This document shows, piece after piece, positions 1 through 43,288 of a DNA stretch of 43,288 nt. The stretch is from Megasphaera geminata F0357 (GTDB lineage: Bacteria > Bacillota > Negativicutes > Veillonellales > Megasphaeraceae), in the NCBI RefSeq assembly GCF_000239275.1, contig NZ_JH417605.1:51021-94308 (forward strand), read 5' to 3'. The notes under the pieces are model-generated. The model searched no databases. It was not told where the DNA came from and saw only the letters and a program-made list of their open reading frames with translations. A program made the translations under genes and the position numbers. The first letter of the stretch is position 1. Each line of letters starts with the position of its first letter.

Positions 1-2
1 CC

Positions 3-83
3 GGCGAATTTAATGAACGGGGTATTGTTTTGCGGAGCCTTCGCATAGGCGGTCCCGATGTTGTTGAAAAGAAAGAAGAATAA
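3..83 (+). CDS. C-terminal tail of an upstream gene (partial)
   Basis: Frame 3 is open from the window edge to a TAA at 81-83 and ends in a charged tail (VVEKKEE). The next gene's ribosome binding site begins about 5 bases later, so the two are probably co-transcribed. The stretch GIVLRSL vaguely resembles the end of DUF4446 proteins, which in Firmicutes can lie near parB and DUF951 genes. With only 26 residues visible the identity is a guess. Confidence 0.3.
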   Translation, partial: GEFNERGIVLRSLRIGGPDVVEKKEE

Positions 84-102
84 AAGCGGAGGAGAGAACA
101 GC

Positions 103-309
103 ATGGCCGATTTTATACGCTATCATACGGGAGATACGGTTCAATTGAAAAAAGCGCATCCTTGCGGCTCCGATGAGTGGGAGGTCATGCGTACCGGTGT
201 TGACTTTATTATTATCTGCAAGGGTTGCGGCCACCGTGTCATGGTGCCGCGTCCGAAATTTGAGAAGTCGGTAAAAAAAATTTTGCAACGTGCCGAAAAA
301 GAGTCATAG
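103..309 (+). CDS. DUF951 family small protein
   Basis: A 68-residue protein starting MADFIRYHTGDTVQLKKAHP. The N-terminal GDTVQLKKAHPCG block, the central WEVMRTGVDF block and the CKGCGHRVMVPR motif are the hallmarks of the DUF951 (YyzM-like) family found across Firmicutes. Cys21 and the CxxC pair at Cys39/Cys42 could bind a metal, though the family has no settled function. The ATG at 103 is chosen because GGAGGAG lies just upstream and the family begins here; the longer in-frame ATG at 58 lies inside the preceding reading frame. A strong terminator follows directly, so this is the last gene of its operon. Confidence 0.85.
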   Translation: MADFIRYHTGDTVQLKKAHPCGSDEWEVMRTGVDFIIICKGCGHRVMVPRPKFEKSVKKILQRAEKES

Positions 310-315
310 GCGGCA

Positions 316-350
316 AAGAGCACGATTCGTTGAGAGTCGTGCTCTTTTTT
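316..350 (+). terminator. Rho-independent terminator after the DUF951 gene
   Basis: An 11-pair stem (arms 316-326 and 336-346, one G-T pair) is followed by a T run. It separates the DUF951 transcript from the histidine operon. Confidence 0.85.
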
Positions 351-444
351 ATATGTATGTCAGCGATTAACTTTTGTTTTTGTGCAAAATGTTTTTAGAA
401 AACAGAGACAGAAGCACCGGTTTTGTAAGCGCCTTTTTTTGAGG

Positions 445-473
445 TTGATTTTTGGCGATACTGTTGATATTAT
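445..473 (+). promoter_or_regulatory. Probable promoter of the histidine operon
   Basis: TTGATT (445-450) and TATTAT (468-473) are 17 bases apart, a fair sigma-70/SigA pair. Transcription would start near 480, about 55 bases before hisZ. No T-box or His-rich leader peptide was seen between 351 and 533. Confidence 0.5.
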
Positions 474-484
474 ATAAACATATC

Positions 485-510
485 CATCGCTTTAACAAAT
501 TAAAGCGATG
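485..510 (+). other. Perfect 10-bp hairpin at the 5' end of the his leader
   Basis: CATCGCTTTA and TAAAGCGATG are exact reverse complements around a 6-base loop. No T run follows, so it is not a terminator. It lies at the predicted 5' end of the mRNA, about 10 bases before the hisZ Shine-Dalgarno, so it might protect the transcript or affect ribosome access. Confidence 0.5.
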
Positions 511-533
511 AAGAAAATTAAGGAGAGATACTG

Positions 534-1754
534 ATGGACGGGAACAGCCTGGACGGAGTAAAAATGCTGCATCATGATGAAATACGTAATTATGCACGCA
601 TTCAACGCAGATTATTGGACGTTTTCAGCCGGTACGGCTGTAAACTTGTAGAAACGCCGAATTTTGCTGATTACGATATGTGCAGCACAGTTTTTCCTGA
701 TTTACGCAAGGAAATGGTCAAGACGGTCGATGCTGACGGTACGGTTCCCGTCCTTCGCCCTGACGTGACATTGCCTATAGTGGAGACGGCGGCTCGCGAA
801 TATCCGCAGGCCCGTAAACTTTTGAAATTTGCCTATGTGAGTACGGTCTTTCGTAATTATTCCGGCCGCAGTACCTATGGCCGCGACTTTCTTCAAGGCG
901 GAGCGGAAATTCTCGGGATTGACAGCGCTGAATGCGACGGAGAAGTCATCTCCATGGCGGCCGATCTTTTGACCTCTGTCGGAGTTGAAGATATGCATAT
1001 CGACTTGGGAAATGCCGCTTACGGAAACGCGCTTTTTGATGGGAGCGGCTTAAAAGAAGAAGAAAAAAGAGTATTAAGGCGGTTATTGAGTGAGCGCGAT
1101 ATCGTGGCTTATCATGTTTTCACGGATTCATTAGCGCTGGAACAATCGTACCGTGATGTTTTGGATGCATTGCCGATGCTCTTCGGCCCTTATTCCGAAA
1201 TCTCGGCAAAGGCTCGCGCATATTGTCTGAACGGGGCTATGCACAATGCGTTAACCCGATTGGAAGAAATCAATCGTTTTCTTACATTTTCCGGATATAG
1301 AGATACCCTTCAACTCGATTTGGGATTTACCGGCCCGTTGGGGTATTATACGGATATGATATTCAAGATTTATGCAAACGGCGCATTTTGTGAACTCATC
1401 AGCGGCGGTCGTTATAATACACTTTCACGGCTGTTCGGTGTCGACAGACCTGCCTGCGGCTTCGGCATGAATATCAATATCCTCTATGAATTCATGAAGG
1501 ACGGCGGGCTTTTAAAAGATAATGAACCGGCCTCGGAGCTGGCTGTCATTTATGATCGTTGTGATGAACGGCTTGTTGCGGACGTTTTCCGCTGGCGCCG
1601 GCTCGGTTGCCGTATCGGTATATATAACAGAGAGGTTTTTATCGATACCCGTGACTATAAGAGTATCTGCCAATACAGCGACGGCGTGTACAGTAAAGAC
1701 GGTAAGGAATTGAGTGCCGCCGATATGGAAGTACTCGTACAGGAGGTGAGATGA
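534..1754 (+). CDS. hisZ: ATP phosphoribosyltransferase regulatory subunit HisZ
   Basis: A 406-residue class II aminoacyl-tRNA-synthetase-like protein without synthetase function. It pairs with the short HisG to form the hetero-octameric enzyme of the first histidine step and carries histidine feedback control. Visible are a motif-2-like region (LRPDVTLPI, FRNYSG, GRDFLQGGAEILG) and the late glycine-rich GGRYNTLSRLFG motif, as in HisS/HisZ. The anticodon-binding domain is missing, which separates it from HisS, and the next gene is the short HisG. AGGAGA at 521-526 supports the ATG at 534. It overlaps hisG by 4 bases and is the first gene of the operon. Confidence 0.93.
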   Translation: MDGNSLDGVKMLHHDEIRNYARIQRRLLDVFSRYGCKLVETPNFADYDMCSTVFPDLRKEMVKTVDADGTVPVLRPDVTLPIVETAAREYPQARKLLKFAYVSTVFRNYSGRSTYGRDFLQGGAEILGIDSAECDGEVISMAADLLTSVGVEDMHIDLGNAAYGNALFDGSGLKEEEKRVLRRLLSERDIVAYHVFTDSLALEQSYRDVLDALPMLFGPYSEISAKARAYCLNGAMHNALTRLEEINRFLTFSGYRDTLQLDLGFTGPLGYYTDMIFKIYANGAFCELISGGRYNTLSRLFGVDRPACGFGMNINILYEFMKDGGLLKDNEPASELAVIYDRCDERLVADVFRWRRLGCRIGIYNREVFIDTRDYKSICQYSDGVYSKDGKELSAADMEVLVQEVR

Positions 1755-2398
1755 TGACACTGCATATTGCTTTGGCCAAAGGGCGGATTCATAAGCAGGT
1801 AATGGCCTATCTTCAAGAGAGCGGCTATGATTTTCCGACCTATTCCGAAGAGAGCCGCAAACTGATTTTTGCCGATCGCAGCGGACAGCTTAAAGTAACT
1901 CTTGTCAAATCTCCCGATGTAGCCGTTTATGTCGAACGGGGCGCCACCGATATCGGTATTGTCGGAAAGGATGTGCTTGTTGAAGAGTGTTTCTGTGCGG
2001 ACGTATACGAAATAGCGGATCTTAATATAGGCCGCTGCCGTATGGCCGTTGCCGGTGTTGCCGGCAATGAGCCGGAGCTGACGAAACGTCTTACAATCGG
2101 TACTAAATACCCGCGTATTGCACGACAGTATTTTGAAAAGAATCATTACAGTGTTGATATTGTCAAGCTTAACGGATCCGTTGAACTGGCCCCGCTTGTC
2201 GGCTTGGCCGACCTCATCGTGGATCTTGTTGAGACGGGCAGTACATTAAAAGCCAACGGGTTGGAAGTACGGGATTACATTATGGATTTCAGCGCCCGTA
2301 TGATTTGTAATCCCGTCGCGTTTAAATTGAAGAAACGCGAGATCGAAGCGATATGTTCAGTTATGGAAAAACGCAAAGCGGCAGGGGGGAAGCGATGA
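1751..2398 (+). CDS. hisG: ATP phosphoribosyltransferase catalytic subunit, short form
   Basis: HisG condenses ATP with PRPP, the committed step of histidine synthesis. At 215 residues it is the short HisG type, lacking the C-terminal histidine-binding domain and therefore needing HisZ, which is encoded just upstream. Recognisable segments are the N-terminal LALAKGRIHKQVMAYL, GATDIGIVGKDVL, and the PRPP-binding loop VDLVETGSTL. AGGAGG at 1741-1746 precedes two tandem ATGs (1751, 1754). The end overlaps the hisD start by 4 bases, which suggests translational coupling. Confidence 0.95.
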   Translation: MMTLHIALAKGRIHKQVMAYLQESGYDFPTYSEESRKLIFADRSGQLKVTLVKSPDVAVYVERGATDIGIVGKDVLVEECFCADVYEIADLNIGRCRMAVAGVAGNEPELTKRLTIGTKYPRIARQYFEKNHYSVDIVKLNGSVELAPLVGLADLIVDLVETGSTLKANGLEVRDYIMDFSARMICNPVAFKLKKREIEAICSVMEKRKAAGGKR

Positions 2399-3687
2399 TG
2401 GAGCGGATAAAGGTGCCTGCGGAAGGATTGACATTACGGGCTATACGTGAAATTACGGCGCGCACGCAGGCCGGCGATACTGCGATACACGAGCGGACAC
2501 AGACCGTTTTGGAAGCAGTGCGTACAGGCGGTGACGCGGCAGTTCGTAAATTTACGGCGCGTTTTGACGGTGTTGAACTTGCAGATTTTCGCGTAAGCGC
2601 CGCTGAAATGGAAGCGGCCCGGGTGCAGGCGGGGGCGAATTTTATAAGTATTCTCGAAGAAGCGTGTAATAATATTCGCGCTTACCATGAACGGCAGGCG
2701 GAAACGACTTGGTTTGAAGAATGCCGCCCGGGCGTGCATTTGGGAACGAAGTTTACCCCTATTCAGCGCGTCGGTGTGTATGTACCCGGCGGTACGGCCG
2801 CCTACCCGTCAACCGTGCTTATGGATACGATACCGGCGCAGGTTGCGGGCGTACCTTCCCTTGCCGTTTTTACGCCGCCCGATCGGGACGGCTCCGTTAA
2901 TCCGTATATCCTGGCTGCCGCATCTGTCGCGGGAGTAAAGGAAATTTATAAGATTGGCGGAGCACAGGGCATCGCCGCCGCTGCGTACGGGACGGAAACG
3001 GTCGAACCGGTCTTTAAAATCGTCGGGCCCGGCAATGCCTATGTAGCTATGGCCAAACGTCTCGTTTTCGGTCTGGTCGGCATCGATATGATTGCCGGGC
3101 CCAGTGAAGTCGGCATTCTTGCTGATGACAGCGCCAATCCCGTTTGGATTGCGGCGGATATGCTGGCGCAGGCCGAACATGACAGACGGGCCGCTCTTTT
3201 CCTGGTTACGCCGAGTGAACAACTGGCAGAGGCTGTAGAAGGAGAAGTGCGGCGTCAGGTAAAAGAACTGAAACGCAGTAATATTGCAGAGGCCGCCGTC
3301 AACGATTACGGGAAAATCTTCATAACCGAAGATAAAGAACAAGCCGTAGAGATAATGAACCGTATTGCTCCGGAACATTTGGAAATACTCTTTGAGGAAC
3401 CGGCATCTTATATACCGGCTATTGTCAATGCGGGCGCAATATTCATGGGGCCGTATACGCCTGAACCGCTGGGCGATTACTTTGCCGGGCCCAATCATAC
3501 CCTGCCGACAATGGGGACCGCCGCTTTTTCGTCCCCCCTCGGCGTCTATGATTTCGTCAAGCGGTCCAGTTTACTGCAATATGATCAACAAGCTTTTACA
3601 GCGGTTGCCGAAAAGGTAGCGGTTTTTGCCGATGTGGAAGGTCTGGAGGCACACGGATTGGCAATGAGGAGGAGATTGGATGGATAA
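2395..3687 (+). CDS. hisD: Histidinol dehydrogenase
   Basis: HisD performs the last two steps, the NAD-dependent oxidation of histidinol to histidine. The translation carries the family signature: GVYVPGGTAAYPSTVLM, the KIGGAQGIAA block, GPGNAYVAMAK, the AGPSEV motif, the zinc-site segment DMLAQAEHD and the catalytic APEHLEI (Glu-His pair). The length of about 430 residues is normal. The start is at the double ATG 2395/2398 behind GGGGGGA; a farther upstream ATG at 2353 lies inside hisG and has no family similarity. It overlaps hisC by 8 bases. Confidence 0.95.
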   Translation: MMERIKVPAEGLTLRAIREITARTQAGDTAIHERTQTVLEAVRTGGDAAVRKFTARFDGVELADFRVSAAEMEAARVQAGANFISILEEACNNIRAYHERQAETTWFEECRPGVHLGTKFTPIQRVGVYVPGGTAAYPSTVLMDTIPAQVAGVPSLAVFTPPDRDGSVNPYILAAASVAGVKEIYKIGGAQGIAAAAYGTETVEPVFKIVGPGNAYVAMAKRLVFGLVGIDMIAGPSEVGILADDSANPVWIAADMLAQAEHDRRAALFLVTPSEQLAEAVEGEVRRQVKELKRSNIAEAAVNDYGKIFITEDKEQAVEIMNRIAPEHLEILFEEPASYIPAIVNAGAIFMGPYTPEPLGDYFAGPNHTLPTMGTAAFSSPLGVYDFVKRSSLLQYDQQAFTAVAEKVAVFADVEGLEAHGLAMRRRLDG

Positions 3688-4753
3688 CAGATGGATACGA
3701 AAGACGTTGCAGAAGGCGGAGCCGTATGTCGTTCCGGCCATTTCCGAGTCGATTGTCATCAATGCCAATGAAAGTCCTTACACTATCTTTGATTTTCCGG
3801 AAGTCCGCAGAGATTACGAGAAACGATTTGTTCGATTTCGTTCCTGCCGTTATCCTGATCCGTACGCGGAAGAATTGCGCCTTGCCTTGAGCGGGTATAT
3901 GGGGTGTGAACCGGGAGAAATCCTCGTGGGCAACGGCGGTGACGAAATTATCGGTCTTACTGTGAATACCTTCATCAACCCCGGTGATACGGTTTTAACG
4001 CACTGGCCGACTTTCGATATGTACGGCATTGATGCGGTCATGATCGGCGGCAGAGAGGTGCGTGTTCCCGATGAAGACGGGTTTGTACGCAACGCCGCCG
4101 CATATAGGCGGAAGGTGGAAGAAGTACAGCCGAAATTGACGGTTATCTGCAACCCCAATAATCCGACCGGCCACGTATGGTCGCTGGCTGAGGTGGAGTC
4201 GATTGCGGCGGCCGCAAAAAATCCGCTCCTCGTGGATGAGGCATATATGGAATTTGCCGCCGCCGACAGCGCTGTTTCCCTGATTCATAAATATGATAAT
4301 CTCATCGTTCTCAGAACGCTGTCCAAGTCTTTCGGGCTTGCAGGCTATCGCATCGGGTATGCCGTAGCGAATAAAGAGATGATAAAGGCCCTTTCCCTGA
4401 TGAAACCGGCATATAATGTAAATGCCATGTCTCAACTCGTCGGTCTCGTAGCTATGGATAATCGTGATAAGATCCTTGCCTATACGATTCCGCGCATTAC
4501 AGCGGCACGACGGTATCTGGCAGAGAAACTCCGCACCCTCCCGGATGTCGCCGTTTATGACAGCGCGGCCAATTTTATTCTTATCCGCGTACCTGACGGG
4601 GCCGCTGCGGTCAATGCGCTCTCCGCGGCGGATATTGCCGTGCGTTCATATAAAACGGAAGCGCTGAAAAACTGTCTGCGCCTTACCGTCACGACAAATG
4701 AAACGGCAGATCGCATTATCACTGCTTTACGAAAGGAGTACAGTCATGCGTAG
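3680..4753 (+). CDS. hisC: Histidinol-phosphate aminotransferase
   Basis: A 357-residue PLP enzyme (aminotransferase fold type I) that converts imidazole acetol phosphate and glutamate to histidinol phosphate. Key features are NANESPY near the N-terminus, NGGDEII, CNPNNPTGH (substrate and cofactor loop), the LVDEAYMEF segment and SKSFGLAGYRIGYA with Lys216 as the expected Schiff-base lysine. A GAGGAGA site precedes the ATG inside the end of hisD. The stop overlaps the hisB start by 8 bases, consistent with one tightly packed operon. Confidence 0.94.
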   Translation: MDNRWIRKTLQKAEPYVVPAISESIVINANESPYTIFDFPEVRRDYEKRFVRFRSCRYPDPYAEELRLALSGYMGCEPGEILVGNGGDEIIGLTVNTFINPGDTVLTHWPTFDMYGIDAVMIGGREVRVPDEDGFVRNAAAYRRKVEEVQPKLTVICNPNNPTGHVWSLAEVESIAAAAKNPLLVDEAYMEFAAADSAVSLIHKYDNLIVLRTLSKSFGLAGYRIGYAVANKEMIKALSLMKPAYNVNAMSQLVGLVAMDNRDKILAYTIPRITAARRYLAEKLRTLPDVAVYDSAANFILIRVPDGAAAVNALSAADIAVRSYKTEALKNCLRLTVTTNETADRIITALRKEYSHA

Positions 4754-5328
4754 TGCAACAATAGAACGGAAGACCGGAGAAACACAGATTTTACTTTCTC
4801 TCAATGTCGACGGCACGGGAATCTTCTCCGGCTCGTCCGGCATCGGCTTTTTTGACCATATGCTGCAGCTTTTTTCCCGCCACGGGTCTTTTGATTTAGC
4901 TGTTTCCGTAGACGGGGATTTAGCAGTCGATACGCATCATACATTGGAAGATTTGGCTATCGTTCTCGGTGATGCTTTAACTGAGGCGTTGGGGAACAGG
5001 GCGGGTATTCGCCGCTACGGCATGTTTTATTGTCCTATGGACGAGGCGCTGACCAGGGTTGTTATTGATCTGAGCGGCCGTCCTTATCTGGTCTGCGATG
5101 TGACCGTGCGGGCAGAGAGGATCGGTGATTTTGAAAACGGAAATGCTGTACGATTTTCTCTATGCGTTTGCCGTTCACGGCGGCATGAACCTGCATATAG
5201 CCAATCTCTACGGCAGTAACAGTCATCACATTGTCGAGTCCGTCTTTAAGGCTCTCGGACATGCGCTGCGTGAAGCCGTGTATGATGACGGAAGCGGCGT
5301 TATACTGTCGACTAAAGGAGTGCTATAA
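4746..5328 (+). CDS. hisB: Imidazoleglycerol-phosphate dehydratase (frameshifted)
   Basis: Monofunctional IGP dehydratase, the HisB type without a fused phosphatase domain. The N-terminal frame shows ERKTGET, GIGFFDHMLQLF and the metal-binding DTHHTLEDLAI. After GDFE at about 5130 it turns to nonsense, while the neighbouring frame carries on with TEMLYDFLYAFAVHGG, the second metal site NSHHIVES and the terminal STKGVL. Removing one A from the AAAA run at 5134-5137 restores an uninterrupted 193-residue protein of normal length. All flanking his genes are intact, so this is probably a sequencing error. AAAGGAG supports the ATG at 4746. Confidence 0.92.
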
Positions 5329-5943
5329 ATGAATCTTGTCATCGTCGATTACGGTGTCGGTAACCTGGCCAATGTTGTTTACGCATGGCGGCGCCTCGGA
5401 GAAAACCCGATTGTTACGGGAGATGCCGATGTTATCCGCACAGCCGATCTTATTGAGCTTCCCGGCGTCGGCGCCATGCGTGATGCCGTACGCAATTTGA
5501 AGGAAAGAAAGCTGGTTGAAGTTCTGACGGAGAAGGTTCGTTCCGGTACCTTCCTTCTCGGTGTATGTCTCGGTATGCAGGCTCTTTTTGAGTGTTCTCA
5601 TGAAGGGGGAAAGCATGAGACTTTAGGGTTTCTTCCCGGTGAAGTCGTGCCTTTCCGGACGCATCTGAAAGTACCTCATATGGGCTGGAATGAGCTGAAC
5701 TTTGTGCGCCGTCATTGGCTGGAGAACGGACTGCCGGCACGGCCGTATGTATATTTCGTCCACTCCTATCATAAGGTGCCCGTTCATACGGACGATGTGA
5801 TTGCCGCGACCGAGTACGACGGTGCCGTACCGGCAATCTGCGGCAGGGATAATGTCCTGGGCATGCAGTTTCATCCCGAAAAAAGCGGCGCCGTCGGCAG
5901 CCGTCTTTTAGAAAATATATTGACATATGTGCGGAAGGAGTAA
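5329..5943 (+). CDS. hisH: Imidazole glycerol phosphate synthase, glutaminase subunit HisH
   Basis: A 204-residue class I glutamine amidotransferase that feeds ammonia to HisF. The oxyanion-hole region ELPGVGAM, the nucleophile in GVCLGMQ (Cys80) and the MQFHPEKS pair (His182, Glu184) form the expected catalytic triad. The start follows the hisB stop directly (TAA then ATG) with AAAGGAG upstream. Its partner hisF lies one gene further on, with hisA between them, a common order in his operons. Confidence 0.95.
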   Translation: MNLVIVDYGVGNLANVVYAWRRLGENPIVTGDADVIRTADLIELPGVGAMRDAVRNLKERKLVEVLTEKVRSGTFLLGVCLGMQALFECSHEGGKHETLGFLPGEVVPFRTHLKVPHMGWNELNFVRRHWLENGLPARPYVYFVHSYHKVPVHTDDVIAATEYDGAVPAICGRDNVLGMQFHPEKSGAVGSRLLENILTYVRKE

Positions 5944-5947
5944 GGCC

Positions 5948-6664
5948 ATGATAGTATTTCCTGCAATAGATATACAGAACGGCCGTGTCGTTCGCTTGCG
6001 CCAGGGGGTTGCAGGCGCCGGTAAGGAATATTTTGAAGATCCTGTGGAAGCGGCGCGCAAGTGGTGCGATGAAGGGGCGCTCTTTCTCCATGTTGTCGAT
6101 TTGGACGGCGCCTTTGCCGGTGAACCGAAGAACAAAGACATCATCAGACGCATCTGTGAGTCCGTCGAAATTCCTGTTGAAGTCGGCGGCGGCATACGTA
6201 CGGAAGAGGCCATTGAAGAATATCTCAATAATGGAGTGAGCCGTGTTATCCTCGGTTCAAAGGCTGCGGAAGATCAGCATTTTCTCGTCGAGGCCGCGCG
6301 GCAATACGCTTCGAGCCTGGCGGTCTCCCTTGATGCGAAAAATGATGTCGTCGCGACTCACGGCTGGGTGGACGGCAGTGATAAAAAAGTCATCCCCTTT
6401 GCACTGTTTTTGCTGTCTATCGGTATTCGTACCCTTATTTATACGGATATCCGTCGTGACGGTATGTTGACAGGGCCTAATCTGGCCATGCTCGAAAAAC
6501 TGCAGCAACTGCCTTTTATTCGCCTTATTGCCTCCGGCGGTATCGGTACAATTGAGGATCTCAAGGCTTTACGGGCAATGGGGATTTACGGCGCCATCAC
6601 AGGGACGGCCCTTTACGAAGGACGGGTGACAATGGCCGAGATCCGCGCTTTGGGAGGAATGTAA
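5948..6664 (+). CDS. hisA: Phosphoribosylformimino-AICAR-phosphate isomerase HisA
   Basis: A 239-residue TIM-barrel isomerase (ProFAR to PRFAR). It shows [17 protein letters not shown] with the catalytic Asp8, the phosphate-binding [22 protein letters not shown] with the second catalytic aspartate, [14 protein letters not shown] and the C-terminal phosphate site IASGGIGT. The ATG at 5948 is preferred over the in-frame ATG at 5927 because GGAAGGAG precedes it and the family starts MIVFPAID. It is separated from hisF by one base. Confidence 0.95.
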
Positions 6665-6665
6665 G

Positions 6666-7430
6666 ATGCTGGCCAAACGAATCGTACCCTGCCTGGACGT
6701 GCGCGACGGCCGCGTTGTCAAGGGAAAACAATTTAAAAATATACACGACGTAGATGATCCCGTGAAATTGGGAGCGCTATACTCGGCTCAGCTGGCCGAC
6801 GAACTCGTCTTTTACGATATAACGGCAACACATGGAGAACGGCCTCTTTTCCTTGATATTGTCGAACGTGTCGCTCAAGCGGTGGATATCCCTTTCACCA
6901 TCGGCGGCGGTATCGGCAGCATTGATGATTTTCGTCGTGTGCTTAATGCTGGCGCCGATAAGGTTTCCGTGAATTCGGCCGCGGTCAGAAGGCCTGAACT
7001 CATTCGTGAGGGAGCTGAAAGCTTCGGTAATCAGTGTGTCGTCCTTTCCGTCGATGCCAAACGGTGCGGGCCCGGGAAATGGCAGGTCTATATCGCCGGC
7101 GGCAGAGAGAATACGGGACTTGATGCGGTACAATGGGCTAAATACGGAGTCGCCCTCGGTGCCGGTGAAATCTGTATTAACTCGATTGATGCGGACGGAG
7201 AGAAAGGCGGTTTCGATCTGGAACTGAACGGGATATTGGCACGTGAGCTGCCTGTACCGATTATTGCCTCCGGCGGCGCCGGGAAAAAAGAGGATTTTAA
7301 AGATGTTTTTCTCGTCGGCGCCGATGCAGCCTTGGCGGCATCCGTTTTCCACTACGGAGAGATATCCGTTTTTGACTTAAAGCAGTATTTGGCTGCAGAA
7401 GGAATTGCCGTGAGAGGGGTGGAAATTTAA
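6666..7430 (+). CDS. hisF: Imidazole glycerol phosphate synthase, cyclase subunit HisF
   Basis: A 254-residue TIM barrel that closes the imidazole ring with ammonia from HisH, giving IGP and AICAR. Diagnostic are [16 protein letters not shown] (catalytic Asp11), the FTIGGGI phosphate loop, VLSVDAKR with the second catalytic aspartate, and IASGGAG near the C-terminus. It resembles HisA by descent, but the CLDV start and the [10 protein letters not shown] segment assign it to HisF. The stop TAA is directly followed by the hisIE ATG. Confidence 0.95.
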
Positions 7431-8138
7431 ATGGAATTTGTCGGGATCGAATCCGTACGCTTTAATGAGATAGGCCTTGTCCCCGCCGTCATCCAAGAAA
7501 GCAAAAGCGGTAAGGTGCTCATGGTAGCCTATATGAATAAAGAGTCCCTTGCCAAAACGGTTGAAACGGGAGAAACATGGTTTTATAGCCGCAGCCGTCA
7601 GGAGCTGTGGCATAAGGGCGCCGTATCGGGACACAGACAAAGAGTTATCGCCGCAAGCGTCGATTGTGACGGCGATACACTTCTCTTTCAGGTGGAGCAG
7701 ACGGGAGCTGCCTGCCATACCGGCCGTAAGACATGCTTTTACCGGGGGCTTTGCGGCCTGCCCGGAAAAGATGATCGCAGTCTCAGCGTTTTCTCGGACC
7801 TGCAGGACAGAATAGAAAAAAAACGCCTTCATCCGACGGAAAAATCATATACTGCGTATTTATTGGAAACGGGAACGGATAAGATTTGTAAAAAAATCGG
7901 TGAAGAAGCGGCGGAAGTGATTATTGCCGCCAAAAATGTTACTGTCTGCGCCGATGCGGCACAGTTGCCGCAACTACGGGAAGAAGCCATAGGCGAGTCG
8001 GCGGACCTCTTCTATCATATGGCCGTGCTGTGGGAAGCTGTCGGACTTACTGTCCAGGATGTGGCTGCCTGCCTGGCGGCACGTTCCCGAAAAGAAGAAA
8101 ATAAAAAAGAAACCGGTCATTGTGACAAGACCTTTTAG
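7431..8138 (+). CDS. hisIE: Bifunctional phosphoribosyl-AMP cyclohydrolase / phosphoribosyl-ATP pyrophosphatase
   Basis: A two-domain protein of 235 residues. The first half is His[26 protein letters not shown], and the zinc and magnesium site [17 protein letters not shown] with [13 protein letters not shown]. The second half, from about residue 120, is the all-alpha MazG-like His[31 protein letters not shown] and the later EESIG-like and DLFYHM segments. It catalyses steps 2 and 3. The fused arrangement is common in bacteria. The HAD gene follows after 9 bases and reads as part of the same operon. Confidence 0.94.
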
Positions 8139-8147
8139 AGGTATAAC

Positions 8148-9272
8148 ATGAAAACAGTTATTTTTGATGTCGACGGAGTCCTTCTCAGTGAAAAGCGATA
8201 TTTTGATGTATCCGGGCTGGCTTTGTGGGAATGGTACAACAGCCCTCTTTTTTTAGGGATTGGTGAAGAACCCGTCATAGCCGAACCGACGGAAGAAAAG
8301 ATAGAAGCATTGCGCCGCCACTACTGGGCGGATGATGAACTTTTGCGCCGTTTTAAACGGCACGGTATCAACAGTAATTGGGATATGGTATATCTTTTTG
8401 CCGTCTGCTCTTTTCTTGTTGCCGCGCAAGGGGATGCAAACTTGTTCAGAGGCCTGAGCGCCGATTTTTCGACCCCGCCGGCCTTGCGGAAATTGGGCAC
8501 GGCATTGAGACGGCGGGCTTTTGCCATTCCGTCGGGCCGGCGTGTACTCGGCCTTTTTGAAACGCTTGTTCCGGAAGATACGAAGAAGGACGATGTTTTT
8601 TCCCTGGTCGACAAGGCCTTGTCTGGTGCGACGGCAGCCGTCTTTGCCGGTCAGCTCGGTTTACACGGGACTCTTTGGCAAAGCCTTTTTGCGTGTTTTC
8701 AAAACTGGTATTTAGGCGATGCATTTTATGCAGAAACATATGGCAGGAAACCCGATAGTCCGGGCAAAGCGGGATTCCTCACACGGGAGGTGCCCCTCGG
8801 CGGGGCCGCCGAAACGAAGGCCATGTTTATCGAGTTAAAGCGGCGAGGCTACGCTATTGCCGTGGGTACAGGCAGAGCCGCCAAGGAGGTGGAGATACCC
8901 TTTGCGGCCTGCGGCTGGCTTGATGAATTCGATGTCAGGCATATTGCCACGGCGACGGATATAGAAAAAGCGGAAAAACAACTCGGCAGGGCCTTGGATA
9001 AGCCGAACCCTTTCGTCTACTATGCGGGAGCGTTCGGAAGAGATGAGAAGTGTTATCGGGATTATATTGATCATCCCGACAAGTACAAGCAGGGTACCTA
9101 TTATATTATCGGTGACTCTCCGGCCGACATTCGATGTGCCAAGGCTATGGGCGCCGTGATGATTGCCGTTCTCACCGGATTGGAAGGAGAACGGGCAAGA
9201 CCGTTGTTTGAGCGGGAAAAAGCCGATTATATCGTCAGTTCCCTCCTGGATATCTTACCCCTTCTTCCGTAA
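8148..9272 (+). CDS. HAD-superfamily hydrolase; candidate histidinol-phosphatase
   Basis: A 374-residue HAD hydrolase. Motif I is DVDGVLL at residues 7-13, motif II is the threonine in VGTGR, motif III the lysine in KPNPF and motif IV GDSPADI, so all four catalytic motifs are present. About 200 residues lie between motifs I and II, an unusually large cap, which normally decides the substrate. The gene starts 9 bases after hisIE and a strong terminator follows it, so it is the last gene of the his operon. The operon encodes every histidine enzyme except histidinol-phosphate phosphatase, which makes this the best local candidate. That assignment is inference from context; known bacterial histidinol-phosphatases belong to several unrelated families. 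Confidence 0.8.
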   Translation: MKTVIFDVDGVLLSEKRYFDVSGLALWEWYNSPLFLGIGEEPVIAEPTEEKIEALRRHYWADDELLRRFKRHGINSNWDMVYLFAVCSFLVAAQGDANLFRGLSADFSTPPALRKLGTALRRRAFAIPSGRRVLGLFETLVPEDTKKDDVFSLVDKALSGATAAVFAGQLGLHGTLWQSLFACFQNWYLGDAFYAETYGRKPDSPGKAGFLTREVPLGGAAETKAMFIELKRRGYAIAVGTGRAAKEVEIPFAACGWLDEFDVRHIATATDIEKAEKQLGRALDKPNPFVYYAGAFGRDEKCYRDYIDHPDKYKQGTYYIIGDSPADIRCAKAMGAVMIAVLTGLEGERARPLFEREKADYIVSSLLDILPLLP

Positions 9273-9290
9273 GGGCGGGAACAGGAGCAG

Positions 9291-9325
9291 GCCATACTGA
9301 AAGCGAACGCTTCAGTATGGCTTTT
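9291..9325 (+). terminator. Terminator closing the his operon
   Basis: GCCATACTGAA...TTCAGTATGGC forms a long near-perfect stem around a GAACG-type loop and ends in a T5 run, 18 bases after the HAD stop codon. Confidence 0.9.
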
Positions 9326-9453
9326 TGCCGTTTTTCTCCTGTTTCAGCCGCTGCCGTGCAGATGCTGAAAATCCGACATCGGAACAGTTATTCCTGAAGG
9401 TATTCGTAAGGTATATACAATGCATAATCCATATGAAGAGTCTGTCTAATTAT

Positions 9454-9485
9454 GTCCGAACGGAGCATTTTTGGTCCGAACGGAG
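9454..9485 (+). repeat. Tandem 12-bp repeat GTCCGAACGGAG, possible operator
   Basis: Two identical copies (9454-9465 and 9474-9485) are spaced 20 bases apart, close to two helical turns. Each contains the dyad TCCG-AA-CGGA, and a related dyad TCCGA-CA-TCGGA lies upstream at 9372-9383. The set lies just before the AT-rich promoter region of the TonB receptor gene and may bind a dimeric regulator. The 9326-9616 gap shows nothing else beyond this and the Fur-like box. Confidence 0.5.
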
Positions 9486-9520
9486 TGGAAAATTCTCTAT
9501 GTACCTGTGTATTATATAAA

Positions 9521-9539
9521 GATAATGATACTCAAAATT
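9521..9539 (+). promoter_or_regulatory. Fur-box-like operator of the TonB receptor gene
   Basis: GATAATGATACTCAAAATT agrees with the classical 19-bp Fur consensus at 15 of 19 positions by eye. It directly follows an AT-rich TATTATATAAA stretch suited to a -10 region and lies about 80 bases before the receptor start. Iron repression of an outer-membrane receptor is the expected arrangement. Confidence 0.6.
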
Positions 9540-9616
9540 TAAATAAGTGAAGCAGTTGTTATGCGGAGCTTATAGTTGAGCAGCATAATCTGACAGTTTA
9601 ACAGGGAGGGAAAAAC

Positions 9617-12600
9617 ATGAAATCTCATTTACGAAAAGCGGAACGAACGGCTTTTTTGGTTTGCGCCGTAATTACGTGGCTGTCGGCTCCCACTTTGGCG
9701 GCGGACGGTTCGACAACGGGGGGGCGCATTGATACCGGCGATGTCGTCGTTCGGATGGATGCGGCTAAAGAAGTGGCTAAATATGAATCGCAAAGCACTA
9801 CGATTATTACAAAGGCGGATATCGAAAAGAAACAGGCCAAGTCTGTGGAAGATCTTATTTTCAGTGAAACCGGCATAACTCGAACTGTTGATTCCATGGG
9901 ACGTGTAGGTATCGCTATCCGCGGTGCCGATCCGCGGCATACGCTGATCCTTGTCGACGGACAACCGGTTATCAGTGATGTGTCCAAATACATGGGTGCC
10001 GGCGATGAAGCAATGCGTATCGGTGCGGAAAATATTGAACGCATTGAGATCATCCGTGGTGCGGCGTCCGCTAAATACGGGGCCGACGCCATCGGCGGCG
10101 TCGTCAATATCATTACCAGGGCGCCGTCGGATAAGCCGAGTTTTCAGCTGAATGCCGAAGCACGCTACCATAGGCACGACGGCACGGATGAAAACAAAAA
10201 TACCTGGCCGTCGAATTATTATTTACGCGCCGATTCCGGTAAAGTCGGTAATGTCAAGTTCAGTATTTTCGGCAGTAAGCGGGATATCATGCCTGTTTAT
10301 TCGAACGAGCGGGCTTTTACGAAAGGCTCTGTCCTGAGCGGCTGGTACGATGATTTCCGTCCGTCTCTGCGCTATTACGGTACGTCCAAGAATATCGGTG
10401 CCGCGCTGAAGGTCGAGATTGACAAGGATCATGCCATTTCTTTCCGCGGCATGAAAGAGAAAGAGGACATGCAGCGTCGGAATAAAAACTCTACAGGATT
10501 TATTGAATCATACTTTGAACCCATGCAGATTTTCAAACGCACCATGGATCGGGATACGTACGGCCTGTCCTATACAGGCCGCGGCGGCAAGGCGGATTGG
10601 AAACTCGATGTGGACTACGGCAAAATGAAGGAACGTGATACGGGCGTTACAACTTATTACAATAAAGGGCGCGACGCTTATTCTGGGCAGAACGGCTTGG
10701 TGTCGCTGGACTGGCTGGAGCATAAGCAGCTCGGCGTTAATGCCGTCTTAAACTATGCGCCTAACGGCAGGCACCTTTTTACCTACGGCCTCGGCTATAC
10801 GGAAGAAAAGGCTGACGGTACACGTCTGAAAAATGCGCCCAAGCGCTGGATACGCTCCATCGATCCCTGGGACTATGAACGGAATCTTTATGTCCCTATT
10901 GAACAGGGCGGAAAATCCGGCGAACCCGATTCGAGTATTCATAACTATGCGTTTACGTACGGAGCCGACGGCGTTCTCCAGTGGAATCGCAATCTGGAAT
11001 ACTACAACAGCGAAACGGCGCCGCCTTTTCCTTATGAAGAATATAAGGAATGGACCGGTACCAGACTGCCGCATAACGGAACGACCCTCCCGGCCAACAC
11101 GATTGAACAATATGAAGGGTGGGGATATTTTCCTGCCGGCACCTATCGGAACGCACTGCAGGAGGCACTGCATAACGGCTCCATCACCCAGGCCCAGCAC
11201 GACCGCCTGCTTGCGGCGGGAGCAAAGCATAAGGCCTTTGCCCAGATACTGAATGATCTGAATCCGGGGTATGATACACACTATCGGGATATTGTCGATA
11301 TTTACTACGGTGGCAGTGATGTTTCCACAGCGTTTACGCCAGAAGAGCGTCGGAACCTTAAGTATAACGGATCGTATTTTAAGGAAAACTATGACTCCCG
11401 CAAAAATATGCTTAGCGGCGGTGAAGCGCACCTGCGGAAACGTCACTTTTTTATCCAGGATGCATGGCAGGTCAATGACGATACGATACTTACTCCGGTC
11501 CTGCGCCTCGATAACAGCGATAAATTCGGCAGCCGCTTTACGGCACAGCTCGGCATGACCCGCAACTTGGGCGGCAACCCGCACCGCCGTCTGAAGGCCA
11601 ATATCGGGACGGGCTACGCCGAGCCGGGACTGGGTGAACTCTATTATAACTGGGAAATGTACGGTTCCGCCGGCGGCAGCCATTACGGCTGGTACTGGGT
11701 GGGCAATCCGAATCTGAAACCGGAGAAATCGTTGAATTTCGATATAGGCATTGAAGGAGAAAATAAGAAGACTTTTGCCAGGGCTTCCGTCTTTCACAAT
11801 GTCATCGATGACTATATGACGACGTATTTTGTCGGACAGCTTATTGACTTCGGTTCGTATTTGGATCCGAACAGTTCCCTGAGTCTGGATCGGCTGTATA
11901 CGTTTAAGAATATCGGCAAGGCTGAAATCACGGGCATCGAAGCGGAAGTGCAGCACCGCTTTAACAGCCGCTGGTCGGCCAAGCTGGGATACGCCTGGCT
12001 CCATGCCGTCAATAAGAGCGATCCCGACATGCCGCGACAGCTTCTGGACCGGCCGCAGCATAAAGTGGATATCAGCCTGAACTATGAAGATAAAAAGCAC
12101 GGCTGGAAGGCGGCTCTCTGGGGAGATTACTATATTCACATGCTGGACAGCAATTCTGTTGCCAATACCTATACGGCCGCCGATTTTAATGCCGATACGG
12201 GAGAATGGAAAAAAAAGAACCCGAACTACCGCCCAAAACCTTCGGTATTTGGAATCTTATGGTCCAGAAAGAGTTCGGTAAAAACCTTACGGCGTACGTA
12301 GGCGTCGACAACCTCTTCAACTATCGCGACGACGACCGGGCCTATCAGGACCGACTCTACCGTCTGGGCGTGAATATGAAGTTCGGTCCCGCCACGGCGG
12401 AAGAAGCGGCGGCAAAGGCCGCGGCCGGGACAAAAATGAAGAACTCCGCTGTACTGACGGCGGAGGGGACAAGGGCTGAAGCTGTAAACGCTGTGGCAGA
12501 CAGTTGGTTCCTCGACCGCCCGTCCGACAAAGATGCCGGCCGTAAGCGAGGGGATATCAAGCTTATCGGCGACTACCGCATACGCAGCGGCATGTGGGGC

Positions 12601-14564
12601 GGCCAGGACCTGGCCGGCATGAAAAAATCCGCTACCGTATCTCTTGACGATGAAGCCGTACGCAATATGAAAGATGAACCGGGACACGGGCTGGAACAGC
12701 GACTCCGTCTCGGCGCGGATATTCAGCTGGGAGAGACTGAAAACCTCGTTGTCGAGGGATCCAGCGGCAATGCGGTGGATACGAAATACACGGCCGCGGA
12801 CAGGCGCGGCATCCACGGCGTGCGCCTGGAGCGGGCCGAACTCAGTAAAAAGGCGGACAAGTGGGACTTCACCGTCGGTCGCCTGACGGAACGCATGGGG
12901 ACGACAGGTTACTGGTTCGGCAAAGAATACACCGGCGCCCGTGCCGTCTGGACCGACAGTACCACGCAGGTCCGCTTCGGTTACGGTGATTTTTCCTTCT
13001 CCACGGGTATCAACGACTCGGCCTACTCGCATGTGGAAAAGGGCATGTTTATGAGGGCCCCCACTCTGTTTGAAGTATTGGGTGTTGGAAAAGAAGGCAG
13101 TTCTTTGCGGCCGTATACGGGATATACGGTACAGCCCGATTACAGGACGCAGCAGCTGGACTACTGGGACAAGTTCCTGCATGCTACGGACGGCCTGACC
13201 GACCCTGTAGCCAAGGCCGACGCGCGTCTGGCCGTTATTTCCGAGCTGGCTAATCTGCTCAAGGGAGTAGGAGAATCGGGTAATAATATTTATACCGGAA
13301 AGGATTACTACAACGAGAAGTTCCTGAAAGCCAACCGGCACGGAAGTGATTATGATGATGACAGCGGTATTATTACAAATCCCAGGATTGCCTTATATTC
13401 AATTGAAAACAAATATGAAGGATACGGCGCTGATATGATTATCCGTAAATCGGACGGTACGACAGTAAATCTTAAAAGCAAGAAAGCGGCACAGGCCGAA
13501 TTCAAGCGGCCCGGAGATTATCCGGATTACAAAAAAACATATTACCCGATTCTCTTATCGGCTATTGGCGCGGTATGGGGATACAGCCCATTGAAGCGCC
13601 CAGCTTCGGAGATATCTTCGGGCCGGACGGCAAGGCGAAGATTTACAGCTATCTGAAGTCCATTACGAATGCCGTAAAAGCGGAATATGCAAAGCGCGGC
13701 GAAACGATTACTTACGTTGACGATACCGGCAGGGAGCTGACGGAGCAGGAGCAGTTGGATAAAATGTATATCAACTTTGTAGGTTTGGGCCAACCGGCGA
13801 CGTATATCGGCGGTACGGCGGTCGTTACCGACTTTATCGCCAATTTGATCACTTGGGCCCGCTATGATCCGACCAACGGCGCCACGAATCTGCCGCTGAG
13901 CGGTCTGCCGGAAAATATCCTTGCCGTCGGCACCTTTGTCAAACATGATGTCATTCCCGCTATCGACAGGGCCGCCTATATTCAGGTGCGCCGGAAGGTT
14001 GCGGACAATTTCGGCCTGAACGCATGGTATCTCCGTTCCTTCGGAGACGGCTTCCGTGTGCAGGAAAAAGAGCTCAATGTGGCCGATGTTTTCGGCCTGG
14101 GAGCGCAATACAGGGTGGGGACCGATGCCTTCGTTTCCTTTGACTGGGGGCTGAACCGCGCCGAAACGGGGCGCTACTACCACGGCGGCCGCGGTGCATG
14201 GGGTGATTACACGGGCGGCGGTTCGAGCCCGACCTTCTGGGTGCTGCGTTTCGATGTGGGCCGTGCCGATACGGACGTACCCGGATCGTGGCATGCATTT
14301 GCCGATTACAAATCCTTTGAACACGGCTCCTTCCTCGGCGGCAACGGTACGGAAGGTCTGCCGGACCGTTATCTCGACGGGATCCGTTCCTTCACGCTCG
14401 GTGCGGGATATGTGCCGGCGAAGAACTTCCTTCTGGAAGCCTTTTATACTTTCGGGGCCAGGAGCACGGGACGGCGCGGGGTCATCCACGGCGGTGACAG
14501 ACTGAGCAGTGAAGCGTTCACCCTCGGTGATTATACGCGCATCCAGGCTACTTATAAGTTCTAA
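9617..14564 (+). CDS. TonB-dependent receptor fused to a second porin-like beta-barrel (frameshifted twice)
   Basis: The signal peptide ends near residue 28 (SAPTLA). A TonB-box-like DVVVRM and a plug domain follow (SVEDLIFSETG, IAIRGADPRHTLILVDGQPV, ERIEIIRGAASAKYGADAIGGVVNI), then the receptor barrel, whose last strand ends LYRLGVNMKF at about residue 923 (base 12384). Instead of stopping, the frame runs through an Ala/Lys/Glu-rich linker into a second domain of about 670 residues. That domain has alternating strand patterns (WDFTVGRLTERMGTTGYWFG) and ends IQATYKF, a second barrel-closing phenylalanine. The junction lies inside one open frame, so the fusion does not depend on repair. Two single-base losses interrupt the gene: one in the A run at 12235-12238 and one near 13566-13580. 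Repaired length is about 1649 residues. Iron, haem or cobalamin uptake is plausible from the receptor family and Fur-like box; the ligand is unknown. Confidence 0.85.
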
Positions 14565-14637
14565 AACGAAGCGGGCAGGAACCGTTCCGTTTTGGAGGGA
14601 ACACCCTGGAAACGGCGTGTTACATACGGCCGCGCCA

Positions 14638-14666
14638 TTGACAGCAGACGGTTCATTACCTATAAT
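14638..14666 (+). promoter_or_regulatory. Consensus promoter upstream of the trmB leader
   Basis: TTGACA (14638-14643), a 17-base spacer and TATAAT (14661-14666) match the housekeeping consensus perfectly. Transcription should start near 14673. Confidence 0.85.
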
Positions 14667-14720
14667 AAAGTAGCTGAGTAAAAGAAATCGGGAGTGTAGA
14701 AACGTGATTTTTTATTCTTC

Positions 14721-14775
14721 GCCCGTTTCGTATAACGGAAACGAAGGGCGGCTGTATAACGCAGCCGCCTTTTTT
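14721..14775 (+). terminator. Twin-hairpin leader with intrinsic terminator before trmB
   Basis: Hairpin 1 (CGTTTC/GAAACG, 14724-14743) and hairpin 2 (GGCGGCTG/CAGCCGCC, 14747-14769) both present the loop sequence GTATAACG. Hairpin 2 runs into a T run ending at 14775, so it is a proper terminator only about 100 bases after the predicted transcription start. The trmB Shine-Dalgarno AGGAGGAAGG follows at once. It could be an attenuator for trmB-ftsW or the 3' end of a short RNA of about 100 nt. Confidence 0.7.
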
Positions 14776-14788
14776 ACAGGAGGAAGGC

Positions 14789-15454
14789 ATGCGGTTACGA
14801 AGAAAACCTTGGATTGACGAGGCTGTTACAGCCTATGAATCCTTTGTCTACCTGCATCCGGGAGAAGAAGTAAAGGGGAAATGGCGCGAACAGTTCGCAA
14901 CTCCGTCGGCGCCGCTTTGGGTAGAATTGGGAACGGGTAAAGGAAATTTTATTTCCCGCATGGCCGATATTCATAAGAATGTAAATTTTATCGGCATTGA
15001 AGTCCAGCTCGGCGTTCTTTATTATGCGGCCAGAAAGTGCGCCGCCGCAGAGCTTTGTAATGTGCGGCTCCTGCGCTTTGATATATCCTTTCTGGAAAGT
15101 ATTTTCGCAGAAGGGGAGGCGGATCGGTTTTTTATCAATTTCTGCGACCCCTGGCCGAAGAACCGCCATGCCAAGCGCCGTCTGACTCATCGGAGCTTCC
15201 TTGACAGATATGCGCGGCTTTTGACGCCGCACGGGACGATTCATTTCAAGTCCGACAATGCAGGTCTTTTTACTTTTACGCTCGGAGAATTCAAGGCGTG
15301 TCGATGGCCTTTGACGGACGTAACGTATGATCTTCATAACAGCCTTATTTTGAATGAGGCCGTGACCGAATATGAAGCCAAGTTCAGTGCCGCGGGGCAG
15401 CCGATTTTTCATTGCGTGGCCGAACGTCCGGCGGAGGTCCATTATGATGAATAA
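14789..15454 (+). CDS. trmB: tRNA (guanine46-N7)-methyltransferase
   Basis: A 221-residue class I SAM methyltransferase that places m7G at position 46 of tRNA. SAM-binding motif I is WVELGTGKGNFI, followed by FIGIEVQ. The TrmB hallmark FINFCDPWPKNRHAKRRL is intact, with HFKSDN later in the sequence. The ATG at 14789 follows AGGAGGAAGG. The gene ends inside the ftsW start (the last codons overlap ATGATGAATAA), so the two genes are coupled. A leader terminator directly upstream may control its expression. Confidence 0.94.
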   Translation: MRLRRKPWIDEAVTAYESFVYLHPGEEVKGKWREQFATPSAPLWVELGTGKGNFISRMADIHKNVNFIGIEVQLGVLYYAARKCAAAELCNVRLLRFDISFLESIFAEGEADRFFINFCDPWPKNRHAKRRLTHRSFLDRYARLLTPHGTIHFKSDNAGLFTFTLGEFKACRWPLTDVTYDLHNSLILNEAVTEYEAKFSAAGQPIFHCVAERPAEVHYDE

Positions 15455-16691
15455 AAAAGCCGGAAAAATGAATATGGCGATGCTTGTTCTATTGACCGCG
15501 TTCTTTATGTTGTGGACTATCGGCACGGTTAATGTCTTCAGCGCGACCTTTGCCGAAGACATGTCTTCAGGCAGTGCATTCGGCCATTTAATCCGTCAGC
15601 TCGTATTTTCCGTCATCGGCCTGATACCGGCAATGTATGTTTTTAAACGGGACTATCGCGATTTGAAAAAACATACGGCCTGGCTCTATGCCGTAACTGT
15701 TTTGCTGCTTTTAGCCGTTCTTGCCGCAGGCGTTACCGTCAACGGAGCCAAGCGATGGATCGGCTTCGCCGGGTTTACGTTCCAACCGTCGGAACTGGCT
15801 AAGCTTACGGTTATTCTTTGTACGGCAACCATTTTGGCGCCCATGATAGAAGCGGGAAAACGGATAGAGTTTCTCGTGCCGTGGAAGACTGGGCGCGGCA
15901 CATCTGCCCTGCAGCGGCTGACTGTTTATCCGCAGCGCTGTCTGGCCCTGACTCTTGTGCTGGCCGTTCCCGTTGTCGTGCAACCTGATGCCGGCACGGC
16001 TATCATCATCATGGCCTTGCCGATTCTCATGCTTTGGATCAGCGGCGCGCGGGTCATGCATGTTAAATATCCTCTTCTTGCGGCCGCCGTTCTTGCCGGG
16101 CTCTGCCTTCTTGCGGCGCCCTATCGTATGAACCGCATTGTAGCCTGGCTTGACCCGTGGGGATACGAAAAGACGCTCGGGTATCAGACTGTTCAGGGAC
16201 TTATCGCTATCGGTTCCGGCGGCATTATGGGCCAAGGGCTCGGCGAAGGGATAAGCAAGTTCAGCTATCTGCCTGAAGCGCATACGGATTTTGCCTTTGC
16301 CGTCCTTGCTCAGGAATGGGGACTCCGCGGTTCTTTGGTCATGCTTCTTCTTTTCAGCGCAATCATTTATTACGGGTGTATTTGTGCAATTAACTGCAAA
16401 GATCCTTTCGGCAGGCTTCTCGCTTTCGGCGTGACCATGTATTTCGGCGTCCAGGGATTTATCAATATCGGTATGGTCAGCGGTATGCTGCCCGTTGTCG
16501 GGGTGCCGCTGCCTTTTATCAGCTATGGCGGTACTTCCCTGATAGTTAATATGGTGGCGGCGGGGATCCTGCTGAATATATGTAAGTCCAATCGCCGCGA
16601 AGCACAGCGGCAGGCTCCGGCGGGGACCCTGCGAGAGCTGAAGTCGATGCGCGACGAAACGCGCAGTGTCTTCCGGCCCGGCCGGTCGTAA
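15444..16691 (+). CDS. ftsW: SEDS-family peptidoglycan glycosyltransferase, FtsW type
   Basis: An approximately 415-residue polytopic membrane protein of the FtsW/RodA/SpoVE family, which polymerises lipid II with a partner penicillin-binding protein. Family motifs are GAKRWIGFAGFTFQPSELAK, QPDAGTAI, the large loop LPEAHTDFAFAVLAQEWG and the terminal GVPLPFISYGGTSL. The PEAHTD form favours FtsW/SpoVE over RodA, but the cellular role cannot be fixed from sequence alone. GGAGG at 15433 supports ATG 15444 (or 15447); the farther upstream ATG at 15372 lies inside trmB and lacks a matching site. The C-terminal tail is basic and cytoplasmic. Confidence 0.88.
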   Translation: MMNKKAGKMNMAMLVLLTAFFMLWTIGTVNVFSATFAEDMSSGSAFGHLIRQLVFSVIGLIPAMYVFKRDYRDLKKHTAWLYAVTVLLLLAVLAAGVTVNGAKRWIGFAGFTFQPSELAKLTVILCTATILAPMIEAGKRIEFLVPWKTGRGTSALQRLTVYPQRCLALTLVLAVPVVVQPDAGTAIIIMALPILMLWISGARVMHVKYPLLAAAVLAGLCLLAAPYRMNRIVAWLDPWGYEKTLGYQTVQGLIAIGSGGIMGQGLGEGISKFSYLPEAHTDFAFAVLAQEWGLRGSLVMLLLFSAIIYYGCICAINCKDPFGRLLAFGVTMYFGVQGFINIGMVSGMLPVVGVPLPFISYGGTSLIVNMVAAGILLNICKSNRREAQRQAPAGTLRELKSMRDETRSVFRPGRS

Positions 16692-16708
16692 CGGATAGGA
16701 GTGGAAGC

Positions 16709-17976
16709 ATGAAAGAACGAAGGATTATTCAGGTTGATGAACGATTGCCGCTCTTGCAGACAATCCCTTTGAGTTTACAGCATTTATTCGCCATGTTCGG
16801 TTCGACCGTACTGGTACCCTTTCTCTTGAAGGTGGATCCGGCGACGGCCCTTTTTATGAACGGTATCGGCACGATTTTGTATCTCGTTATTTGTAAGGGC
16901 CGTCTGCCGGCTTACCTGGGCTCGAGCTTTGCTTTTATTTCCCCTGTTTTGGCCGTCTGCGCCGTTCCCGGTATGGATTACGGCGATGCCCAGGGGGGCT
17001 TTATCGTCTTCGGATTGTCCTTTATGGTGCTTGCCTTGATCGTCGATAAAGTGGGAACGCACTGGATCGACGTTCTCTTTCCGCCGGCCGCCATGGGTGC
17101 CGTCGTCTCTATTATCGGGCTGGAATTGGCTCCTCTTGCCATGACCATGTCGGGTTATCTGGGTGAAGCACAGGGTATGAGCAATGAAACCGCCATGATC
17201 ATTTCGACTTTTACGTTGATTGTCACTCTTTTGGCAACCGTCCTGGGACGCGGCTTTATCGGCATTATCCCTATTCTTATCGGTGTCGTTTCCGGCTACG
17301 TTCTTGCCTGGTGCCTCGGTGCCGTCGACTTCGTCAAAGTGGCGGCGACCCCGTGGTTTTCCGTGCCGACCTTTTATGAGCCAAAGTTTAACCTGAGTGC
17401 AATTATGATGATTATGCCGGCGCTTTTCGTCGTCTTTGCGGAACACTTGGGACATCTCTTCGTAACGAGCGATATTGTGGGCCGCGATTTGATTAAGGAT
17501 CCCGGCCTTCATCGCTCCCTTTTTGCCGACGGCCTTTCCAACGTCATTTCTGGGTTTGTCGGTTCCACGCCGAATACGACATACGGTGAAAATATGGTGT
17601 CCTCGCGATTACGGGCGTATACAGCACTTGGGTAATCGGCGGTGCCGCCGTATTTGCCATAATCTTTTCTTTTGTCGGTAAGGTTGCGGCCCTTATTCAC
17701 GGGATTCCCGTTCCCGTTATGGGCGGTGTCTGCATTCTTCTTTTCGGTTTCATTGCCGCGGCAGGGATTCGTATGCTCGTTGAAAAGCATGTTGATTACA
17801 CGCGTTCAAAGAATCTTATTTTGACGGCCGTGACCATGATTTGCGGCCTTTCCGGTGCAACTGTCGTTCTCGGACCCGTGCAGCTTAAGGGTATGGGTCT
17901 GGCTACGGTTGTCGCCATGACACTGAGCCTGGCGTTCCTGTTGTTTGAAAAGCTTCGTCTTGACAATTATCATTAA
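16709..17976 (+). CDS. uraA: Uracil permease, NCS2 family (frameshifted)
   Basis: A proton-coupled uracil transporter of the NCS2/UraA family. The N-terminus LQHLFAMFGSTVLVPFLL, the LPAYLGSSFAFISPV segment, FAEHLGHLFVTS and GSTPNTTYGEN are strong uracil-permease signatures. At about 17595 the frame breaks just after YGEN. In the next frame the protein continues as VLAITGVYSTWVIGGAA and PVMGGVCILLFGFIAAAGIR through to 17976. Adding one base (AATAT-GGTGTC) gives a normal 422-residue protein. It lies 17 bases after ftsW and 12 before hydE, so it may be in a longer transcript. Confidence 0.9.
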
Positions 17977-17988
17977 GGAGAATCGGGC

Positions 17989-19109
17989 ATGAAGGGCCTG
18001 CAGGAGTTATTACGAAAACAGGAGCATATGACCCGTCAGGATCTGATTGATCTTCTTTCTTTGACAGGTCCGGCTGATTTACAGGCTTTGTATGAGGCGG
18101 CGTATGCCGTCAAAACGGACGCTGTGGGTAATATCGTTTATTATCGGGGCCTTATCGAGTTTTCCAACCGATGTATTAAGAACTGCGACTATTGCGGTAT
18201 TCGTCGGGAAAATAAAGCGGTAAAACGATTTGATACGGCTTATGGCGATATTCTTGCCATGGCCCGTTGGACCTATGAGAACGGCTACGGTTCACTGACT
18301 TTGCAGGCGGGGGAACGGCAGGATGAGCGGTTTATCGCCTACATGGAACGGCTCATAAAAGACACAAGAAAATCGGTGACGGGGCGCTCGGCCTGACCCT
18401 TTGTGTCGGCGAACAGAGTGAAGAGACTTACAAACGCTGGTTTGCGGCGGGCGCGCATCGTTATCTTCTGCGTATTGAGTCATCCAATCCGCGGCTTTAC
18501 GGCGCTCTGCATCCTCATGACGGCAACCATGAGTGGGATGTTCGCTATGACTGTCTGCAGGCGTTGAGGCGTGTAGGATATCAGGTCGGAACGGGGAATA
18601 TGATCGGCCTTCCCGGTCAGACCGTCGAGGATCTTGCCGACGATATCCTTTTTTATAGACAGGAAGATATCGATATGATCGGTATGGGGCCGTATGTGAC
18701 ACATCATAATACGCCTGTCGGTAAAGCCGTTGTCGCGGCAGGTCTTGATTCCAAGGAGCGGCAGGCCGAACGGCTGCGGTTGGGCCTGATTATGATTGCC
18801 GTTACGCGGCTGTTTTTAAAAGATTGCAATATCGCCGCGACGACAGCCTTACAGGCGCTTCATCCGTTTGGCAGGGAACTCGGTCTGAAAGCGGGTGCAA
18901 ACATTCTCATGCCGATTGTGACTCTGCCGAGGTTTCGCGGGCACTATTTACTTTATGACAATAAACCCTGTATTGACGATACACCGGGCCGGTGCCGCGA
19001 CTGTCTCGGGGCCCGTGTCGCCGCCACGGGTGATACGGTGGGTTTCGGCAGATGGGGCGATTCGCCGCATTTTTTCAACAGAACGCAAGTACAAAAAGAC
19101 GGGCCGTAA
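17989..19109 (+). CDS. hydE: [FeFe]-hydrogenase maturase HydE, radical SAM (frameshifted)
   Basis: HydE is a radical SAM enzyme that helps build the organometallic 2Fe subcluster of [FeFe]-hydrogenase. The cluster motif is CIKNCDYCGIR (Cys62, Cys66, Cys69) after GLIEFSNR, followed by LTLQAGE. At 18369-18372 one A is missing from an A run. The adjacent frame then continues with IGDGALGLTLCVGEQSEE, LRIESSNPRLYGALHP, GNMIGLPGQT and a C-terminal CRDC pair, as in HydE. Repaired length is about 373 residues. Biotin synthase and PylB are related, but the overall pattern fits HydE best. No hydF, hydG or hydrogenase gene is in the window. Confidence 0.85.
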
Positions 19110-19122
19110 CCCGTCTTTTTGT
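19091..19122 (+). terminator. Terminator overlapping the hydE stop codon
   Basis: ACAAAAAGACGGG and CCCGTCTTTTTGT form a perfect 13-bp stem around a 6-base loop that contains the hydE stop codon. The symmetric A and T tracts could allow termination in both directions. Confidence 0.9.
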
Positions 19123-19147
19123 GTTACCCTGACTTAGGGTGTATACT
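19119..19147 (+). promoter_or_regulatory. Probable promoter of the chromate-type transporter pair, with a dyad in the spacer
   Basis: TTGTGT (19119-19124) and TATACT (19142-19147) are 17 bases apart. The spacer is almost filled by the inverted repeat ACCCT-GACTT-AGGGT (19126-19140), a position where a bound repressor would block polymerase. The start codon is 44 bases downstream. Confidence 0.5.
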
Positions 19148-19190
19148 GGAAATATATTGATTATGCATTATTGCAGCGGAGGCGAAGAGC

Positions 19191-19772
19191 GTGGCAGATA
19201 TTAAGTTGTCAAAAGAGGAACGAACGGCCCGGTTTTATCGGACACTCTTTACATCGACTTTTATTATCAGTGCGGTTACAGTCGGCGGCGGCTTTGTAAT
19301 TATACCTTTATTAAAAGGAAAATATGTGGATGAATACGGGTGGCTTACGGCCAAGGAGACTCTCGACCTGGTGGCGATAGCGCAGTCTATGCCCGGTGTT
19401 GTTGCCGTTAATTCGGCCATTATTCTCGGCTATCGTATGGCCGGATTCCCGGGAGCCTTCGTGGCGGCGATCGCGACTGTCTTGCCGCCTCTTATCACGC
19501 TTTCCGTTATTTCCGTCTTTTATGAATTTTTTATTCAGAATTATTATATTAAGCTCCTTCTGCGGGGGATGCAGTGCGGGGCGACGGCGCTTATTGTCAA
19601 TGTAGGTATTGATCTTTTTATACGCCAATGTAAGCGAAAATGCATCTTGCCCGTCGTGATCATTATGGGGACATTTGTAGCGAATGCCTTTTTTAACGTC
19701 AATATTATGTATCTTATTTTTATTGACGGACTTATCGGACTCCTGTTCATGCGTTCGGCGAAGTATAATTAG
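19191..19772 (+). CDS. Chromate transporter family protein, first half-size subunit
   Basis: A 193-residue membrane protein of the CHR (ChrA) family, short-chain type with one CHR domain. The conserved start TVGGGFVIIPLL and AQSMPGVVAVNSAIILGYRMAG match the family pattern of GG..(M/I)IPL followed by a PGP-like motif; here it reads PGVVAVN. Several hydrophobic segments follow. The GTG at 19191 is chosen for the GCGGAGG upstream. A second CHR protein starts 12 bases downstream, and short-chain pairs are thought to form a heterodimer. Chromate transport is the family label; the natural substrate may be another oxyanion. Confidence 0.82.
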   Translation: MADIKLSKEERTARFYRTLFTSTFIISAVTVGGGFVIIPLLKGKYVDEYGWLTAKETLDLVAIAQSMPGVVAVNSAIILGYRMAGFPGAFVAAIATVLPPLITLSVISVFYEFFIQNYYIKLLLRGMQCGATALIVNVGIDLFIRQCKRKCILPVVIIMGTFVANAFFNVNIMYLIFIDGLIGLLFMRSAKYN

Positions 19773-19784
19773 GAGGTATTCATT

Positions 19785-20357
19785 ATGATTTTTGCGCTTC
19801 TCTTCTGGGAATTCTGCAAGGTAAGCATTTTCTGTGTCGGCGGCGGTTATGCGTCCATGCCGCTGATTCAGGCCGGCGTGGTCGATACGTATCACTGGTT
19901 GACGATGAGTGAGTTTGTCGATGTTTTTACTATTTCTCAAATGACGCCGGGCCCTATCGGTATTAACGCCGCTACCTTTGCGGGTGTGAAGACGGCCGGA
20001 TTTTTCGGCGGCGTGGCGGCGACGGCAGGTTTTATTGCCCCTTCCCTGATCATAGGTATCACGTTAGCAAGAGTTTTTCTGAAATATGGTGACATCGGTC
20101 CCGTCCGCGGTATTCTCAACGGGCTTCGGCCGGCTGTCGTGGCGCTTATTTGTGCCGCCTCCATCAGCTTTGTCCTGCTTGCCGTCTGGAATACGGAAGA
20201 AACGCCGGTCGTCTGGGGAGATTACAGTGCGGGCGGTGTCATTATCCTCGTAAGTGCCGTAGTTGCCGTGCGACGTAAAGTCGGAGTTATTACGGTGCTT
20301 GCCGGTGCGGGCGTCCTGGGCCTTGTCCTGGGGATGGCAGGATTGTTGGCGGTTTAA
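19785..20357 (+). CDS. Chromate transporter family protein, second half-size subunit
   Basis: A 190-residue CHR-family membrane protein, partner of the preceding gene. It opens FWEFCKVSIFCVGGGYASMPLIQ and carries the classic SQMTPGPIGINAATFAG motif, which the partner shows only in altered form. About five to six hydrophobic segments are visible (for example GFFGGVAATAGFIAPSLIIG). AGGAGG supports the ATG at 19785. No terminator is evident behind it; a new promoter begins within 40 bases. Confidence 0.84.
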   Translation: MIFALLFWEFCKVSIFCVGGGYASMPLIQAGVVDTYHWLTMSEFVDVFTISQMTPGPIGINAATFAGVKTAGFFGGVAATAGFIAPSLIIGITLARVFLKYGDIGPVRGILNGLRPAVVALICAASISFVLLAVWNTEETPVVWGDYSAGGVIILVSAVVAVRRKVGVITVLAGAGVLGLVLGMAGLLAV

Positions 20358-20390
20358 TCCGTCCGGAAAGACAGTTTGCCCGGCGTCGTT

Positions 20391-20419
20391 TTGACTGCCT
20401 GTCGATAACCGTGTATAGT
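20391..20419 (+). promoter_or_regulatory. Promoter of the methyltransferase gene
   Basis: TTGACT (20391-20396), 17 bases, TATAGT (20414-20419), about 70 bases before the start codon. A small hairpin GGATC/GATCC lies in the leader at about 20444-20459. Confidence 0.65.
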
Positions 20420-20487
20420 ATACTTATAAAGTAAACTATTAAAGGATCTGTAACGATCCGGTCAGTGTGTCAAAGGAGGGCGTGCTT

Positions 20488-21102
20488 ATGAAATGGCGTC
20501 TGCTGAATCAGTTCGGTTGTCCCAAAGGGGCCTGGGGACGGTTTATTATTCGCGGTATGAATATCGGGCATCGCCGTTTATGGGATTGGTGTTTGGAGCA
20601 GGTACGGATTGATGAGAATTGCCGATTGCTTGATGTAGGTTGCGGCGGCGGCAGAATGATCAGAAGCTTGCTGGACCGGTACCCCTCTCTGCGTGTCGAT
20701 GCCGTTGACGTATCGGCAGAGGCGGTAGCTTACAGCAGGAAAGAAAACCGGCGATATCTGGGTAGTCGCTGCCGTATTGAGCAGAGCGGCGCCGAGTCTC
20801 TGCCGTATGACGATAATTCTTTCGACTTGGTGACTACTTTTGAATCCCTGTATTTCTGGCAGGATATAAGAAAGGGCTTTGCCGAAATATACCGGGTTCT
20901 GAAAGACGGCGGCCGCCTCGTAATCGGCCTTGAAGCGGCGGATCCGTCCGATAAGACATGGTCTTCGCGGATTGAAGCGATGACTATTTATGCTCCGCAG
21001 GAGCTTCGGACCCATTTACTGGACTGCGGCTTTTCTTCCGTACGGACGGAGCCGGCCGAGCCTGTGAAAGGGGGCCGGCTTTGTGTCGTCGCCCGCAAAT
21101 AA
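20488..21102 (+). CDS. Class I SAM-dependent methyltransferase
   Basis: A 204-residue methyltransferase of the UbiE/Methyltransf_11 kind. Motif I is LLDVGCGGGRMI, the acidic end of strand 2 is VDAVDVS, and motif IV is the region DNSFDLVTTFESLYFWQD, followed by YRVLKDGGRLVIGLE. The substrate is unknown; small molecules are typical for this group. The ATG at 20488 is preferred over an in-frame GTG at 20467 because AAAGGAGG lies 8 bases upstream of it. It has its own promoter and terminator, so it is probably monocistronic. Confidence 0.82.
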   Translation: MKWRLLNQFGCPKGAWGRFIIRGMNIGHRRLWDWCLEQVRIDENCRLLDVGCGGGRMIRSLLDRYPSLRVDAVDVSAEAVAYSRKENRRYLGSRCRIEQSGAESLPYDDNSFDLVTTFESLYFWQDIRKGFAEIYRVLKDGGRLVIGLEAADPSDKTWSSRIEAMTIYAPQELRTHLLDCGFSSVRTEPAEPVKGGRLCVVARK

Positions 21103-21130
21103 CGGTCCGCTGTCCGGCAGACCGTTTTTT
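21101..21130 (+). terminator. Terminator after the methyltransferase gene
   Basis: AACGGTC and GACCGTT pair around a 12-base loop and end in a T6 run; the stem starts within the stop codon. Confidence 0.8.
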
Positions 21131-21165
21131 CCGCGGCGGCGACGTCGTTTTTCGGTGTACGTATC

Positions 21166-21195
21166 TTGACGGTGAACTTTTGAATTTGATATACT
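21166..21195 (+). promoter_or_regulatory. Promoter of the tRNA-Ser gene
   Basis: TTGACG (21166-21171), an 18-base spacer and TATACT (21190-21195), 11 bases before the mature tRNA 5' end. Confidence 0.7.
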
Positions 21196-21206
21196 TGTTC
21201 CGTTAC

Positions 21207-21295
21207 GGAAGGGTGTCCGAGTGGTTTAAGGAGCTAGTCTTGAAAACTAGTGATACCGCAAGGTACCGTGGGTTCGAATCCCACCCCTTCCGCCA
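21207..21295 (+). tRNA. tRNA-Ser (anticodon UGA)
   Basis: The acceptor arms GGAAGGG and CCCTTCC pair perfectly, with discriminator G and an encoded CCA at 21293-21295. The anticodon stem CTAGT/ACTAG holds the loop CTTGAAA with anticodon TGA, which reads UCA serine codons. A long class II variable arm (TACC-GCAA-GGTA) and the T arm GTGGG-TTCGAAT-CCCAC confirm a serine tRNA. It is flanked by its own promoter and terminator. Confidence 0.97.
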
Positions 21296-21310
21296 TGCTG
21301 TAAGGACGGG

Positions 21311-21340
21311 GAAATCGCATATACGATTTCTCTTTTTTTT
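21311..21340 (+). terminator. Terminator after tRNA-Ser
   Basis: GAAATCG-CATATA-CGATTTC stem followed by TCTTTTTTTT, 15 bases after the tRNA CCA end. Confidence 0.85.
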
Positions 21341-21355
21341 TAGGGGGCGAATAAA

Positions 21356-21676
21356 ATGGAATTTTCGCCGCAGCATCTCGTTGTCTGCACTATTGCCGTC
21401 TTTGCTTTTCTGTGCATTCTTTTTGCTGTCCACTATACGCGGCATCACGGCAGTAACGATTTGTTTGAGCCGCACTTCCGCAAGGTTGGGGACGGCGTCG
21501 TTATCATGGAGTTTTACGGGTTCGGCGCAACGGGGGAAAATCGTATAAAACGTTTTAAACGTGTGTACTTTGAAGGCAAGGTGGTATCTTATGAAGGTCT
21601 TAATTATACGATTGACAGCGTATCAGCGGCTACGGGCAGCACGGGAAAAATAGTCTGCGTTTTAAAAAAGTTATAA
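21356..21676 (+). CDS. Small membrane-anchored protein of unknown function
   Basis: A 106-residue protein I do not recognise. Residues about 8-27 (VVCTIAVFAFLCILFAVHY) form one transmembrane helix near the N-terminus. The remaining 75 residues are polar and look like a small beta-rich domain (VVIMEFYGFGATGENRIKRF, VYFEGKVVSYEGLNYTI). AGGGGG lies about 9 bases before the ATG. The gene lies between the tRNA terminator and a long composite terminator and seems to stand alone; any transcript must begin close to, or read through, the tRNA terminator. Confidence 0.6.
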   Translation: MEFSPQHLVVCTIAVFAFLCILFAVHYTRHHGSNDLFEPHFRKVGDGVVIMEFYGFGATGENRIKRFKRVYFEGKVVSYEGLNYTIDSVSAATGSTGKIVCVLKKL

Positions 21677-21681
21677 TCAAA

Positions 21682-21770
21682 AACCGCACCGCAGAGAGTG
21701 ACATGCCCCCCAAAAAGTTAGACCGGACACTAACGAGGGGAGATCGGCACACAAGAAGGTGCGGTTTTTT
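21682..21770 (+). terminator. Terminator stem split by an insertion-element-like remnant
   Basis: AACCGCACC (21682-21690) and GGTGCGGTT (21758-21766) plus a T run make a good 9-bp terminator, but the loop is 67 bases. The loop contains CCCCCCAAAAAGTTAGACC, which resembles the terminal sequence of IS3-family elements, and a GTTAG/CTAAC inverted repeat (21717-21735). The simplest reading is a terminator into which an IS end was inserted and mostly lost. It still folds as a stem. Confidence 0.6.
21696..21750 (+). mobile_element. Probable IS3-family end remnant
   Basis: ATGCCCCCCAAAAAGTTAGA matches the common CCCCCAAAAAGTTAGAC end of many IS3-family elements as I remember them; GAGGGGAGAT downstream looks like the ribosome binding site that precedes orfA. 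No transposase frame follows and no second end is seen. Confidence 0.4.
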
Positions 21771-21835
21771 GCGTCCGCCACTCCGGAAACAAGTCTGTGA
21801 GCCGTGTCGTTACAGGTTTTGCGGGGTAAGCAGCC

Positions 21836-21864
21836 TTGCTATTTCAGCGTATTTATGTTATATA
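21836..21864 (+). promoter_or_regulatory. Promoter before the dehydrogenase-like gene
   Basis: TTGCTA (21836-21841), 17 bases, TATATA (21859-21864), about 54 bases before the start codon. It would drive the following envelope-related gene group. Confidence 0.5.
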
Positions 21865-21917
21865 TTTAACTGTACATTTATATCTTAAATCCGGTTTTTT
21901 AGAAAAGGGGCAGTGAT

Positions 21918-22886
21918 ATGTATCACATACGTGTCCTTACAGGACATCAGGATGAAGACGATTTCGGAGAGCGGTTGAGCGATATTGCCGAAGTGGAATA
22001 TTGCTCAGCCGCGGAAGATGAAGAGTTGATAGAGCGGCTGGAAGATGCGGATATCGTTATTTGTGAAGATGAACCGCTATCCGGAGCCGTGTTGAAAGAG
22101 TTGGACGATTTAAAGCTTATCATCGTCTTAGGCGAAGACGCTTCCAACCTGGATTTGATGGCGGCGGCGGAGAGACATATCAAAGTCCTTTGCCTGAGCG
22201 ATTATTTTGAAGAGGACGTGGCCGATCACACTTGCGCCATGATTTTGTCGTTATTACGCCAAATTCCCGAATATGCGAGTGATGTGCGCAATAACGGCCG
22301 TTGGCAGTTCGGCTCCGTTCCCTGGCCGCTTCATCGTGTCAGCGCAAATCTTATCGGCATTGTCGGCTTCGGACGCGTCGGGCAGCTTGTTGCGGCACGG
22401 TTAAAACCGTTCGGCTGCAACCTACAGGCGTATGATCCCTTTGTCAGCGAAAAGATCATGCTTGAGCATGATGTCAGACCTGTTGATTTTGATAAGCTTT
22501 TAAAGACGAGTGATTTGATCACCCTGCATTTGCCGCTGGAAGAATCGACGCGGAACATGTTTCAGGAAGAGCAGATGGAAACGATGAAAAAAGGAGCCAT
22601 GCTCGTTAATTGCGGCAGCGGGGGCCTTGTCGATGAGGCTGCGCTTTATCATGCCGTTGATGACGGGCATATCCGCAGCGCCGCCTTGGATACGTTGACC
22701 ATGGAGCATCCGAGCGCCATGTTTCTGGAAATGCTCGGACGTCCGGAATTTTTACTCACACCTGACGTGCGGGCTCATTCGCTTGAAGCGGAAAAAGAAA
22801 AGTATGATGATGCCGAACGGTACATCCGCTTGTTTGTCGAGGGAAAATATGACGGTATCCCTTTCATTACCTCTTCTGAAGAATAA
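21918..22886 (+). CDS. 2-hydroxyacid dehydrogenase-like NAD-binding protein with altered catalytic residues
   Basis: A 322-residue member of the D-isomer-specific 2-hydroxyacid dehydrogenase family (SerA/LdhA fold). The NAD-binding loop GFGRVG (150-155) and the acceptor aspartate in AYDP (173) are in place. The catalytic triad is not. The usual arginine of the NxxRG motif is serine (NCGSGG, Ser234) and the usual histidine of TPH is aspartate (TPD, Asp283); only the glutamate in MEHP (263) remains. It may bind NAD or a ligand without the normal chemistry, or be a regulator such as CtBP-like proteins. The next gene follows after about 40 bases. Confidence 0.8.
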   Translation: MYHIRVLTGHQDEDDFGERLSDIAEVEYCSAAEDEELIERLEDADIVICEDEPLSGAVLKELDDLKLIIVLGEDASNLDLMAAAERHIKVLCLSDYFEEDVADHTCAMILSLLRQIPEYASDVRNNGRWQFGSVPWPLHRVSANLIGIVGFGRVGQLVAARLKPFGCNLQAYDPFVSEKIMLEHDVRPVDFDKLLKTSDLITLHLPLEESTRNMFQEEQMETMKKGAMLVNCGSGGLVDEAALYHAVDDGHIRSAALDTLTMEHPSAMFLEMLGRPEFLLTPDVRAHSLEAEKEKYDDAERYIRLFVEGKYDGIPFITSSEE

Positions 22887-22927
22887 TATGGGTTTTCAGG
22901 AGTATCATACTATGAGGAGGACTTGTC

Positions 22928-23723
22928 TTGCAGATTTGGAAGCTCCTTTTTTTTCTGCTGCTGCCCTGTCTTGTATTGGCAGGCTGCGGCACCGGCGGTC
23001 AGGAAAATACAAAAAGCAAAGACGGCAAGAGGTTGCCACGGCAGTTCCGGAGCAGGGGATTCCTGTCCTCATGTATCATATGATCGGCGATGCGGAGGAT
23101 AACGACGCCGTTTTAAAGGAATCACACCTGCGTGCGCAGATGAAGTTCCTCAAAGATAATGATTTTCACCCCATTACGATGGAGCAGTTGTACGAGTATA
23201 TTGTTTTTAACAAACCCGTACCCGTGAATCCCGTTGTCATTACATTCGATGACGGTTATCCGGATACGTATTCCGTCGTCATGCCGCTCATGAAAGAGTT
23301 CGGTTTTGCCTGTACTGTTTTTATTCCCACGTATGATGCCGATCAGGGGACCCGTTTGACCTGGCGGCAAATTAAAGAAATGCAGGCTTCGGGAATGACG
23401 ATTGCCGGGCACGGCTATCATCATGAACGCCTGGCTGAAATGAGTGAAGCGGTTTTGAATGAAGAAGCGCAATGTGTCAGAAAGAGTTAAAGGAACAATT
23501 AGGCATTACGAATGAATATTATTGCTATCCTTACGGCTCGAACGACGCGGCGTCACAGCGAGTAATGAAAAAGAACGGGATCAAGCTGGCGTTTACGATG
23601 AGTCCCGGCTGGGCCAGGTATGGTGATAATCCGTATGCTATCGAACGCATTTGGGTGGGCAATGCGGTGGACATAGACAATTTCAGGCAGCGCGTGACGA
23701 CACCGCGTTATGAAGAACGCTAA
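22928..23723 (+). CDS. Polysaccharide deacetylase (NodB domain) lipoprotein, frameshifted twice
   Basis: A TTG start at 22928, 7 bases behind GAGGAGG, opens a lipoprotein signal peptide (LLFFLLLPCLVLAGCG) with an LAGC lipobox. One base is lost near 23005-23030. The next frame then holds the NodB domain: IPVLMYHMI, VITFDDGYPDTY with the catalytic and metal-binding aspartates, and GHGYHHERL with the metal-binding histidines. A second lost base at 23471-23472 moves the end to another frame (CQKELKEQLGI, YCYPYGSND). Repaired length is about 265 residues. It would deacetylate N-acetylated glycans at the cell surface; substrate unknown. Confidence 0.82.
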
Positions 23724-23745
23724 GCTTTTTGAGGTTGAGGTATAT

Positions 23746-24687
23746 ATGAAGATAGCTAAAGAAATCGGCAAGTTCTTATTGGTAACATTCCTGTTTTTTG
23801 CAGTGACGTCTCCCGTTGTCGTCCTTTTCGGACCGTTTGACAATATTAAACGGACCGTTGTCGGTGCTATTTTGAAGAGCCGTCATCCTCAGTATATTAC
23901 ATGGCTTTTTTCGCAAGAAGAAATTGATAAAATTCTCGGCGGCATCAGTACGGCACCGAGACAGGAACTCTTTGCGTTTACATCGCGGACGGATTCGTCC
24001 TTGAAATTAAAAAATATCGATTCCAATCGTTTCAAAGGCTTTCTGCTGGAAATCCCCGATCCGAAGCGAGTACAGATTGCTACAGCGGAAAACCTTGATG
24101 AAAAGGGCGACACGACGAGCGGTATTGCACAGCGTAACGGTGCTGTCGCCGCTATCAACGCGGGCGGCTTTTACGATGCCAACGGCACCGGTACGGGCCG
24201 CAGTCCTTACGGGTTTATCATTCACGACGGCAAATTTGTTCTGGGACAAAATGTGTCGGACGGCGAAGTTAATGAGTTTGTCGGGTTTACGGAGGGAGGG
24301 AACCTCATTGCCGGCAATTACAGCAAGGGTGAATTGATTGCGATGGGCGTCAAGGAAGGTATCTCCTTCGGCCCGGCACTCATCGTTAACGGCGAGAAAA
24401 TGATCACCAGCGGGGACGGCGGTTGGGGCGTAGGGCCGCGCACGGCTATCGGACAACGCAAGGACGGGACCGTCCTTTTTCTCGTTATTGACGGACGGCA
24501 GCCGTCTTACTCCATCGGCGCGACCTTGAGGGATGTTCAAAATATACTCTATGAAGAAGGCGCCTATATTGCGGCCAACCTTGACGGCGGCTCGAGTTCG
24601 ACCTTGTTTATGAACGGCAATGTCGTCAATAAACCGGCCGATCTCCTCGGCGAACGTATGATCCCGACGGCGTTTATTGTGAAGTAG
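23746..24687 (+). CDS. Phosphodiester glycosidase (NAGPA/DUF2233) domain protein
   Basis: A 313-residue envelope protein with one N-terminal membrane helix or uncleaved signal (residues 10-28). The domain from about residue 100 shows the NAGPA-family pattern AAINAGGFYD, GFIIHDGK, SFGPALIVNGE, GPRTAIGQRKDG, LFLVIDGR and near the end AANLDGGSSSTLF. Relatives include the human uncovering enzyme and bacterial proteins linked to exopolysaccharide or teichoic acid. It follows the deacetylase by 22 bases, which suggests a joint role in a surface glycan. The ATG at 23746 is used because the membrane segment starts there; the in-frame ATG at 23710 lies inside the deacetylase gene. Confidence 0.85.
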   Translation: MKIAKEIGKFLLVTFLFFAVTSPVVVLFGPFDNIKRTVVGAILKSRHPQYITWLFSQEEIDKILGGISTAPRQELFAFTSRTDSSLKLKNIDSNRFKGFLLEIPDPKRVQIATAENLDEKGDTTSGIAQRNGAVAAINAGGFYDANGTGTGRSPYGFIIHDGKFVLGQNVSDGEVNEFVGFTEGGNLIAGNYSKGELIAMGVKEGISFGPALIVNGEKMITSGDGGWGVGPRTAIGQRKDGTVLFLVIDGRQPSYSIGATLRDVQNILYEEGAYIAANLDGGSSSTLFMNGNVVNKPADLLGERMIPTAFIVK

Positions 24688-24698
24688 GAGGCGCGGCT

Positions 24699-25598
24699 AT
24701 GAAACTGAAAAAAGTTGTACTTACTTTTATTGTCGGCATCTTGCTTCAGGCGGGTATATATTATTATTTGGATACGGTCCTTTTTGCGGCGACGTCCGAT
24801 TACCAGATCGGCAGTACGAATCAGCAGGAGGCAATGGGCTTCGGTGTCGTGCCGGACGGACAGGCATATTATTCTTTTGATAAACGATTTATGGCGACCG
24901 TCGTCGGTGATACGGTTACTATTTATCAGGCCGGAAAGAAAGGCGAACCGCAGCGTGTCAGCCTGCACGGCCGTAAACTTTCGTTCTTCGAATGGCTGCC
25001 TGATCGTAATTTAGCGATTTTCGCCAGCTACGGCCGTGATGACCGGACGGACCAGTACGGCGTTTATATTGCGCAGTATAATCCGCTGGCGCCTGAACGG
25101 GAACTCGACACGGAAATTGAAAATGCCCCGTACGACAGTAAGATTGTCGATGTGGCATATTCGGTAGCGACGAATGTCGTCTATATGAAACTTGAAGTAG
25201 GCGAAAATAAATATCGTATTTATCGTACCGATGCGAATTATGATACGCGGCGAATTCCCGTACAGGCCGAAAATATCGGCCGTATTGCCGTATTTTATGA
25301 CAGAGACGTGTTTTTCTATGATAATCTGCGCACCGGTGTCGTTTATATGCTCGAAGGGGATACCGGCACGTGGCGTGAAATTTCTCCGAACGGCCGTTTC
25401 CGCCTTATCGGTATCGACGGCCAGGAGATTTATATTGCCGAAGTCAATGCGGACGGTAAGGTTATCGCCGCTTATCGCGGCCGCTTGAGAAAGGGATTTA
25501 CGAAAATTGCTACGTACAGCACGCCGGAAGATTTCAGCAAGATTACGCTGGACAGTATGCATGAAGCTTCCGATAAAGCCGACAGTCATACGGAATGA
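24699..25598 (+). CDS. Membrane-anchored protein of unknown function, propeller-like
   Basis: A 299-residue protein I do not recognise. An N-terminal hydrophobic segment (VVLTFIVGILLQAGIYYYL) anchors it. The rest has repeated strand-turn patterns such as FMATVVGDTVTIYQAGKKGE, KLSFFEWLPDRNLAIFASYG, YGVYIAQYNPL, KYRIYRTDANYDTR and IAVFYDRDVFFYD, which suggest a beta-propeller or similar beta-rich extracytoplasmic domain. It starts 11 bases after the NAGPA-domain gene and ends in the Shine-Dalgarno region of the next gene, so the three genes form a unit, probably for envelope or glycan work. Confidence 0.7.
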   Translation: MKLKKVVLTFIVGILLQAGIYYYLDTVLFAATSDYQIGSTNQQEAMGFGVVPDGQAYYSFDKRFMATVVGDTVTIYQAGKKGEPQRVSLHGRKLSFFEWLPDRNLAIFASYGRDDRTDQYGVYIAQYNPLAPERELDTEIENAPYDSKIVDVAYSVATNVVYMKLEVGENKYRIYRTDANYDTRRIPVQAENIGRIAVFYDRDVFFYDNLRTGVVYMLEGDTGTWREISPNGRFRLIGIDGQEIYIAEVNADGKVIAAYRGRLRKGFTKIATYSTPEDFSKITLDSMHEASDKADSHTE

Positions 25599-25618
25599 CA
25601 AGTAAGGGAGGTGGCCTT

Positions 25619-25948
25619 ATGGCAAAAAATAAAATCCCGAAGAACCGCTCTCTTGAAGATATGTTTGCAGGCGTGAAGGAAGAGCTTACTTTTGAAACGG
25701 CCGATAGGGACGATGAAGCGGCTATATCCGCAAAAGCGCTCGGAAAACCCCGATTGCGGCAGACAAAAGGTGATTTGCGGAAACAATTCTTTACAGACGA
25801 CTTGCAGGAAAAAGTGGGGGCCATCCTATTGGATATTAAATTGGCCTATTATAAGGACGGTGTCGGCGATATATCGTTGCAAGTGGTTAAAGACGGCAGG
25901 AACATCGTTATCAAGACGGCTCCGAAAACCGGAAAACACAATACATAA
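25619..25948 (+). CDS. Small conserved-looking cytoplasmic protein of unknown function
   Basis: A 109-residue soluble protein with no signal or membrane segment, charged and lysine-rich (KNKIPKNRSLEDMFAGV at the start, LQEKVGAILLDIKLAYYKDG near the end). I do not recognise a family. The ATG at 25619 follows GGGAGG; a longer in-frame start at 25595 overlaps the previous gene and has a poorer site. The uspA-like gene begins 12 bases downstream. Confidence 0.65.
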   Translation: MAKNKIPKNRSLEDMFAGVKEELTFETADRDDEAAISAKALGKPRLRQTKGDLRKQFFTDDLQEKVGAILLDIKLAYYKDGVGDISLQVVKDGRNIVIKTAPKTGKHNT

Positions 25949-25960
25949 GGTGGTTTTACA

Positions 25961-26401
25961 ATGAACGGATATAAGAAAATTGTCGTTCCCTATGACGGTT
26001 CGACACATGCGCAATTGGCATTGGACCATGCGGCATCTCTGGCAAAGGTTACGGGCGGAACTCTCATTATTCTGTATGTCGCTTCCCTGACGTCGGCCAT
26101 GACGCGGATCAGCGGTTTTTTCGGCAGTTATGATGCCGGCGCCGTAGCGGAGCAGGTACAGCAGAAAGGGGAAGTTGTTTTACATAAAGCAAAAGCGTCT
26201 GTTCCTGTAGAAATTGAAACGGACGAGATTTTTGAAGTCGGTTCGCCCGGTGCCGTCATTATCAGTGTTGCCGACCGCATCGGGGCCGAGCTTATTGTTA
26301 TGGGCTCCCGCGGCCTCGGCACTTTTGCCGGCGTCGCTCTGGGCTCTGTCAGTACTTACGTCCTGGAACACGCGAAGATTCCCGTAATCGTAGTTAAATA
26401 G
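25961..26401 (+). CDS. Universal stress protein (UspA family)
   Basis: A 146-residue single-domain Usp. The N-terminus YKKIVVPYDGSTHAQLALDHA and the ATP-binding signature GSRGLGTFAGVALGSVS (G-2x-G-9x-GS) are intact, followed by the typical ending AKIPVIVVK. Proteins with this signature bind ATP and act in stress or energy-state responses. It is the last gene before a strong terminator and may be in the same transcript as the envelope genes upstream. Confidence 0.92.
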   Translation: MNGYKKIVVPYDGSTHAQLALDHAASLAKVTGGTLIILYVASLTSAMTRISGFFGSYDAGAVAEQVQQKGEVVLHKAKASVPVEIETDEIFEVGSPGAVIISVADRIGAELIVMGSRGLGTFAGVALGSVSTYVLEHAKIPVIVVK

Positions 26402-26417
26402 AAAGTCTTGCCTTCCT

Positions 26418-26459
26418 GCTTTCGGTTGACGGTCCAGAGCCGTAACCGGAAGCTTTTTA
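26418..26459 (+). terminator. Terminator after the universal stress gene
   Basis: GCTTTCGGTTGACGG pairs with CCGTAACCGGAAGC around a 6-base loop (one bulge) and is followed by a T5 run. Confidence 0.85.
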
Positions 26460-26508
26460 TATACGACTTATGCGGGAAGAGCTGCGGCAATGTCTTTATG
26501 CAAACGGC

Positions 26509-26537
26509 TTGCATTTGCGCAGGGGCGCATATATAAT
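26509..26537 (+). promoter_or_regulatory. Promoter of the zinc transporter operon with dyad in the spacer
   Basis: TTGCAT (26509-26514), 17 bases, TATAAT (26532-26537). The spacer contains the inverted repeat TGCGC-AGGG-GCGCA (26516-26529), well placed as an operator for the metal regulators encoded downstream. Start codon 30 bases after the -10. Confidence 0.65.
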
Positions 26538-26566
26538 TAAGTTTGTACAGGGGAGGGGGCATACTC

Positions 26567-27241
26567 GTGCTTACATTGAAAAATATCTGTTTTTCGTATG
26601 ATATCGGCTCGCCGTATGTCTTAAAAGATATTAATCTGACTGTAAACGACGGTGACTATATTTCCATTGTCGGTGAAAACGGATCAGGGAAGAGTACGCT
26701 TGTAAAAGTCTTACTGGGACTGCAGACACCCTCGGAAGGTACGATTATCAATGATTTTAAACGGATATCATATGTGCCGCAGCGTTTTGAGTCGTTAAAC
26801 CGCCAGTTTCCCATTACCGTACGGGAAGTTATGAATTATTACCGTAAGGTAATGAAGCTCAGCGATAAATCTCTTATCACCGCCTATCTGCGTCTTGTCG
26901 ATATGGAAGCATACGGCGATTCACTTATCGGTAATTTGTCGGGCGGTCAGAGCCAGAAAGTATTTATTGCCCGCGCGCTCATGGCACAGCCGGAGCTCAT
27001 CATTCTGGATGAACCGTCTGTCGGTATCGATGTACGCAGTCAGTCCGAGCTTTACGGGCTCTTGCATAGGCTTAATAAAGAAGGGCTGACAATTATTGCG
27101 GTTGAACATAATTTGCGCGCCGCCAAACGCAACTCAAACTTTATGTACCATATTGACAACGGGCGGGGACATCTCTGCTCGCCTGCCGAATATGTGCGCG
27201 AGTATGTTTCGGCCAATACGGGGAGCGAGTCCTATGTTTGA
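26567..27241 (+). CDS. znuC: Metal (probably zinc) ABC transporter ATP-binding protein
   Basis: A 224-residue ABC ATPase: Walker A GENGSGKST, Q-loop VPQRF, signature LSGGQSQKVFIARAL, Walker B LIILDEPSVGID and the switch histidine in VEHNL. Length and the NLSGGQSQK form fit the metal-uptake group (ZnuC/MntB/AdcC). The GTG at 26567 lies 6 bases after GGGGAGGGGG. It overlaps the permease gene by 8 bases, and a Zur/Fur-type regulator follows, so zinc is the likeliest metal; manganese or iron cannot be excluded. No substrate-binding protein gene is next to it. Confidence 0.82.
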   Translation: MLTLKNICFSYDIGSPYVLKDINLTVNDGDYISIVGENGSGKSTLVKVLLGLQTPSEGTIINDFKRISYVPQRFESLNRQFPITVREVMNYYRKVMKLSDKSLITAYLRLVDMEAYGDSLIGNLSGGQSQKVFIARALMAQPELIILDEPSVGIDVRSQSELYGLLHRLNKEGLTIIAVEHNLRAAKRNSNFMYHIDNGRGHLCSPAEYVREYVSANTGSESYV

Positions 27242-28055
27242 GTATATGTTTATGCAAAACGCTTTTATCGTGGCAGTCCTGATCGCTCTTGTCTGCCCCC
27301 TGATCGGCATATTTCTCGTCCTGCGCCGCTATTCTATGATTGGCGATGCCTTAGCCCATGCTTCTCTGGCAGGTGTCGCTGTCGGCCTGCTGGTGCATGC
27401 CAATCCTGTTATGAGCGCTTTTGCGGTAACGTCGTTTTTCGGGTTGCTGATCGAGATGCTGCGGAATAAGTTTAAACGGTATGCCGAATTGATACTCGTT
27501 ATAATTTTATCCTTCTCCGTCGGTATCGCCATCACGATTATCAGTTCCGGCGCCGTTCGGGCAAATGTAGAGTCTTTTCTTTTCGGCAGTATGCTGACCG
27601 TGACAAATGATGATGTCATTTCCGTTATTATCCTCAGTGCCGTAACGGTGGTGACGGTTGTTTTTCTTTTTCCCCAGCTCGTCATGCTGACTTTTGATGA
27701 AGATGCGGCAAAAATTGCCGGCGTAAAGAGCCGGATGATCAATTATATCTTTTCCGTTCTCGTGGCGGCGACTATATCCGTATCCATTCGCGTTGTGGGG
27801 ATTCTCGTTATCAGTTCGCTTATCGCCCTGCCGGTAGCAACGTCACTGCAATTACATCGCGGCTTTCGCAGCACGATGCTTTATGCCGTCTTTTTCAGTC
27901 TTTTCGATGTCATTGCCGGACTTATTCTCTCTTTTGAAGCGGGGACGGCACCGGGCGGCCTGACGGCGGTTATTTCCGTGATCGTCCTCCTTGCGGTTAT
28001 TGCGGTTATGCAGATGCGCCGTATTATTGACGGAAGAAGGAGGGAGGTGCGTTAA
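27234..28055 (+). CDS. znuB: Metal (probably zinc) ABC transporter permease
   Basis: A 273-residue permease of the ABC-3 (ZnuB/TroC) family with about eight hydrophobic segments. Family features are MFMQNAFIVAVLIALVCPLIGIFLVLRRYSMIGDALAHASLAG near the N-terminus (the GDALAH motif), then SVRVVGILVIS-like VSIRVVGILVISSLIALPVATSLQL and the late GLILSFEAGTAPGG. It overlaps the ATPase gene by 8 bases and the regulator gene begins immediately after its stop, so the three are one transcript. Confidence 0.88.
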   Translation: MFEYMFMQNAFIVAVLIALVCPLIGIFLVLRRYSMIGDALAHASLAGVAVGLLVHANPVMSAFAVTSFFGLLIEMLRNKFKRYAELILVIILSFSVGIAITIISSGAVRANVESFLFGSMLTVTNDDVISVIILSAVTVVTVVFLFPQLVMLTFDEDAAKIAGVKSRMINYIFSVLVAATISVSIRVVGILVISSLIALPVATSLQLHRGFRSTMLYAVFFSLFDVIAGLILSFEAGTAPGGLTAVISVIVLLAVIAVMQMRRIIDGRRREVR

Positions 28056-28511
28056 ATGGTGTGCGAAGATCGTTCAGAGCTGCTTCATCAGTACGGGTTG
28101 AAAAGCACAAAGCCGCGTAATGCCGTTCTTCACGTGCTTGTCGGGCAGAACGGGGCGCTGACGGCGGAAGAGATTTATCAAGCCCTTTTACGAGCGGGTA
28201 CGTCCGTGAATTTTTCTACTGTCTATCGTGTATTGGAGCTTTTCGCGGCAAAGGGGCTTGTAAGAAAAAACTTTTTTCCCGATCTCCGCAGTTACGGTTT
28301 TTCATTGATGTCGGTCGGGCATACGCATCATCTCATATGCATGCGTTGCCATAAGAAAATAGATATATCTCACTGTCCGCTCGGTGATTTTGAAGCCGTC
28401 GTCGCGGCAGATACTGGGTTCGAAATTAAGGGACATAATCTTGAACTGTATGGATATTGTGAAAAGTGTCGTCATGAAACGGGCGGATATATATCGGCAG
28501 AGAAGAAGTAA
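28056..28511 (+). CDS. zur: Fur-family metal regulator, probably Zur
   Basis: A 151-residue Fur-family repressor. The winged-helix part shows LTAEEIYQALL and NFSTVYRVLELFAAKGLV; the dimerisation part has the HTHHLICMRC metal site and the structural zinc pairs CMRC (Cys95, Cys98) and CEKC (Cys135, Cys138). Co-transcription with a ZnuCB-type transporter points to zinc sensing rather than iron, but Fur, Mur and PerR share these motifs. It probably represses its own operon through the dyad in the promoter spacer. Confidence 0.85.
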   Translation: MVCEDRSELLHQYGLKSTKPRNAVLHVLVGQNGALTAEEIYQALLRAGTSVNFSTVYRVLELFAAKGLVRKNFFPDLRSYGFSLMSVGHTHHLICMRCHKKIDISHCPLGDFEAVVAADTGFEIKGHNLELYGYCEKCRHETGGYISAEKK

Positions 28512-28742
28512 TTATGGCGGCTGCTCATGCCGTTGCAAACACTGCGAGCCGTTTTTTCGCGCTGCCCGGCGGTGTGAGACGGAGGCAGGGATTGGTGTTC
28601 ATATGCCTGCAGAAAGCGAAAATACGTGTACGAATGTTTATTAATTGGCCTGGAATTGTGATTGATGAGATAATTCACGCGTTTTTATATAGCATATGTA
28701 TGGAGTTACTTGTAAAAACAGTATAATCGGTCTGTCCGCATG

Positions 28743-28782
28743 TGCTATAATAATACATACCGTATAGACCATGATTCATCAT
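28743..28782 (+). promoter_or_regulatory. Extended -10 promoter and dyad before the ArsR gene
   Basis: TGCTATAAT (28743-28751) is an extended -10 element. Downstream lies the perfect dyad ATGAT-TC-ATCAT (28771-28782), a plausible ArsR/SmtB operator within the early transcribed region. The 28512-28742 gap otherwise holds no convincing gene. Confidence 0.5.
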
Positions 28783-28807
28783 ATTCGGGAGAAAGAAGGA
28801 AAATGAC

Positions 28808-29158
28808 ATGACGGAAAAAGAAGGGCGCGCGACCGGACATATGTCCTGCTTACCTGCAGGCGAAGGCGGTCCCGTTATGAAAGATAAATATATTCAGCCC
28901 TTAGCCGATATTTATAAGGTTCTCGGTGACCCGACGCGATTGCGTATTCTACATGTTCTTTTGCATAATGAAGTGGCCGTGTCCGATATTTCACGGCAGA
29001 TTAACATGGGGCAATCGGCAGTATCGCATCAACTTCGTATTTTGCGTAATGCCAGATTGGTCCAATTTCGCCGTGCCGGTAAAGAAGTATACTATTCTTT
29101 GTCGGACAATCATGTTTATACATTGCTGGAAGTAGGCTTGGAGCATGTTTCCGAGTAG
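28808..29158 (+). CDS. ArsR/SmtB-family metal-sensing repressor, CzrA-like
   Basis: A 116-residue winged-helix regulator. LADIYKVLGDPTRLRILHVL, VSDISRQINMGQSAVSHQLRILRNARLV (recognition helix) and RRAGKEVYYSLSD (wing) are typical. The last helix has Asp100, His102, His113 and Glu116, the exact spacing of the CzrA/SmtB alpha-5 zinc site (D-H-H-H), with the last histidine replaced by glutamate. A role in zinc sensing next to the znu/zur genes fits. No efflux pump gene is adjacent, so its target is unclear. AAGAAGGA precedes the ATG. Confidence 0.85.
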   Translation: MTEKEGRATGHMSCLPAGEGGPVMKDKYIQPLADIYKVLGDPTRLRILHVLLHNEVAVSDISRQINMGQSAVSHQLRILRNARLVQFRRAGKEVYYSLSDNHVYTLLEVGLEHVSE

Positions 29159-29185
29159 GCGTTGTCGCGTAAAGGGGGAGACGCC

Positions 29186-29674
29186 GTGTATATCTGGCTT
29201 ATGCGACACGGGAAAGCCGACGCGGACAACGGCGGCAAGGATGAAGACCGCCGGCTTTCGCTGCGAGGCGTTACCGATGCGGCGGGAATGGCGAAAGTCA
29301 TAAAAAAACATATGAATGCCCGCCGTCCCGTTATTTATGCGAGTTCTTTCGCCCGCGCCGTAGATACGGCCCGTGCCGTTGCAAGCGAGCTGGGGTGTCT
29401 GCCCGTAAAAGAATCATCGGATCTTTCGACGGGAGATTTAAACAGTTTTTATTGCCGTGTATTGCGGCAGGAAACTGAGAATGATATTATTTGCATTGGG
29501 CATACGCCGTATCTTGAGGCGTGGCTGCATACCTGGACCGGTTCGGTTCTCCGCTTTTCCCGGGCCGGGGTGGCGCTTGTCGAGTATGACCCTTATGACG
29601 GGCCTGTCGGCAAGGGGGAGCTTATAATGTATGTGCAGCCGGCTGTCCTATCCCTCTTGCGGGGATGTTTTTGA
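29186..29674 (+). CDS. SixA-like histidine phosphatase
   Basis: A 163-residue member of the histidine phosphatase (phosphoglycerate-mutase-like) superfamily. The phosphohistidine site is LMRHGKAD near the N-terminus, with the partner histidine in CIGHTPYLEAW and the conserved RRLSLRG and SSFARAVDTA segments. The short length and LMRHGKA form match SixA, which removes phosphate from protein histidines; small-molecule substrates are also possible. The GTG at 29186 is used because AAAGGGGGAG lies 6 bases upstream; a TTG at 29162 is the alternative. Confidence 0.82.
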   Translation: MYIWLMRHGKADADNGGKDEDRRLSLRGVTDAAGMAKVIKKHMNARRPVIYASSFARAVDTARAVASELGCLPVKESSDLSTGDLNSFYCRVLRQETENDIICIGHTPYLEAWLHTWTGSVLRFSRAGVALVEYDPYDGPVGKGELIMYVQPAVLSLLRGCF

Positions 29675-29689
29675 GGAGGTCTTTGACAT

Positions 29690-30488
29690 ATGATGAAACA
29701 TGTCTTGTCCATTGCCGGCACGGATCCGTCGGGAGGTGCCGGTGCGGCGGCGGACTGTAAAACTTTTTGTGCCCACGGCTGCTTTGCGCTGAATGTCATT
29801 ACCGCTGTTGTATCACAAAACACACAAGGCGTCCGCGATTATATGGATGTTCCGCCCGCTCTTATTGCATCTCAGATTGATGCGGTCTTTGAGGATATTT
29901 CCGTTGATGCTGTGAAGATCGGCATGGTCAGCGTACCCGAAACTTCGTGCCATTGTCGGCAAGCTTGAGCAATATAAACCGCCTGTTGTCGTCATTGATC
30001 CGGTTATGGTCGCCACGAGCGGTCACCGTTTGCTTGCGCCGAAGGCGGAAGCGATTTTAAAAGAGCTTCTCTTGCCGTGGGCAACCGTCCTTACGCCGAA
30101 TATTCCGGAAGCGGAAGTTTTGGCGGAGATGAAAATTAAAAGTCTTGCCGATATGGAACGTGCTGCCGAAAAAATTGTTGCGCTCGGCCCGAAAGCCGTT
30201 CTCGTCAAAGGCGGTCATCGTACGGAAGATGCGACGGACATCCTCTACGACGGCAAGCGGTTCCATTACTGTAAAGGCCGCCATATTGAAAGCACAAGCA
30301 CGCACGGTACGGGGTGCTCTTTATCCAGTGCCGTCGCAGCCGATTTGGCAAACGGAATGACTCTTGCCGATGCCGTGAAAGAAGCTAAACAGTACGTCTT
30401 TGACGGTATTGCGCATGCTGAACCGATCGGCAAAGGCCATGGGCCGATCCATCATTTCTATGAACTTTACAGAAAAGCAGGCATGTGA
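29690..30488 (+). CDS. thiD: Hydroxymethylpyrimidine/phosphomethylpyrimidine kinase (frameshifted)
   Basis: ThiD phosphorylates HMP and HMP-P in thiamine synthesis. The N-terminal frame has SIAGTDPSGGAGAAADCKTF and DAVKIGMVSVPE. It breaks near 29940-29950, and the next frame continues with IVGKLEQYKPPVVVIDPVMVATSG, LTPNIPEAEVL, VLVKGGHR and the catalytic STHGTGCSLSSA. The shift is net plus one: either one extra base or two lost. Repaired length is about 265 residues, normal for ThiD. PdxK-type pyridoxal kinases of the same fold are possible but less likely. No other thi gene is nearby. Confidence 0.88.
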
Positions 30489-30502
30489 AAAGGAGATATA
30501 TA

Positions 30503-31426
30503 ATGAAGCTTAAAATATACGCAAAGCGCAGTTTTACAGCCATAATGGCCGCCTGTGCCGTTTCCTGTTCCGTTTTTGCGGCAACGCCGACGGAAATTTA
30601 TCAATCAGCCGTTTCCAATATGGCAGCTCATCCCGACGGAGTCTATACTGTTCATGTCGACACACAGATCCCCTTTGCCTTAGATTCGGCACTTAATCAG
30701 ACTATATCCGTGCAGATGGTTCCGTTCCGAGTGAAAGGTCATACGGATATTGCTTCTGCCGGAATGGCCGAATTTTTCGGCCGTGCCGATATTTATGCCG
30801 AGCAGAACGGTGATATCCTGAACTGTTATTACCGCAAGAATGACGATGCGTGGAAAGCCGGCGAGGAAAAACTGAAAGACGCGACGCCGTTGGCTGAAAA
30901 AACGGTAAAAAGAACCGTGTCCGTTGCTTATTTGAAGAGTGTTACAAAAGTAGCGGATAATACTTATGCTGTAACGGTCGACCCGGCGATGTTGGATATC
31001 GGTGCGATTATGAGGGATATTCGCGCTAAAAAGGGTGACGACAAAAATCTGAAAGATATTGAAGGCGTTTTGAATGCAGTGAAACAAAGCGGCCCCGTTA
31101 CGGCGACAGTAATGATTGATCCGTCACGTAATAAGATTACTCATTTTGAAATGCCTCTTACGGGACAGCTTCGCAGTCTTTTAACCTATGCCGTTGTGTC
31201 TTCAGACGGCATGATGACGCCTGCCGAACAGGCTATTGCGCAGCAAGTTGCCGATAACAGCACGGTAAATCTTACGCTTGATTATGCTGAATTACCTGAA
31301 GGGATTGACCTGACCGTGCCGCAGTACGTAAAAGATCAAGTTCTTGCCAGGGACAAACACGGAACGGGAAAAACTGTCAATGCGGCATTTGAAAAACACC
31401 GCAACGGGACGGGGGAAACGAAATAA
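30503..31426 (+). CDS. Secreted protein of unknown function
   Basis: A 307-residue protein with a clear signal peptide (basic MKLKIYAKRS, hydrophobic core, cleavage near SVFAA). The mature part is lysine- and aspartate-rich with alternating strands (TISVQMVPFRVKGHTDI, NTYAVTVDPAML, GPVTATVMIDPSRNKITHFE, VNLTLDYAELP), which recalls LppX/LolA-like or DUF6612-like half-barrels, but I do not recognise it. AAAGGAGA supports ATG 30503; the track of in-frame sequence from 30485 overlaps thiD. A terminator follows. Confidence 0.7.
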   Translation: MKLKIYAKRSFTAIMAACAVSCSVFAATPTEIYQSAVSNMAAHPDGVYTVHVDTQIPFALDSALNQTISVQMVPFRVKGHTDIASAGMAEFFGRADIYAEQNGDILNCYYRKNDDAWKAGEEKLKDATPLAEKTVKRTVSVAYLKSVTKVADNTYAVTVDPAMLDIGAIMRDIRAKKGDDKNLKDIEGVLNAVKQSGPVTATVMIDPSRNKITHFEMPLTGQLRSLLTYAVVSSDGMMTPAEQAIAQQVADNSTVNLTLDYAELPEGIDLTVPQYVKDQVLARDKHGTGKTVNAAFEKHRNGTGETK

Positions 31427-31440
31427 TTCGTTTTATGAAG

Positions 31441-31472
31441 GCGATTCTTGTTTTGGCGAGAATCGCTTTTTT
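31441..31472 (+). terminator. Terminator after the secreted protein gene
   Basis: GCGATTCTTG and CGAGAATCGC pair around TTTTGG and are followed by a T6 run. Confidence 0.88.
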
Positions 31473-31513
31473 GAGGTTGCGGGAAACCAATTTTGCGATA
31501 TTAATATAAATAT

Positions 31514-31664
31514 TTTTAAACAATTCTTTTCGTAAAACGTCTGTCTTACTGCAATATATATTGACAGATTACGGAAAAAAGCGGAGAATATGAAGAAATG
31601 TAAAACGGACGTGACTTGTAAAGCCCGAAGCGGGCATTCATATAAAAAACGTTTTGTTTAAAAT
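31514..31664 (+). promoter_or_regulatory. AT-rich RNase J upstream region with promoter and possible long-range fold
   Basis: TTGACA (31561-31566) and GAGAAT (31584-31589) are 17 bases apart, a promoter with a good -35 and a modest -10. A GCCCG-AAG-CGGGC hairpin lies at 31623-31635 in the leader. The flanks hold TTTAAACA...AAAACGT (from about 31514) and ACGTTTTGTTTAAA (to about 31661), which could pair with an 11-base bulge if transcription begins further upstream. Confidence 0.45.
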
Positions 31665-31683
31665 TAAATAGGAGGAATATATC

Positions 31684-33346
31684 TTGGCAAAAAAGGAAAA
31701 GCTTATGGTTATCCCTTTGGGCGGTCTTGGGGAAATCGGTAAGAACATGACGGTTATCCAGTACGGTGATGATATCATCGTTCTTGATGCCGGGTTAGCC
31801 TTTCCTGATGATGACATGTTCGGCATTGACCTTGTTATCCCCGACATGAGTTATCTCATTGAAAATAAAGATAAGGTTAAAGCCGTTGTCATTACACACG
31901 GACATGAAGACCATATCGGCAGTCTGGCTTATTTACTGAACGAAATCAACGTGCCCGTGTATGCGACAAAGCTCGTTTGCGGCCTTGTTGAGGGAAAACT
32001 GAAAGAAAATCATATAGGACACTATACCTTAAATGAGGTGCGGCACGGAGATGAGGTGCAGATCGGCTGTATGAAGGTGGGCTTTATTCACACCAATCAT
32101 TCCATCCCCGATGCAAGCGCTCTTTATTTTAAAACCCCTGTCGGTACTGTCGTTCATACAGGAGACTTTAAAATCGATCTTACTCCTGTCGACGGCCTGT
32201 TGATGGACATGCACAGATTTGCCGAACTCGGCCGCCGCGGCGTTCTGCTTCTGATGTCGGACAGTACGAATGCGCTCCGCCCGGGCTATACGGAATCGGA
32301 GCGGACTGTGGGCGAAGCCTTCCGCAAAGAATTTAAGGAAGCGACAGGACGTATTATCCTTGCGACTTTTGCGTCGAATATCTCTCGTATTCAGCAGGCC
32401 GTTAACACGGCTGTCTTATATAAACGCAAGGTTCTTGTCCTGGGCAGGAGCATGGTCAACAATGTGGCCGTTTCTCAGGAGTTAGGCTATTTGGAAGTGC
32501 CTGAAGGCGTATTTATTGAAGCGGACGAACTGAACCGCTACACGGCCGATCAGATCCTTATTTTGACGACGGGCAGTCAGGGGGAACCGATGGCAGGCCT
32601 GTCCCGTATGGCGTCGAACAATCATCGCAGCGTCAGTATTATGCCCCGCGATACGGTTATTATCTCGGCAACGCCTATACCCGGCAATGAAACAGGTGTA
32701 GGACGTACAATCGATAATCTCATGCGTCTCGGCGCCAATGTCGTATTCGGTAAGGATAAGGGTATTCATGTTTCCGGCCACGGCAGTCAGGAAGAATTGA
32801 AGATCATGCTCGGCCTTATCCTTACCGAAATATTTTCTGCCCGTTCACGGTGAATACAGAATGCTTAAATGCCACGGCGAATTGGCTGTGGAAATGGGCG
32901 TTGAGAAGGATCATGTCCTCATCGGGGATAACGGACAGATCTTTGAATTTACCAATCGTTCCGGCCAGAAGGGCGGCCGCGTCAATGCGGGTCGTGTCTT
33001 TGTTGACGGATTAGGTGTCGGCGATGTCGGCAATATTGTTATCCGCGATCGCCAGCAGTTGGCGATGGAAGGCATGGTTATTGTCGTTATGACCCTGGCC
33101 AAGGGTACAAGCCATGCCCTGGCGGGGCCTGATATCGTATCGCGGGGCTTTGTTTATGTACGCGATTCGGAAGAGCTTATGAGTGAAGCTCATGATAAGG
33201 TGGCAGCTGTTTTAGAACGGTGTGAAGATGAACACATCCGCGAATGGTCCGTCATTAAATCTCAAGTACGTGATACGCTCAGCCGGTATCTGTTTGAAAA
33301 AACGAGGCGCCGCCCCATGATTTTACCGATTATTATGGAAGTGTAA
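31684..33346 (+). CDS. rnjA: Ribonuclease J (frameshifted)
   Basis: RNase J is the beta-lactamase/beta-CASP endo- and 5'-exonuclease of Firmicute RNA decay. The start is PLGGLGEIGKNMTV, the metal site THGHEDHIGS (His72, His74, Asp76, His77), then HTGDFKID, SDSTNALRPGYTESE and TTGSQGEPM. Near 32822 the frame shifts by plus one, and the next frame resumes with PKYFLPVHGEYRML and runs to 33346 (GRVFVDGLGVGDVG, VSRGFVYVR). Repaired length is about 553 residues. AGGAGG at 31670-31675 points to the TTG at 31684 as start. Which paralogue (J1 or J2) it is cannot be told. Confidence 0.92.
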
Positions 33347-33363
33347 TTTTATAACCATGACGA

Positions 33364-33387
33364 CAGCGGAGGTGGCTACCTCCGCTG
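33364..33387 (+). other. Perfect hairpin between RNase J and the YybS-like gene
   Basis: CAGCGGAGGT and ACCTCCGCTG are exact complements around a 4-base loop. The following TTCTG is a poor T run, so it may be a weak terminator or an mRNA-processing or stabilising stem. Confidence 0.5.
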
Positions 33388-33426
33388 TTCTGAGTATAAT
33401 GAAGATTTTGAAAAGGAGAGCTGACA

Positions 33427-34380
33427 GTGGAAAAGCTACATACCCTCTCTGCCATTGGCCGTGCCGTTATCCTGACTGCCGCCGTGGCGGAGATATTGGC
33501 AGTATTTCCGGCTACATTCCCTATGAGTTATTTGATATTTCCCTTGCCTGTCGGCATGAGCTTTTTCGCGTACGGCCTGCGTCGCGCTGTTGTAACGGCG
33601 CTCGGCATGACTGCCGTGGCGGCCCTGATTTCTTCGCCGCCGGCGGCGTTATTGCTCTTGGCATTTAGCGGGCCTTACGGTTTTTTTGCAGGGGCGTTTT
33701 TCCGCTACGGCTGGTCCCTGAAAAAGCTTATCGTACTGACTGCCGCGTATATTGCCGTGCTTATGACACTGTTTTTTGCCGCCCTCTACGTCACTATGGA
33801 TATTAATGTCTTTGCTGCAGCGCGCCAGGAGCTGGATGCTGTTATTACCCGAGGGCTAGCGAATGTTGCTGACACAGGTATCTCGGAAATTGAACTGATG
33901 AATACGCGACGTAATGTTACTGCGGTGCTTGAAGTCCTGCCTCTTATCATACCTTCGGCTATAATAATTGCCGCGGCGGTCATAGTGTATTGTACGGCTA
34001 AGGTATGTCGTTTTATTATGTGCCGTTCGGGTCTTGCTGTGCCTCCCGTTTTGCCTATCCGTTTTTGGGAAATGGGCAAGCCTGTGGTATACTTATATGT
34101 GTTGGCTCAGGTCATGCAATACTGGGGGACGACGAGAGAAATATTCCTTCTTAACGGGGCCGGCGTTAATCTGGATACGGTGACCTTTTTTCTCATCTCG
34201 TTGAATGGGCTGGCAGTTATCTTCTTTTTTTTACAGCGACACTTTCAGATCGGTGCGGTTACACAGGGAATCTTAGTGTTCCTTTATTGGTTCGTACCCG
34301 TACCGACTCAATATATTACGTTTTTATCGGGTATGGCGGATATTCTTTTCCGCTATCGCCGCAAATATCGCGTCGACTGA
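33427..34380 (+). CDS. DUF2232 (YybS-like) membrane protein
   Basis: A 317-residue protein with about eight hydrophobic helices and a basic C-terminus (YRRKYRVD). The pattern fits the YybS/DUF2232 family, and the gene order with gdpP and rplI downstream is the same as yybS-yybT-rplI in Bacillus. The molecular function is not established; substrate-specific transporter-like roles have been proposed for the fold. The GTG at 33427 is supported by AAAAGGAGAG. The gdpP gene begins 16 bases after its stop. Confidence 0.82.
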   Translation: MEKLHTLSAIGRAVILTAAVAEILAVFPATFPMSYLIFPLPVGMSFFAYGLRRAVVTALGMTAVAALISSPPAALLLLAFSGPYGFFAGAFFRYGWSLKKLIVLTAAYIAVLMTLFFAALYVTMDINVFAAARQELDAVITRGLANVADTGISEIELMNTRRNVTAVLEVLPLIIPSAIIIAAAVIVYCTAKVCRFIMCRSGLAVPPVLPIRFWEMGKPVVYLYVLAQVMQYWGTTREIFLLNGAGVNLDTVTFFLISLNGLAVIFFFLQRHFQIGAVTQGILVFLYWFVPVPTQYITFLSGMADILFRYRRKYRVD

Positions 34381-34396
34381 TGCGTTAGGAGAAATT

Positions 34397-36404
34397 ATGC
34401 TTAAAAAGTTATTTTCAGGTAAGGCTGAATTCGTTTATTTTGCGGTTATTCTGATTCTGCTGGTTCTGATTGCTTTATATAATTGGGTTATTGCCGTATT
34501 ATCTCTTATTTTGATTGCCGGTGTTTTTGTATTGATGCACAAGAGCGATACGGAACGGAATCGGGAAATCAGCCGCTATTTCGACGCCATCTCCAAGAGT
34601 GTCGATCAGGCGACAACCTATGCCGTGCAGAATTTGCCTATCGGTATTGCCATCGTCGATAAAGGCGCCGGTCTCTGCTGGGCAAACAGTGTGTTTTTCG
34701 ATTGGATAGGCTCGGCGGAAGAAAATGAACGCCTCGATCGGTCCATGCCGAATTTACAGATTGAAAAGATGTGGGGCAAGGCAGGTTATTTTTTTGAACT
34801 TATTAATGAGCGTCAATACCGTGTCGTCTATAAAAGCCTGCAAGGAGAAGCGACTGACGGTGACGGCTACTTAATTCTTTACTTTGACGATATTACGGAA
34901 ACGGAACAACAGAAGATCCTCTGTCTTAAAGCCATTCCCGTTTTCGCGGAAATTGAAATCGATAATATGGAAGAAGCGGCTAAAGGTATGACTGCGGTTC
35001 AGCAGGCTACGTTGTGGACGGATGTGAATAACCTGCCTTGTCAGCGAGTTGACCGACTTGGGCTGTTATATTCATTCATATAATAACGGCAAGTACTTTG
35101 CCTGCCTGAGCAGGGATGCCCTGGATACATTGAAGGAAAATAATTTTTCATTCCTTGATAAAATCCGTGAAATCCATACAGTCAATCGTATTCCCGTCAC
35201 TATCAGTATGGGTGTTGCCGCGATTCCAGAAGAACTGGTCAAATCGGGACATACCGACTTTGACGGATTGGCGGAAAAATCCCGTGCCGGTCTTGATCTG
35301 GCTCTCGGGCGCGGCGGCGACCAGGTAGTAGTTTATGAGGATGACGGCGGGGCCCGCTTCTATGGAGGTAAGAGCCAATCCGTAGAGAAGCATACACGTG
35401 TTCGCGCACGCGTCGTGGCACAGGCTATGCGGGAATTGGTCAACGCGTGTGATTCTATCCTCATTATGGGCCATACCCGCGAAGATTACGACAGTCTCGG
35501 GGCGGCTGTCGGTGTTGCGCATATGGCGCGTCTTTCCGGCAAACCTGTACATATTGTTATGAGCGATCAGAGTGATTCAGTGCGGTACCTGGTTGATCAG
35601 TTGAAAGCCGATGAAATTTATAATGATATGATTATTTCCGCCGATGAAGGTCAACGTATTTGTACGGAGAAGACGTTGCTTTTTGTTGTTGATACGCATC
35701 GCGGCGATATGACGGCGGCGAGCAAACTCCTTGAAATGACGCCTCATCGTGTCGTTATCGATCACCATCGTCGCTGCGCCGATTTTATTAAACGCCCGCT
35801 TCTGACATATATGGAAACATCCAGTTCGTCAACAAGTGAGCTCGTCACGGAGCTGATTCAGTACTACCAGGAAGATGTGGAGCTGGACAAGCTTGAAGCG
35901 ACGGCGCTCTATTCGGGTATCGTCGTCGACACGAAGAATTTTGCCGTCCAAACGGGCGTACGCACCTTTGATGCAGCCGCATATCTGCGCCGTTGCGGTG
36001 CCGATCCGGAAATTGTGCGCAGTCTTTTCAGTGCAGACTTTGATACGGTCAAGCTGAAGGCCGAACTTATTTCCAGGGCTACGATCAGAGACGGTGTGGC
36101 TATGACCGATTGCGGCCATTTGGAGGAAAACGCGACCATGATGGCAGCCCAATTGGCGGATCTGCTCATCAGTATCAATGATGTTAACGTCAGCTTCACA
36201 TTTTATGAGCTGGCTGAAAATGTAATCGGTGTCAGTGCCCGTTCAAAGGGGCTTGTTAATGTGCAACGGGTTATGGAACTTCTCGGAGGCGGCGGACACA
36301 GCAATGTGGCCGGCGCTCAATTGAAAGGCGTCACGTCCGCAGAAGCGCAGGCCGCTGTTTGGAAAGCCCTGAAAGAAATTACGGTAGAAAAGGAGACGGA
36401 ATAG
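34397..36404 (+). CDS. gdpP: Cyclic-di-AMP phosphodiesterase GdpP (frameshifted)
   Basis: GdpP (YybT) hydrolyses c-di-AMP to pApA and so tunes osmotic and wall homeostasis. Two N-terminal membrane helices (residues about 10-50) are followed by a PAS-like domain (LPIGIAIVDKGAGLCWANS), a degenerate GGDEF domain ending LALGRGGDQVVV at about 305, the DHH domain (GHTREDYDSLGAA near 359-368, DTHRGD, VIDHHRR near 455) and a DHHA1 domain (LLGGGGHSNVAGAQ). A net plus-one shift near 35030-35040 splits it in the GGDEF region; LVSELTDLGCYIHSY continues in the next frame. Repaired length is about 668 residues. Confidence 0.92.
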
Positions 36405-36406
36405 AG

Positions 36407-36853
36407 ATGAAAGTGATCTTGCTGCAAGATGTTAAAAAACTCGGCAAAAAAGGTGAGATTGTGGAAGTGTCCGACGGTTATGGCCGCAATTATCTGCTTG
36501 CGCGCAAACTGGCGGCTCCCGGCACGTCTGAGAATATTAACGATGCCAAGCAGAAAAAAGCCGCTGCCGACCATAGGGCGCAGGTTGCTTCCGATGAAGC
36601 CGTTGTTTTGGCAAGTGAGTTGAAAAAAGTGGAGCTCACTATTCCCGTCCGCATCGGTGAAGGCGGTAAAGTCTTCGGTGCCGTTACGGGCAAGGATATC
36701 AGTGATGCCGCAAAAAGGCAGTATGACCTTGATTTGGATAAACGTAAGGTGGAAATTAAAGAGCCTATCAAGGCTTTGGGTACATATGACGTTATTATTC
36801 GCGCGCATCCGGCAATTACAAGTGTTATCAAAGTCCATGTAGTCGAAGGTTAA
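36407..36853 (+). CDS. rplI: Large ribosomal subunit protein bL9
   Basis: A 148-residue ribosomal protein bL9. The N-terminal domain MKVILLQDVKKLGKKGEIVEV...GYGRNYLLARKLA is diagnostic, followed by the long connecting helix and the C-terminal domain with GKVFGAVTGKDI and IKALGTYDV. AAAAGGAGA precedes the ATG 2 bases after the gdpP stop. Linkage to gdpP and dnaB is typical of Firmicutes. Confidence 0.96.
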   Translation: MKVILLQDVKKLGKKGEIVEVSDGYGRNYLLARKLAAPGTSENINDAKQKKAAADHRAQVASDEAVVLASELKKVELTIPVRIGEGGKVFGAVTGKDISDAAKRQYDLDLDKRKVEIKEPIKALGTYDVIIRAHPAITSVIKVHVVEG

Positions 36854-36857
36854 GTAT

Positions 36858-38764
36858 ATGAAAGAATTGTTGGAGAAGCTTTTACAACGGCAAAAGTATT
36901 TGGAGCCGACAGCGGAAGAAGAATTGCGTCGGCAGGTGAATGTTCTTTACGGTGCCTTTACAGGACTTATCGGCCCGGAAAAAATGGTTCTCCGTGCCAG
37001 TAAATACTCAGCCCTGGCTTATATTCATTCAGAAGATCCGCGGCGGCGGCTGAAGGGATTGCAGCGCTTGGTCTATGAAGATGCTTCGTATGAACAGGTG
37101 CCGACGGACGAAGAAGTGGTAGATGTCCTCAATGATTTGGAAAGTGTCCTCGCCGAAATGCTTGCGCGTCAGGCCGTTGAAGAACGGTGTAAAGGGAAGT
37201 TTTCCCAGCGTATGGAAGAAAAACAGCAGGAGTATGTACAGGAAATCAAGATGCAACTTATTCAGGAAGAATTGCATGACGTGGAAACGCCGCAGACACA
37301 GCAGAAATTGGCTCGCCTTGAATCACTTGATCGCGTAAAGTTGGCGGCCTCCGTCATGGAAGCGGTGCGCCCGAAGCAGTTGGATCGGATTGTCGGGCAG
37401 GAACGGGCTGTCGAAGCGATGCGCAGTAAGCTTGCTTCCGTTTATCCGCAGCATGTGCTCTTGTACGGTCCGCCCGGAGTCGGTAAGACGACGGCGGCGC
37501 GTATTATTCTGGAAGAAGCAAAAAAACTTCCCTTTACACCGTTTGAGGCGGATGCGCCTTTCGTGGAAACGGACGGTACAACTTTACGCTGGGATGCGCG
37601 CGATATGACGAATCCGCTTATCGGCTCCGTTCATGACCCCATCTATCAGGGGGCTCGCCGCGACTTGGCGGATACGGGTATTCCCGAACCTAAACCCGGT
37701 CTTGTAACGGAAGCTCACGGCGAGGACACTTTTATTGATGAAATCGGCGAAATGGACCCGCTCTTATTGAATAAATTGTTGAAGGTTCTTGAAGATAAGC
37801 GCGTCAAATTCGATTCTGCTTATTATGATGAAGCGGATCCGAATATACCTGCGTATATTCGGAAGCTTTTTGCCGAAGGCGCGCCTGCCGATTTTATTCT
37901 TATCGGTGCGACGACGCGGAGTCCGCAGGAAATCAACCCGGCCGTTCGTTCCCGTTGTACCGAGGTGTTCTTTGAACCGCTCGAACCGACGGATATCAAA
38001 AAAATTGTGGAAAATGCGGCCCACGATTTGAAGGTTGTTTTGTCTGCGGCGTTTCGTCCTATATCAGTGAGTTTACGGTCGAAGGCCGAAAAGCCATCAA
38101 TATCCTCGCAGATATGTACGGGTATGCCGTATATACCGGAGGCGGTGCCGATGACGTGACCATTACGATGGAGCTGGCAAAGCACGTTGTTCAGATCGGC
38201 CGTTTTATACCGTATGCGACGGAAAAAGCTTCGGACAAACCTGCAGTAGGTAAGGTCTTCGGTCTCGGGGTGGCCGGCTATCTCGGCTCGGTTATCGAAA
38301 TCGAAGCGGTGGCCTTCTCCGCCCGTAATGAAGGGAAAGGGTATTTTCGCTTTAACGATACGGCCGGTTCCATGGCAAAAGACTCTCTTTTCAATGCGGC
38401 TGCCGTCGTGCGTGCCGTGACAGGGAAGGAACTGTCCGATTATGATGTGAATATTAACTTTATCGGCGGCGGTCAGATTGACGGCCCTTCTGCCGGCACC
38501 GCTGTAACGGTCGCCTTGATTTCCGCTATTACAGGAAAGCCTGTCCGACAGGATATTGCCGTTACCGGCGAAATTTCCGTCAGCGGTAAAGTGAGAGCTG
38601 TCGGCGGTATCTTTGAAAAAGCCTACGGTGCCGCTCGAGCCGGTATGAAAGATATGATTATACCGGCTGAAAACAAGGACGATATTACGGAGCATCACTT
38701 GAATATGCACATCCATGCCGTGACAACGATTGAAGAAGTATTGAAGCTCTTGACTGTTGATTAG
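36858..38764 (+). CDS. Lon-family ATP-dependent protease, LonB/LonC type (frameshifted)
   Basis: An AAA+ serine protease of the Lon family. It has a coiled-coil-like N-terminal region, Walker A GPPGVGKTTA, a long insert, Walker B TFIDEIGEMD, the sensor segment ILIGATTRSP and the C-terminal protease domain with the Ser-Lys dyad (DGPSAGTAV; GGIFEKAYGA). One base is missing near 38046-38050: after DLKVVLSA the next frame continues GVSSYISEFTVEGRKAINIL. Repaired length is about 635 residues. The arrangement between rplI and dnaB resembles the LonC genes of Clostridia and Negativicutes, but the exact subtype is inference. It begins 4 bases after rplI. Confidence 0.87.
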
Positions 38765-38773
38765 GAGAACCGT

Positions 38774-40117
38774 ATGGAACAACGTATACCGCCTCAGAAT
38801 GTAGAAGCCGAACAGGCTGTTTTAGGGGCTATGCTTATTGAGCACAATGCCGTTATTACCGCTCTGGAGAGGCTCAGCATCGATGACTTCTACAGAGATA
38901 CGCACCGTATAATCTTTGAGGCAATGGAACATCTATATAGAGAAAATAAGGAGATCGATGTCATTACCTTGCCGGAAGAATTGCGGCGCATGAAGAAGCT
39001 TGAAGAAGCGGGAGGATTGGAGTACCTTCTCAGTCTGCCTAATCTTGTCGCTACGGCGGCAAATATTGAATATCATGCCGGGATTGTCGCTGAAAAAGCG
39101 CTTGCCCGCAACCTTATCCGGACGTGTACGGATGTGGCGGCCGACGCGTATGACGGTGAAAAAGATACAGAAGAGATTCTCGACAATGCGGAACGACAAA
39201 TTTTTCATCTTGCCGACCGCCGCAAGCGCGGTGACTTCGCTTCTGTCGGCAAGGTTGTCGACGAAGCTCTCGACAAGATCGCTAAACTTTATGAAAATAA
39301 AGAAGGTCTTACGGGGTTACCGACGGGATTTCGCGATATTGACCGGCTGACATCGGGGCTGCAGCCGTCGGATTTTGTCCTTGTGGCAGCCCGCCCGAGC
39401 ATGGGTAAAACCGCGTTCACTTTGAATATCGCTCAGAATGTAGGTGTACGGCAGCATAAGACGGTTGCCTTCTTTTCTCTGGAAATGTCACAGGAACAAC
39501 TGGTGCATCGATTGTTATGTCAAATTTCGCATGTTGATTCCCAGAAACTGCGCACAGGGCAACTCAATACGGATGAAGAATGGCAGAAGCTTACGGAAGC
39601 ATGCAGCAAGCTTTATGATGCACCTATTTATATTGACGATACGCCGGGTATTTCCGTTGCTGAGATGCGTTCCAAGGCACGTCGCCTGAAGGCGGAACAC
39701 GGGCTTGATCTGATTATCGTCGATTATCTTCAGTTGATGCAGGGGAGAAATTCCGAGAGCAGGCAACAGGAGATTTCCGATATCTCCCGTTCCCTCAAAG
39801 CCTTGGCGCGGGAACTTAAAGTGCCCCTTGTCGCCTTGTCACAGCTCAGTCGCAGTGTGGAAAGCCGGCAGGATAAACGGCCTATGCTCAGCGATTTGCG
39901 CGAATCGGGCGCCCTTGAACAGGACGCGGATCTGGTCTCCTTTCTCTATCGTGAAGACTATTACAATAAAGAAACAGAAAATCAGCATATTACGGAAGTT
40001 ATTGTGGCCAAACATCGTAACGGTCCTGTCGGTACGGCCAAGCTGTATTTCAGAAGTGAATATACCTTATTTATGAATCTGGACACGCAGCACGGCGATA
40101 TGCCACCTACAGAATAG
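38774..40117 (+). CDS. dnaB: Replicative DNA helicase DnaB
   Basis: A 447-residue hexameric replicative helicase. The N-terminal domain begins RIPPQNVEAEQAVLGAML; the RecA-like domain has TGLPTGFRDIDRLTSGLQ, Walker A ARPSMGKTAF with Lys212, ETLEMS-like FFSLEMSQEQLVHRLL, Walker B LIIVDYLQLM, and the LSQLSRSVE and DLRESGALEQDADLV segments. TTAGGAGA precedes the ATG 9 bases after the Lon-family gene. It ends the block, with a two-way terminator behind it. Confidence 0.97.
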   Translation: MEQRIPPQNVEAEQAVLGAMLIEHNAVITALERLSIDDFYRDTHRIIFEAMEHLYRENKEIDVITLPEELRRMKKLEEAGGLEYLLSLPNLVATAANIEYHAGIVAEKALARNLIRTCTDVAADAYDGEKDTEEILDNAERQIFHLADRRKRGDFASVGKVVDEALDKIAKLYENKEGLTGLPTGFRDIDRLTSGLQPSDFVLVAARPSMGKTAFTLNIAQNVGVRQHKTVAFFSLEMSQEQLVHRLLCQISHVDSQKLRTGQLNTDEEWQKLTEACSKLYDAPIYIDDTPGISVAEMRSKARRLKAEHGLDLIIVDYLQLMQGRNSESRQQEISDISRSLKALARELKVPLVALSQLSRSVESRQDKRPMLSDLRESGALEQDADLVSFLYREDYYNKETENQHITEVIVAKHRNGPVGTAKLYFRSEYTLFMNLDTQHGDMPPTE

Positions 40118-40156
40118 AAAAAAGCACGTCGGAATCAATCTTCCGGCGTGCTTTTT
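40118..40156. terminator. Bidirectional terminator between dnaB and queG
   Basis: AAAAAGCACG (40119-40128) and CGTGCTTTTT (40147-40156) pair, with further pairing of TCGGA/TCCGG-type bases inside. A and T tracts on both sides fit the convergent genes, and the queG stop codon (40135-40137) lies in the loop. Confidence 0.88.
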
Positions 40157-41014
40157 ATATATCCGTCATTACGGATGAGTATTTTTTTGCCGCGCCAGGC
40201 AAAGGCACGTTTGCCGTAGGCCTCTTTGAATTCTTTGTTTGTCATGGCCGCGACGGCCGCGATGTCGAGACGGGTCAGGAGATTTTGTCTGAATTCGGGA
40301 ATAGGTGTAGGCGCCGGGGTTCTGTTATGGGCGCAGACACGTTGACATTCATCACAACCGAAGATATAAGGCGTCTTGCGGATAATCCTGATTTCCTCAC
40401 TGCTGAGGTCTCCTTTTTTTTGAGTCAAGTATGATTTGCAGAGACGATAGTCATAGTTTTTTCCGTCAAAACAACGGCCGGGACAAATCTCTTTACAGCG
40501 GCGACAATGAATGCATTCCCGTGTTGACGGCGTATCAATTTCCAAGACGGCCGTCGTCACGATGGTACCGATGAAACAATACGAACCGTAGTTTTCATGG
40601 ATGAGACACTGATTGTCGCCAATAAAGCCGAGACCGGCCATGCGCGCCATATAGCGGTCGGCTAAGGGCGATGTATCGACGACGGGAAACATATTCGACA
40701 AGGGGCTCGGCCTCTTTCATGAAGTCTCCGATTTTATGTAAGTAATTCCGGATAATCGTATGATAATCAAGAGAATGAGTATATAAGGAGAGATTACTTT
40801 CTGTCGGGTAACCGCAAAAATAAGGAAAGAGGACGACGATTAAGGATTTCGCTCCGGGCAGTATTTTTTCCGGTTCATACCTTTCTCTGCCTTGACCCGT
40901 TGCGAGCGGGCAAATCTCCGCATCAACATTTTCAGCAGGCAACTGAGCCGGAGCGATACCGACGGCATCCAGACCGAGAGACAGACAAAAGGATTTTATA
41001 TCTTTGCTTGTCAT
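40135..41014 (-). CDS. queG: Epoxyqueuosine reductase QueG-like iron-sulfur protein (frameshifted)
   Basis: QueG reduces epoxyqueuosine to queuosine in tRNA with cobalamin and two [4Fe-4S] clusters. The protein starts DIKSFCLSLGLDAVGIAPAQ, then has the VVDTSPLADR segment with the conserved aspartate, AGLGFIGDNQ, and the two cluster motifs CIHCRRCKEICPGRC and FGCDECQRVCAHN. An extra G in the GGGG run at 40702-40705 shifts the frame; removing it joins AEPL to SNMFPVVDTSPL. Repaired length is about 292 residues, shorter than E. coli QueG. It overlaps the upstream GntR gene by 4 bases (ATGA). Confidence 0.82.
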
Positions 41015-41709
41015 AGAGCCGGGTCACTTCCCGCTCTGTCGGCCGCACCGGAGACAATGTAGCTGTATGCCGATGTATAACAAATGTTCAGATGGGTTTC
41101 CATCGCGGCGGCGGCTTTCTCAACATCACCGAGACGTAAGGCGTTGACAATTGTTTCATGTTCCTGCGCCGCCTCATGCACACGGTTAATGCGGCTATAG
41201 AGTGAATTAATGCCCGTGCGCTTGATTTTGTCGCGCAGTTCGTCAACAAGGCTGCGCAGGAGACTGTTTCCCGTAGCGGCAACGATAATATTGTGGAATT
41301 CCGTATCGCTGAAAATAAATTCATTATATGTAGGGATGGCCTGTTCGGCCATTTTTTTTTGTTGTTTTACAAGGAGCCGTAAAATTTCGAGCTGGTCTTT
41401 GGTGATTTTTCCGCAGGCCAAACGAACTGCCAGAACTTCCAGAGCCGTGCGAATCTGGAAAATATGAGTCAGATTTTTTTCATCCAAATTACGTACGACA
41501 ATACCTTTATGGGGAATATAACGCAGCCACCCTTCTTTCTGGAGTTGGCGCATAGCGGCGCGGACAGGTGTGCGACTGACGCGAAACTCTTCGGCCAGGG
41601 CCCGCTCCGTCAGGACTTGGCCGTCCTGATATTTTTGCTCTAAAAGCCTGTTTTTTACAATTGTATAGACCTGTTCTTTTAAAGCAGGTGACTTGTTTTT
41701 TTTCATCAT
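41011..41709 (-). CDS. GntR-family transcriptional regulator with FCD ligand domain
   Basis: A 232-residue FadR-type regulator. The N-terminal winged helix has LTERALAEEFRVSRTPVRAAMRQLQKEGWL and the wing YIPHKGIVV. The all-helical FCD effector domain begins near residue 80 (IFQIRTALEVLAVRLA) and carries the metal or ligand histidines in DTEFHNIIVAATGN and the helical EHETIVNALRLGD...MTHL-like METHLN segment. FCD domains usually bind small carboxylic acids. CAGGAGT precedes the double ATG. It is the first gene of a two-gene operon with queG; why such a regulator should pair with queG is not clear. Confidence 0.9.
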   Translation of the reverse strand: MMKKNKSPALKEQVYTIVKNRLLEQKYQDGQVLTERALAEEFRVSRTPVRAAMRQLQKEGWLRYIPHKGIVVRNLDEKNLTHIFQIRTALEVLAVRLACGKITKDQLEILRLLVKQQKKMAEQAIPTYNEFIFSDTEFHNIIVAATGNSLLRSLVDELRDKIKRTGINSLYSRINRVHEAAQEHETIVNALRLGDVEKAAAAMETHLNICYTSAYSYIVSGAADRAGSDPAL

Positions 41710-41725
41710 TGACTCCTGAACACGT

Positions 41726-41770
41726 TGTATCTATACGTGTATCATATACTATAACGCCGATTCTTGCCAA
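41726..41770 (-). promoter_or_regulatory. Promoter and repeat operator of the GntR-queG operon
   Basis: On the minus strand TTGGCA (41765-41770) and TATGAT (41741-41746) are 18 bases apart. On the plus strand TGTATC occurs twice, at 41726-41731 and 41738-41743, with a 12-base period. The repeats overlap the -10 and the start region, where an autorepressor would act. Confidence 0.55.
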
Positions 41771-41794
41771 GTCCGCCATACAGCCGTAAAAGGA

Positions 41795-41823
41795 TTGAGT
41801 ACGGCACAGCCCTAGTGTACAAT
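41795..41823 (+). promoter_or_regulatory. Promoter of the small membrane protein gene
   Basis: TTGAGT (41795-41800), 17 bases, TACAAT (41818-41823), 26 bases before the start codon. It is divergent from the GntR promoter. Confidence 0.65.
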
Positions 41824-41849
41824 AAGGGCAGTAAAAAGGAGGTGCATTT

Positions 41850-42341
41850 ATGAAAGAAGAAGAATTACAGCAAAAATTCTCGTGCGGTACGATTGAAACA
41901 ACCTATGAGAATGGGCGCATAGCCGTGCTTAGCGGCCAAGGGAGCTTTGCCTTGGCCGGCATATATTTCTTTAACTTGTTCATGAATGCGCCTGATATAT
42001 ATATGAAACTTTATCCCTTATTGGGCCTTGTGTTTTGTCTCTATCGTATTTACAGGCAACGTGATGTTGTTTGCTATGTTGCTGAAAAAGGCCTTATTGT
42101 AAGGCGAAATTGTCATACCCTTCAGGAATTGCTGGCTGAACAGGTAAGAGGCACGGAACATCTTGTTTTCATCCCGTATGAGCTTATTTTCTCCGTTTCC
42201 AAAACCTGGGCCGATTTTGAGTTGGGACAGGCTGAGATCGGCGTTATTGTCGTACAACCCGTACGGCTCCGCTATCTTTCCAAAGAGGCCAAACAAAGTA
42301 TTTTTGCTGTAATTCAGAAGGGCCAGGAAAAAGATGATTAA
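41850..42341 (+). CDS. Small membrane protein of unknown function
   Basis: A 163-residue protein I do not recognise. Two hydrophobic segments lie at about residues 30-48 (GQGSFALAGIYFFNLFM) and 52-66 (KLYPLLGLVFCLYRIY), forming a hairpin in the membrane. The rest, from VVCYVAEKGLIVRRN, is a beta-rich cytoplasmic domain with the layout of a bacterial PH-like (YcxB-type) domain; that is a weak impression. AAAGGAGG gives a strong start at 41850. It lies divergently from the GntR gene with its own promoter. Confidence 0.65.
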   Translation: MKEEELQQKFSCGTIETTYENGRIAVLSGQGSFALAGIYFFNLFMNAPDIYMKLYPLLGLVFCLYRIYRQRDVVCYVAEKGLIVRRNCHTLQELLAEQVRGTEHLVFIPYELIFSVSKTWADFELGQAEIGVIVVQPVRLRYLSKEAKQSIFAVIQKGQEKDD

Positions 42342-42419
42342 AAGATAGTATACTGTCAAATAAAAGAAAAAAATGAAGAAAGAAATAAATAATAGCATCG
42401 TTTTTAACTCTAAATAACC

Positions 42420-42448
42420 TTTACTATTTTAATGTGATAAAGTAAAAT
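42420..42448 (+). promoter_or_regulatory. Possible promoter of the binding-protein gene in an AT-rich gap
   Basis: TTTACT (42420-42425), 17 bases, TAAAAT (42443-42448). The 42342-42537 gap is markedly AT-rich and also holds the dyad TACAGCTGTA near 42473-42482 and a second ACCTACAG copy, which could be operator elements. No terminator was found for the preceding gene. Confidence 0.4.
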
Positions 42449-42537
42449 AATTTTGTCTCAAGATATAAAGACTACAGCTGTAAGATATGAAAATTAAAAC
42501 CTACAGTATAACGTGGAAAGTGCGGGAGGAATGTAAG

Positions 42538-43288
42538 ATGAACTGGAAAAAATGGACGGTTACGGCAGCGGCAATCATAATGTCGGCAGCGGTTTTAACA
42601 GGGTGCGGTTCCGATTCGGCAACAACGGAGCAGAAGCTGCCCGATAAGATTGTCATCGGGTTTGACGACAACTTTCCGCCTATGGGGTTCCGCGATGAAA
42701 GCGGTAATATAGTCGGCTTTGATATCGACCTTGCACAGGAAGCAAGTAAACGCCTCGGCGTTTCCGTTGAATTCAAGCCCATCGACTGGGACAGCAAAGA
42801 AGCGGCGCTGAAGAGCAAACAGGTAGATCTTCTTTGGAACGGCCTTACCATTACGGAGGAACGCCGGCAGCAAATCGCCTTTTCCGAACCGTATATGAAA
42901 AATGCGCAGCTCCTGGTTGTCCGCGCCGATTCGGCAGTGAACGACAGAGCCGGGCTTGCAGGCAAGGTATTGGGCACACAGGAAGGCAGCAGTTCTGTCG
43001 ACGCATTAAATAAAGCGGCGGACTTTAAGTCGTCTTTAGGAAATGTTAAAATGTACGGAGACTTTGTGGCGGCCCTCATGGATTTGGAAGTCGGACGTAT
43101 TGACGGCGTCCTTGTAGACAGTGTTGTCGGCAGATATTACATGAGTAAGAAACCGGATCAGTTTAAAGTCATTGATCGGAATATGGGCGATGAAGAGTTC
43201 GGCATAGGCATGCGTAAGGAGGATACGCTTTTGAAAGAAAAAATTGATGACGTCCTCCGACAGATGAGTGAAGACGGCACGATGACAA
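42538..43288 (+). CDS. Amino-acid ABC transporter substrate-binding lipoprotein (partial, runs off the window)
   Basis: A solute-binding protein family 3 (GlnH/HisJ-like) lipoprotein, open to the window end with 250 residues visible. The signal peptide ends in the lipobox LTGC (Cys23). The family pattern follows: IVIGFDDNFPPMGFRDESG, IVGFDIDLAQEASKRLG, VDLLWNGLTITEERRQQIAFSEPY, GTQEGSSS and DGVLVDSVVGRYY. The residues after the TITEER motif fit polar amino-acid ligands. GGGAGGA supports ATG 42538. The permease and ATPase genes are presumably downstream, outside the window. Confidence 0.9.
   Translation, partial: MNWKKWTVTAAAIIMSAAVLTGCGSDSATTEQKLPDKIVIGFDDNFPPMGFRDESGNIVGFDIDLAQEASKRLGVSVEFKPIDWDSKEAALKSKQVDLLWNGLTITEERRQQIAFSEPYMKNAQLLVVRADSAVNDRAGLAGKVLGTQEGSSSVDALNKAADFKSSLGNVKMYGDFVAALMDLEVGRIDGVLVDSVVGRYYMSKKPDQFKVIDRNMGDEEFGIGMRKEDTLLKEKIDDVLRQMSEDGTMT

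What the first reader, a model, noticed from the sequence alone, without database searches (positions are those of the whole stretch)
8148..9272. Candidate histidinol-phosphate phosphatase of a new HAD type, last gene of the his operon
The operon encodes HisZ, G, D, C, B (dehydratase only), H, A, F and IE. The only missing activity is histidinol-phosphate phosphatase. A HAD hydrolase with all four motifs starts 9 bases after hisIE and lies before the operon terminator. Its roughly 200-residue cap between motifs I and II is not what I recall for the HisB-N HAD phosphatase, and it is unrelated to PHP (HisJ/HisK) or inositol-phosphatase-type HisN.
Basis: inference. Interest (0 to 1): 0.62.

Follow-up and report, generated by a model that had tools for sequence, protein, structure and literature searches.

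The report
Probable new histidinol-phosphate phosphatase gene
The last gene of this gut bacterium's histidine operon very probably encodes the one enzyme that seemed to be missing, and it belongs to a phosphatase family whose Staphylococcus and Bacillus members sit beside serine-making genes instead, so an enzyme of serine synthesis seems to have been turned to histidine synthesis.

Summary
The ORF is real: 374 aa, 9 bases after hisIE, followed by a strong terminator, behind a HisR-like operator. It is not HisB-N, PHP (HisJ/HisK), IMPase (HisN) or classical SerB. Its full-length relative is PDB 1QYI, a Staphylococcus protein of unassigned function (phmmer 5e-51; structure Z 42.8).

Comparative evidence supports a histidinol-phosphate phosphatase. 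Among 29 hisB+ genomes of the order (from 200 of the class), 12 carry this gene and no HisJ; the other 17 carry HisJ and not this gene. It directly follows hisIE in 9 of 14 carriers. Two close relatives that lost hisB but kept serA also lost the gene.

Twist: in 17 of 18 Bacilli loci the homologue sits near serA, away from his genes; this appears to be the predicted phosphoserine phosphatase SerB4 (Ashniev 2022). Negativicutes serC-serA is instead followed by a PspA-like gene. Both substrates share an amino-alkyl-phosphate scaffold, and SerB-like histidinol phosphatases are known in Proteobacteria (Price 2018). So this is a new variant of a known kind, an independent recruitment.

Unresolved: no activity is shown, two his-less Dialisteraceae keep the gene, and GmhB could moonlight.

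The parts
488..507 (.). HisR-like operator CGCTTTAACAAATTAAAGCG upstream of hisZ
   Evidence: exact TTTA-N6-TAAA core, fitting the Firmicutes HisR consensus printed in PMC9413887 (passage seen). Core exact upstream of hisZ in 9 of 11 relatives' operons, one mismatch in 1, none in 1.
534..1754 (+). hisZ
   Evidence: tRNA-synt_His 3.1e-57
1751..2398 (+). hisG
   Evidence: and synteny
2353..3687 (+). hisD (ORF as listed; true start may lie downstream)
   Evidence: and synteny
3680..4753 (+). hisC
   Evidence: and synteny
4698..5325 (+). hisB, dehydratase only; reading frame broken near 5150 in this assembly
   Evidence: IGPD 1.5e-43 for the first part, conserved remainder in another frame
5329..5943 (+). 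hisH
5927..6664 (+). hisA
   Evidence: and synteny
6666..7430 (+). hisF
7431..8138 (+). hisIE
   Evidence: PRA-CH 1.4e-35, PRA-PH 9.1e-16
8148..9272 (+). HAD phosphatase of the 1QYI family, proposed histidinol-phosphate phosphatase; helical cap about residues 16-218
9289..9335 (+). intrinsic-terminator-like stem-loop and T-run closing the operon

Best explanation
The gene encodes the histidinol-phosphate phosphatase (step 8) of this Megasphaera-like bacterium. A HAD enzyme of the 1QYI family, with a roughly 200-residue helical cap over the Rossmann core, uses D7 as nucleophile, D9 as general acid/base, T241 and K285 to hold the phosphoryl group, and D323/D327 to bind Mg2+. It removes phosphate from L-histidinol phosphate, and HisD then oxidises the histidinol. 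Related Bacilli proteins, encoded beside serA, probably act on L-phosphoserine. The two substrates share the form R-CH(NH3+)-CH2-OPO3. In the Megasphaeraceae/Dialisteraceae branch the family was therefore recruited to histidine synthesis in place of HisJ, while a PspA-like phosphatase encoded after serC-serA serves serine synthesis. Shown here: gene, operon position, conservation, exclusion with HisJ, fold, motifs. Inferred: substrate, residue roles, direction of recruitment.
For: Same-strand position 8-64 bases after hisIE in 10 operons including the window. In the sampled order, of 29 hisB+ genomes 12 have the gene and none of them has HisJ over cut-off; 17 lack it and all 17 have HisJ (naive Fisher p 1.9e-8, relatedness ignored). 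In genus g4, G135 has the gene, no HisJ and a Megasphaera-like operon, whereas G050, G097, G101, G147, G153 and G186 have HisJ and lack it. No IMPase in 12 of the 14 genomes with the full-length gene, including one-contig G038 and G192. Megasphaera relatives G113 and G162 lack hisB and the gene but have serA. serC-serA followed by a PspA-like gene in 10 of 10 Negativicutes clusters examined. Purifying selection: dN 0.08, dS 0.62 between L018 and L019. Precedent: SerB-like histidinol-phosphate phosphatases, PMC5764234 (passages).
Against: No activity data. His-less G177 and G183 keep a divergent homologue (31-33% identity) with all motifs and lack long serA. In G189, G192 and G219 the gene lies away from the his operon without an exact HisR core upstream. 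In the Bacilli it follows serA: 4 of 18 carriers have no hisB. Hardly any position separates the his-linked from the serA-linked group; W60 versus F60 is the clearest, so a substrate change is not visible in sequence. GmhB is present in the window's genome, and HisB-N was sought only there. IMPases exist in G073 and G180. In Megasphaera sp. NM10 (L124) the gene is frame-broken after about 24 codons. The 29-genome pattern reflects only about two or three independent events.
Confidence: 0.82

Rival explanations
1. Bifunctional enzyme: the family acts on both L-phosphoserine and L-histidinol phosphate, and operon placement only reflects which pathway needs it more. (Overlaps with the best explanation: it would still be a histidinol-phosphate phosphatase.)
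For: The two substrates share the amino-alkyl-phosphate scaffold (stated in PMC5764234). Hardly any position separates his-linked from serA-linked proteins. Ten his+ Bacilli carriers lack HisJ.
Against: Negativicutes have a PspA-like gene after serA in 10 of 10 clusters, so serine need not depend on it. All ten HisJ-less his+ Bacilli have an IMPase-family gene that could act as HisN.
Confidence: 0.3
2. A phosphoserine phosphatase that merely sits in the his operon; another enzyme does the histidinol-phosphate step.
For: 17 of 18 Bacilli loci have it near serA. No classical SerB over cut-off in any of 25 genomes. PMC9026213 predicts a HAD 'SerB4' in Staphylococcus (passages).
Against: G113, G162 and G174 have serA but not this gene and have the PspA-like gene. 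The gene's presence follows hisB and excludes HisJ.
Confidence: 0.08
3. GmhB (C40:33015-33455 of G000), a HisB-N homologue, moonlights as the histidinol-phosphate phosphatase and the operon HAD does something else.
For: Over the TIGR01656 cut-off; GmhB and HisB-N are covered by one HAD subfamily model.
Against: It sits among heptose/LPS genes and scores best as GmhB (150.9 bits versus 47.8 for hisB_Nterm). It does not explain why HisJ is absent exactly where the operon HAD is present.
Confidence: 0.06
4. The PHP protein at G000 C51:26088-26561, beside a HisC-like aminotransferase, is the histidinol phosphatase.
For: PHP domain (4.2e-12) and a HisC-like neighbour.
Against: Best NCBIfam match is CehA/McbA; HisJ model only 16.8 bits against a cut-off of 133. 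It lies in a 27-33% GC surface-polysaccharide-like cluster in a genome whose his operon is 51% GC.
Confidence: 0.02

Closest known systems
PDB 1QYI (Q8NW41, structural genomics target ZR25, function unassigned; from Staphylococcus aureus by recall)
   Same: Full-length homology (5.3e-51); same fold including the large helical cap (Foldseek E 7.5e-27, TM 0.88; VIA Z 42.8 over 366 residues)
   Different: Staphylococcus homologues lie next to serA and a class V aminotransferase, not in the his operon
'SerB4', tentative HAD phosphoserine phosphatase of PMC9026213 (passages only; the match of that family to this one is my inference)
   Same: HAD protein with an added domain, beside serA and serC3 in Staphylococcus and Bacillus, as for the homologues here
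   Different: The window's protein is in a his operon; its clade is separate from the Bacilli clade (100/99 support)
SerB-like histidinol-phosphate phosphatases of Proteobacteria (Price 2018, PMC5764234, passages; PA0335 of P. aeruginosa seen only as a reference-list entry)
   Same: HAD histidinol-phosphate phosphatases that resemble phosphoserine phosphatases
   Different: Similar to phosphoserine phosphatases by the paper's account; the window's protein has no match to the SerB model. Their sequences were not compared here
HisB-N (TIGR01261/TIGR01656)
   Same: HAD superfamily, same proposed reaction
   Different: Window protein only 13.9 bits versus cut-off 84.15 for TIGR01656, through motif IV alone; large cap
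HisJ/HisK (PHP) of the order's hisB+ genomes without this gene
   Same: Same proposed step; encoded at the other end of the his operon, upstream of hisZ, in the four operons examined with both (L114, L115, L118, L119)
   Different: Unrelated fold and family; never found together with this gene in the sampled order

Membership tests
HAD superfamily | Motifs I-IV (DxD, T/S, K, acidic pair) | tested here: met
   D7, D9, K285, D323, D327 invariant in 32 rows, T241 nearly so; Pfam HAD_2 8e-8
1QYI family | Full-length sequence homology including the cap | tested here: met
   residues 1-369, E 5.3e-51
1QYI family | Same fold over the whole chain | tested here: met
   Model pLDDT 96.1; 366 residues aligned, Z 42.8
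'SerB4' predicted phosphoserine phosphatase | Gene beside serA/serC | tested here: not met
   Window gene is in the his operon; no serA/serC hit beside it (only a distant dehydrogenase at 21984-22835). Met by 17 of 18 Bacilli loci for serA
'SerB4' predicted phosphoserine phosphatase | Activity on L-phosphoserine | not testable with these tools
   No assay
Histidinol-phosphate phosphatase (EC 3.1.3.15), as a function | Located in or co-occurring with the his operon and replacing HisJ/HisN/HisB-N | tested here: met
   IMPase present in 2 of 14 carriers; HisB-N tested only in G000
Histidinol-phosphate phosphatase (EC 3.1.3.15), as a function | Hydrolysis of L-histidinol phosphate | not testable with these tools
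   No assay
HisB-N | Match to TIGR01656/TIGR01261 over cut-off | tested here: not met
   TIGR01656 13.9 bits versus 84.15; TIGR01261 not listed at E 10
HisJ/HisK (PHP) | PHP domain | tested here: not met
   no PF02811 match at E 1
HisN (IMPase) | PF00459 domain | tested here: not met
   no match at E 1
Classical SerB | Match to TIGR00338 | tested here: not met
   not listed at E 10
Proteobacterial SerB-like histidinol-phosphate phosphatases | Sequence similarity to those proteins (PMC5764234: at least 45% identity among themselves) | not tested
   Their sequences were not fetched

The most novel reading that the evidence does not exclude
The whole 1QYI/SerB4 family, Staphylococcus included, is a dual phosphatase for 2-amino-alkyl phosphates that serves serine synthesis, histidine synthesis or both according to where the gene sits. 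Histidine operons of Megasphaeraceae captured it and expelled HisJ, so the same missing step would be filled in HisJ-less Staphylococcaceae as well.
Probability: 0.25. Interest if true: 0.68.

Novelty: new variant of a known kind. Interest (0 to 1): 0.52.

Why it matters
Histidinol-phosphate phosphatase was one of the two steps most often left at low confidence in automated pathway reconstruction: 42 of 148 prototrophic microbes in GapMind (PMC7311316, passage). If confirmed, this gene closes the step in Megasphaera and his+ Dialister relatives, which would otherwise be called incomplete. It also gives a likely function to a family with a solved structure and no assigned role (1QYI), and adds an independent case, outside Proteobacteria, of histidine synthesis borrowing an enzyme that looks like a phosphoserine phosphatase. 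One complementation test can settle it.

Tried and rejected
Rejected: classical SerB, HisB-N, PHP and IMPase membership of the protein. Rejected as the histidinol phosphatase: the PHP proteins of G000. C29 lies in a 1082-aa open frame and looks like DnaE by length alone; C51 is in a polysaccharide-like cluster; C40 looks RNase-AM-like by inspection and was not scanned.

Tried without result: an exact HisR core upstream of the solo Dialister-type genes, absent in G189, G192 and G219, with only one-mismatch cores at G177 and G183. Positions that would explain a substrate change: only 4 columns passed, of which W60/F60 is the clearest. Excess divergence of the gene in his-less G177: 59% falls to 45%, but neighbours fall too (rsmI 79 to 63), so not decisive. 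Literature for 1QYI, MW1667, Q8NW41: the listings shown held no paper on the protein's function (for '1QYI' 20 of 36 papers were listed, for the other names 10 of 23). A search for Megasphaera with histidinol-phosphatase gave one paper, whose passages name HisJ only; its supplements were not readable here. For SerB4 one paper.

Rows dropped: L124 (frame-broken) and L142 (first 45 residues identical to L141) were left out of alignment A3 and the tree; L144 (21% identity, Anaerolineae) was not used. In the 200-genome HAD search, 39 genomes had a match but 25 of them only a short motif IV match, and these were not counted as carriers. A miss in the structure library is no evidence of a new fold; only chains ranked by Foldseek were compared.

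Full report
What is there. The ORF at 8148-9272 is a 374-residue HAD protein that begins 9 bases after the hisIE stop. The operon hisZ-G-D-C-B-H-A-F-IE-HAD starts behind a site at 488-507 that fits the Firmicutes HisR consensus (consensus from a passage of PMC9413887) and ends in a stable stem-loop with a T-run at about 9289-9335. hisB carries only the dehydratase and its frame is broken near 5150. Since serA and serC are also frame-broken in the same 88%-complete assembly, I take these as sequencing indels rather than gene loss.

What family. Pfam sees only general HAD domains; no NCBIfam model passes its cut-off. By sequence the single strong solved relative is 1QYI (5.3e-51, residues 1-369). 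AlphaFold2 on 32 sequences gave a confident model (pLDDT 96.1, pTM 0.91). Foldseek and VIA-align put 1QYI far ahead of all others (TM 0.88, Z 42.8, against Z 19.3 for the next). The other listed chains align over about 140-230 residues, so the large helical cap sets this family apart among the chains compared. Motif residues D7, D9, T241, K285, D323 and D327 are conserved. Their chemical roles are taken from general knowledge of HAD phosphatases, not from a test here.

Conservation of the operon position. Of 200 genomes of the class (completeness at least 85%), 14 have the full-length gene. It follows hisIE directly in 9 of the 14, counting the window; in G195 it lies about 1.3 kb further on, behind an ORF that looks like a cation-diffusion transporter by eye. 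In G189, G192, G177 and G183 no his gene was detected within the stretches fetched around it; in the first three it precedes a conserved holB-type cluster.

Exclusion with HisJ. In the same 200 genomes, hisB was found in 169 and HisJ over cut-off in 158. In the window's order there are 29 hisB+ genomes: 12 with this gene and without HisJ, 17 with HisJ and without this gene. There are no exceptions. A Fisher test that ignores relatedness gives 1.9e-8, but kinship reduces this to roughly two or three independent events. One is telling: G135, in a genus whose other six hisB+ sampled members have HisJ, carries this gene, lacks HisJ, and has an operon closer to that of the window (HisF 65% identical, against 52% in the two sister genomes examined, G050 and G186). 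The operon seems to have moved with its own phosphatase. In the four HisJ-bearing operons examined, HisJ lies upstream of hisZ.

Other known phosphatases. IMPase (HisN type) is absent from 12 of the 14 carriers, including the single-contig genomes G038 and G192, and present in G073 and G180. In G000 itself IMPase has no match. One protein over the TIGR01656 cut-off exists there, but it is GmhB by score and by its heptose/LPS neighbours. HisB-N was not sought in the other carriers. The PHP proteins of G000 do not pass the HisJ model.

The serine connection. A scan of named genomes gave 21 loci. In 17 of the 18 Bacilli loci (all but L135) serA lies within about 2 kb of the gene, often followed by a class V aminotransferase, and no his gene was detected in the fetched flanks of up to 9 kb. 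Of these 18 genomes 14 have hisB, 4 have HisJ, and all 10 that have hisB without HisJ have an IMPase. Four carriers have no hisB. So in Bacilli the gene follows serine, not histidine. PMC9026213 (passages) had tentatively named a HAD 'SerB4' beside serA and serC3 in Staphylococcus, Brevibacillus and Bacillus; that this is the same family is my inference. In the Negativicutes, by contrast, serC-serA is followed by a gene whose best NCBIfam match is phosphoserine phosphatase PspA (185 bits, below the cut-off of 350; one representative scanned), in 10 of 10 clusters examined. G113 and G162, same-genus relatives without hisB, have serA and the PspA-like gene but not the HAD. Hence in this genus the HAD goes with histidine, not serine.

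Why this makes chemical sense. Price et al. 2018 (PMC5764234, passages) note that phosphoserine and histidinol phosphate share R-C(NH3+)-CH2OPO3, and propose SerB-like histidinol-phosphate phosphatases in four Proteobacteria, with mutant fitness data for three. The present case would be a further recruitment, from another HAD family. The tree separates Negativicutes (15 rows) from Bacilli (17 rows) with 100/99 support.

Against the reading. No assay exists. Two his-less genomes of the Dialister-type family keep the gene with intact motifs, though on long branches of 1.3 and 1.35, against 0.16-0.46 for their hisB+ kin. Faster evolution of their neighbouring genes explains part of that (G177 only). 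For fairness, HisJ is likewise kept in hisB-less G081, G093, G121 and G162, so retention after loss of the pathway is not peculiar to this gene. Hardly any residue separates the his-linked and ser-linked groups, which leaves room for a dual enzyme. Megasphaera sp. NM10 has a frame-broken copy.

Verdict. A histidinol-phosphate phosphatase is the best explanation (0.82, of which a part may be bifunctional). It is a new variant of a known kind: the step is classical and SerB-like HAD enzymes for it are known, but this family has not, in the listings and passages seen from my ten paper searches, been tied to histidine.

Noticed in passing
window 4698-5325: hisB is frame-broken near 5150; serA and serC of the same assembly are frame-broken as well, which points to indel errors in the assembly.
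   Followed up: partly
window 9617-14564: A TonB-dependent receptor-like coding region is split over three overlapping ORFs in different frames, perhaps for the same reason.
   Followed up: no
L012:6973-9343 (G000 C51): A HisC-like aminotransferase, a CehA/McbA-like PHP protein and a phosphoribosyltransferase-like protein sit together in a 27-33% GC surface-polysaccharide-like cluster; a small pathway of unknown product.
   Followed up: partly
L116:7607-8461 (G162); also G081, G093, G121: A full HisJ homologue remains in genomes without hisB, so HisJ may have another role there or histidinol phosphate may arise otherwise.
   Followed up: no
L106 (G177), L107 (G183): Intact but divergent HAD homologues in small genomes of the Dialister-type family that lack both hisB and long serA; their substrate is unknown.
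   Followed up: partly
L124:9001-10115 (Megasphaera sp. NM10): The HAD gene after hisIE is frame-broken at about codon 24 while the rest stays conserved; sequencing error or recent loss.
   Followed up: no
L182-L191: serC-serA-PspA-like clusters: the last gene, a histidine-phosphatase-superfamily protein, probably fills the phosphoserine phosphatase gap in this order.
   Followed up: partly

Follow-up and report, generated by a model that had tools for sequence, protein, structure and literature searches.

Multi-barrel outer-membrane proteins were reportedly described by Solan et al. in 2021, so the novelty of the gene presented here lies in its combination of barrels, the conservation of this combination and its switching. 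GfcD is predicted to comprise 12 + 13 strands and, between them, a periplasmic domain (PMC11494523). It resembles our protein in carrying more than one barrel in one chain and differs from it in its strand numbers and middle domain, whereas the present fusion joins a receptor to an OmpM-type barrel.

For the second barrel, the reference system is OmpM1 of Veillonella parvula (PDB 8bym/8bys/8byt), a 16-strand trimeric porin in which loops 3 and 7 constrict the pore (PMC10628300). The second barrel of the fusion is homologous to OmpM1 in sequence and has the same 16-strand fold; unlike OmpM1, it has a receptor instead of an SLH domain or coiled-coil stalk, and about 330 extra residues in loop 4. 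For the first half, the described kin are receptors of the BtuB/Cir/FepA/PirA type, whose plug, barrel and closing strand are likewise complete in the fusion. Unlike in these receptors, however, the chain runs on into a second barrel, and the fused receptors form their own clade among Negativicutes receptors. As to switching, the phase-variable haemoglobin receptors HmbR and HpuAB of Neisseria meningitidis are iron-uptake receptors switched by slippage of a poly-G within the reading frame (PMC3786947). The receptor family studied here is alike in having a poly-G tract inside the reading frame and differs in its unrelated lineage, in its second barrel and in its up to many copies per genome.

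Anatomy of the fusion gene

The window, that is, the whole stretch of 43,288 nt that was analysed, is from Megasphaera geminata F0357 (GCF_000239275.1, contig NZ_JH417605.1, positions 51,021-94,308, forward strand). Three ORFs at 9617-12301, 12205-13656 and 13575-14564 constitute one gene with two frame shifts, encoding a receptor and then a second barrel; all features given below are on the plus strand. A ribosome-binding site region (gggaggg, 9602-9616) lies ahead of the ATG, and the signal peptide MKSHLRKAERTAFLVCAVITWLSAPTLAA is encoded at 9617-9703, as read from the translation with an inferred cleavage point. It is followed by a tract of seven G at 9718-9724, found by a run scan of the 43-kb window and in frame (ON) in this copy, and by a TonB-box-like DVVVR near the mature N-terminus (9740-9754), which we take to resemble the BtuB TonB box DTLVVTA. 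Judged by sequence only, a TonB-box-like D[IV]VV stands at the mature N-terminus across the family. Pfam assigned a plug domain to 9788-10102 (PF07715, E 4.6e-22, window residues 58-162) and, alongside it, a receptor barrel (PF00593, E 6e-32), which extends over 10109-12384 according to Pfam, the sequence and the model of a paralogue, L010.

The translation confirmed that the receptor barrel closes with RLGVNMKF, its GVNMKF ending at base 12384 as the sequence-only reading had it. Beyond this strand lies an Ala/Glu/Lys-rich linker of 55 residues up to the first strand (12385-12549, from sequence and family alignment). The OmpM-type second barrel then comprises strands 1-7 at 12550-12993 and strands 8-16 at 13968-14561, delimited by the paralogue model, profiles and sequence, and between them the alignment and the paralogue model place a large variable loop-4 insert (12994-13967). 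The chain indeed ends in a second closing phenylalanine (ATYKF), as had been claimed, with the stop codon of the fusion gene directly after it at 14562-14564. From the stop positions, the two frame shifts are bounded to 12190-12299 and 13474-13653, and they most likely sit in an A8 run (12209-12216) and an A7 run (13531-13537), respectively. The stretch 12190-13653 is free of stops and takes in the linker as well as the beginning of the second barrel; because these two share one stop-free stretch, the junction is independent of any frame repair, in agreement with the earlier claim of one uninterrupted frame. That claim's figure of about 670 further barrel residues was right for the length after the linker (725 residues after the junction), but about 330 of them belong to the non-barrel insert.

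A profile built from 25 homologous second halves matched the window at 12469-13314 (E 1.1e-79) and 13761-14561 (E 3.1e-100), which shows that the second half is not a chance pattern. An OmpM profile matched at 14220-14465 (E 5e-16) and weakly at 12550-12996 (E 1e-4). The ORFs, the family profiles and the paralogue models thus agree on a receptor and a second porin-type barrel in one chain, as first proposed, and we regard the anatomy described here as nearly certain. A Pfam check of ten other ORFs in the window revealed no gene clearly split in two.

The receptor half and the OmpM-type barrel

Both structure models were taken from the intact paralogue L010 of the same genome rather than from the window copy, with the two halves predicted separately. 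The receptor half with part of the linker gave an AlphaFold model (pLDDT 79, pTM 0.78) whose residues 15-869 aligned to residues 7-594 of BtuB, 594 being BtuB's last residue (Z 38.9, rmsd 2.7 A), and which likewise aligned with Cir, PirA and FepA. The predicted barrel with plug hence covers the whole of BtuB and ends with the same strand, as the sequence-only reading had expected of a TonB-dependent receptor. The final strand of the model is the conserved G-x-N-x-K-F, the very point at which unfused receptors of the Negativicutes come to an end; a helix and disorder follow it. By these models, the first half is a complete TonB-dependent receptor. Comparison of the receptor with NCBIfam matched no substrate family, the nearest models all lying far below the cut-off.

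Direct searches of Pfam, NCBIfam and PDB sequences with the second half returned almost nothing, with Porin_5 matched weakly, and the kinship to OmpM first surfaced through a genome search that returned OmpM genes. The stand-alone genes closest to the second half encode SLH domains, and their products matched solved structures of OmpM; an hhalign profile comparison of the second half with OmpM gave 99.6% (E 1.6e-24). The model of the L010 second half (pLDDT 76, pTM 0.65) had OmpM1 (8bym/8bys) as its best structural match by both programs, with Z 27.3 and rmsd 2.6-2.7 over 279-281 of about 322 residues, while all other porins stayed at Z < 22. Two families had been suggested as kin at the outset, and only the OmpM-like one was supported: the phosphate-selective porins OprP/OprO reached Z about 20, level with general porins, and were rejected, the sequence profile also pointing to OmpM. 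We counted 16 strands in the second barrel, using DSSP and the OmpM sequence pattern. An outcome in which the second part failed to form a separate closed barrel was sought by structure prediction of the intact paralogue and was not obtained. In the models, the protein is accordingly a single uninterrupted chain with two complete closed barrels. An SLH domain and coiled-coil stalk were also looked for; no SLH match was found in the second half or elsewhere in the fusion, where the receptor and linker take that place, so the second half is not an OmpM but only an OmpM-type barrel.

Alignment of the 25 second halves showed two conserved barrel blocks flanking the variable insert, with mean pairwise identities of 51% and 58% for the blocks and 25% for the insert, which ranged from 261 to 425 residues. 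As the insert is placed between strands 7 and 8, strand parity makes it extracellular, and a variable loop 4 of this very large size might form a cap over the pore or serve as a domain presenting a ligand or antigen. These features bear on the idea that an energised receptor is here coupled to an open passive porin for the same nutrient, with the second barrel passing the substrate or counter-ions and the receptor importing the scarce form. This idea draws on the completeness of both barrels and on the OmpM type of the second one, the OmpM paralogues being the general diffusion porins of Veillonella (PMC10628300). On the other hand, stand-alone OmpM genes of the same genome already provide general diffusion, the loop-4 insert may cover the pore, and nothing ties the substrates of the two halves together, so that we consider it unlikely, though the least so of the alternatives. 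We prefer a role of the second barrel in anchoring, oligomerisation and surface display, possibly still as a pore, and give it about even chances.

Poly-G tracts, paralogues and spread in the Negativicutes

The G7 tract is the only G or C run of at least seven in the 43-kb window and begins 14 bases past the presumed signal peptide. At the same post-signal site, fused genes of Megasphaera, Selenomonas, Centipeda and Colibacter have runs of 7-13 G; the Veillonella-type loci examined were without such a tract. In total, 15 of 42 genes carried a poly-G of at least seven at this site, whereas 674 kb of strand in the rest of these loci contained a single such run; we picked the site with the tracts already in view, but the contrast with the background is very large. 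The frame could be read in 14 genes, six of them being in frame and eight out of frame, the latter with an intact signal peptide in another frame. Judging from these sequences, the fused-gene copies are very probably phase-variable. One fused copy of the window's own genome (C13; L133 6416-6435, minus strand) also has A8 and G11 runs within the first signal-peptide codons, a second possible slippage site. In the literature that we searched, neither a fusion of a receptor with OmpM nor phase variation of receptors in these genera was described, and we came across no account of such switching for the Negativicutes as a group.

Since the tract lengths come from assemblies rather than reads and the window's assembly also breaks ompM genes, some of the lengths could be wrong. 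The out-of-frame copies might even all be homopolymer assembly errors, given the other frame breaks in the window genome and the error-proneness of long G runs. However, the tracts occupy the same site in several genera whose genomes were deposited separately, and beyond that site the loci have hardly any run of seven or more G, which makes the long tract itself the oddity. We therefore think an error of this kind improbable, and phase variation remains the preferred interpretation.

The 1.8-Mb draft assembly of M. geminata F0357 (57 contigs) was searched piecewise and found to hold at least six further fused copies (on C50, C13, C26, C57, C35 and C48), besides unfused receptor genes (C53, C5 and C21). 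The C50 copy, L010, is one open frame of 1,659 residues from just past the signal peptide to QATYKF, and most of the other fused copies are frame-broken. The three main ompM genes of this genome, in tandem on C44 (43031-47729; L127-L131), all have frame breaks as well; since even OmpM, the main Negativicutes porin, is broken, the breaks are best read as sequence errors of the assembly, though the genes may truly be decaying. C26 carries the end of one fused gene ahead of the start of another, so tandem copies exist. The two ends of a 5.3-kb contig (L011 1-5340) coincide at one point inside fused genes, as a tandem array of such genes would produce. Some paralogues share short near-identical blocks (C48/C57, 93-96% over 228-233 bases; C13/C26, 90% over 496), a sign of probable gene conversion.

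A scan of named genomes detected the fusion in Megasphaera cerevisiae (many copies), M. micronuciformis, M. hutchinsoni, Colibacter, several Selenomonas, Centipeda, Veillonella sp. 3310 and one Sporomusaceae MAG. Fused genes of M. cerevisiae (L037-L066) lie near the ends of many scaffolds, and the repeated family probably breaks that assembly. Finished one-contig genomes contain intact fusion frames of 1,690-1,712 residues, some as tandem pairs; with the same junction unbroken there and in L010, the fusion proved, as claimed, to be no artefact of frame repair. Counting its recurrence among 300 Negativicutes genomes gave strong matches in 41 genomes besides the window's own, from five families, mostly in frames of about 1,270-1,850 residues, the remainder being broken or partial copies. 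The OmpM genes of the same 300 genomes made up a separate group of weak matches in frames of 437-600 residues, and this class-wide search found no intact stand-alone gene for the second-barrel type. One partial second-barrel copy with a 274-residue frame (G103:C1:1822911-1823699) is perhaps a remnant or a recombination donor. A 299-genome sample of the phylum gave no match outside the class.

Receptor frames in the relatives fall into two sizes, about 620-840 and about 1,450-1,850 residues. A tree of 25 fused and 19 unfused receptors placed all fused ones on one side of a single branch, which was supported in 100 of 100 bootstraps. As they form one clade, the fusion arose once and then spread by duplication, and nothing in the tree of these sequences suggests repeated fusion. 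The sister group is uncertain, because the unfused set was hand-picked and has long branches.

Of all segments of the family, the linker is conserved least (17% mean pairwise identity), and it is disordered or helical in the paralogue models, which would suit a precursor cut in the linker into two outer-membrane proteins, the fusion then serving equal expression and joint phase variation. This is rather doubtful, however, because the linker varies in length by no more than tens of residues (22-57 over the aligned part) and the frame is kept across five families, and we prefer a chain that stays whole. The two shifts and the broken state of most other copies in the genome might suggest that the window gene is a pseudogene in decay or a chimera created in assembly from two adjacent genes. 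Either is highly improbable in view of the intact fusions in finished genomes and in one paralogue and of the three equally broken main ompM genes, which point to sequence errors, and the fusion architecture itself cannot be a chimera because it recurs across genomes.

Probable energy coupling and a proposed mechanism

The window's own genome has TonB_C and ExbD matches above the cut-off, plus ExbB. On C13, exbB, exbD, tonB and a gene for a PNPOx-fold protein directly precede the fused gene in this order and on the same strand (L133 6869-9615 upstream). Of 20 relatives checked, 11 have ExbD matches no more than a few kb from fused genes (G002, G004, G005, G011, G020, G026, G035, G037, G047, G050 and G132), in all but G011 on the same strand. 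No exbBD genes adjoin the window copy. The PNPOx-fold protein may have a part in haem or iron use. Elsewhere, a second exbB/exbD pair stands beside an FTR1-type iron permease and a protein matching Pfam Iron_transport (P19-like) (L134 4698-8285). Other conserved operon partners were considered and rejected, as ten ORFs flanking fused genes were of unrelated kinds and only exbBD/tonB recur. Fur boxes upstream gave a weak signal, barely above shuffles (mean best 12.9 vs 11.6 of 19), and are left out of the argument. The receptor half is very probably energised, and the TonB/ExbBD genes adjoining fused genes in several genomes make an iron substrate plausible.

The explanation that we favour, with somewhat better than even confidence for the whole, is a two-barrel, phase-variable receptor with the OmpM half as its porin-like anchor. 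A receptor would have been joined once to an OmpM barrel stripped of its SLH/stalk part and then amplified into a phase-variable gene family. BamA would fold both barrels, joined by a flexible variable linker, from one precursor, and TonB/ExbBD would supply the receptor half with energy for taking up a scarce nutrient, an iron compound being the most likely one. Mainly as a porin-like anchor that probably forms trimers, the OmpM half would gather receptors, whether or not its pore is open, and would display the variable loop-4 domain of about 330 residues at the cell surface. Slippage of the poly-G tract past the signal peptide would toggle single copies, and through on and off copies cells may vary the receptor that is exposed to antibodies, phages or ligands. 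More tentatively, fusion chains might trimerise into a six-barrel complex assembled by BamA from two-barrel precursors, with three energised receptors around a trimeric OmpM-type porin core and with phase-variable and hypervariable surface loops.

The fusion offers a conserved, naturally occurring chain that holds two large barrels of different kinds. On it, one can test by what route BamA folds barrels in tandem and whether a porin and an energised receptor are able to function together as a unit. The fusion further links TonB uptake to the OmpM porin family of diderm Firmicutes, and points to a large phase-variable family of surface receptors in the Negativicutes.
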